Below are positions 1 to 40,439 of a stretch of DNA of 40,439 bases, piece after piece. The notes under the pieces were generated by a model. The model ran no database searches, had not been told where the DNA came from, and saw only the letters and a program-made list of their open reading frames with translations. The position numbers and the translations under genes are program-made. This DNA comes from Candidatus Pacearchaeota archaeon (lineage in GTDB: Archaea; Nanobdellota; Nanobdellia; Pacearchaeales; GW2011-AR1). Numbering within the stretch: position 1 is the stretch's first letter; each line of letters starts with the position of its first letter. The stretch is taken from assembly GCA_017609085.1 (NCBI GenBank), contig JAFCEO010000011.1:1-40439 (forward strand), read 5' to 3'.

Positions 1-424
1 TGCTTTGTAAATTTGCTCTCTTTCTTCCCACGCAGTGTCAGGATTAAACTCTATTCCAAGTGTTGTTGCTAACATTGTGGCAGCTAAATCTTCTGCATAC
101 TCTCCTGATTTTTTGGCCGTTTCTCCGAAAGCATGATGTTCTGAAAGATATCCATATTGGTTTTCGTCTTTAGGAATAGCCACACCAATAGATGCAGAGA
201 TTAATCTACTTGGTTCGTCCGTTTCATTTTTTGACATAACACAGAATGTCACTTGCCCTGGCTTTAAAAGTTTCAATCCTTCTTCTCTTGAAATTATTTT
301 ACAATTAGGAGGAAGAATAGAAGAAACATGAACCTGCATTTCTCAAAGCAAGTTCGAAACTCGCCAACTTATCTCTATGAATTCCTATACCTTTTGTTAA
401 AAATACTTTTTTTGGAATAAACAT
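1..424 (-). pseudogene. pdaD: Pyruvoyl-dependent arginine decarboxylase, frameshifted and truncated by the window edge
   Basis: Minus-strand ATG at 424 gives [31 protein letters not shown] then runs into a stop; another frame continues [96 protein letters not shown], typical of PvlArgDC. The frame changes around 328-335. Confidence 0.8.
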
Positions 425-507
425 GCCTTTTTTAAAGATTTTTCATTTTTAAAATTTTTTAGTCTAAAATTTTATAAAGAAGTTCGTCTAATCTTTTTTA
501 TAAAAAA

Positions 508-1271
508 ATGGAAAAAGAGGATTTTTTAAAGAAACTCGAAATAGAACTTAAAATAAGAAAGAATTCAGATTATACAATTCGTAATTATCTTTATTTCAAT
601 AAAAAACTTCTCGATTTTTTGAACAAAAAACCAGAAGATATAACTCAAAACGATATCAAAATGTTCATGGCCTATTTTCTTTCAAATAAGTCTTCTTCTT
701 CAAGTATCTTGGCCCTCGCCGCAATAAGATTCGCATTTTCTTCTATCCTTAATTTTGATCCTACTTCTGGAATAAAAAGGCCAAAAAAAGAAAAAAAACT
801 TCCAGAAGTTTTAACAAAAGATGAAGTTTTGAAGCTAATAGAAGCAGCTGATACAAAAAAATCTAAATTGATTCTAAGTTTGATTTACGCCGCAGGTCTT
901 CGTGTTAGCGAATTAACAAATTTAAAAAAGTCTGACTTAAACTTTCAAGAGCTTACAGGTTATGTCAGGAAAGCAAAAGGAAAAAAAGACAGAATTTTTA
1001 ATATTCCTTCTTATCTTATTAAAGATATATTCAAAAAATTGTTCAAAGAGCTGCAAAAAAAGCAGGAATTCAGAAATCTGTCCATTGCCATACTTTAAGA
1101 CATTCTTTCGCAACACATCTTCTAGAAAATGGTATTGATATAAGAAAAATCCAGGTTCTACTCGGACACGAAAATATTGCTACGACTGAAATATATACCC
1201 ACATTTCAACAGAAGAATTAAAGAAAATAAAAAGTCCATTGGATAGTTTAATGGATAAAAACAAAAAATAA
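508..1271 (+). pseudogene. XerA/XerC-D-like tyrosine recombinase with internal frame break
   Basis: ORF 508-1098 has a SAM-like N-terminus and GLRVSEL...KAKGKKDR; the -1 frame from about 1031 reads [60 protein letters not shown] (HxxR, LLGH, Y motifs), ending at TAA 1269-1271. Confidence 0.85.
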
Positions 1272-1324
1272 GATTTCAAAAGATATAAAAACATATTTTT
1301 ATTTGTTATTAAAAAGAGGGAAAA

Positions 1325-2011
1325 ATGAATGAGACTGCTATGAGCTTCGAGAATCTTTTAGAGAATATGATAGTCAATCCCTATGTTTCTTTTTTAAATT
1401 CTCTTCCTGAAAGTCACAGATTAGTTTTAAATATCTCTATGTATCTATTTCTTATATCTATCTATTCTATTTTCGTATTCGAATTTTATAGATTATTGGC
1501 AAAGAAAAATATTTTAAGATTAAATCTGAGTAGGTATAATACTTCTACACACCCTACTCTAAAAAAATTGATAGCCACTCTTTTATTCCTTTTGGAGTAT
1601 ATTATAATCCTTCCGATATTTGTATTTTTTTGGTTTACAGTTTTATCTTTTTTACTTTTACTTTTGTCTAAAGATCAGCCTGTTAATCAAATCCTTTTAA
1701 TATCAGCCGCAGTTGTTGGAGCAGTAAGGGTGACTTCTTATTTTAGAGAAGATTTATCCCGCGATTTAGCAAAAATGTTTCCTTTTGCTGTTTTAACAAT
1801 ATTCCTATTGAGTCCAAACTTTCTCGAGTTCGCTTCTGTACTCAGAAAATTATCACAGATTCCTTATTTCATTAACCACATATTTTTTTATTTGGTTTTT
1901 GTTACTTTTTCAGAAATTGTCATAAGACTTCTTTATACTTTAGTTTTCTTTTTCAAAAGACCTGAAGAACAATCAGTAGAAGAGTTGGAAGAAGCGATGA
2001 AAGAAGAATAG
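1325..2011 (+). CDS. Multi-TM membrane protein of unknown function
   Basis: ORF with several hydrophobic segments; TATA-like agatataaaaac upstream. Confidence 0.6.
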   Translation: MNETAMSFENLLENMIVNPYVSFLNSLPESHRLVLNISMYLFLISIYSIFVFEFYRLLAKKNILRLNLSRYNTSTHPTLKKLIATLLFLLEYIIILPIFVFFWFTVLSFLLLLLSKDQPVNQILLISAAVVGAVRVTSYFREDLSRDLAKMFPFAVLTIFLLSPNFLEFASVLRKLSQIPYFINHIFFYLVFVTFSEIVIRLLYTLVFFFKRPEEQSVEELEEAMKEE

Positions 2012-2052
2012 TAAACAGTTAAGTTTATATAAATAGGGAAAATAAGAGGGGT

Positions 2053-2721
2053 ATGGTGGATTTTAATAAATTAATAGATGCATATTTAGCCAGAGAATCT
2101 TACTGTAAAAAAATTGGAAGATATTACCCAAGTGAAATAGGGAGTTGTTTAAGAAAGATATGGTATTCTTATAAGAAGCCAAAACCTACAGATACAGAAC
2201 TCATAAGGATTTTTGAAGCGGGCAACATGCTACACACTTTTATTACAGAAGTAATAAAAAGCGAAAAAAATCCCGAAGTTAAACTTCTTCAATCAGAGAT
2301 GCCAGTAAAGTTTCAAGAAAAAGATTTCATTATTTCTGGAAGAGTGGATAATTTAATTTTAGTAGAAATTGAAAATAAAAAAGTGTTAGTAGAAATTAAA
2401 TCTTGTAAATATCTTCCTACTGATTTTAAAAAAGAACACGCTATGCAATTACAACTTTATATGCATTTTACAGGAATATATAATGGAATTCTTTTATACA
2501 TTCAAAAAGATAATCTACAGACAACTTGTTTTGATATAATCTATAACCCGGAAGAGGTGAGAGAAATTTTGAAAAGATTTCATTCTTTGCATCTCTTTTT
2601 GGTAAATGATAAAATTCCTGAAGCTGAAGCGAAACTCGACCCCGACAAAGTGTGGATGTGTGAGAAATGTCCTTGGAAAGATGAATGCGAAAATGATAAA
2701 GAATTAAATAAAATGTATTAA
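2053..2721 (+). CDS. Cas4-like PD-(D/E)XK nuclease with C-terminal cysteine cluster
   Basis: YPSEIGSCLRKIWY at the N-terminus, VLVEIKSCK (ExK), and C-terminal CEKCPWKDEC. Confidence 0.65.
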   Translation: MVDFNKLIDAYLARESYCKKIGRYYPSEIGSCLRKIWYSYKKPKPTDTELIRIFEAGNMLHTFITEVIKSEKNPEVKLLQSEMPVKFQEKDFIISGRVDNLILVEIENKKVLVEIKSCKYLPTDFKKEHAMQLQLYMHFTGIYNGILLYIQKDNLQTTCFDIIYNPEEVREILKRFHSLHLFLVNDKIPEAEAKLDPDKVWMCEKCPWKDECENDKELNKMY

Positions 2722-2730
2722 AAGGTAAAT

Positions 2731-3150
2731 TTATCTGTAACTCTTCTGTCTTTTTCTTCTCGCTTTGCTGTCTCCTGGTTTGTAAGTTTCTTTTCTTCTT
2801 GTGTCTGCAACTAAAATGTTCTTATCGTAAGCATGAAATTTCTTTTTCAATTCTCCCGATTTTGTGAATTTAATTAACCCTCTCGCAATAGCAAGTCTCG
2901 CTGCCTCTATTTGGCTTTTTTGTCCTCCTCCTTTGACTTCGACTTTTATATCAAAATTAAAATTTCCCAAAACTTCTTTCGCTATTTCAATAGGTTCTTG
3001 TATCATTAATTTTTCAAAGTAAGGGAGATGATGATGTGGTTTTTTGTTAACTCTTACTACTCCACTCCCAGCTTTAATTAAAGCTTTAGCTATCGCAGTC
3101 TTTCTTTTTCCTGATACCATGATTTGTTTTTCTTTCATTTTTCTCTTCAA
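2731..3150 (-). CDS. rps9: Ribosomal protein uS9
   Basis: VSGKRKTAIAKA... and C-terminal DSKARRKRQKSYR, typical of S9; cluster context. Confidence 0.95.
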   Translation of the reverse strand: MKRKMKEKQIMVSGKRKTAIAKALIKAGSGVVRVNKKPHHHLPYFEKLMIQEPIEIAKEVLGNFNFDIKVEVKGGGQKSQIEAARLAIARGLIKFTKSGELKKKFHAYDKNILVADTRRKETYKPGDSKARRKRQKSYR

Positions 3151-3551
3151 ATTTTTTTCGAAAGCTCTTCTATTCTTATATAATTAACTGTTTTTTCTTC
3201 TCCAAATTTTATTGCTTTTTTATCTTTATATTCTTCAGGAACTCCTTTATAACATAATATTCTCTTGAATGCTTCTCTACCTCTCCCTCTTCTAAAATCT
3301 GGCAACATGCCTCTTATTGCTCTTTTAACTATTCTTTCTGGCTGTTTTGGATAATATGGTCCTTTCTCACTACTTCCTCTCTTCCTCTTTTTTTGATAAT
3401 TTTCTATTGTAAATTTTTTTCTTCCAGTAATTATTGCTTTTTCTGAGTTTAAAACTATAATTTTTTTTCCGAGTAAAGCCTGCTTTGCTACATAACTTGC
3501 AAGTCTGCCAAGGGCAGTATTAGAAGCATCTATAATGACTTCCTTTTCCAT
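3147..3551 (-). CDS. rpl13: Ribosomal protein uL13
   Basis: IIDASNTALGRLASYVAKQALLGKKIIVLNSEKAIITG; adjacent to S9. Confidence 0.95.
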   Translation of the reverse strand: MEKEVIIDASNTALGRLASYVAKQALLGKKIIVLNSEKAIITGRKKFTIENYQKKRKRGSSEKGPYYPKQPERIVKRAIRGMLPDFRRGRGREAFKRILCYKGVPEEYKDKKAIKFGEEKTVNYIRIEELSKKI

Positions 3552-3552
3552 T

Positions 3553-3915
3553 TTATTTCAAAATTTTTCCTTCTAATTTTTTATTTTTTTCTAATTCTTT
3601 TTTTATGCTTAAAACTTCGCATTTTGCATTTTTTAACTTTTCTTTAGCAGTCGAAGAAAAATCTAAGGCTATGATTTTAATTTTTTTATCTATATTTCCT
3701 TGTCCGAGAACTTTTCCAGGAACAATTATTGCTTCATTTTCCTTTGCTTCTTTGCTAATTTCTTCCAAATTCTTTTTTATTCTCTTCCTCGTTGGAAGAG
3801 AAAGCAATTTTGCAATTTCTAATAATCCTTTCTTCTTAGCCAACAATATAGTTTCAACTAATTTCGAGTTTGTTTTTCTTTTTATTCTTTTATTTATCTT
3901 TGTTTTGCTTATCAT
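3553..3915 (-). CDS. rpl18e: Ribosomal protein eL18
   Basis: Size, position and sequence consistent with archaeal L18e in the L18e-L13-S9 operon. Confidence 0.85.
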   Translation of the reverse strand: MISKTKINKRIKRKTNSKLVETILLAKKKGLLEIAKLLSLPTRKRIKKNLEEISKEAKENEAIIVPGKVLGQGNIDKKIKIIALDFSSTAKEKLKNAKCEVLSIKKELEKNKKLEGKILK

Positions 3916-3939
3916 CTTTAAGTTGTAAAATTTTTATTA

Positions 3940-4038
3940 TGCGGAGAGAAGGATTCGAACCTTCGCAGGCACTAAGCCGCATGGGTTCTAAATTTTGATT
4001 CCTTAACCATGCCCGTTTGTCCACTCCGGCATCTCCGC
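3940..4038 (-). tRNA. Class II tRNA, probably tRNA-Leu, with likely anticodon-loop intron
   Basis: Acceptor GCGGAGA/TCTCCGC, T-arm GAAGGTTCGAATCCTTC, long variable arm GGCTTAGTGCC; anticodon arm GCATGGTTAAG...GAACCCATGC is enlarged. Anticodon not resolved by eye (UAA most plausible). Confidence 0.8.
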
Positions 4039-4076
4039 GCAATTTATTTAATGCGCGAAACTTTTAAAGTTTATTG

Positions 4077-4841
4077 TTACTTTATTTTTTTACTTAATTC
4101 TTTTAAATTTTCATTCAACTGTCCAATAGATTTAATAAAAATCTCTTCTGCTTTTATCTGGCCCCAAGATTCTATAAAGAAAATTATATTCTCATCTTTT
4201 TCTACTTTGATAGCCTCTTTACCATGCTCTTTGCAAACTTCAACACACGCTTCACATAAATCGCATTTATAAATCTCTTTGAGCTCTGCTTTCCCTCCTT
4301 CAACAGACAAAACTTTTTGAGGGCAAGCCTCTACACATTTTTTACAATTATCACAATTCTTGTTTATTATAATTTTAGCTAAATTTCTATAATAAACCAA
4401 ACCCGGAGAAAATTTGCTGTGCTCTATTCCTTTTCCAAGTCTTGCTCTTGCCACCAACTCTAATTCTTGACCTTTTTCTAAAATGACTATAGGGATTTTA
4501 TCATAAACGACTTTCGCTTTTCCTTCTAAATCTTTTGAGTAAACTGTTAAGGGTCCTTTAATTTTAATTTTTAAATCAACCGAACATTTACTACAACCTT
4601 TTCCTTTACAAGAGCATTTTTCTCTTTCTGTAAATGTCTTTTCCGTAACTAAAGGAATTAATCCTAATCTATGGGCTAAAATTTCATCATATAATGCAGA
4701 ATCATTTTTAAAAAACTCTACTTCGTCTATTGCTAAAATTGGAATCTCTAATACGCTTCTTCTTATCGCATTGGCTAAAGTTTCAGACATATCTGTAACA
4801 AAGCTTACTTTCTCTTCATTTTTTGAGATTATTTTTATCAT
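4077..4841 (-). CDS. rpoD: RNA polymerase subunit D (Rpo3) with two 4Fe-4S-type cysteine motifs
   Basis: SETLANAIRRSVLEIPILAIDEVEF...DEILAHRLGLIPL; CDNCKKCVEACP and CDLCEACVEVCK. Confidence 0.95.
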   Translation of the reverse strand: MIKIISKNEEKVSFVTDMSETLANAIRRSVLEIPILAIDEVEFFKNDSALYDEILAHRLGLIPLVTEKTFTEREKCSCKGKGCSKCSVDLKIKIKGPLTVYSKDLEGKAKVVYDKIPIVILEKGQELELVARARLGKGIEHSKFSPGLVYYRNLAKIIINKNCDNCKKCVEACPQKVLSVEGGKAELKEIYKCDLCEACVEVCKEHGKEAIKVEKDENIIFFIESWGQIKAEEIFIKSIGQLNENLKELSKKIK

Positions 4842-4866
4842 CTTAATTTAAATAAATTTTATATTT

Positions 4867-5286
4867 TTAAACTCTTCTACCTCTCTTTCCGCCTTTCGGT
4901 TTAGGACCTCCTCTAGGAATTCTTGTCGTATCTGCAATGCTTATTATTTTTAACCCTTCTCTCGATAAACTTTTTACAGCCGCATGAGCTCCTGGACCAG
5001 GAGCAGGATTGCCTGTTTTTGCTCTGATTCTTACATATAATGAGTTTATATTGTGTTCTTTTGCCTTTTCAGCAGCCTGTTTTGCCACAAACATCGCAAT
5101 TGTAGGATTGGCTTTTAACCTATCATGTTTCGTGACCATTCCTCCAGAAATTCTCGCAATAGTGTTTCCTGCCATATCTGTTATATGTAAAATTGTATTA
5201 TTAAAGGAAGTATAAATATGTGCAATTCCCATTCTATCTTTCTTTTCTTTCTTCTCTCCTTTATTCTCTTGTTTTTCTTTAGGCAT
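4867..5286 (-). CDS. rps11: Ribosomal protein uS11
   Basis: IAHIYTSFNNTILHITDMAG...IPRGGPKPKGGKRGRRV. Confidence 0.97.
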   Translation of the reverse strand: MPKEKQENKGEKKEKKDRMGIAHIYTSFNNTILHITDMAGNTIARISGGMVTKHDRLKANPTIAMFVAKQAAEKAKEHNINSLYVRIRAKTGNPAPGPGAHAAVKSLSREGLKIISIADTTRIPRGGPKPKGGKRGRRV

Positions 5287-5800
5287 TCTTCTCTCCTTTA
5301 TCTTCTATAACCTCTTCAACTTTTTTTTCAATAGGTTCTTCTTTTAATTTAGATTTTTTTATTAAACTTATTTTATCTTCTTCATCTATTTTAACGAGAT
5401 AAGAGGGTTTATTTACAATTTTTCCATTTATGGCTATATGTTTATGAACGATGAGTTGTCTTGCATGTTTCGGTGTAGAGGCTAATTTTTTTCTTACCAC
5501 TACACTTTGTAATCTTCTTTTAAGGTAATCTTCTTTATTTAATGCCAAAATATCAGCAATGCTTTCAACTGCAAAACCTTGTTTTTTCAATTTCTCTATA
5601 AAAATTTTTTTATTTTCTTCAGATTTCGTCAATAAAGATTTCGCTCGTTTTCTTATTTTATCTATTCTAGCTTCTGCTTTCCATATTTCTCTCTTGTTTT
5701 TTAAGCCATATTTTTTGACCAAATTATTTTCTTCTTCTATTCTTTCTCTACTAAAAATTCTTTTTGGCTTTTTATATTTCTTACGTTTTCTCTTCGGCAT
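5279..5800 (-). CDS. rps4: Ribosomal protein uS4
   Basis: S4 RNA-binding motif ARQLIVHKHIAINGKIVNKPSYLV. Confidence 0.95.
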   Translation of the reverse strand: MPKRKRKKYKKPKRIFSRERIEEENNLVKKYGLKNKREIWKAEARIDKIRKRAKSLLTKSEENKKIFIEKLKKQGFAVESIADILALNKEDYLKRRLQSVVVRKKLASTPKHARQLIVHKHIAINGKIVNKPSYLVKIDEEDKISLIKKSKLKEEPIEKKVEEVIEDKGEKNA

Positions 5801-5801
5801 T

Positions 5802-6293
5802 TTAACCTTTCTTTCCTATTTTAGATTTTTTTAAAACTCCTACAGACTTTCCTTTCTGTCTGAAGTGGCTTTTTGTTCTTTGTCCACGAACAGGTTGCCC
5901 TAAATCATGTCTTAGGCCTCTATAAGACCTTATTTTTTTCAATCTTTTTATGTCAAATTCTTTTCTTAATTCTAAATCAGAACCCAATAAATGCACGTCT
6001 TTCCCTGTTTCGAAATCTCTTCTCCTATTTAATAAGAAAGAAGGCAGTTCAGGATTTTTGATGAAATTTTCAATTTTTTTAATCTCTTCTTCGTTTAGCG
6101 AGGAAATTTTTCTTTTTTTGTCTAATCTCAACTTATTGCATATTGCGTTTGAAAGACTCCACGAAACTCCTTTTATTTTGGTTAAACCTGTATAGATCTG
6201 TTTTCTCCCGTCTATATCAGTCTGCATTACTCTAACTATTCTTACTTCTTCTTGATTCTTCTTTTCTTCTTCCATCTTTCCTTTATTTAACAC
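5802..6293 (-). CDS. rps13: Ribosomal protein uS13
   Basis: LTKIKGVSWSLSNAICNKL...IRSYRGLRHDLGQPVRGQRTKSHFR. Confidence 0.96.
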   Translation of the reverse strand: MLNKGKMEEEKKNQEEVRIVRVMQTDIDGRKQIYTGLTKIKGVSWSLSNAICNKLRLDKKRKISSLNEEEIKKIENFIKNPELPSFLLNRRRDFETGKDVHLLGSDLELRKEFDIKRLKKIRSYRGLRHDLGQPVRGQRTKSHFRQKGKSVGVLKKSKIGKKG

Positions 6294-6347
6294 TTTAATA
6301 CAATCCTTTTTAAAGGTTGTCTTTTTTAAATTTTTTTAGAAGACTCC

Positions 6348-6887
6348 TCATTTAATAAACAAATTGTGCCTTTCTATATTTTCCAATTCTTGCAATAATC
6401 TTTTCTCTACAGCTTTTTTAGGGTCTGGCAAATTAGGGATTCTTCTTTTTAGGTCATCAAAACTTTTAAACGGTTCTTTTTTTCTCTCCTCCAGTATGGC
6501 CATCATGTGTTTTTTTCCAAAACCAGGCAACAATTCTAGTTGGTGGAGTCTTGTGTTTATGGCTTCTGCCTCATTAAAAAAATCAACAAATCTTTTTTCT
6601 TGTTTCTCTACTACTTCTTTAATAAACTCTTGAAGTTGCAATTTCGCTGTTTCTGTTAATTTTTCGCGCGGCAATCTTCCTAGAATATAATATATTTTGT
6701 CTCTTTTCCCTTTACCAATATATACTTTTTCTTTTAGTTCTAATTTCACACCTCTTCGCGGAACAAGTTGTAATAGGGTAAAATTGTTTAGGCCTATAGC
6801 TTGAGCTATAGGAATCATCTTCTTTTCTAATGGATAGCCGTAAGGCAAGTAATCTAATACAATTGCATATTCTTCTTTGTCTTCCAT
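6348..6887 (-). CDS. DUF655-type RNA-binding protein
   Basis: VLDYLPYGYP...VYIGKGKRDKIYYILGRL...LELLPGFGKKHMMAILEERKKEPF; position next to RpoF/L21e. Confidence 0.8.
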   Translation of the reverse strand: MEDKEEYAIVLDYLPYGYPLEKKMIPIAQAIGLNNFTLLQLVPRRGVKLELKEKVYIGKGKRDKIYYILGRLPREKLTETAKLQLQEFIKEVVEKQEKRFVDFFNEAEAINTRLHQLELLPGFGKKHMMAILEERKKEPFKSFDDLKRRIPNLPDPKKAVEKRLLQELENIERHNLFIK

Positions 6888-6889
6888 TT

Positions 6890-7198
6890 TTATTTGTATT
6901 TTTTGACAACTTCAAGTATTTTGTTGGTTTCATCTTCGTCTAAACTCGTATCTACGAATATCTTGTTTAAATCAGATGAATCTTCTGGCATAATGTCAAT
7001 TATCTTAGCAATATGCTCTTCTTTTAATTTCAATAAGTCAAGTTCCTTTAATTCTTTTTTTAACTGTTCTGCTTTTTCTGGAGTTATTTTTAAAAATTTT
7101 TTAATAAAATCCTCTGCCTGTTTCTTTTTATCCCCTTCTAAACTTTCAAGTATTTTTTTAACTTCCGCCATATTTAGGGGTTGCATATTCTTTATCAT
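6890..7198 (-). CDS. rpoF: RNA polymerase subunit F (Rpo4/Rpb4-like)
   Basis: Small helical protein with IDIMPEDSSDL near the C-terminus; located between L21e and DUF655. Confidence 0.8.
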   Translation of the reverse strand: MIKNMQPLNMAEVKKILESLEGDKKKQAEDFIKKFLKITPEKAEQLKKELKELDLLKLKEEHIAKIIDIMPEDSSDLNKIFVDTSLDEDETNKILEVVKKYK

Positions 7199-7214
7199 TT
7201 TTTACAATTATTAA

Positions 7215-7469
7215 TTAAGAGTTTACTCTTTTTAAATGGACAGGATGGATTATAAATTTTTTGTCCGCTTTCCCTGTTTTAACCTTGATAATGTAGCAGT
7301 TTCCTCTTTTTCCTTCAACTTCTCCTGTTCTCCCCTGTATTGATTTGGGAAATCCTGCTTTAACAGACAAATCTCTTACAATACTTACTTTATCTCCTTC
7401 TTTCAAATTTTGGAAATACCTACTTAATTTTATCTTTCCTTTCTCTCTGATCCTTTTTCTCTTCAACAT
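7215..7469 (-). CDS. rpl21e: Ribosomal protein eL21
   Basis: LSRYFQNLKEGDKVSIV...KAGFPKSIQGRTGEVEGKRGNCYIIKV. Confidence 0.93.
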   Translation of the reverse strand: MLKRKRIREKGKIKLSRYFQNLKEGDKVSIVRDLSVKAGFPKSIQGRTGEVEGKRGNCYIIKVKTGKADKKFIIHPVHLKRVNS

Positions 7470-7476
7470 TTTAACA

Positions 7477-7824
7477 TTATTTTTTATGTTCTGCTTGATT
7501 TTTTATTTTATTTAAAGCTTCTGATATTGCCGCATAAAGGTTTCTATCTGTTATGCTGGCCGTTAATATTCTTTTATTTGTTACAACATCAACTACTATT
7601 TCGTGTAAAAATGATTTAGCTTTTTTTGTTTTTTTAAGTGTTATTTTTATACTTTGATATTTTATTTGTTCTTTAATTTTTTTAACACGGTTTCTGATTA
7701 TTTTTCTTACCACAGCCATCTCGCTAGGCTCAAGAGAAAACCCTATTAGAGTAATGTCCTCTCCTAACTTCGTTTCATTTTCTTCTCTGCTGCTAGGGTC
7801 TTTCCCCTTAGCCTCTACTCTCAT
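7477..7824 (-). CDS. Possible HPF/RaiA-like ribosome-associated protein
   Basis: ITLIGFSLEPSEMAVVRKII... and DRNLYAAISEALNKIKNQ resemble the HPF alpha/beta fold; weak by-eye similarity. Confidence 0.45.
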   Translation of the reverse strand: MRVEAKGKDPSSREENETKLGEDITLIGFSLEPSEMAVVRKIIRNRVKKIKEQIKYQSIKITLKKTKKAKSFLHEIVVDVVTNKRILTASITDRNLYAAISEALNKIKNQAEHKK

Positions 7825-7910
7825 AAATATAACAAAAAAAGATATTTTATAAATATATTGTTTTATCTCTTTTTAGATAAATTTATAACAGTTCTTCTTC
7901 TAGGTATCTT

Positions 7911-8600
7911 ATGGATGAGATAATTAAAATAGAGAATGTTTCAAAAATTTATAAGACAGGAACAACAAAAGTCGAAGCTGTTCGAAAACTTAATTTGAGT
8001 GTCAAAAAAGGAGAGTTTATTGCGATTATGGGTCCTTCTGGAAGTGGAAAATCAACAAGTATGAATCTTATTGGAAGTTTAGATTTGCCAACTGAAGGGA
8101 AAATTTTTCTTGATGGGAAGGATATCTCTCATTTAAACGAAAGCGCTTTGTCCCAAATAAGAGGGAAAAAAATCGGTTTTATATTCCAGCAATTTAACCT
8201 TATTCCTAACCTTACTGCAAAAGAAAATGTCGCTCTCCCAATGCTTTTTCAAGGAATAAGCTCTAAAAAAAGAGAAAAAAGAGCATCAGAACTTCTTAAA
8301 ATGCTTGGACTCAAAGAGAGAATGAACTCTTATCCTAATCAACTTTCTGGAGGCGAACAGCAAAGAGTTGCTATTGCCAGGGCGCTTGCTAATGACCCTG
8401 AAGTTATTTTAGCTGACGAACCTACAGGAAATCTCGATTCAAAAAATGGAAAAATTGTTTTGGATTTTTTGAAAAGTCTAAATAAAAAAGGGAAAACAAT
8501 TATTCTTGTTACTCACGACCAAAATTTAGCCAAATACGCTGAAAAAATCTTCTGGTTGAGAGATGGAAAAATAGAGAAAGTGACATCGAATAAAAAATGA
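7911..8600 (+). CDS. ABC transporter ATP-binding protein (LolD/MacB-type)
   Basis: GPSGSGKST Walker [16 protein letters not shown] signature, [13 protein letters not shown]. Confidence 0.95.
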
Positions 8601-9814
8601 TACTTGACTATCTAATCCTATCTTTTAAAAATCTTAAAAGAAGAGGCGTTAGAAGCTGGTTAACTCTTCTTGGGATTTTTATAGGAATCACTCTTGTAGT
8701 TTCTCTCGTTAGTTTGGGGAACAGTTTACAGTTGGCAGTAATGTCTCAGTTTGGAGTAAGTTCAACACAAGTCATAACTGTTCAGGCAGGAGGTGTTGGC
8801 TATACACCTCCTGGAAGCGGTGTTGTAAAATATCTTACTTCAGAGGATGCCAGAGAGATAGAAAAACTCGATTTAGTGGAAGTGGCTATTCCAAGAAACA
8901 TAGAAACAGTGAAGCTACAATTTAATAGAAAAACAAGACTTGTAGCAGCAGCTTCAATTCCAGAAGGAGAAAAAAGAAAATATATTTATCAGCTTCTTGA
9001 TCTAACTGCAGAAAAAGGAAGACTTCTTGAAAAAGAAGATTCAAAAAAAATTATTCTTGGATATAATTTTTTTGATAAAGATAAAAATGGTTTCGATAAA
9101 AAGATTGTTCCTGGAAAAAGCGTCTTAATAAATGGTCGTAAATTTAAAGTTGTAGGAATTATCGAAAAAAAAGGTAGCTTTATTCTCGATAATGTTATAT
9201 GTGTAGGGGATGATGATTTAAAGGAATTAGCAGGTTATGGAGATGAAGTCGATTTGATAGTAGTTAAAGTTAAAGACAAAGATTTAATGAATAAAGCCAA
9301 AGATGAGATAGAAAATTTACTGAGAAAAAGAAGAGATGTTAAAAAAGGAGAAGAAGACTTTACTGTTCAGACTCCTCAATCTCTTCTCGAAACTGTTAAC
9401 AAAGTTCTTGGAGGTGTTAATGTATTCGTCATTATCCTAGCTTCTATTTCAATTGTTGTAGGAGCTATCGGAATTGCAAATACTATGACAACTTCAATTC
9501 TTGAAAGAAAAAGGGAAATAGGGATTATGAAAGCGATTGGAGCGAGAAACAAAGACATTTTTTTACAATTTTTCATTGAAGCAGGTATTCTAGGATTAAT
9601 CGGAGGGGTTTTTGGAGCTATTGCTGGAACAATTCTTGGCTATTTTGGAGCCATGGAACTGAACAAACTAATGAATATTTTTGCAAGGCCAGAAATCAGT
9701 TTTTCGCTTCTTTTTTTAGCTATTATGTCAAGTTTTTTTATAGGAAGCATTGCAGGAGTAATTCCTGCTATGAGGGCTGCTAAACAAAATCCTGTGGAAT
9801 GTTTAAGGGGTTAA
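8597..9814 (+). CDS. ABC transporter permease (FtsX/MacB family)
   Basis: N-terminal RSWLTLLGIFIGI, C-terminal RKREIGIMKAIGARNKDI...IPAMRAAKQNPVECLRG. Confidence 0.93.
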   Translation: MILDYLILSFKNLKRRGVRSWLTLLGIFIGITLVVSLVSLGNSLQLAVMSQFGVSSTQVITVQAGGVGYTPPGSGVVKYLTSEDAREIEKLDLVEVAIPRNIETVKLQFNRKTRLVAAASIPEGEKRKYIYQLLDLTAEKGRLLEKEDSKKIILGYNFFDKDKNGFDKKIVPGKSVLINGRKFKVVGIIEKKGSFILDNVICVGDDDLKELAGYGDEVDLIVVKVKDKDLMNKAKDEIENLLRKRRDVKKGEEDFTVQTPQSLLETVNKVLGGVNVFVIILASISIVVGAIGIANTMTTSILERKREIGIMKAIGARNKDIFLQFFIEAGILGLIGGVFGAIAGTILGYFGAMELNKLMNIFARPEISFSLLFLAIMSSFFIGSIAGVIPAMRAAKQNPVECLRG

Positions 9815-9815
9815 A

Positions 9816-11021
9816 ATGATCGGTAAAGAAATTGTGCTTTACTCATTAAGAAATATTTGGAAAAGAAGAGCAAGAAGTTTTTTAACTATTCTCTCAATCT
9901 TTATAGGAATAACAACTATTTTTGTTTTAGTTAGTTTTGGATTAGGTTTATATTTTTATGTTAATGAGCTGACTACAAGCTCTTCTGCAGACAAAGTGCT
10001 TATTCAACCAAAAGGACTTTCTCCAGCAGGACTAGATACTACTTTCAAACTTACAGACGACGATTTAAGAGCAGTAAAAAGAGCGGCAGGTGTTTATGAT
10101 GCGACAGGGATTTACCTTAAACCAGCAGAAGTAAAACAAGGAGGAAAACTAAAATATGTTTTTTTAATCTCCTACGACCCGAAGAAGCCATTAATTATGG
10201 AGCTTTCCAATATAGGAATAGTTAAAGGAAAAGAATTAAAAAAAGGCGATGAGGGGAAGGTTGTTTTGGGTTATTCTTATATGTTTCCTGGAAGAATTTT
10301 TCCTAGACCCTTTTATTTAAATGATTTGATTGAAGTCCAAGGAAAAAAGTTAAAAGTTATTGGCTTTTTTGGAGAAGTTGGAAATCCTCAAGACGATTCT
10401 CAAATTTATATAATAAATGATTTTATTGATGAGTTATACCCAGGAAATAATACTTATAATTGGATAATTGCAAAAGTCGATATTGGCAATATAGAAACAG
10501 TGATCGAGAATATTGAAAAGAGTTTAAGAAAAAGCAGGAACTTGGAAAAAGGAGAAGAGGATTTTTTTGTTCAATCCTTTAATGATTTAATTGAAACTTA
10601 CTCCCAAATTTTAAATGTTATTATAGGTTTTGTTATTTTGATTGCTTTTATTTCAGTTGTTGTTTCTGCAATTAATACTTCAAATACAATGATTACAAGT
10701 GTTCTTGAGAGAGTAAGGGAAATTGGAGTGATTAAGTCAATTGGAGCAAAAAATTCCGACGTATTCAAACTATTCCTGTTCGAGTCAGGATTTTTAGGCT
10801 TTGTTGGAGGTCTTATTGGAGTAGATTTTGGACTTTTTTTGACATGGATAGCAAAAATTATCCTTAAAAATTTAGGTTATGGATTTTTAGCCCCTCATTA
10901 CTCTCCTTCCTTATTCCTTGGATGTATTTTATTTGCCACGTTAACTGGAGCAGTTTCAGGAGTCGTTCCAGCAATTCGCGCTTCAAAAATTAAACCAGCT
11001 AATGCCTTAAGATACGAATAA
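9816..11021 (+). CDS. ABC transporter permease (FtsX/MacB family)
   Basis: RSFLTILSIFIGITT...RVREIGVIKSIGAKNSDV...VPAIRASKIKPANALRYE; paralogue of the preceding gene. Confidence 0.93.
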   Translation: MIGKEIVLYSLRNIWKRRARSFLTILSIFIGITTIFVLVSFGLGLYFYVNELTTSSSADKVLIQPKGLSPAGLDTTFKLTDDDLRAVKRAAGVYDATGIYLKPAEVKQGGKLKYVFLISYDPKKPLIMELSNIGIVKGKELKKGDEGKVVLGYSYMFPGRIFPRPFYLNDLIEVQGKKLKVIGFFGEVGNPQDDSQIYIINDFIDELYPGNNTYNWIIAKVDIGNIETVIENIEKSLRKSRNLEKGEEDFFVQSFNDLIETYSQILNVIIGFVILIAFISVVVSAINTSNTMITSVLERVREIGVIKSIGAKNSDVFKLFLFESGFLGFVGGLIGVDFGLFLTWIAKIILKNLGYGFLAPHYSPSLFLGCILFATLTGAVSGVVPAIRASKIKPANALRYE

Positions 11022-11849
11022 TTACTCTTTCTTTCTCTTCTTTCTTCTATAAATCCAGTATACCCCAACAATCACAATACCAACAATAAAATATACCTGC
11101 CATGGAATTTTTTTTGTTTCTTCTTTTTCTTCAAAAGATTCGCTTGAAAATTCGAGAACTTTTGTCAATATTCTTCTTTTTCCAATACTGTCTGTATAAA
11201 AAATTTTAACTTGAAAAGTTCCATCTTTTGGAATAGCTTTAAATTCAGCAGAAGAATACTCATTCGAATCTAAATCTCCCACAATATATCTTCGCGCCCC
11301 CTTTATTGTTATATTCTCTTGGGAAGGAATATCGAGAGCTACGGCCTCCACATCATTTTTTCCTATATTCAATACCTCTATAGTCATTTCTTTTGTTTCT
11401 TTATTATAATTTTTAACAAACATTTCAAAATCTGCTTTTACTTCTTCTACTGTCAAATTGAATTCTTTTATAAAATAAAATTTTTTCTTAGGAGAGAATT
11501 TTACTCTAATTGGATTTTCTCCATCAAGAGCATCTTCATCAACTCGAACTTTAAAAGGGAATTGAGCATAACTTAAAAAACGATTGACATATGTTCCTCC
11601 CTTTATTTCATATTTTGTTTGAGAATCAGGATCAAATTTTAAAGGATAATCAGGAAGAAGTTCAAAGTACAAATTTTCACACTTTGGATTCTCTATTCCT
11701 GTAACCTGAAAAACAATTTTTACATATTCTCCAGGAATTGCAGGATAAGGGTCTTGATTAATAAGAAATACATCTAAATCACACTCTTCTGCCTCAACTA
11801 AACTGCTTATTAAACAAAAAACTATTAAGAAAATCACTACTTTTTTCAT
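11022..11849 (-). CDS. Secreted, membrane-anchored protein of unknown function (NEW3/CARDB-like)
   Basis: Signal peptide MKKVVIFLIVFCLISSLVEA, C-terminal TM and basic tail WIYRRKKRKKE. Confidence 0.6.
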   Translation of the reverse strand: MKKVVIFLIVFCLISSLVEAEECDLDVFLINQDPYPAIPGEYVKIVFQVTGIENPKCENLYFELLPDYPLKFDPDSQTKYEIKGGTYVNRFLSYAQFPFKVRVDEDALDGENPIRVKFSPKKKFYFIKEFNLTVEEVKADFEMFVKNYNKETKEMTIEVLNIGKNDVEAVALDIPSQENITIKGARRYIVGDLDSNEYSSAEFKAIPKDGTFQVKIFYTDSIGKRRILTKVLEFSSESFEEKEETKKIPWQVYFIVGIVIVGVYWIYRRKKRKKE

Positions 11850-11949
11850 ATTACTTTCAAGAAAACCTAGTTTAAAAGTTTATCTGAATTGCCACAGTTA
11901 AACATCATTCAATAAAAACTTTTATAAACCTTTTTTGTAGTAGTTTTAT

Positions 11950-12147
11950 ATGATAATTCCAGTTAGATGTTTTTCATGTGGAAAGCCAATCGGGCATTTA
12001 TATGAAGAATTTAAGAAACGAGTAGAAACAGGAGAAAACAAAAAAAAAGTACTTGATGAACTAGGTTTAGAAAGATATTGCTGTAGAGCAATATTTTTAG
12101 GACATGTTGACTTACTCCCTTTAACAAGTAAATTTAAGAAATTCTAA
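11950..12147 (+). CDS. rpoN: RNA polymerase subunit N (Rpo10)
   Basis: [21 protein letters not shown]...[18 protein letters not shown]. Confidence 0.97.
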
Positions 12148-12182
12148 TTTTGAAATTTTTTTAAAATTATCTTTTTATAAAT

Positions 12183-12443
12183 TCATTTTAATTTCCATCT
12201 AAAGATAGAGCCACAAATCTTACATTTTACAGTTTTTTTCCCATTTTTAATTCTTATTTTTGCATTTTGAGGGAATACAGAAAAACATTTTTTACAAAAT
12301 TTTTTTCTTAAGCTTCCTAATTTGATGTTGTGATGCATTGCTAGTCTTTTAATTTTCTTAATTTCTTTAGGTTTTTTGTTTTTAATGTCAGAGAAAAACT
12401 TTTTAATTTCAAACAAAGCTTCTTTTTTTCTTAGTTTTTTCAT
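12183..12443 (-). CDS. rnp4: RNase P protein component 4 (Rpp21/Rpr2)
   Basis: Zinc ribbon CKKCF...CKICGSIFRWKLK with preceding basic helices. Confidence 0.75.
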   Translation of the reverse strand: MKKLRKKEALFEIKKFFSDIKNKKPKEIKKIKRLAMHHNIKLGSLRKKFCKKCFSVFPQNAKIRIKNGKKTVKCKICGSIFRWKLK

Positions 12444-12551
12444 ATTATTCTAACTTACCTTATTTAATCTTTCTAAACTCTTACAATTTATTAGAATTAT
12501 TAGTTATTTATAGTTTTTCTCTTTATGCACTTAGAATACCTTAAAAATAAA

Positions 12552-12666
<115 letters not shown>

Positions 12667-12700
12667 AAAAAGCAAGAGAATCTGACTTTTTTAAATTTTA

Positions 12701-13093
12701 CTAAAATCGAAATCGCAGTACATCCGGAAGACCAAAAGTGGAAAACGAATCATCTAAATCATTGATATAAGGATTATAACCATTAATTTTTAACTCTTGC
12801 TGTATCACCTTGACCTGTCGCCTTCTCCAATAATGGATTCTTCCTAAAAGTCTTGTTCTGTTTATAAGTTTATGCCTGTATTCTCTTCTCCATTTATATT
12901 GCTTCTCTTTGGCTAATTGCCTGTAAATCTTCTTTTTAGCTAGAATTTTCTCTTTATTCTCTTCATAATATCTTCTGCTATATTCTCTGCATTTCTCAAT
13001 ATTTTTTAATCTCCATTTCTTAGCAATTTCTCTTGCTCTTAATTTTCTTTCTTCAGGACTTAATTTTGGTCTTTTTCTTCGCTTAAACTCCAA
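12701..13093 (-). CDS. Very basic hypothetical protein (possible nucleic-acid binding)
   Basis: ORF rich in R/K (KRRKRPKLSPEERKLRAREIAKKW...SRRYYEENKEKILAKKK). Confidence 0.5.
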   Translation of the reverse strand: MEFKRRKRPKLSPEERKLRAREIAKKWRLKNIEKCREYSRRYYEENKEKILAKKKIYRQLAKEKQYKWRREYRHKLINRTRLLGRIHYWRRRQVKVIQQELKINGYNPYINDLDDSFSTFGLPDVLRFRF

Positions 13094-13177
13094 ATTATGT
13101 TTATCTATCTCTCTTCTATGCTTATTCCATATCTGGAAATCTCTATTTTCTATATGCAGTTTGGACAGGAGGACATT

Positions 13178-14287
13178 TTACTCTTCACCTTCCTTTTGTT
13201 TTATAGTTCTTATTACAGTGTCTATTTGTTGTTGGGTTAAGAAAGAAGATTTGTAAAAGATTTTATGTTTATCATTCATCAAATTTTCTTTGTAAATATT
13301 TTTAGGATGGATCAACCCTAAAATATGTCCAATTTCATGAGCCAAATCCCATCCAGTTAAATCTCTTATACACATTTTATTTCTCGACAAACATAACCTT
13401 TCTTGTTGAAATATTGCAAAAGAATGGCCACATAAACTTCCTCTTCCAGAATTTCCTTCACCCTTAACATAGATAATACTCATATTTGAGTTATTATCAG
13501 TAATTCTATTGATTATATGCATATACATTTCACATGCACCATCTTCTTTAGTTACATTATTATACAAAAAACTTCTTTCTTTATCTGTTAAATTAATTTG
13601 AACATTATGAATCTCTTTAGCTAAGACATGGATATTGTATTCGCCCCAGATATCATTAGCTATAGAAATGTAATTCAATAGCTCTTCATTATTTATTTCA
13701 TTATTAACTATATAAAAATCAACCTCTACTTCCAAAGGCTCATTATTTACTCCTTTAATTCCCAAAGGATATGAAATATAAATCATTAAAGGAATAATGA
13801 TTAAAGATGTAATAAATAAAAACAAAGCAACAGTATTAAGATGATCTTTAGGTAGTTTCTTAAAAATGTATAAGATAAAAATTATAGCAGAGGAGAACAA
13901 CAACGATAAAACTACGAGTAAAGGATGCAATAATTTAAACGAATTTAACAAAAGAGTAATAAAAACAAAAAAGATAATTGATAGAATAAATAGATAAGAC
14001 TTAATTAACAAAGGTAGATTAAAATTCTGGATGTTTATATTCTTTAGAAATCTTTTAAGAAACTGTATAAACTTTTTATTCCAATCATATTTTTTTCCTA
14101 ACCAAACAAAGAAAGTATAGACAGAAATAAGTAATAAACCTCCTATGAAGATATAAACAGCAGAATGCAAACCACTATTAATCTTTAATCTGTAATACAA
14201 GACTATACCTGCAACTATACCTATAATTAAATTATCCCAGTATTTTTTAAACAAATCGCTAAAAGTCATCTTGTTCTTTCTCCCCAT
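13178..14287 (-). CDS. Membrane-anchored metzincin-type zinc metalloprotease
   Basis: About five N-terminal TM segments then DLAHEIGHILGLIHPKN (HExxHxxGxxH) with downstream NLMND Met-turn-like motif. Confidence 0.75.
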   Translation of the reverse strand: MGRKNKMTFSDLFKKYWDNLIIGIVAGIVLYYRLKINSGLHSAVYIFIGGLLLISVYTFFVWLGKKYDWNKKFIQFLKRFLKNINIQNFNLPLLIKSYLFILSIIFFVFITLLLNSFKLLHPLLVVLSLLFSSAIIFILYIFKKLPKDHLNTVALFLFITSLIIIPLMIYISYPLGIKGVNNEPLEVEVDFYIVNNEINNEELLNYISIANDIWGEYNIHVLAKEIHNVQINLTDKERSFLYNNVTKEDGACEMYMHIINRITDNNSNMSIIYVKGEGNSGRGSLCGHSFAIFQQERLCLSRNKMCIRDLTGWDLAHEIGHILGLIHPKNIYKENLMNDKHKIFYKSSFLTQQQIDTVIRTIKQKEGEE

Positions 14288-14940
14288 TTACAAAACTCAC
14301 AATCTTCACTAGGTTTTGGAGCCTCTTTCAATTGTAAAATTTTTATTGCTTTTTTGAATAACTTTTCTCCTTCACTTGGATTTGTTTTAATTTTAACAAG
14401 CTTGGTATCAAATATAACTTCTCCTGTTTCTGTAACACAATTTGGATAATAAAACAATAAGTAGGTATAATCTTCAGTTTGATATCCATTTTCTCTTAGT
14501 AAGAAATTATAAAGATCCATCTGTGCCTGGTAATGCCCATGAGTGTCCTCTTTTAATGGATACCCTCTTGTTTTATAATCAAGAACAATTAATTTCCTGC
14601 CTTTTACTAAAACATTATCTATAGCACCATGTAAAATAATACCAGATTTCTTATCTATTACTTCTAGACCCTTCCGATTATTTCTCCAGATTTTTAATTT
14701 TTCTTTATCATTAAATAATTTACAACCATCTCTGGCACATTCTTCTTCTCTTAATTCTGGGGGCAACTCTCCTCTTTCCATAAACCTATCAAAATGCTCT
14801 TTTAGAATTCTATCCATCCCTGCCGGCAAGGATGGAAATGGACCATCTGGTCTCTTTATCTTTTTAACAATAGAGAGCCAAAAACACCTAGGGCATTCTA
14901 GCATTAGGTTTATGCTTGATGGGGAAAGTTTGTATGTCAT
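14266..14940 (-). CDS. Cas4-like PD-(D/E)XK nuclease with cysteine cluster
   Basis: LSPSSINLMLECPRCFWL, GAIDNVLVKGRKLIVLDYKTR (D..DxK), C-terminal CEFCKWG. Confidence 0.75.
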   Translation of the reverse strand: MTYKLSPSSINLMLECPRCFWLSIVKKIKRPDGPFPSLPAGMDRILKEHFDRFMERGELPPELREEECARDGCKLFNDKEKLKIWRNNRKGLEVIDKKSGIILHGAIDNVLVKGRKLIVLDYKTRGYPLKEDTHGHYQAQMDLYNFLLRENGYQTEDYTYLLFYYPNCVTETGEVIFDTKLVKIKTNPSEGEKLFKKAIKILQLKEAPKPSEDCEFCKWGERTR

Positions 14941-14944
14941 CTTA

Positions 14945-17900
14945 TCATGAAATAAAGTCTATTGTTACCAACCGTAATTTTGATTTGTCAAATGGTTCTA
15001 CAATAGTTTTCTTAAATGTACCTTTTTTCATTAAGAAGTTGCTTAAGTTTTCTATCATCTTTTTCCAGTCACTATCCTTTTTATATTGTCTCCATATCTT
15101 TCTTAATATTTGTAATCGTTTTTTAGTTAGGGGTATTTTCAATAGTTTATCATAACAAACATCCCAAACTTTTTGTATAGAATCATCTTCTGGAAATTCT
15201 TCTAGATAGATTTCAATTTCTTTTTCAATGGTTTCAGCAATTTTTTTAATAAAAGTGGTACTTCTTGATTTACTATATTCTTTAATTTTTGTATCCCTTT
15301 GACTAGAAAATATTTCATTATAATTTCTTTCTATATCTTCAACTATTATTTTATTGACTTCATATATTTTCTCAAAAAAATTAGGTATAACTCTTTCTTT
15401 ATTTGGTTTGCACGATATAAAGTCAATTATCTCGGTTTTGTTAGTGATTATTGATCCTGTGTTTACATCATACAGATACCAGAAATGGAAGTCATTACCA
15501 TATTTATAATAAAAGAATATGCCAGAGATTTTGCCTTTTTTTAATCCACTATAAACTCCGTGAGGTATTTTTTCTAATTCATCTAAGGCTTTCTTCTTCA
15601 AAAAGTCTTTTAATGGCTGATAGAATTTCTCTCCACCACCAAAAACATCCTGTTCTAATTCTGCAAATACTTTGGGGTCTTTTCCTTTAATTTTTCTGAT
15701 AATTCCAAAGACTTTAGGATGTATTTCCTCTCCTAAAATAGTCTGGTCTAAACCTACTGATTTGTCAATATCTATAATTTTATTCTGTAGGATTTCAACT
15801 AATTTTAACAATTCTTCTAATTCATCTTCTGGAAAGAAGTTGTAGACAAATATTTTTTTATAAGGAGAGCCAATTCTATCTATTCTTCCTGCTCTCTGAA
15901 TCATTCTTGTCGGATTCCAATGTAGATCATAATTAATTAAATATTTAGCTGTTTGAAGATTTTGCCCCTCAGATAAAACATCTGTACTCATTAGGATATC
16001 AATTTCTTTTTTGAAGAATTTTTCTACAATTTTCTCTCTTTGTTGTGGGCTTTTACTTGTTAAACCAGAACTTGAAATTGCCCCAATTTTAAGTTTTGAG
16101 AACCTCTTATCTTTTATTATTTCATTGTAAATGTAATTCAAAGTATCTGCATAATAAGTAAATAGGACAATCTGGCCATCTTCTGATAATTTCAATAACT
16201 TTTCCTTTAGAACTTTTAATTTTGCATCATCTTTTGCTTTAATTGTTTTTACTTTTTCGAGAATTTTGCTTAGTAGTTTAATGTCTTTGTCTATGTCTCT
16301 AAATAATTCATTTGTGTTATAGCTCTTTAGATCAAATTTCTCCAACACATCCCTTAAATCTTCTTCGTCTATTTCTTCATCAGCACTCATTAAATATTTG
16401 AAAAATGTTTGTTTTGTGAGGAGTTTTCCTGATTTTAAGTATGATTTCAGTTTCTTTAGAAAATTTATATGATTTGAAACACTTTTTCTGAAAGCATAAA
16501 CACTGCTCTCTAATCTTTTAAGTAGAATTGTTCTGAAAATTCCACCAATAGCAATCATACGGCCCAATGCAAGTCTTTCTTCTTCTGTTTTTAGTCCTTC
16601 TTTTCTATATTCTAATATCTTATAATAAGCCATTGTTAGTTTTTCTGTGATAGTGTCTGAAATTTCCTTATACATTCCTTTGTAAACCTTATCTAATTCG
16701 TAGTTTATATTTTCCAAAACTCTTTTTGGGAAGATTATTTTTTGTTCTTTTGTCTCTCCATTAGGAAGTTCAATAAGAATATAGGCATCTGGATAATTTT
16801 CAACAATATAGTCTCTTGTTCTTCTTATTGAGATTTCATTTAGTAAGTCATTTAGCAGCGAAGGATTATCTTTTGCCTGCTTAAAGAACTTAAACAAATC
16901 TGGTATATTTTCTTTAATAAACGCTTTTCTATCCATAAGCATTAATAACATTATTTGCCAATATAAATCCCAAGGGGTATTATTTATTGGGGTAGCAGTT
17001 AAGAAAAGCATGTAAGGTTTTTTACCTTTCCTTGCGATATGGTCATTAACTAAAGTAAAGAAATTTTCCCATCTATTTGATAATGGGTTCCTGAAATTAT
17101 GACTTTCATCGACAACTATTAATTCAACATTATCAAATCTCCCACCAAGTGCTTTTTTTGCTTTTTCTAGAAAATTTTGGGAGGCAAGATCTTCTTGGGA
17201 TAGTATATTCTCTTTTACATCTATTTTTTTTAATTCTCTTCTCCACATTTCTCTTAATTGGGCAGGACAAATAACAAGAATATTCTTTCTTTCATAATAT
17301 CCTATTTTTTCAAGAATCTTTTTTGCAATCCATGTTTTTCCTAATCCAACAGAATCTGCAACAATGCAACCTTTATATTTCTTTAATCTAGTCCAGATTC
17401 TTGCAATAGCATCTTCTTGAAATTCAGCAAGGTTTACTTTTGTTTCTGGAAGACCTTTTGGTTTTTCCTCTTTTTGTTCTTCTTTTATGTCTTCCTTCTG
17501 CAGTTCGTATAGAGTTTTAATATAAATTTCATAAGGCATGTATTCTTTGCTTCCAAATCTCGAATGTTCTAAAATGTCTATTAATTCATCCTTGAAATCT
17601 CTTGATTCTGACCAGAATTTTTCAAACCATTCTCTTTTTGTATATTCTGCCTGAGACCTTAAATGCCAGGTATTTAGTTCGCCATATCTTGTTAATCCAG
17701 CAGAAGTAAAGTTGGACGAACCAATAACAATCCTGTCGTCAAATATGTATGCCTTCCCGTGAAGAAATTTTTCAAACAATCTGATTTCAACATTTTTCCT
17801 TTTTAAGAATTTAATAAATAGCTTTATTGTTTCATCTTGTTCTTTTGTTAAATCTAGACCCTCAATTTCTTTTCTTATTTCCTGTAAAAGAAAATCTCCA

Positions 17901-18118
17901 AGTGTCTTTTCATTCTGGATTTCTGGAGCTTTGCCAAGGAGAAGCCTAAATCTTTTTACACCATTTAAGTTATCTTTAATCATAGCAAAAGCTTGGATAT
18001 TAAAGAAAGCAGTTGCTATATCAAGGTACGTATTTGGGTTTTCTTTTAATGTTTCATTCAAAAAACTAACTAACTTATTTCCTTCGCTGTTGTCTATGAT
18101 TTCTTTTGGTATGGGCAT
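14945..18118 (-). CDS. SNF2-family helicase with N-terminal phospholipase D-like domain
   Basis: HGKAYIFDDRIVIGSSNFTSAG (PLD HxK), VADSVGLGKTW (motif I), VVDESHNFRN (motif II), MIQRAGRIDRIGSP (motif VI). Confidence 0.93.
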   Translation of the reverse strand: MPIPKEIIDNSEGNKLVSFLNETLKENPNTYLDIATAFFNIQAFAMIKDNLNGVKRFRLLLGKAPEIQNEKTLGDFLLQEIRKEIEGLDLTKEQDETIKLFIKFLKRKNVEIRLFEKFLHGKAYIFDDRIVIGSSNFTSAGLTRYGELNTWHLRSQAEYTKREWFEKFWSESRDFKDELIDILEHSRFGSKEYMPYEIYIKTLYELQKEDIKEEQKEEKPKGLPETKVNLAEFQEDAIARIWTRLKKYKGCIVADSVGLGKTWIAKKILEKIGYYERKNILVICPAQLREMWRRELKKIDVKENILSQEDLASQNFLEKAKKALGGRFDNVELIVVDESHNFRNPLSNRWENFFTLVNDHIARKGKKPYMLFLTATPINNTPWDLYWQIMLLMLMDRKAFIKENIPDLFKFFKQAKDNPSLLNDLLNEISIRRTRDYIVENYPDAYILIELPNGETKEQKIIFPKRVLENINYELDKVYKGMYKEISDTITEKLTMAYYKILEYRKEGLKTEEERLALGRMIAIGGIFRTILLKRLESSVYAFRKSVSNHINFLKKLKSYLKSGKLLTKQTFFKYLMSADEEIDEEDLRDVLEKFDLKSYNTNELFRDIDKDIKLLSKILEKVKTIKAKDDAKLKVLKEKLLKLSEDGQIVLFTYYADTLNYIYNEIIKDKRFSKLKIGAISSSGLTSKSPQQREKIVEKFFKKEIDILMSTDVLSEGQNLQTAKYLINYDLHWNPTRMIQRAGRIDRIGSPYKKIFVYNFFPEDELEELLKLVEILQNKIIDIDKSVGLDQTILGEEIHPKVFGIIRKIKGKDPKVFAELEQDVFGGGEKFYQPLKDFLKKKALDELEKIPHGVYSGLKKGKISGIFFYYKYGNDFHFWYLYDVNTGSIITNKTEIIDFISCKPNKERVIPNFFEKIYEVNKIIVEDIERNYNEIFSSQRDTKIKEYSKSRSTTFIKKIAETIEKEIEIYLEEFPEDDSIQKVWDVCYDKLLKIPLTKKRLQILRKIWRQYKKDSDWKKMIENLSNFLMKKGTFKKTIVEPFDKSKLRLVTIDFIS

Positions 18119-18119
18119 T

Positions 18120-18647
18120 TTAATCCTCCAATAGTTTACTTATTTGAAGTATAAACTCTCTGGCTCTCTCTAATGATGTTTTCACTTTTGAAATTTTAAT
18201 TGTTTCGGGAGTGTCATATTGAATAAAGCTTCTCTTCTTTCTTTCATAATCAAAATACTCAATCAATTCTTCTGATTTCATACTGGCTAAAGCTTCATCT
18301 CTTATGTTTTCATAACTTTCTATTAGTGATTTTTTGATTTTTGTTCTTGCAAAAACAATCAAAGCATCAGCTGTTACTTTATGGGAAATTTTTGAACCAA
18401 CTTTGTATCCTAATTTATACAGAAGAGCGTTTGCAAGATAAAACATTGAATAATATGAGGTTACAATTATCCACAAGCTTGATTTTTTATTTTTATATAG
18501 AAAATTAGCTACATTTAGACTTTCTTGGGCATTGTTTTTTAAAATATTAAATACATTTGGAATAAATTCGGTTTTAGTTAATAATCCCTCATTTAAGTAA
18601 GATCTTACATTTGTTTCAGCTTCTTTTATTCTTTTTTCATTCAACAT
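18120..18647 (-). CDS. HEPN-domain protein (putative partner of the MNT protein)
   Basis: All-helical, VTSYYSMFYLANALLYKLGYK and C-terminal YERKKRSFIQYD typical of UPF0332-like HEPN; overlaps the MNT gene. Confidence 0.75.
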   Translation of the reverse strand: MLNEKRIKEAETNVRSYLNEGLLTKTEFIPNVFNILKNNAQESLNVANFLYKNKKSSLWIIVTSYYSMFYLANALLYKLGYKVGSKISHKVTADALIVFARTKIKKSLIESYENIRDEALASMKSEELIEYFDYERKKRSFIQYDTPETIKISKVKTSLERAREFILQISKLLED

Positions 18648-19212
18648 TTTCTATCATCCTGTAATAATCCTCTATTCCTATTAAAATTATGTTATTTTTA
18701 ACTGCTTCGGAAACAACATTAAATTCTTTTGTTTTAAGCATTAGCATAAAGTCTTCAAATTTAGTAAAAGTTGGATGGATTTTTAAAGGAAATAAATCTA
18801 AAATTTCTTGAATCTGATGCTCTCTTTTTTCTTCACAAACAATAAGTAAATCAATATCTGAGTGTTTTGTTGCCCTTCCTTTAGCATAAGAGCCAAACAA
18901 AAGAGCAATAAAAGGAAAATCTAACTCAAAAAGTCTTTTGTAAAGCACTTTAAAATCTTTATTTTTTTTGAACAAGTCGTGTCTTCTTTCATATTCTGCT
19001 TCAAAAACCTTTTTATCAAATTTGTTTGTAAATTTGCATACTTTTGTATTGCCTGTTTTTGTTGTCTTCACAAGTCCCTCTTTCTCAAGAGATTGGATTT
19101 TTTCATAAGCGATTCTATAATTAATATTTGTTCTTTCAGCTATCTTTTTGATAGTAAAGACTTCCTCCTTCTTGCTCAGCAACAGCTTGAGTATTTTTAT
19201 TTCAGCTTTCAT
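18637..19212 (-). CDS. wHTH-MNT nucleotidyltransferase
   Basis: N-terminal winged HTH, then LLFGSYAKGRATKHSDIDLLIV (GSxAxGxxxxxSDIDL). Confidence 0.88.
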   Translation of the reverse strand: MKAEIKILKLLLSKKEEVFTIKKIAERTNINYRIAYEKIQSLEKEGLVKTTKTGNTKVCKFTNKFDKKVFEAEYERRHDLFKKNKDFKVLYKRLFELDFPFIALLFGSYAKGRATKHSDIDLLIVCEEKREHQIQEILDLFPLKIHPTFTKFEDFMLMLKTKEFNVVSEAVKNNIILIGIEDYYRMIENVE

Positions 19213-19230
19213 ATTCTTAGTATATTACCA

Positions 19231-19267
19231 AATAGTATTATTACTTATTGTAATAGTATTATTACTT
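19231..19267. promoter_or_regulatory. Tandem 16-bp operator-like direct repeat between a TATA-like element (atttatataa, ~19272-19281) and the wHTH-MNT start codon
   Basis: AATAGTATTATTACTT at 19231-19246 and 19252-19267, identical, 21-bp period. Confidence 0.6.
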
Positions 19268-19303
19268 CTGTTATATAAATATTTCGGTTTGGTTTTATCA
19301 GAA

Positions 19304-19347
19304 AACTATCAAACATATTGATAGTAAAATGATAGTAATTGATAGTT
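19304..19347. repeat. Helically phased GATAGT repeats with an inverted copy
   Basis: ACTATC at 19305-19310; GATAGT at 19320-19325, 19331-19336, 19341-19346; outer arms AACTATCAA/TTGATAGTT. Confidence 0.55.
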
Positions 19348-19483
19348 ATGATTAGTAGTGACCGAGATAACTTTAAGTTTTTGTTCTGGGAGGGGTATTT
19401 TATCTTATATCTTTTTAGATATGAAAATAAATCTGGAGATTATATCTGAAAAAACAAGGTTAACCTTTTCATGTTTATCCTCA

Positions 19484-20320
19484 TTATTTTTTTAATTCCT
19501 CAAGATCTTTTTTAACTTTTCTTCTGGCTTTTGGATTTGATTTTATCTTAGATTTCAATTTAGCGAAGAGACCGTATTCACTCCTAATAACAACAAATAA
19601 GAATAGCATTAACTCATAAACTTTATTAACAAAAAAAGAAATGTCTCTCGCTTTTTTGTTTTTCTTTCCTACGAGAACATGCTCTTCATTTATTATGTAA
19701 TTCAGATGAGCAATGTCATTTCTTAATTGATAATCGATATATTCTTCAAATTTTTTCCTAAATTTAGTACCTTTTGATTTGTCTAATACTCCAACCGAAA
19801 TCAAAAAATCATAAAGAGTCAATTTTAAACCTTTTTCTATTTTTTCTCTTATATCCTTATTATACTTTTTAGCAAAATTTCCCAAATCTTTAATTGCTTC
19901 ATCAAGATATTTGCTAATTAACTCATAAATTTGAAGATAAAGGTTTAGCACGATCCAATAACCCAAATATTTATTCTCTTTATTCCAGTTTTCGATGGCT
20001 GCGTATAAGATAGAGAAGCTATTTAATGAGTGGCTAACAAATAATTCTATCTCCTGATAATCTTGCCGAGATGTTTTTCTTTTTTTTAGAATATTTTCAC
20101 TGTATACAATCTCCAAAAATTCATTGAATGCTTTCTTTAATAATTTATAATTATCATCATTACCTATTCTTTTTCCATTAAAAAGTGTGTCTTCAAGAAA
20201 TTTTTGAAAATAATTTCCTTCAAACATCTTAGATACATCAAAATCTCTGATATTGTTTAAATAACTCCCTTTTTCTTTAATCTCTCTATATTTTTCTTTA
20301 AGTTTTTCTTTGTCTATCAT
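19484..20320 (-). CDS. Putative HEPN-like protein
   Basis: Mostly helical; LRNDIAHLNY contains Rx4H. Confidence 0.5.
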   Translation of the reverse strand: MIDKEKLKEKYREIKEKGSYLNNIRDFDVSKMFEGNYFQKFLEDTLFNGKRIGNDDNYKLLKKAFNEFLEIVYSENILKKRKTSRQDYQEIELFVSHSLNSFSILYAAIENWNKENKYLGYWIVLNLYLQIYELISKYLDEAIKDLGNFAKKYNKDIREKIEKGLKLTLYDFLISVGVLDKSKGTKFRKKFEEYIDYQLRNDIAHLNYIINEEHVLVGKKNKKARDISFFVNKVYELMLFLFVVIRSEYGLFAKLKSKIKSNPKARRKVKKDLEELKK

Positions 20321-21035
20321 TTTTATTAAGGATTAATGTTATATTTTCTTTAATTACTTTAAAAGCAATCTCCAATAACAAATTAATATTGATCCCTTTA
20401 ATTCCTAAATCTATATTAGAACTTATTTTGGATAATATATTTGTTTCGAAATCAAAAGTTGTTAACCAATGGGTGAAAGGCGATCTGAATTTATCATAAA
20501 CCTTATCTATAAATTTTTTAAAATTTTTTTCTATATCCTTTTTCTTTCTTAATTTAATAGGCGTCCAAGAATTTCTGCCTATATTCTTATAGGAATAACA
20601 AGCAAAAGTTGGAAAGGTTCTATGATAGGATTCCAAAATAATTTGCTTGAATCCGTACCTGCTACCATAAATTTTTTTATATTGTTTGTATAACTTATCT
20701 AACCTTTTCTCTGATATTCTTTTATTTGAAAGTTTTCTTTCTTCTTTTAACCATTGATAAAAATCTATATATTTATCATACCTTTTTTTATTTGCAATGC
20801 TCTCAATAATTGAACAAAGTAAAAGAAGTGCAATTTCATATTCTTTTTTTCTTAATTCTAAAATAGCTCTTTTAAAGAAATATAACTCTGGATATTTTTT
20901 ATTTAAGTTTGTATAACTTAGTGATTTTTCTTTTAATAACTTCTTAAATTCTTTATTTATTCTTTCTCGAATATGCTTTTTTCTCATCTTCTCAAACTTC
21001 TCGCCTTCTCTATCCTTTGTTTTCTTCATTATCAA
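20298..21035 (-). CDS. Putative HEPN-like (Abi/ApeA-type) protein
   Basis: ALLLLCSIIESIANKK and DKFRSPFTHWL (Rx4H, resembling R-S-x-x-x-H of HEPN). Confidence 0.5.
   Translation of the reverse strand: MIMKKTKDREGEKFEKMRKKHIRERINKEFKKLLKEKSLSYTNLNKKYPELYFFKRAILELRKKEYEIALLLLCSIIESIANKKRYDKYIDFYQWLKEERKLSNKRISEKRLDKLYKQYKKIYGSRYGFKQIILESYHRTFPTFACYSYKNIGRNSWTPIKLRKKKDIEKNFKKFIDKVYDKFRSPFTHWLTTFDFETNILSKISSNIDLGIKGININLLLEIAFKVIKENITLILNKNDRQRKT
20992..21023. repeat. Direct repeat copy A flanking the PD-(D/E)XK gene
   Basis: TCAAACTTCTCGCCTTCTCTATCCTTTGTTTT; 31/32 identical to 21835-21866. Confidence 0.9.
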
Positions 21036-21822
21036 AATTCTTTTTTAAAAATTCATCAAAATAATCTAATTTAATGATATCTACGATTATTTGCTTTGAG
21101 AATAAAGGCAGTATCTTATCTCTTTGCATTAGATCCAATGTTGTTGGCTCATCTAATTCTCTTTCTACTAAAAAACTTATATGATTTGCTTCTTCAATTT
21201 TTATTTTGTCTTCCTCTACTTTTGCTTCGAATAAACCCCCATCAAAAACGATTAAAGGATAATAAAAGAATGGAACTTTTAAGATAAACTTATTTGATTC
21301 GACAAAATCTATAATTTGATTAATATAGAAATATAAAGCAGTTATTACTTGATTTGTAGCCATGTAAATTTCTTTACTTTGCTTTTTATCTGGATTCTTC
21401 AATCCGACAATAGAATAACTCGAAAGTTTTTTGTTGTAATAGTAATGTTTTTGAAAAAGATTCTTGTTTTTTATCCAATCATAAATTTTGCCTTTTGTCG
21501 TTTCAGCTATATTTAATGTGTAAACACTTTTATTTAATTTATTTTGAGTAAAAAATATCCATGGGTGAGAATGATTTTTCTTACATTCAATTAATAAAAT
21601 ATCTTTACCTTTTATAAAACTTGAATCTCTTTCTGCATATATATCTAATTCTCTATAATCTTTAATTCCTTTATCAAAATATCTTGGAGCATTTTTTATA
21701 AACCAACCATTTTTAATAAGAGTATTAGAGACTTTGATACTAACAGGATGACCGCTGTTTTCTATAAATTTTTTTAGTTTGTTTTCATTTATTGGCATTT
21801 TATTAAATTCATTTCTCCTCAT
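21010..21822 (-). CDS. Putative PD-(D/E)XK restriction endonuclease-like protein
   Basis: KDYRELDIYAERDSSFIKGKDILLIECKKNH (D...ExK). Confidence 0.6.
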   Translation of the reverse strand: MRRNEFNKMPINENKLKKFIENSGHPVSIKVSNTLIKNGWFIKNAPRYFDKGIKDYRELDIYAERDSSFIKGKDILLIECKKNHSHPWIFFTQNKLNKSVYTLNIAETTKGKIYDWIKNKNLFQKHYYYNKKLSSYSIVGLKNPDKKQSKEIYMATNQVITALYFYINQIIDFVESNKFILKVPFFYYPLIVFDGGLFEAKVEEDKIKIEEANHISFLVERELDEPTTLDLMQRDKILPLFSKQIIVDIIKLDYFDEFLKKNFDNEENKG

Positions 21823-21823
21823 T

Positions 21824-22678
21824 TTATTTCCCTTTCAAACTCCTCGCCTTCTCTATCCTTTGTTTTACTAACTCAGCCACAGCCCAATAAACCTCTTTCC
21901 TCTTTTCTTTAGTCAAACCAAGCTCATCAAAAATAATTTTATCAAGCTCTGCTCTGTCAGGAAGAGGCTTTGGTTCTTGCTCTCTAATTGGTTTTGATGG
22001 GTCAAGGCCGAGTTCTTCGAAGATTGGTTTTATTTCTCTTCTTGAGATTTTGTTAAATACATTCAATATTTTTTTAACTTGTTTAGCAGAAGTTATATTT
22101 AAAAGAGGAAAATTTATCATATCTATCCTAACTAATCTTATCGCACCACCACCCAATCCCCTCCTTCCTAATACTTCAATAAAAAAATAAGATAAAGAAG
22201 AGTTTAATATAGCACAATATAAAATATCATCTTTCGGATTTTTTGCATCTAATCCATAAAAATTATGTTCAAATGGGAGGTTGTCTACATTATAATGGCA
22301 AATATGTTTATCTCCTCTTAAATCAACCCATAGAAGTTTTGATTTTCTAATTTGAAAGGGAATCCTCTTTATTTTTATAATACTCTTCGCATCCTTACTA
22401 GAAAGTAAAATTTTATTTACCTCTCGAGGACTCTTAAAGACTAATGAATAATTATCTTTATCAAAATTTTTCTCTCTTTTTTTATAATATTTTGAATTGT
22501 TCCCTGTGATAATGCCAGCTTTTACTTTAATAACATCACTTAACTTAACTAATTTTGTGGAACCCTTCTCCAAAATCGTAAAAAAAATATCAGGAGCTCT
22601 CAGGAATTTTCCGCCCCACTTGTTGCCTGCGTATTTGCCCCTTCTAAATTTTTCGGGAATCATTTTAACACCTTCCAA
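21824..22678 (-). CDS. Stand-alone target-recognition domain of a type IIG-like adenine methylase (TaqI-like C-terminal specificity domain); likely start 22663
   Basis: RRGKYAGNKWGGKFLRAPDIFFTILEKGSTKLVKLSDVIKVKAGIITGNN; this block normally continues the methylase polypeptide. Confidence 0.85.
   Translation of the reverse strand: MEGVKMIPEKFRRGKYAGNKWGGKFLRAPDIFFTILEKGSTKLVKLSDVIKVKAGIITGNNSKYYKKREKNFDKDNYSLVFKSPREVNKILLSSKDAKSIIKIKRIPFQIRKSKLLWVDLRGDKHICHYNVDNLPFEHNFYGLDAKNPKDDILYCAILNSSLSYFFIEVLGRRGLGGGAIRLVRIDMINFPLLNITSAKQVKKILNVFNKISRREIKPIFEELGLDPSKPIREQEPKPLPDRAELDKIIFDELGLTKEKRKEVYWAVAELVKQRIEKARSLKGK
21835..21866. repeat. Direct repeat copy B flanking the PD-(D/E)XK gene
   Basis: TCAAACTCCTCGCCTTCTCTATCCTTTGTTTT; one mismatch to 20992-21023. 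Confidence 0.9.
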
Positions 22679-24087
22679 TATCCGCCTTTGTCTGGACCGA
22701 CTCTTTTCAATATACCTAAAGATTTTAATTTAGCAATGTTCTTATCAATTGCAGTTTCACTTATTCTTAAAATCTTAGACATCTCTCTTTTAGTAATGTT
22801 TGGCTTTTCAAAAACAATCAAGAGTATCTTTATTTGGCTTTCTACCAACTTACTACCAACCTTTTCTACCAACTTACTACCAACTTTCTTAGAAAGCATA
22901 TTCAGTAATCTTTCTCTTGGAGTTTTTAATTTCTCTCTTAATAATCTTAAAATTTCTTCTGTTTTTTCTGGGAACTTTTCTGGGAACTTTGTTTTTCTTT
23001 TGAAAACAACCCTGAACCAGTCAGAAGTAATTTCAAATTTTACATCAGGAACCAACCTCTTAATCCTCTTGATTCCAGAGCCAACTTTTTCTATATACCC
23101 CAACCTATGAACCAAATCAAACAATATGGGGTTTCTTGCGACACTTACATTTCCAAGCTCTTTTTCATCAAACAATAATCTCCCGGGATTTGATATCTCC
23201 AGCCTGTCAGGATAAATATCAACCTGAACTCTTCCCTGAATGAAATAGTCCCTATGCACCATTGCATTAATTAAAGATTCCCTTAATGCTTCTTCAGGAA
23301 TCTCTAAATTTTCCTCTCTTTTTATCCCTTTAATCTCAATGTTCTTACTCAAAAATATAAGAATATACTTCATAACATTCTCGTAATTGCTGACAAAATC
23401 ATCATAGAATTCCTTGATGTCCATAACATCCGCCTTGTCAGGAGTTCTGTACAGAACAGCGGCAACTCCGCCGTTTAGGAAAAATTTCTTTAAATTTCTG
23501 CAAAAAAATAACACTCCTGCATTGTTTAATTTGCCATTCGTAATAAGATTCAGATTTTTTAATATATGCTCTCTGCCCAAATCTTTTGAAATCTTTGCTC
23601 TTTCAATGAACAATTCAAAGGTGTTTTCATTAAAATCCTCTTCAAACTTAAAGTCATTATTTGCTTTTTTGTCAAATATTATTAGATCTTCCCTCTGGAA
23701 GAAATCTCTAAGCTCCTCCCTATTCAATAAAACAGAACTTGCTCCCTGTCTTATGTAGCAATGTCCATTAACAAAATAAGGCTTATCCTTTCCTTCTGAA
23801 ACAAACACAATCACTAAATTATCTATCTGTTCAATTTTTACATTTAAAGAGGGTTCCATGTTTTTAGCAATGTCTTGTATCTTTGATTTGTCCCTGTTAG
23901 AGAGATTATATCCTTTAATAATTCCATTATCTTTAACACCTAAAATTATTTTGCCACCAGAAGAATTAGTAAATGCACATATATCTTTTCCTATAGAAGA
24001 GGATAATGACTCTTTAAACTCCAATGTATATCCTTCCCCTGTTTCAATTAATTCTAATAACTCTTTCTTATCCATATTCCCAACCAT
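22660..24087 (-). CDS. AlbA_2/Schlafen-type RecG-like putative DNA-binding protein with C-terminal wHTH; likely start 24075
   Basis: GEGYTLEFKESLSSSIGKDICAFTNSSGGKIILGVKDNG; EEALRESLINAMVHRDYFIQG...ISNPGRL; C-terminal winged helix. Confidence 0.92.
   Translation of the reverse strand: MVGNMDKKELLELIETGEGYTLEFKESLSSSIGKDICAFTNSSGGKIILGVKDNGIIKGYNLSNRDKSKIQDIAKNMEPSLNVKIEQIDNLVIVFVSEGKDKPYFVNGHCYIRQGASSVLLNREELRDFFQREDLIIFDKKANNDFKFEEDFNENTFELFIERAKISKDLGREHILKNLNLITNGKLNNAGVLFFCRNLKKFFLNGGVAAVLYRTPDKADVMDIKEFYDDFVSNYENVMKYILIFLSKNIEIKGIKREENLEIPEEALRESLINAMVHRDYFIQGRVQVDIYPDRLEISNPGRLLFDEKELGNVSVARNPILFDLVHRLGYIEKVGSGIKRIKRLVPDVKFEITSDWFRVVFKRKTKFPEKFPEKTEEILRLLREKLKTPRERLLNMLSKKVGSKLVEKVGSKLVESQIKILLIVFEKPNITKREMSKILRISETAIDKNIAKLKSLGILKRVGPDKGGYWKVLK
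22841..22884. repeat. 24-bp in-frame tandem duplication in the AlbA_2 gene linker
   Basis: TCTACCAACTTACTACCAAC at 22841-22860 and 22865-22884, encoding KVGSKLVE twice. Confidence 0.9.
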
Positions 24088-26818
24088 CCTCCAGCAAATC
24101 TTCTTGTAGAATAGGAAAAACCCTATAATCGTCTGTTTTTACAACATTTTTTACTAATTCAGTAATCCCTTCTCCTCTAATTTTGACTTTAACATTTTCA
24201 ATTTCAATAAGGTTTTTAGCATTGATCACTTCTTCAAATGGCTTTTTAAACATGACAAACTTTGCAGTATGGTTTAGCATAGGCCAGTTATTGCTATTTT
24301 CAGAAACTTTTAATCCATGAATTGTTTTTTCTTCTTCAAATTTTGGAGCACCGAAAAGAGCAATAATTGTATTAACATCTGCATGGGCAAAGCTTCTTTT
24401 TGGGTTGTCATAGATTGCTATAATTGGCACATACTTTAGTAAAAACTCCTGCAAATTTTTACCATAACCAACATCAAGCCAAGAGTTAGAAGTAATAAAG
24501 CAGAATGTTCCTTTTTCATTCAATAATCCAAGGCCATGGAAATAGAAGTAGATATAGTAATCACTTTTCTTGTCTATTTTATCAACAACAGGAAAAATAT
24601 TTCTTACAGATTTAATCAATTTTTCTTTGTATTCTCTTCTGTCTTCCAAACTCACTTCTACTTTCAACTTATTTGGTGGGGAAATCATTTCCTGCCTTAC
24701 ATAAGGAGGATTACCAATCACAATATCAAAACCGCCTTTGTCTGCGAAAACTTCGGCAAAGTCAATGTCCCAGACAAATGGTTTCTTCTCAGGATCTTTT
24801 AGAAGTTTTTTGATTTTCTTTAAATTTTCAATTTCTTTTTTATCTTCTTCAATTTGCTTTTCAATTTTCTCTAATTCTTCTTTTTCTTTTTTGATGTTTT
24901 TTGCATTTATATTTATCTGTGTTCCAAATAATCCTGTTTGTCTTTCTTTCTTTTTTTCAGTATTTTCCAAAACCTCAACATCAGTTTCTAAGCTCTCAAT
25001 CCTTTCATCAATGATTTCTTCAAAAAGTCTGATTTCTTCAGCTCTAACTTCTTCAGGGATTTTGAATTTGGCAGTAGGATCATTTATGAAGTATTTTCTT
25101 TTTTCTTGTTTTAAGTTGTCTAGCTTCTTTTTCAGATGAGGCTTCAAATCATTGGTTCTTATGTTAAAACTTATCCCGCCTATCTCCTGCACAAGAGAAT
25201 CTCCAATCCTTAAATTGAGGTTTAAATTAGGAAGCAAAGGATGTTTTCTTAGTTCTTCTTTCTTGAATTCAGTTTCAACAATCAACTGCAGCCACAATCT
25301 TAGTTCTGCTGCATGAATAGCCCAAGGCATTACATCAACACCATAAAGAGAATATTGGATAATTTTGTTTTTCAACTCGAAATCTGTTAAATTCCTTTTT
25401 GTGTGCTTATACACCATCGTATAAAGCTCAGCAAGAACATTCAACAAGCCAACTAAAAATGCACCAGAACCACAAGCAGGATCTACAGCAGATAAGTTAT
25501 CCAAAACCTCTTCTAATCTATACCACAGCTTTTCTTTATCAAACCACTTCTCGATTTTCTCTTTTTCTTCAGGCAAATCAAAAACTAAATGATAAATTCT
25601 TTCTTTTGGAACTTCTGGTAAGTGTTTTGACAAATATTCAACTATTGCCCTTCTGCACATGAAGTCAACTTCAACTCTTGGTGTGTAAAATATACCTAAA
25701 TCATTCCTGTCATATATTTCTTCAGCCACATTTGCTAATGATTCATAAACATAACCAATCATCTGGGGATCTACTGCTACTTCTTGGTCAAGAGGCATGT
25801 CTTCCTTAATTGTGAAGTTGTACTTCTCAAAAAAGTCAAAAACTTTCTGGAACAATTTATCAGTTATTTTTATTTTCAAATCATCTAATTCATTTTGCCT
25901 AAACAAACCACCATTTAAATAAGGAGAGTTGGATATTACTTTTTTGACCTCTTCTGGCAATCCAGTTATTTCACTTGAACGGTTGTTAAATGCCTTGAAG
26001 AAGATTTCCTTTAGCCAGACATCATAAAATGCATCTTCTCTTTTGAAAACGCCTTTTTTCTTATTTTTGTCTTTTTTGTATTCTGTCCAGAACCAGTCCA
26101 TAAATTTGGCATTACCAAGCCAACTTTTCTTTGATATAAAGTAAATAAACATTATTCTGTTTAGAAATTGCAAAGTAAACTCATGAGCTTCTTTTCTAGG
26201 TATTTTCTGCTTGTCTAATTCTTTTCTTAAAGTAAAGAATATGTTTTTGTAATCTTCAAAAAATGCTTCAGTTACCCTTTCAACACTAAATGCTTTGTTC
26301 CATTTTCTCCACACATCACGCCAGGTATTTTCTTTTTCAAAATAGATGTTTGATAAAGTTTCAATAACTGTATAATGTTCTTTTTTATCAATCAGCTCCT
26401 CTTTATTTATTATAAGTTTTGTTAGTTTGAGTTTGTGTTTTCCTGTTTCAACTTTTTCACGTTTTGGGAATACAAAAATTACTTCTGAGTAATCTACTGA
26501 AAAAATTAATAAAAAATGTAAGTATTGCTTATCAAAAGTTGTTGTAACTGACCTAATAAAAGAAGGAGTTAATGTCTTTGCTTCAATCAGGAAAACAGGT
26601 AGTTTTTCATCAAAACTGAGAATAGCATATATCTCTTTAATCCTCTGTACATCTTCTTTTTTGAAATCAAATTCTTCTTTTTTTCTTTTGTATGAGGCAT
26701 CAAATATAATATCGCTAGGATAGTTAAAGAGTTTGAATAAGCCAAAAATATCTTCTGCAGATTTAAGCTTACCAATATATTCTCGTATTTCTCTCTTTAA
26801 TGTAATATTGTTTTTCAT
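24068..26818 (-). CDS. Type IIG/Eco57I-like restriction-modification N6-adenine methylase lacking its C-terminal recognition domain
   Basis: DPACGSGAFLVGLLN (motif I), VIGNPPYVRQE (motif IV), N-terminal nuclease-like VFLIEAKT; ends at DDYRVFPILQEDLLEDGWEYG. Confidence 0.92.
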   Translation of the reverse strand: MKNNITLKREIREYIGKLKSAEDIFGLFKLFNYPSDIIFDASYKRKKEEFDFKKEDVQRIKEIYAILSFDEKLPVFLIEAKTLTPSFIRSVTTTFDKQYLHFLLIFSVDYSEVIFVFPKREKVETGKHKLKLTKLIINKEELIDKKEHYTVIETLSNIYFEKENTWRDVWRKWNKAFSVERVTEAFFEDYKNIFFTLRKELDKQKIPRKEAHEFTLQFLNRIMFIYFISKKSWLGNAKFMDWFWTEYKKDKNKKKGVFKREDAFYDVWLKEIFFKAFNNRSSEITGLPEEVKKVISNSPYLNGGLFRQNELDDLKIKITDKLFQKVFDFFEKYNFTIKEDMPLDQEVAVDPQMIGYVYESLANVAEEIYDRNDLGIFYTPRVEVDFMCRRAIVEYLSKHLPEVPKERIYHLVFDLPEEKEKIEKWFDKEKLWYRLEEVLDNLSAVDPACGSGAFLVGLLNVLAELYTMVYKHTKRNLTDFELKNKIIQYSLYGVDVMPWAIHAAELRLWLQLIVETEFKKEELRKHPLLPNLNLNLRIGDSLVQEIGGISFNIRTNDLKPHLKKKLDNLKQEKRKYFINDPTAKFKIPEEVRAEEIRLFEEIIDERIESLETDVEVLENTEKKKERQTGLFGTQININAKNIKKEKEELEKIEKQIEEDKKEIENLKKIKKLLKDPEKKPFVWDIDFAEVFADKGGFDIVIGNPPYVRQEMISPPNKLKVEVSLEDRREYKEKLIKSVRNIFPVVDKIDKKSDYYIYFYFHGLGLLNEKGTFCFITSNSWLDVGYGKNLQEFLLKYVPIIAIYDNPKRSFAHADVNTIIALFGAPKFEEEKTIHGLKVSENSNNWPMLNHTAKFVMFKKPFEEVINAKNLIEIENVKVKIRGEGITELVKNVVKTDDYRVFPILQEDLLEDGWEYG

Positions 26819-26994
26819 TTCCTACTTTTACCAATCTCCTTTGTAGCTTTTTCTGGATTTTTCATTCACAAAGCTTCATCCTTAGCACGGAGTCCGCGAT
26901 GAACCCCATAACAAAAGTAGTAGAAAGAGAACTTAATAAAATTTTTGAATCTGTTAGTGGTAAGTGGGTTAAAATCTACAATACGATAAAATAA

Positions 26995-27214
26995 AGCCCA
27001 AGACTTCAAACCAAGAACAACTAGCAAAAATTATACACTAAGATTATTTTACTTCTTATTTACTGTAATGCTTTACAATTTGTGGGTTCTTACTAATATT
27101 GTTGTTGGAGTTAAGCTCTATGGCAAAGTTCCTGATAAGCCTTTGATTACTGCTAAAAGGTTTAGTATTATTTTGTATAAGGTTCAGTTGGAAATTTTAG
27201 ACCCGGGAGGATAA
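26995..27214 (+). pseudogene. C-terminal remnant of an IS transposase
   Basis: AQDFKPRTTSKNYTLRLFYFLFTVMLYNLWVLTNIVVGVKLYGKVPDKPLITAKRFSIILYKVQLEILDPGG* read directly; upstream part is absent. Confidence 0.75.
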
Positions 27215-27270
27215 TTTTTATAAATAATATCATCTTCTACCTCCTTAAAGTAAATATTAGGGAGGTCAAA

Positions 27271-27444
27271 ATGGCTAAATCTATTTTCAGCTCCAAAACC
27301 TTCTGGGTTAATTTAGGTGTAGCAGTAATTCTAGGACTATTTGGTGTAGAAATTGGCGTAGATCCGCAAATGGAGTTGTTTTTAGTAGGGCTAGTAAACA
27401 TAGTTTTAAGGATTGTTACTAAAGAACCTGTTAGGATAAGATAA
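27271..27444 (+). CDS. Short holin-like hydrophobic protein, possibly phage-derived
   Basis: MAKSIFSSKTFWVNLGVAVILGLFGVEIGVDPQMELFLVGLVNIVLRIVTKEPVRIR*; Shine-Dalgarno GGAGGT just upstream; TATA-like tttataaata at ~27217. Confidence 0.6.
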   Translation: MAKSIFSSKTFWVNLGVAVILGLFGVEIGVDPQMELFLVGLVNIVLRIVTKEPVRIR

Positions 27445-27630
27445 ATTCATTTTTCCACTAACTATTAAAATCGTGGTATCTGAGAGATAGAAATTTTGAT
27501 TGAGTAAATTAACAACTTGAAAGTTGATAGTAATTGAAAATATTGATGTTGCAGATGATATTGACAAGATAAATAAAAACTTTATCAATAAAATTTATAA
27601 TCTTTCTCAAATTTTTTATTTTAAATTAAA

Positions 27631-28575
27631 ATGGTGAAAGTAGCTTTAGTTAAGGGAAATTCAAGATATAAAAATATTATTAACTCTATGAATTTAATTA
27701 AACAATATATAGAAAGAACAATAAAAAATAGAAGTAAAATAGTTATCAAGCCAAATTGCGTTTCTGATAGCAATCAAAATGCCTCCACACATCTTGATGC
27801 ACTTAAAGCAGTCCTTGAATTTATTACACAATATACTAATAAAAAAATAACAATTGCAGAAGGTTCTGCTTATCAAACCAAAACAGCATTTAAGAACTTC
27901 AACTATTACTCTTTGAAAGAAAATTATAATCTAAATTTTATAGACTTAAACAGCGATAAATTTGAAGAAATTTCTTGTTATGACAAAAATTTTCGCTCTT
28001 TGAAATTAGGAATAGCAAAAACAATGTTAAATGCAGATTGTATAATCTCCTTAACTTTGCCAAAAACCCATGATTCAGCTATTGCCACTTTTGGAATTAA
28101 AAATGTTGCCGTAGGCTCTCTTATCAAGAAAACCCTTTTTCCGTACAGAATACCTGTCAGATTACTAAGAAAAATTGTTAATAGAGTTGCTTCGATAAGA
28201 AACGATAAAACAAAAATTCATCAAGGACCTAAAGCAATAAATAAAAATATTTTTGAAATCTACAAAAAAATTAAGCCAGACATTTCTATTATAGACGCTT
28301 TTTATGCTATGGAGGGAAATGGCCCCATTGATGGCTCTCTTGTAAAAATGAAACTTGCTATTTCGTCAACAAATGCCCTTGCTGCAGATATGGTTGCATG
28401 CAAACTTATAGGTCTAAATCCTGAAGATGTGGGTTATCTTTACTATTGTATGAAATATGAAAATCTTAAAATGGACGATATAAAAATTCTTGGAAATACA
28501 ACAATTGAAAATGAAAAAAAGAAGTTTAAGCTTCATGTTACTTTTCCAGAACAGATTAAGTGGAAATTAATTTAA
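27631..28575 (+). CDS. DUF362-domain protein
   Basis: VIKPNCVS..., ISLTLPKTHDSAIATFGIKN, IIDAFYAMEGNGP. Confidence 0.85.
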   Translation: MVKVALVKGNSRYKNIINSMNLIKQYIERTIKNRSKIVIKPNCVSDSNQNASTHLDALKAVLEFITQYTNKKITIAEGSAYQTKTAFKNFNYYSLKENYNLNFIDLNSDKFEEISCYDKNFRSLKLGIAKTMLNADCIISLTLPKTHDSAIATFGIKNVAVGSLIKKTLFPYRIPVRLLRKIVNRVASIRNDKTKIHQGPKAINKNIFEIYKKIKPDISIIDAFYAMEGNGPIDGSLVKMKLAISSTNALAADMVACKLIGLNPEDVGYLYYCMKYENLKMDDIKILGNTTIENEKKKFKLHVTFPEQIKWKLI

Positions 28576-28622
28576 TTTCCCTATACCGAAAATCTTATAT
28601 ACCCTTTTCTCTTGGTTTCTAA

Positions 28623-28691
28623 AAGACAGGAGGAATCAGTGTTTACAGTTTGACACTTCGGTGTCTGCTGTTCGCTGACTTGTTCTGTCTT
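28623..28691 (+). ncRNA. Candidate structured ncRNA (multi-helix hairpin capped by a UUCG tetraloop)
   Basis: AAGACAG/CTGTCTT, TCAGTG/CGCTGA, ACAG/CTGT and GACAC-TTCG-GTGTC nest in one long hairpin; TATA-like cttatata ~25 nt upstream. Confidence 0.55.
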
Positions 28692-28753
28692 ATTTCTATT
28701 AAGATTATTTAGATTAACAAGATTTTTATACTCTTTTTCTTATCCTAAACTAA

Positions 28754-28862
28754 GCAGGGGTAGCGAAGTGGTCAAACGCGCGGGACTCAAGAGCTAAATT
28801 GTACAAAATCTTAGAAATCCCGTCTCTTAGTGAGTTCCCAGGTTCGAATCCTGGCCCCTGCA
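28754..28862 (+). tRNA. tRNA-Leu(CAA) with ~25-nt intron after position 37
   Basis: GCAGGGG/CCCCTGC acceptor, CGGGA-CTCAAG[intron ~28792-28816]A-TCCCG anticodon arm, long variable arm, T-arm CCAGGTTCGAATCCTGG. Confidence 0.88.
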
Positions 28863-28885
28863 TGAATTTTTAAAATATCCATAAA

Positions 28886-29410
28886 ATGATGAAAAGAAAA
28901 AAAACAGAACAAACATTTCAGAAGATAAAAAGAAAAGCGAGAAGAACTCTTAACAGAAAATTTGAAAAAGAAAAAAGAACTTATGTAGTAGACACTTCTG
29001 CCATTATAAACAAATTTTTACCTAAATTATTTGATAAAGGTTTGAAGGGAAAAATTATTATTCCTAATGCCGTTATGGCAGAACTAGAAAATCTCGCAAA
29101 CAAAGGTAATGAAGCAGGTTTCGTAGGGCTGGAAGAAGTGGCTTCTTTACATCAATTAAAGAAAAAATATTCTTTTTCCCTTACTTTTACAGGCGCAAGA
29201 CCCGAAGAGAAGCATATTAAATATGCCAAATCAGGAGAGATAGATGCTTTAATTCGTGAAATTGCAGAGAAAAATAAAGCCATTCTAATAACAGCTGATT
29301 TGGTACAAGCAAAATCTGCTCAAGCTTATGGTTTAAATGTTTTGTTTTTAAAACCAAGATTTATCAAAAAGAAAAAAAGTTTTTTCTCATTTTTGAAAAG
29401 AAGAAAATAA
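28886..29410 (+). CDS. PIN-domain ribonuclease-like protein
   Basis: YVVDTSAIINKFL...NAVMAELENLA...GEIDALIREIAEKNKAILITADLVQ. Confidence 0.85.
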   Translation: MMKRKKTEQTFQKIKRKARRTLNRKFEKEKRTYVVDTSAIINKFLPKLFDKGLKGKIIIPNAVMAELENLANKGNEAGFVGLEEVASLHQLKKKYSFSLTFTGARPEEKHIKYAKSGEIDALIREIAEKNKAILITADLVQAKSAQAYGLNVLFLKPRFIKKKKSFFSFLKRRK

Positions 29411-29456
29411 TCTCAATTAACATTTCAGGTTTTGCTATAATCTTTAAAAAATTTAA

Positions 29457-29732
29457 TTAACCTAGACTCAAAAACCCTTTCTGTAAAAGTAAAATACCTG
29501 ATATGATAAATAAAAACTTTGGCAAACTTATAAATAAAGCCAGCATCAAAACTATGGCGGCTAAAATATCAAAGCCACTCGCTATACTTTTTGTTATTAC
29601 AAAAGAGCCTTTTGCTAAAAGCACAACTATAAAAAAAATTATAACTCCTTGAGGTATATTAAGTCCAAATGAAAGAGAAAAAATTATAAAAGCAGCTGCT
29701 AAATCAAAAATTCCTAAAATTTTTACCAACAT
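29457..29732 (-). CDS. Small hydrophobic membrane protein
   Basis: ORF with three hydrophobic segments. Confidence 0.5.
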   Translation of the reverse strand: MLVKILGIFDLAAAFIIFSLSFGLNIPQGVIIFFIVVLLAKGSFVITKSIASGFDILAAIVLMLALFISLPKFLFIISGILLLQKGFLSLG

Positions 29733-29776
29733 AAGGCTTTAATATACACAATATTTTTAAAATTATGTGTTATGAT

Positions 29777-29850
29777 GCCCGAGTAGCTCAGTCTGGATAG
29801 AGCGATTGCCTCCTAAGCAATAGGTCGTAGGTTCAAATCCTACCTCGGGC
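29777..29850 (+). tRNA. tRNA-Arg(CCT)
   Basis: GCCCGAG/CTCGGGC acceptor; ATTGC-CTCCTAA-GCAAT anticodon arm; T-arm GTAGGTTCAAATCCTAC. Confidence 0.93.
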
Positions 29851-29908
29851 GTGACTTTTGAGAAGATAATCGCAAGATTTATTAAACCTCTCTCTATTGA
29901 AAATTTAT

Positions 29909-29979
29909 GCGCGGGTAGTTTAGTGGCAGAATCTCGGCCTTCCAAGCCGATGACCCGGGTTCAAATCCCGGCCCGCGCA
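29909..29979 (+). tRNA. tRNA-Gly(TCC)
   Basis: GCGCGGG/CCCGCGC acceptor; TCGGC-CTTCCAA-GCCGA anticodon arm; T-arm CCGGGTTCAAATCCCGG. Confidence 0.93.
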
Positions 29980-29994
29980 TTTATTATTCATAAA

Positions 29995-30894
29995 ATGGCA
30001 CAAGAAAAACAAGAAAAAAGGAATTTTAGTAGATGGTATGATAAAAATTACAAACTTCTCTTAATTATTCCTTTTATTCTACTTATAATAAGTTTAGGTT
30101 ATATATTTTATTTCTATTCCCAGCACCATGATATAATAAAAAAAGATATTTCATTAACAGGTGGAACAGCAATAACTATCTATAGCGTAGAAGACATAGA
30201 ATCTTTAAAAAATGAATTAAGTAAAAAACTAGAAGATTTTTCTGTTCGCGAAATTTTTAACTTAAGGACAAGAAAGCAGGAGGCCTTTGTTGTCCAAACT
30301 ACTTCACCCCCAGAAGAAACAAAAAAAATACTTGAAGATTATTTAGGTTATGAGTTAACTGAAGAAAATTCAAGTGTAGAATTTACAGGTTCTTCTCTTA
30401 GCAAGAATTTTTATAAGCAATTAAGATTTGCCATAGTTCTCGCTTTTATTTTTATGGCCTTTGTAGTTTTTATAATATTTAGGACTTTTATTCCTAGTTT
30501 AGCAGTGGTATTTAGTGCATTTTCAGATATTGTTATGACTCTCGCTTTGGTTGATTTTTTGGGATGGAAACTCTCATCTGCAGGAATTGTGGCTTTTTTA
30601 ATGTTAATAGGTTATAGTGTAGACACAGACATCATGTTAACTTCCCGCATGCTTAAAAGAAAAGAAGAAACTGTTAACTCCCGTATTTACTCTGCATTTA
30701 AGACTGGAATAGTTATGACTCTAACTTCTTTAGCTGCGATTATTACAGCTTTGATTATAACTTCAGGATTTTCTGAAATATTAAAGCAAATATTTTCTAT
30801 ATTAGCAATCGGCTTGTCTTTTGATATCTTGAATACTTGGTTGACAAATGCTTCAATATTAAAATTGTATGTTGAAAAAAAAGGAGGCATATAA
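29995..30894 (+). CDS. secF: Protein translocase subunit SecF
   Basis: SLTGGTAITIYS, FRTFIPSLAVVFSAFSDIVMTLALVDFL, GYSVDTDIMLTSRMLKRK. The track start (29851) lies at the tRNA-Arg and reads through tRNA-Gly; start at 29995 is preferred. Confidence 0.93.
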   Translation: MAQEKQEKRNFSRWYDKNYKLLLIIPFILLIISLGYIFYFYSQHHDIIKKDISLTGGTAITIYSVEDIESLKNELSKKLEDFSVREIFNLRTRKQEAFVVQTTSPPEETKKILEDYLGYELTEENSSVEFTGSSLSKNFYKQLRFAIVLAFIFMAFVVFIIFRTFIPSLAVVFSAFSDIVMTLALVDFLGWKLSSAGIVAFLMLIGYSVDTDIMLTSRMLKRKEETVNSRIYSAFKTGIVMTLTSLAAIITALIITSGFSEILKQIFSILAIGLSFDILNTWLTNASILKLYVEKKGGI

Positions 30895-30895
30895 A

Positions 30896-32398
30896 ATGGG
30901 AAAATTATCTTGGAGAATCTGGTTATTAATCACTGCTCTTTTATTATCACTTTTAGCAATCAGTCCAAGTTTTGAATCAGGTGTTTTGATAAAATCTATT
31001 GAAAAAAATTCAACAGCTTTTGAATCTGGTTTAAGAAGCGGTCAAATAATAAAATCTATTAATGGGCAAAAAATAGAATCAATAGAAGATTTTTCTAAGG
31101 CCTTAGAAGGTTTTCCAACCAAGGAAAAAACAAAGTTAATTATTCAAACAAAAGAACAGGAATATATCTTGTTTACAAATAATACCCCTAAAATTACTGT
31201 AGATAAAATACCTCTTACAAAAATAAAATTAGGGTTAGATTTGTCCGGAGGCTCAAGAGCCTTAGTCAAGCCAGAAATTAAATTATCTTCTAATGAAATT
31301 AACGATTTGATAGCTGTTACAAGCGAAAGATTAAATGTTTATGGTTTAACAGACATTATAATAAGGCCTGTTTCAGATTTAGCAGGAAATAATTATATGC
31401 TAGTTGAAATTGCAGGAGCAACTCCTTCAGAACTCAAGGAACTTATTTCAAAACAAGGAAAATTTGAGGCAAAAATAGGAAATAAAACTGTTTTTGTTGG
31501 AGGAAAGAAAGATATAACTTCTGTTTGCAGAAACGATGCTTCTTGTTCGGGTATCGAAAGTTGCTTTTCAGTTCAAGGAGGACATGCCTGTAGATTCAGA
31601 TTTGTTATTTACCTTAGCGAAGAAGCCGCAAAAAAACATGCAGAAATAACAAAAAGTTTAGGAGTTAATATAACTGACCCAAGATATTTAGATAGAAAAT
31701 TAAATTTATATTTAGATGACAAATTAGTAGATTCCCTATTTATCTCCAAAGATTTGAAAGGGAGAGAAGCAACACAAATTTCAATTCAGGGTTCTGGTAT
31801 TGGAAAAACAAGACAAGAAGCTTTAGAAAATGCAAAACAAAATATGCATAAACTACAGACAATTCTAATAACTGGCTCTTTACCTTATAAACTAGAAATT
31901 GTTAAACTTGATACAATCTCTCCTCTTTTAGGAGAAAAATTTCTTTACTCAATTTTTTTAGCAGGATTATCTGCCATTTTTGCAGTAGCTTTTATTGTTT
32001 TTGTAAGATATAGAAAAATTAAAGTTTCTTTAGCTTTGCTTTTCACTTCTTTTTCAGAAGTGCTAATTATTTTGGGAATTGCTTCTTTTATTCATTGGAA
32101 TTTAGATTTACCAAGCATAGCAGGAATACTTGCAGTTATAGGAACCGGTGTAGACCAACAGATAGTCATTTTAGACGAATCAAGAACAAAAAAATTAAGT
32201 ATAAAAGAAAGACTAAAAAGAGCTTTGTTTATTATAATTTCTGCTTATTTCACCTCTCTTGTGTCACTTTTACCTTTATGGTGGGCAGGAGCTGGCCTCT
32301 TGAAAGGTTTTGCAGTTACAACAATCATTGGAATAACCTCTGCTGTTCTGATAACAAGACCTGCTTTTGCTGATATAATAAAAAGAATCGAAGAATAA
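30896..32398 (+). CDS. secD: Protein translocase subunit SecD with inserted PDZ-like domain
   Basis: KLGLDLSGGSRALV, GIGTGVDQQIVILDESR; PDZ-like SIEKNSTAFESGLRSGQIIKSINGQKI after TM1. Confidence 0.93.
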   Translation: MGKLSWRIWLLITALLLSLLAISPSFESGVLIKSIEKNSTAFESGLRSGQIIKSINGQKIESIEDFSKALEGFPTKEKTKLIIQTKEQEYILFTNNTPKITVDKIPLTKIKLGLDLSGGSRALVKPEIKLSSNEINDLIAVTSERLNVYGLTDIIIRPVSDLAGNNYMLVEIAGATPSELKELISKQGKFEAKIGNKTVFVGGKKDITSVCRNDASCSGIESCFSVQGGHACRFRFVIYLSEEAAKKHAEITKSLGVNITDPRYLDRKLNLYLDDKLVDSLFISKDLKGREATQISIQGSGIGKTRQEALENAKQNMHKLQTILITGSLPYKLEIVKLDTISPLLGEKFLYSIFLAGLSAIFAVAFIVFVRYRKIKVSLALLFTSFSEVLIILGIASFIHWNLDLPSIAGILAVIGTGVDQQIVILDESRTKKLSIKERLKRALFIIISAYFTSLVSLLPLWWAGAGLLKGFAVTTIIGITSAVLITRPAFADIIKRIEE

Positions 32399-32482
32399 AC
32401 CACTAAACAACCTATTCTTAATTTAAAAATATTTTAATTTACATAAATATTTATAAATTAACAAATCATAGATACTTAAAAA

Positions 32483-33202
32483 ATGAAAGCAATAATAATG
32501 GCAGGTGGTTTTGCAAAAAGACTTGGCTTAGAAAACAAGTCTAAATGTTTAATAGAAGTAGGAGGAAAACCGATAATAGATTATACTATAGACAAGTTAA
32601 ATGAAATTCCTGAACTGGACGAAGTAATTGTAATAACTAACGATGTATTTTATAATGATTTTGTTAAATGGGCTAAAAATAAAGAAAATGTTAGAGTCGT
32701 TAGTGATGGAGGGACCTCTGAAGAATCAAAGAAAGGAGCACTAACATCATTTTTAGATTTTTTAGATAAGGAAAATATAGATGATGATATTTTTTGGGCA
32801 GGAGCGGACAACTTTTTTCTGTTTTCCTTGAAAAAAGCTTATGATGTCTTTAAAAATGAAGATAAGAATTTGGCTATCTTTTATGATATAAATGACAAAG
32901 AAAAAGCAAAAAATTTTGGAGCAGCTTTAGTCGAGAATAATATTATTGTGGACTTTGAAGAAAAACCCTCCTTGCCTAAATCTACAATAATCTCTGCCTG
33001 TATGTATTTTATTAAAAAAGATACTCTCCCTTTAGTAAAAGAATTAAGAAAAAGCGAGAAAGATAGAGATAATATGGGTATTGTCATCTCACAATTATGT
33101 AAAAAAGTTCCTGTTTATGCATACATAGTAGCGGAAGGAAATATTGATATAGGTTCAAAAGAAGCTTTAGAAAGAGCTAAACAAGAAGCTTTAAAACTCT
33201 GA
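32483..33202 (+). CDS. Sugar-phosphate nucleotidyltransferase
   Basis: MKAIIMAGGFAKRLGLENKSKCLIEVGGKPIIDY. Confidence 0.9.
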   Translation: MKAIIMAGGFAKRLGLENKSKCLIEVGGKPIIDYTIDKLNEIPELDEVIVITNDVFYNDFVKWAKNKENVRVVSDGGTSEESKKGALTSFLDFLDKENIDDDIFWAGADNFFLFSLKKAYDVFKNEDKNLAIFYDINDKEKAKNFGAALVENNIIVDFEEKPSLPKSTIISACMYFIKKDTLPLVKELRKSEKDRDNMGIVISQLCKKVPVYAYIVAEGNIDIGSKEALERAKQEALKL

Positions 33203-33263
33203 ATTCTCAATATGTATTTAATCATACGAAACCTTTTTAAACAATCAAGATAGATAGACTAAA

Positions 33264-34091
33264 ATGGAAACCAACTATGATAATGCAAGAAGCTCTAAAT
33301 ATGGAAAAGAAATCTCCTTTTTGCTCGAAACAGAAATCCCTTTTACACCAACCCAAGTAACAATGAAAGCAATTTCCTCAACATTCAGCATGTCGGAAGA
33401 GTTAGCCGAAGAGGTGAGGAGGAAATGGGAAGAAAAGGGATGGGGGCCTGATGGAATGAAATGGAGATATGAAGGCTATAAAATTTCTCAGGATAATGGA
33501 CTAGAACTATTTGTAAGTCCCATAATGTATAGTTGGCATAATATTTTAAGGGACAAAAAGGGCATGCCATATGATTTTTATCCAACCCCTCTTACTGTAA
33601 ATTCGATTCAAGAAACACTGGATGAAAAAATAGCTATCGCTGTTCGCGGGAAAAAATCTGATCAAAGAGGTCTTTGCTTTTTGGGTTCAGGTTTTATAGA
33701 CAGACTGGCTGGCGATGCAATAGGAACCTCTCTTCTTTATACACCCTTTGATGCGGCTAATCAAGAATGTTCTGAAGAAACATCTTATGATGTTCCTGTA
33801 GCAGAGAGTGGATTTGACATACAAAACGCAACAATGCTTGGGCTAGTTCGCGGGAGTAATACTGATGTGGCAACAATTATTCATGTACCTTTAAATGTTT
33901 CTAGCGATAAAGTTCATTTGAGGGCTGAAAATGGAGAACATGACGATTTATTTTTTCTTTCAACAGATGAAAGCTCCCTTATCAATTTTCTTGAGAAGAA
34001 AGGTGTAGAGAATGCAAGGGCGGCGGACCATCTTTTAGGAGGAATTGAACTTTATCTTATACACAGATATCATAAAAATACTTTAAAATAA
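33264..34091 (+). CDS. Hypothetical protein, possible Nudix-like fold
   Basis: AANQECSEETSYDVP resembles a degenerate Nudix box (REuxEE). Confidence 0.4.
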   Translation: METNYDNARSSKYGKEISFLLETEIPFTPTQVTMKAISSTFSMSEELAEEVRRKWEEKGWGPDGMKWRYEGYKISQDNGLELFVSPIMYSWHNILRDKKGMPYDFYPTPLTVNSIQETLDEKIAIAVRGKKSDQRGLCFLGSGFIDRLAGDAIGTSLLYTPFDAANQECSEETSYDVPVAESGFDIQNATMLGLVRGSNTDVATIIHVPLNVSSDKVHLRAENGEHDDLFFLSTDESSLINFLEKKGVENARAADHLLGGIELYLIHRYHKNTLK

Positions 34092-34248
34092 ACTTATTTC
34101 TAAATCCTCTCTATTTCATTAAAACCTCCTTTAAATTAGATACAATTAAAGATCATAATCTTTAGTTCTCCTTGCTTTGAAGAAATTAAAATTCATTAAT
34201 CTTTCCAGAAATAGAATAATTTATAAATCTTTATTTATTCGTATTTCT

Positions 34249-35112
34249 ATGGAACCTTTAGTATCAGCTGTTATCCCTACATACAACGAAGAAAAAGATG
34301 TTGCGAGATGTATAGAAAGTTTGTCTAAACAATCATATAAGAATATGGAGATAGTGTTTGTTGATAGTTCAACAGATAAAACTTATGACGTAATTAAAGA
34401 GTTCCAAAAAAAGAACTTACTTAACATCAAAGTTTTTAAACAACCTCTTTCAGGAACTGGAAGGGCGAGGAATTTTGGCGTTAAAAAAGCAAAAGGGAAA
34501 ATTATTCTTTTCGTTGATGCTGATATGACTTTTGACAAAGATTATGTTAAAAATCTTATAAAACCGATTTTACAAGATAAGACAGGCAAGATAATCGGGA
34601 CAACGCACGATTATGAGATTGCTGTAAATACAGACAACATATGGAGTGCTATGTGGGGAAAAGTGAGAGTAAGTAAAAAAAATGCAAATAATGTTCCTAT
34701 TTTTAGAGCAATAAGAAAAGATAAATTTCTCGAACTTGGCGGAATAGACCCGAAATACGGATATGCAGATGACCAGACTTTTTGGTTTAAATTTAAAATA
34801 AAGCCAGTAGTTGCAAAGAATACTACATGCTATCATCGAAACCCTTCTTCTTTAAAAGAAACATTTAAACAGGCAAGATGGATTGGCACTTCTTGGAAGG
34901 AAAAATGGAAAATTTTTAAAGTCCCTTTATTGAGCCATGTTCTTGTTCTATTTTTATTTTTAGCACTACCTTTGATAGTTTTCTTTAGAGCCCTCAAAAA
35001 GTCACCAGTAAAAACATCTTTTAAAAACAGATTTAAATTTTATTTTTTTAAGTTTAAAGGATATTTCACAGGATTGGCAAGGGCAGTTTTTCTTAATAAG
35101 ACTTGGCAATAA
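34249..35112 (+). CDS. Glycosyltransferase family 2
   Basis: VSAVIPTYNEEKDVARCIESL...FVDADMTF; leaderless-like start at 34249 preferred over 34177. Confidence 0.9.
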   Translation: MEPLVSAVIPTYNEEKDVARCIESLSKQSYKNMEIVFVDSSTDKTYDVIKEFQKKNLLNIKVFKQPLSGTGRARNFGVKKAKGKIILFVDADMTFDKDYVKNLIKPILQDKTGKIIGTTHDYEIAVNTDNIWSAMWGKVRVSKKNANNVPIFRAIRKDKFLELGGIDPKYGYADDQTFWFKFKIKPVVAKNTTCYHRNPSSLKETFKQARWIGTSWKEKWKIFKVPLLSHVLVLFLFLALPLIVFFRALKKSPVKTSFKNRFKFYFFKFKGYFTGLARAVFLNKTWQ

Positions 35113-36171
35113 TTACTTTTCTGTCTTCTTTAAATCTAAGTCAAAACACTCATAACCTCTAGCTTCCAATATTCTCCTTACCATTTCCCTGTCCTCTTTA
35201 GATTTGCAAACAAACTGAGCGGCTCCATCTCCTCCGCTTCCCACCCCTTTACCTCCATAAATAAAATCCTGAATCTCTGGAAGAGAAAGAATTTGGTGGA
35301 GTTCTGGAGCCTCTAGTTCTTCAGGGCATGCAGGTTTTAAGTATGTGTCGAATTTTCTTTGTGCTTCTTTCATAAGCTTTCCCAATCTTTCAACATCTCC
35401 TTCTTTTATAGATTCTATTGCTCTTAATACAATATGTTTGTTTATTGGTCCAAGATAGTCATGTATCTGTTTTTCGATATCATTTGTTGGAAAAGGAAAT
35501 CCTCTACTTAAATCTGTAAGAATCTTTACGGTATTTTTCCCTCTTTTTAAGCTAACAGCTATAAGATAAATATCTTCTCCGACTTCTAATTCTTCTACAG
35601 AAATTTTATCCCCATCAAAAATCATTACAACAGGTTTATTGTATGCACAAGCTTGGTCCATCCTTCCGCATCTTGATGGAGTGGTAGTCTCTCCAAAATA
35701 TGCTAAATCCATTATTCTCCTCGGTGTCCAATCAAAACCATACACTTCCTTAAATGCTTTTGCTATTAATACACAAACAGAAGCTGATGAAGAAAGACCC
35801 TTTTTAATCGGTAAAGTAGTTTTGTAATTTTCTATTTCTATACCATTAGTTCGACAATTGTTATGTCCAGCCACTATCTCGTGAGCAACTCCTGCAATAT
35901 AACTAAATAGCTCTCCTTTCTCTGCTTCCTTTATTAATTTAGCCGTGTTTAATTCTGTTTCAAATAATTCGTTAGACAGAGTAGATTTAAATCTAAAAAC
36001 AGGCTCTTGAATTTTCCTCGCTCTTGCATATATTCCCTGATTTGTCGGAGCCACTATTGTAAAACCTTTCTCGATTTCGGGATTCTGCCTTCTGTGACCT
36101 CCTGCCCAATCAGAATGCTCTCCAAAGAGGCAGATTCTTCCCGGAACAAACAACTCTATTTCTTTTTCCAT
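35113..36171 (-). CDS. GHMP-family sugar kinase
   Basis: PGRICLFGEHSDWAGGH, LPIKKGLSSSASVCV, GGKGVGSGGDGAAQFV. Confidence 0.88.
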   Translation of the reverse strand: MEKEIELFVPGRICLFGEHSDWAGGHRRQNPEIEKGFTIVAPTNQGIYARARKIQEPVFRFKSTLSNELFETELNTAKLIKEAEKGELFSYIAGVAHEIVAGHNNCRTNGIEIENYKTTLPIKKGLSSSASVCVLIAKAFKEVYGFDWTPRRIMDLAYFGETTTPSRCGRMDQACAYNKPVVMIFDGDKISVEELEVGEDIYLIAVSLKRGKNTVKILTDLSRGFPFPTNDIEKQIHDYLGPINKHIVLRAIESIKEGDVERLGKLMKEAQRKFDTYLKPACPEELEAPELHQILSLPEIQDFIYGGKGVGSGGDGAAQFVCKSKEDREMVRRILEARGYECFDLDLKKTEK

Positions 36172-36222
36172 TTTACAAATGTAAATAACCTATATAAAAA
36201 GTTTTGGTATAAAAAGTTTTAG

Positions 36223-37212
36223 TTACTTAAATCTATTAAATCTAGCCTTATCTTTCAGTTTTAGCCACCACTCTTTATTTTTTTTATACCATTTGATTGT
36301 TTCTATTATCCCTTTCTCAAAATTATATACTGGCCACCATCCTAACTCTGTTTTTATTTTTTCTGGATTAATGGCATATTTTCTATCATGTCCTGGTCTG
36401 TCTTTAACAAATTCTATCCTTTCTTCCCCTAAACCAAACTCCTTCAATATTCTTTTTACAACATCTATGTTTTTCTTTTCACATTCCGCTCCGATACAAT
36501 ACCTTTCTCCGAGTTTTCCCTTTTGCAATATGAGATCAACGGCAGAGCTATGGTCGTCTACAAAAATCCAATCCCTAACATATAAGCCATCACCATAGAG
36601 CGGAACTTTCTTGCCTTCTATTAAATTAGTTATACAAAGAGGAATAAATTTTTCTGGAAACTGGTAGGGGCCATAGTTATTTACAGAATTTGACAATGTG
36701 GCTTTAACACTATAAGTATGAAAATAAGCATTTACCAGATGATCTGCAGCAGCTTTACTCGCAGAATAAGGACTTCGAGGATTATAGGGGGAATTTTCAT
36801 TAAATTTTTTTTCGCTATCCAAACGTAAAGCGCCAAAGACTTCGTCCGTAGAAATCTGATGAATTCTCTTTTCGAATTTTCTGGCAGCTTCTAATAAAAC
36901 ATAAGTTCCAAAAACATTTGTTCTTAAAAATTCTGTTGGATCTGCGATACTTCTGTCAACATGTGTCTCTGCAGCAAAATTTACTATTATATCGACATTT
37001 CTAACGAGTTTTTCTACAAGTTCCTTGTCTGTAATGTCGCCTCTTACGAACCTATATCTTTTATCTTGCTCTATCTCTTTCAGATTATCCAAATTTCCCG
37101 AATAAGTAAGTTTGTCAAGATTAATAACTTCACAATCTCGATATTTCTTTAAGAGATATTTAATAAAATTGCTCCCCATAAAACCTGCTCCTCCTGTAAC
37201 TAAATACTTCAT
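36223..37212 (-). CDS. rfbB: dTDP-glucose 4,6-dehydratase
   Basis: VTGGAGFMGSNFIKYLL, FAAETHVDRSI, ISTDEVFG, YSASKAAADHLV. Confidence 0.92.
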   Translation of the reverse strand: MKYLVTGGAGFMGSNFIKYLLKKYRDCEVINLDKLTYSGNLDNLKEIEQDKRYRFVRGDITDKELVEKLVRNVDIIVNFAAETHVDRSIADPTEFLRTNVFGTYVLLEAARKFEKRIHQISTDEVFGALRLDSEKKFNENSPYNPRSPYSASKAAADHLVNAYFHTYSVKATLSNSVNNYGPYQFPEKFIPLCITNLIEGKKVPLYGDGLYVRDWIFVDDHSSAVDLILQKGKLGERYCIGAECEKKNIDVVKRILKEFGLGEERIEFVKDRPGHDRKYAINPEKIKTELGWWPVYNFEKGIIETIKWYKKNKEWWLKLKDKARFNRFK

Positions 37213-37427
37213 TTTATTAAAACATCTAAATTTATCCCTATTATGAATCTATTATTTAGTAAGATCTTTTTTATAAAATTTTTTGATAGTTCAACTATTT
37301 TTATTATTTCTTAATTTTTTAATTCAAGAAAACAAAGATGAAAAATCTCTCTATTTTTTACATTTAATTGTCATTCCTAATTACGGGTCAAAAAGATTTT
37401 TAAATATATTAGTTTTTGGGGTTGAAA

Positions 37428-38642
37428 ATGATTCCTGCAGTCAAAAGTGGAAAGCCCGCAATCGAAGGCGGAAAGCCGATAAGAGAAAAAAATAACTTTC
37501 TTGTTTTTGGAGCACCTTACATTGGGGGAGAAGAAATTGAAGAAGTTATTAAGACTTTAAAATCTTGTTGGATAGGTACTGGTCCAAAGGTTTTTAGGTT
37601 TGAAGAGGAGATTAGAAATTATCTAGGAGCAAAATATATAGTCGCTCTTAATTCATGCACTGCAGCACTCCATTTATCCATGATTGCTTTGAATATTGGA
37701 AAAGGAGACGAAGTTATAACAACTCCAATGACTTTTTGTGCAACTGCTAATGCAATTATCCATGCGAGGGCTAAACCTATTTTTGTCGACATAAACAGAT
37801 CTACTCTGAATATAGACCCAAATAAAATAGAAGAAAAAATTACAGAAAAAACTAAAGCTATAATTCCTGTTCATTTTGCAGGAAGACCTTGCGATTTAGA
37901 ATCCCTCATCTCTATAGCAGAAAAGAATAATTTATTCTTAATAGAAGATGCAGCTCACGCTTTAGGTGCAGAATATAATGGGAGAAAAATAGGCAATTTT
38001 GGTCATGTAACATGTTTTAGTTTTTATGTCAATAAGAATATCACTACCGGGGAAGGAGGATTGGTTTCAACAACAAATAGAGATCTTGCTGATAAGATTA
38101 GAATTTTAAGATTGCATGGAATTAGTAAAGATGCATGGAAGAGATTTTCTGATTCAGGTTATAAACACTATTTTGTCGAAGATGCAGGGTTTAAATATAA
38201 TATGACAGACATTCAAGCTTCTCTCGGCATACATCAACTTTCTAGAATAGAAGAATGGCACAAAAGACGGGTTGAGATATGGAAAGAATACGATAATTCT
38301 TTTCAAGATCTTCCTTTACAATTGCCTTTACCAGAAGAACCAAATACAAAACATTCTAGACATCTTTATACAATAATCCTCAAAACAGAAGAATTGACTA
38401 AATCTAGAGATTTTATTCTCCAAGCACTAGAAAAAGAAGGAATTGGTGTCGGAGTTCATTATACAGCCTTGCATTTACATCCTTTTTATAGAAAATTGGG
38501 CTACAAAAAAGGAGATTTTCCAAACGCAGAATACATTGGAGAGAGAACAATTTCTCTTCCTCTTTATCCTAAATTAACTGATGAAGATGTTAAGGATGTC
38601 ATCTCTGCAGTAACTAAAGTGCTAAATTATTATAAAAAATAA
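37428..38642 (+). CDS. DegT/DnrJ/EryC1 aminotransferase
   Basis: GTGPKVFRFEEEIRNYLGAKYIVALNSCTAALHLSM, LIEDAAHALGAEYNGRKIGNFGHVTCFSFYVNKNITTGEGG. ATG 37428 preferred over 37416. Confidence 0.93.
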   Translation: MIPAVKSGKPAIEGGKPIREKNNFLVFGAPYIGGEEIEEVIKTLKSCWIGTGPKVFRFEEEIRNYLGAKYIVALNSCTAALHLSMIALNIGKGDEVITTPMTFCATANAIIHARAKPIFVDINRSTLNIDPNKIEEKITEKTKAIIPVHFAGRPCDLESLISIAEKNNLFLIEDAAHALGAEYNGRKIGNFGHVTCFSFYVNKNITTGEGGLVSTTNRDLADKIRILRLHGISKDAWKRFSDSGYKHYFVEDAGFKYNMTDIQASLGIHQLSRIEEWHKRRVEIWKEYDNSFQDLPLQLPLPEEPNTKHSRHLYTIILKTEELTKSRDFILQALEKEGIGVGVHYTALHLHPFYRKLGYKKGDFPNAEYIGERTISLPLYPKLTDEDVKDVISAVTKVLNYYKK

Positions 38643-38726
38643 TATTAAATTTTATTCAAGTTAAAATATTTGATGTATGTTTTAATTTGAAAAAAGATTT
38701 ATAAAGAAATTCTTTTTTCTTTCACA

Positions 38727-39467
38727 ATGATTAAAAATCCAGACCTCACCATTGTACTTGCATGTTATAATGAGATGGAACATATTAATAAAAGTCTTTC
38801 TGAGTTAATTGATTTTTTAGATTGTACAAAATTTAAATATGAAATAATAATGATTGACGATTGTTCTAAAGACAAAACAGCAGAAGAAATTCCTAAATTA
38901 GCTAAAAAATATCCTCAAATAAGATTTTATCTTCATAAAAAAAATATTGGGAGGGGAGGAACGGTATCAGAAGGAATAAAGTTAGCCAGAGGAAAAATAG
39001 TCGGATTTTTAGATATAGATTTAGAAACTCCTCAATGGTATATATTGCCCGCTTATATATATATTAAAAAAGGATACGACTTAGTTACGGCACATAGAAT
39101 ATATAAATTAAGTATAAGAACTTTAATAAGAGCAATATTAAGTAGAGGATATAATTTTTTAACAAGAATTATGTTAAAAATTCCTTTTCAAGATACAGAA
39201 GCAGGGTTTAAATTTTTTAACAAAGAAAAAATTCTTTCTGTTTTAGAAGAAACAAAAGATAAAGGTTGGTTTTGGGATACAGAAATTATTACAAGAGCTT
39301 ATTATAAAAATTATAAAATAAAGATGCTCCCAACATTATTTATAAGAAAACCTTACAAAACCTCAACTGTAAAATTATTTAGTGATGGTGTAGACTATTT
39401 TAAGAAATTATTAAAATTTAGAAAAGAGATTAAAGCTATTAGAAGAAAGAGAAGCCAGAAAAAATGA
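38727..39467 (+). CDS. Glycosyltransferase family 2 (dolichol-phosphate mannosyltransferase-like)
   Basis: LTIVLACYNEMEHINKSL...IDDCSKDKT...GFLDIDLETP. Confidence 0.9.
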   Translation: MIKNPDLTIVLACYNEMEHINKSLSELIDFLDCTKFKYEIIMIDDCSKDKTAEEIPKLAKKYPQIRFYLHKKNIGRGGTVSEGIKLARGKIVGFLDIDLETPQWYILPAYIYIKKGYDLVTAHRIYKLSIRTLIRAILSRGYNFLTRIMLKIPFQDTEAGFKFFNKEKILSVLEETKDKGWFWDTEIITRAYYKNYKIKMLPTLFIRKPYKTSTVKLFSDGVDYFKKLLKFRKEIKAIRRKRSQKK

Positions 39468-40066
39468 AGAGCCCAATTTACTGGAACACAAGAATTTATG
39501 AGATTATTATGAAGCTTCTTTATGGTAGAACTTATGAGGGAAGATATAAAGCAATAGCAGAAGAAGTAAGAAACTTAGAAGTTCTGGACCTGTATTGCGG
39601 CGATTGTAAATTGGCAGATTTTGTAAAAAATTATAAAGGCGCCGATTTCAATAAAATCTTTATTAAAAGTGCAAAAAAGAGAGGTTTAGATGTGAGCTTG
39701 ATGGATATAACCAAAGAAAAAATACCAGAAAATGAGTGCATTGTAATGCAAGGAAGCCTGTATCAATTTATTCCAAATCACGAAGAAATAATTAAAAGAA
39801 TATTAAAAAGCGCACAAAAGAAAGCAATCATTTCTGAACCTTACATAAACTTAGCTAACTCAAAAAATAGAGTTGTATCTTTGATAGCAAAAATTCTTAC
39901 AAAGACATCTGAACCTTGCGATAAAAGATTTACAAAACAAGAATTAATCAATTTATTTAAAAAATATAATGTTACAAAAATAAAAGACTTAGGTAGAGAT
40001 ATTATGGGTGTTTTTGAAATAAAGTTCAAAAGAGATCGTGAAAAAGGAATATATAAGGAAATTTAA
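39464..40066 (+). CDS. SAM-dependent methyltransferase-like protein
   Basis: VLDLYCGDCKLADFVKNYKGADFNK; overlaps the GT2 gene by 4 nt. Confidence 0.6.
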   Translation: MKSPIYWNTRIYEIIMKLLYGRTYEGRYKAIAEEVRNLEVLDLYCGDCKLADFVKNYKGADFNKIFIKSAKKRGLDVSLMDITKEKIPENECIVMQGSLYQFIPNHEEIIKRILKSAQKKAIISEPYINLANSKNRVVSLIAKILTKTSEPCDKRFTKQELINLFKKYNVTKIKDLGRDIMGVFEIKFKRDREKGIYKEI

Positions 40067-40098
40067 TCAAACTTAAATAACGATTTTTTAAATAAAAA

Positions 40099-40439
40099 AT
40101 GAAAAATGAAATATCTTCAAAAAAATTTATAGTATTCACCATTTTACTTTTAATTTTAATAACAATCTTAACTAAATTTTATGGCGTTACTGATGTAGGA
40201 GACTATGCAGATACTGCAAAATTTTTTGCTGGAAGCTACAACGCAAAATTAAGAACAAGCCATTCAGTTCTATATGGTCTGATTCATGCCCCTTTTGTAA
40301 AACTAAATTCTAATTTTTTATTCTTAAAATTAAGCGCGGTTTTGTGGCTTTCCCTGCTTACGATAAGTTTGTATTATATAAGCAATAAAAACAAAAAAAC
40401 TTTATTGCTTTTTATAACAACTCCTATTTTATGGTATAT
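40099..40439 (+). CDS. Multi-TM membrane protein, truncated by window end (possible GT-C-type)
   Basis: Open frame MKNEISSKKFIVFTILLLILITILTKFYGVTDVGDYADTAKFFAGSYNAKLRTSHSVLYGLIHAPFVKL. Confidence 0.5.
   Translation, partial: MKNEISSKKFIVFTILLLILITILTKFYGVTDVGDYADTAKFFAGSYNAKLRTSHSVLYGLIHAPFVKLNSNFLFLKLSAVLWLSLLTISLYYISNKNKKTLLLFITTPILWY

Follow-up and report, generated by a model that had tools for sequence, protein, structure and literature searches.

A Schlafen-family gene between the methylase and recognition parts of an apparently ancestral single-chain enzyme in a Candidatus Pacearchaeota archaeon

Comparison with homologous loci confirms, at the level of sequence, that a methylase/recognition enzyme which was in all appearance ancestrally a single chain is split in this archaeon by a Schlafen-family gene located between its two parts. 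The window (the whole stretch of 40,439 nucleotides that was analysed) is one of 27 contigs of a 583 kb archaeal genome that is 88% complete, and one of its ends holds ribosomal and polymerase genes of archaeal type. The components of interest, denoted M, A and T, lie in a compact minus-strand block together with three genes without assigned function, an HTH-MNT/HEPN pair and a PLD-SNF2 helicase.

Locus architecture and the split chain

M (24068..26818, minus strand; 916 aa) comprises an N-terminal domain and an Eco57I/BrxX-like N6-adenine methylase (DPACGSG, NPPY), and ends in ...LLEDGWEYG*. A (22660..24075, minus strand; 471 aa) combines Schlafen/AlbA_2, HATPase_c_4 and winged-HTH segments, and T (21824..22663, minus strand; 279 aa) consists of a target-recognition domain (TRD) followed by conserved C-terminal helices, and aligns colinearly with the C-terminal end of the fused chains. 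A complete AlbA_2 gene thus lies exactly between the methylase and TRD open reading frames, as the preliminary description had it. Downstream on the same strand follow three cargo genes: N270 (21010..21822), which by eye is PD-(D/E)xK-like (ELDIYA...LIECKK), has a GC content of 24.6% (lower than the 31–32% of M, A and T) and has a homologue (49%) directly preceding the helicase in locus L045; N245 (20298..21035); and N278 (19484..20320), the latter two with no function assigned. The block is completed by a PDC-M05A-like HTH-MNT nucleotidyltransferase (18637..19212), its HEPN partner (18120..18647) and a PLD (HKD) plus SNF2 helicase-nuclease (14945..18118), the probable restriction effector; the MNT/HEPN pair (18120-19212) is 61% and 77% identical to the pair occupying the same slot in locus L033.

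A scan of species-representative genomes returned 33 loci with M relatives. The set used for the joint between M and T also numbers 33, some of them near-duplicates, loci that stop short of the joint or are split there having been excluded and two loci from a search with T added; in all 33 a single open frame runs from M (GWEY) into the conserved block of T. Full single-chain homologues are about 1150–1290 aa long, and in the alignment M and T are colinear with them end to end (GWEYPENYKNGRFKAGSYEGNKWGGKYLRAPDIF...) across a hypervariable linker, A being the sole extra element. A occupies this linker, which varies in length and sequence between GWEY and the GNKWGGK block; the joint is a loop in a single-chain AlphaFold model, but that model is weak (pLDDT 67), too weak for the TRD fold to be judged from it. 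At the DNA level, the joint of the fused locus L026 reads GAATATCCCGAAAA, and the window has GAATAT before A and CCCGAAAAA after it.

The M|A junction recurs in one other genome, represented by locus L032, on a contig that terminates inside A; amino acid identity to the window is 88% for M and 96% for A. A search of that genome, run without a positive control, gave no match to T, and the complete M-A-T arrangement was found in no other genome of this survey. Because the L032 junction comes from an independently deposited MAG, an assembly chimera is unlikely. Taken with the 33 fused loci and the position of A in the linker, this junction makes the fused state most simply the ancestral one. The conversion of a single-chain enzyme into separate M and S parts, put forward in the preliminary description, is upheld by these comparisons, as is the end-to-end colinearity it called for; the objection that the homologues of both parts might always be separate genes is contradicted by the joint-covering set.

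We consider the following account reasonably probable: a Schlafen-type gene was inserted into the methylase/TRD linker of a single-chain BrxX/type IIG-like enzyme, giving an M-Schlafen-S operon in which M and T assemble, the PLD-SNF2 protein cuts and the Schlafen protein serves as a back-up RNase. The gene, encoding an AlbA_2 RNase-like domain, an HATPase and a winged HTH, would have entered the linker in such a way that M acquired its stop from the 5′ end of the insert and T a new start from the 3′ end (AAATGA). M and T would then fold separately and assemble non-covalently, by analogy with type I and type IIB systems; in type I and BcgI-like enzymes, separate M and S proteins act together (PMC3874165). 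M plus T would methylate host sites, the PLD-SNF2 protein would cut unmodified DNA, and the co-expressed Schlafen effector, a putative RNase, would presumably fire on inhibition or failure of the DNA-level system.

Junctions, selection and exchange

Translation of M, A and T may be coupled through their overlaps. A starts at the ATG at 24075, with an alternative in-frame ATG at 24087, and stops at 22660. The M/A junction (24068..24075, minus strand) is an 8-nt overlap, ATGGATAA, which lengthens to 20 nt if the alternative start is used, and the A/T junction (22660..22663, minus strand) is an ATGA overlap at which T begins MIPEKFRRGKYAGNKWGG, its first residues being MIPEKFRRGKYAGNKWGGKFLRAPDIF. 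Both overlaps described initially as neat are therefore present, but the 8-nt one is not conserved, L032 having ATA in place of the window's ATG of ATGGATAA. The ATG common to the two genomes is the one that gives the 20-nt overlap, so the true start of A may lie 12 nt earlier, at 24087. GGAAGGTG sits 5 nt upstream of the ATG of T, within A, and is a possible ribosome-binding site for T. A GGAGG near the start of A was considered as an adaptation and rejected, since it is also present in the fused loci L039, L048 and L057.

Between the window and L032, dN is 0.064 and dS 0.70 for M (dN/dS ~0.09), and dN is 0.023 and dS 0.19 for A (dN/dS ~0.12); these low ratios indicate that M and A are not decaying. 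With all three reading frames intact, the motifs of M and A kept and the flanks of T conserved, the absence of decay claimed at the outset holds, and a working M-X-S operon appears likely. It is doubtful, on this evidence, that the Schlafen gene is instead a passenger that broke the enzyme, so that M and T no longer cooperate and the remaining cargo (Schlafen, MNT-HEPN, helicase) is what keeps the locus in place. Such a reading would accord with the absence of complete M-A-T from other genomes, with the existence of frameshifted or interrupted homologues (L048, L043) and with a TRD core in T unlike that of the nearest relatives of M, yet the flanks and C-terminus of T are still about 70–89% identical to close homologues.

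The TRD core itself is 68% identical to that of L037, 30% to that of L033 and about 20–35% to most others. This is the usual picture of recognition-domain exchange, and T may have been swapped. Fourfold-site differences between the window and L032 are fewer in A than in M (9/100 vs 64/216, p=3e-5), and this lower synonymous divergence means that the sharing of A is more recent than that of M; recombination is one way in which this could have come about. Both observations, together with the M-A-...-S order of a type I locus in DPANN (L073, below), would also suit a joint arrival of A and T by recombination from a type I-like locus that already had A between M and S, the incoming pair taking the place of a fused enzyme's C-terminal part. 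We think this improbable: the closest relatives of T are all in fused chains (L037, L038, L051), the C-terminus of T is equally close to the lineage of M and to the TRD-core relatives, and a donor locus with A beside a T of this type was not found. Insertion into the linker remains our preferred reading.

As to the origin of the enzyme, no close relative of M was found in the organism's own archaeal family, which suggests that M was horizontally acquired; viral contigs scanned with M and A contained no relatives.

The enzyme and its Schlafen-family partner

M matches the Eco57I profile (8e-28) and has a gamma-class N6-adenine methylase domain, as type IIG enzymes do, with its motifs (DPACGSG, NPPY) kept in every aligned homologue. 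The N-terminal cleavage site (D...ExK) of type IIG enzymes is not conserved among the homologues, in which the Glu is near-invariant and the Lys two residues on is variable; M of the window has EAK there, so that a nuclease in this particular copy is still conceivable. The recognition domain is a separate reading frame here and is fused in the relatives. Neither are the hallmarks of type I enzymes present, M having no HsdM_N and T no Methylase_S; no Pfam family matched T at 1e-3, the only match being a sub-threshold one to the TaqI_C specificity domain (0.008). Among solved folds, BrxX/PglX, CamA and MmeI rank high in a Foldseek search made with the weak single-chain model. The term 'type IIG-like', used at first for this enzyme, thus fits its gamma-class methylase, but with the ExK not conserved and BrxX/PglX, CamA and MmeI as the closest folds it is a weak label.

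With no conserved ExK at the N-terminus, the nuclease partner of M and T is probably the downstream PLD-SNF2 helicase. In relatives, fused M-T genes are followed by a PLD-SNF2 protein, frequently with variable cargo in between (pairs that by eye are XRE plus PIN-like, MNT-HEPN, and others), and a PLD-SNF2 gene lies near M-T in most of those whose contigs are long enough.

A matches the SLFN_AlbA_2 (3e-20) and HATPase_c_4 (4e-17) profiles and, weakly, an HTH; its genome, as assembled, has no other AlbA_2 match. A profile search matched SLFN13, SLFN11, SLFN12 and SLFN14, and Foldseek paired A with the N-domain of SLFN11 (E 8.5e-4; TM-score weak). In the alignment from which the residues were mapped, E14, E19 and D49 of A correspond to E205, E210 and D248 of rSLFN13, its catalytic triad (PMC5862951), and across 29 homologues of A, E14 and E19 are invariant and D49 is kept in at least 90%. 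A therefore has both the AlbA_2 homology to SLFN lobes and the three-carboxylate site of Schlafen RNases. The initial assignment as an AlbA_2/Schlafen gene stands on these grounds, whereas the accompanying 'RecG-like' is less apt than a description of the protein as a Schlafen-family RNase-like effector.

The C-terminal winged helix of A resembles Lrs14/MarR/Lrp regulators, and a prokaryotic Schlafen domain could, as the wHTH might suggest, be nucleic-acid binding and regulatory. The split would then stand as described, with A regulating transcription of the locus instead of acting as an RNase effector. We judge this rather unlikely in view of the carboxylate triad conserved among the homologues and of profile and fold matches that are to Schlafen RNases.

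Related insertions and known systems

AlbA_2 genes had been said to occur often within type I R-M loci, and the survey has instances in the DPANN type I locus L073 (HsdM-A-HEAT-HsdS) and three plasmids, in which a Schlafen-type gene stands in S-A-R or S-X-A-R order; L072 has HsdM-A. Among 60 homologues of A, 22 have a same-strand gene no more than 60 nt downstream, which 15 of the 22 overlap, and neighbours on both sides are overlapped in 8 of the 60. In post hoc tests that ignore relatedness, an ATGA end is commoner in the A family than in other ORFs (19/41 vs 21/131, p=2e-4), as are early stops in both other frames (14/41 vs 13/131, p=8e-4). Schlafen neighbours in DPANN, inspected by eye, are whole genes, and chain splitting by a Schlafen gene thus seems exceptional.

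A second case of Schlafen insertion with a corresponding empty site is, from gene order, found at L087:1029-3731, where the two genes flanking a Schlafen gene are direct neighbours, lacking it, in many relatives from the same archaeal family; the ends of the Schlafen gene are ATGAATAA (8-nt overlap) and ATGA (4-nt overlap). At L090:2850-4101, the ORF following a Schlafen gene begins MNKKELDFILQ, resembling the start of the Schlafen gene itself, a possible duplication scar. A more general proposal, which we hold only tentatively and think unlikely as a whole, is that the DPANN Schlafen family acts as a plug-in cassette at the level of the ORF: its 5′ end (ATGAATAA/ATGGATAA) would often halt upstream reading in both other frames and its 3′ ATGA restart downstream translation, hence allowing entry into operons or a gene interior without polar damage and making two subunits out of a one-chain methylase, along with an embedded suicide RNase that monitors the enzyme's integrity.

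Within the same enzyme family, the recognition domain of a parcubacterial homologue (L063:8013-12279) is interrupted by an unrelated gene for a 203-aa membrane protein, with the overlap ATGAATGA at the split; its halves are colinear with L058 up to residue 856 and then from 861. This second chain-splitting insert supports, from sequence, a tolerance of splitting in the family. A Nitrospirae homologue (L064:2027-4574) is also split near the L063 site, with no gene between; only the C-terminal part of its M was found, after an unrelated 547-aa ORF, with the recognition part as a separate ORF. Interruptions in L048 and L043 look like frameshifts and were rejected as insertions.

PMC12839542, citing a preprint, describes Schlafen-HATPase-wHTH proteins as back-up effectors and gives their linkage to BREX/BR core loci in at least 1017 taxa. 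They resemble A in domain architecture and in placement inside a methylase-helicase defence locus, but they are embedded between core genes, whereas A interrupts a single-chain enzyme; BREX/BR loci have DUF499 or PglZ, and neither PglZ nor the DUF499 ATPase was found among the nine window proteins scanned by profile. Type I R-M loci with inserted prrC or rlo genes likewise embed a putative RNase effector in an R-M operon (PMC3874165, PMC2610378), but M and S are separate there anyway, and PrrC/RloC are unrelated to A. Type IIB enzymes (BcgI, BsaXI; PMC3874165) have separate RM and S subunits and are, like the window, divided at the methylase/recognition boundary; a cleavage domain is part of their RM, and tandemly repeated specificity domains make up their S, in contrast to the one TRD, the lack of a conserved ExK and the extra gene seen here. 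Single-chain type IIG, BrxX-PglX, MmeI and DrmMI-like methylases are like M in sequence and fold, with the same M-TRD order in the fused homologues, but are one chain where the window has two polypeptides. The components are of known kinds; within the literature and collections searched, their arrangement, in which a Schlafen effector gene sits inside a single-chain methylase and divides it, appears to be new.

The window would thus present a single-chain methylase/recognition enzyme caught turning into an M plus S system through a gene landing between its domains. The natural pair of split and fused forms makes part of the question of type I, type IIB and type IIG interconversion directly testable, and the Schlafen effector shares a tightly packed operon with the enzyme that it may guard.
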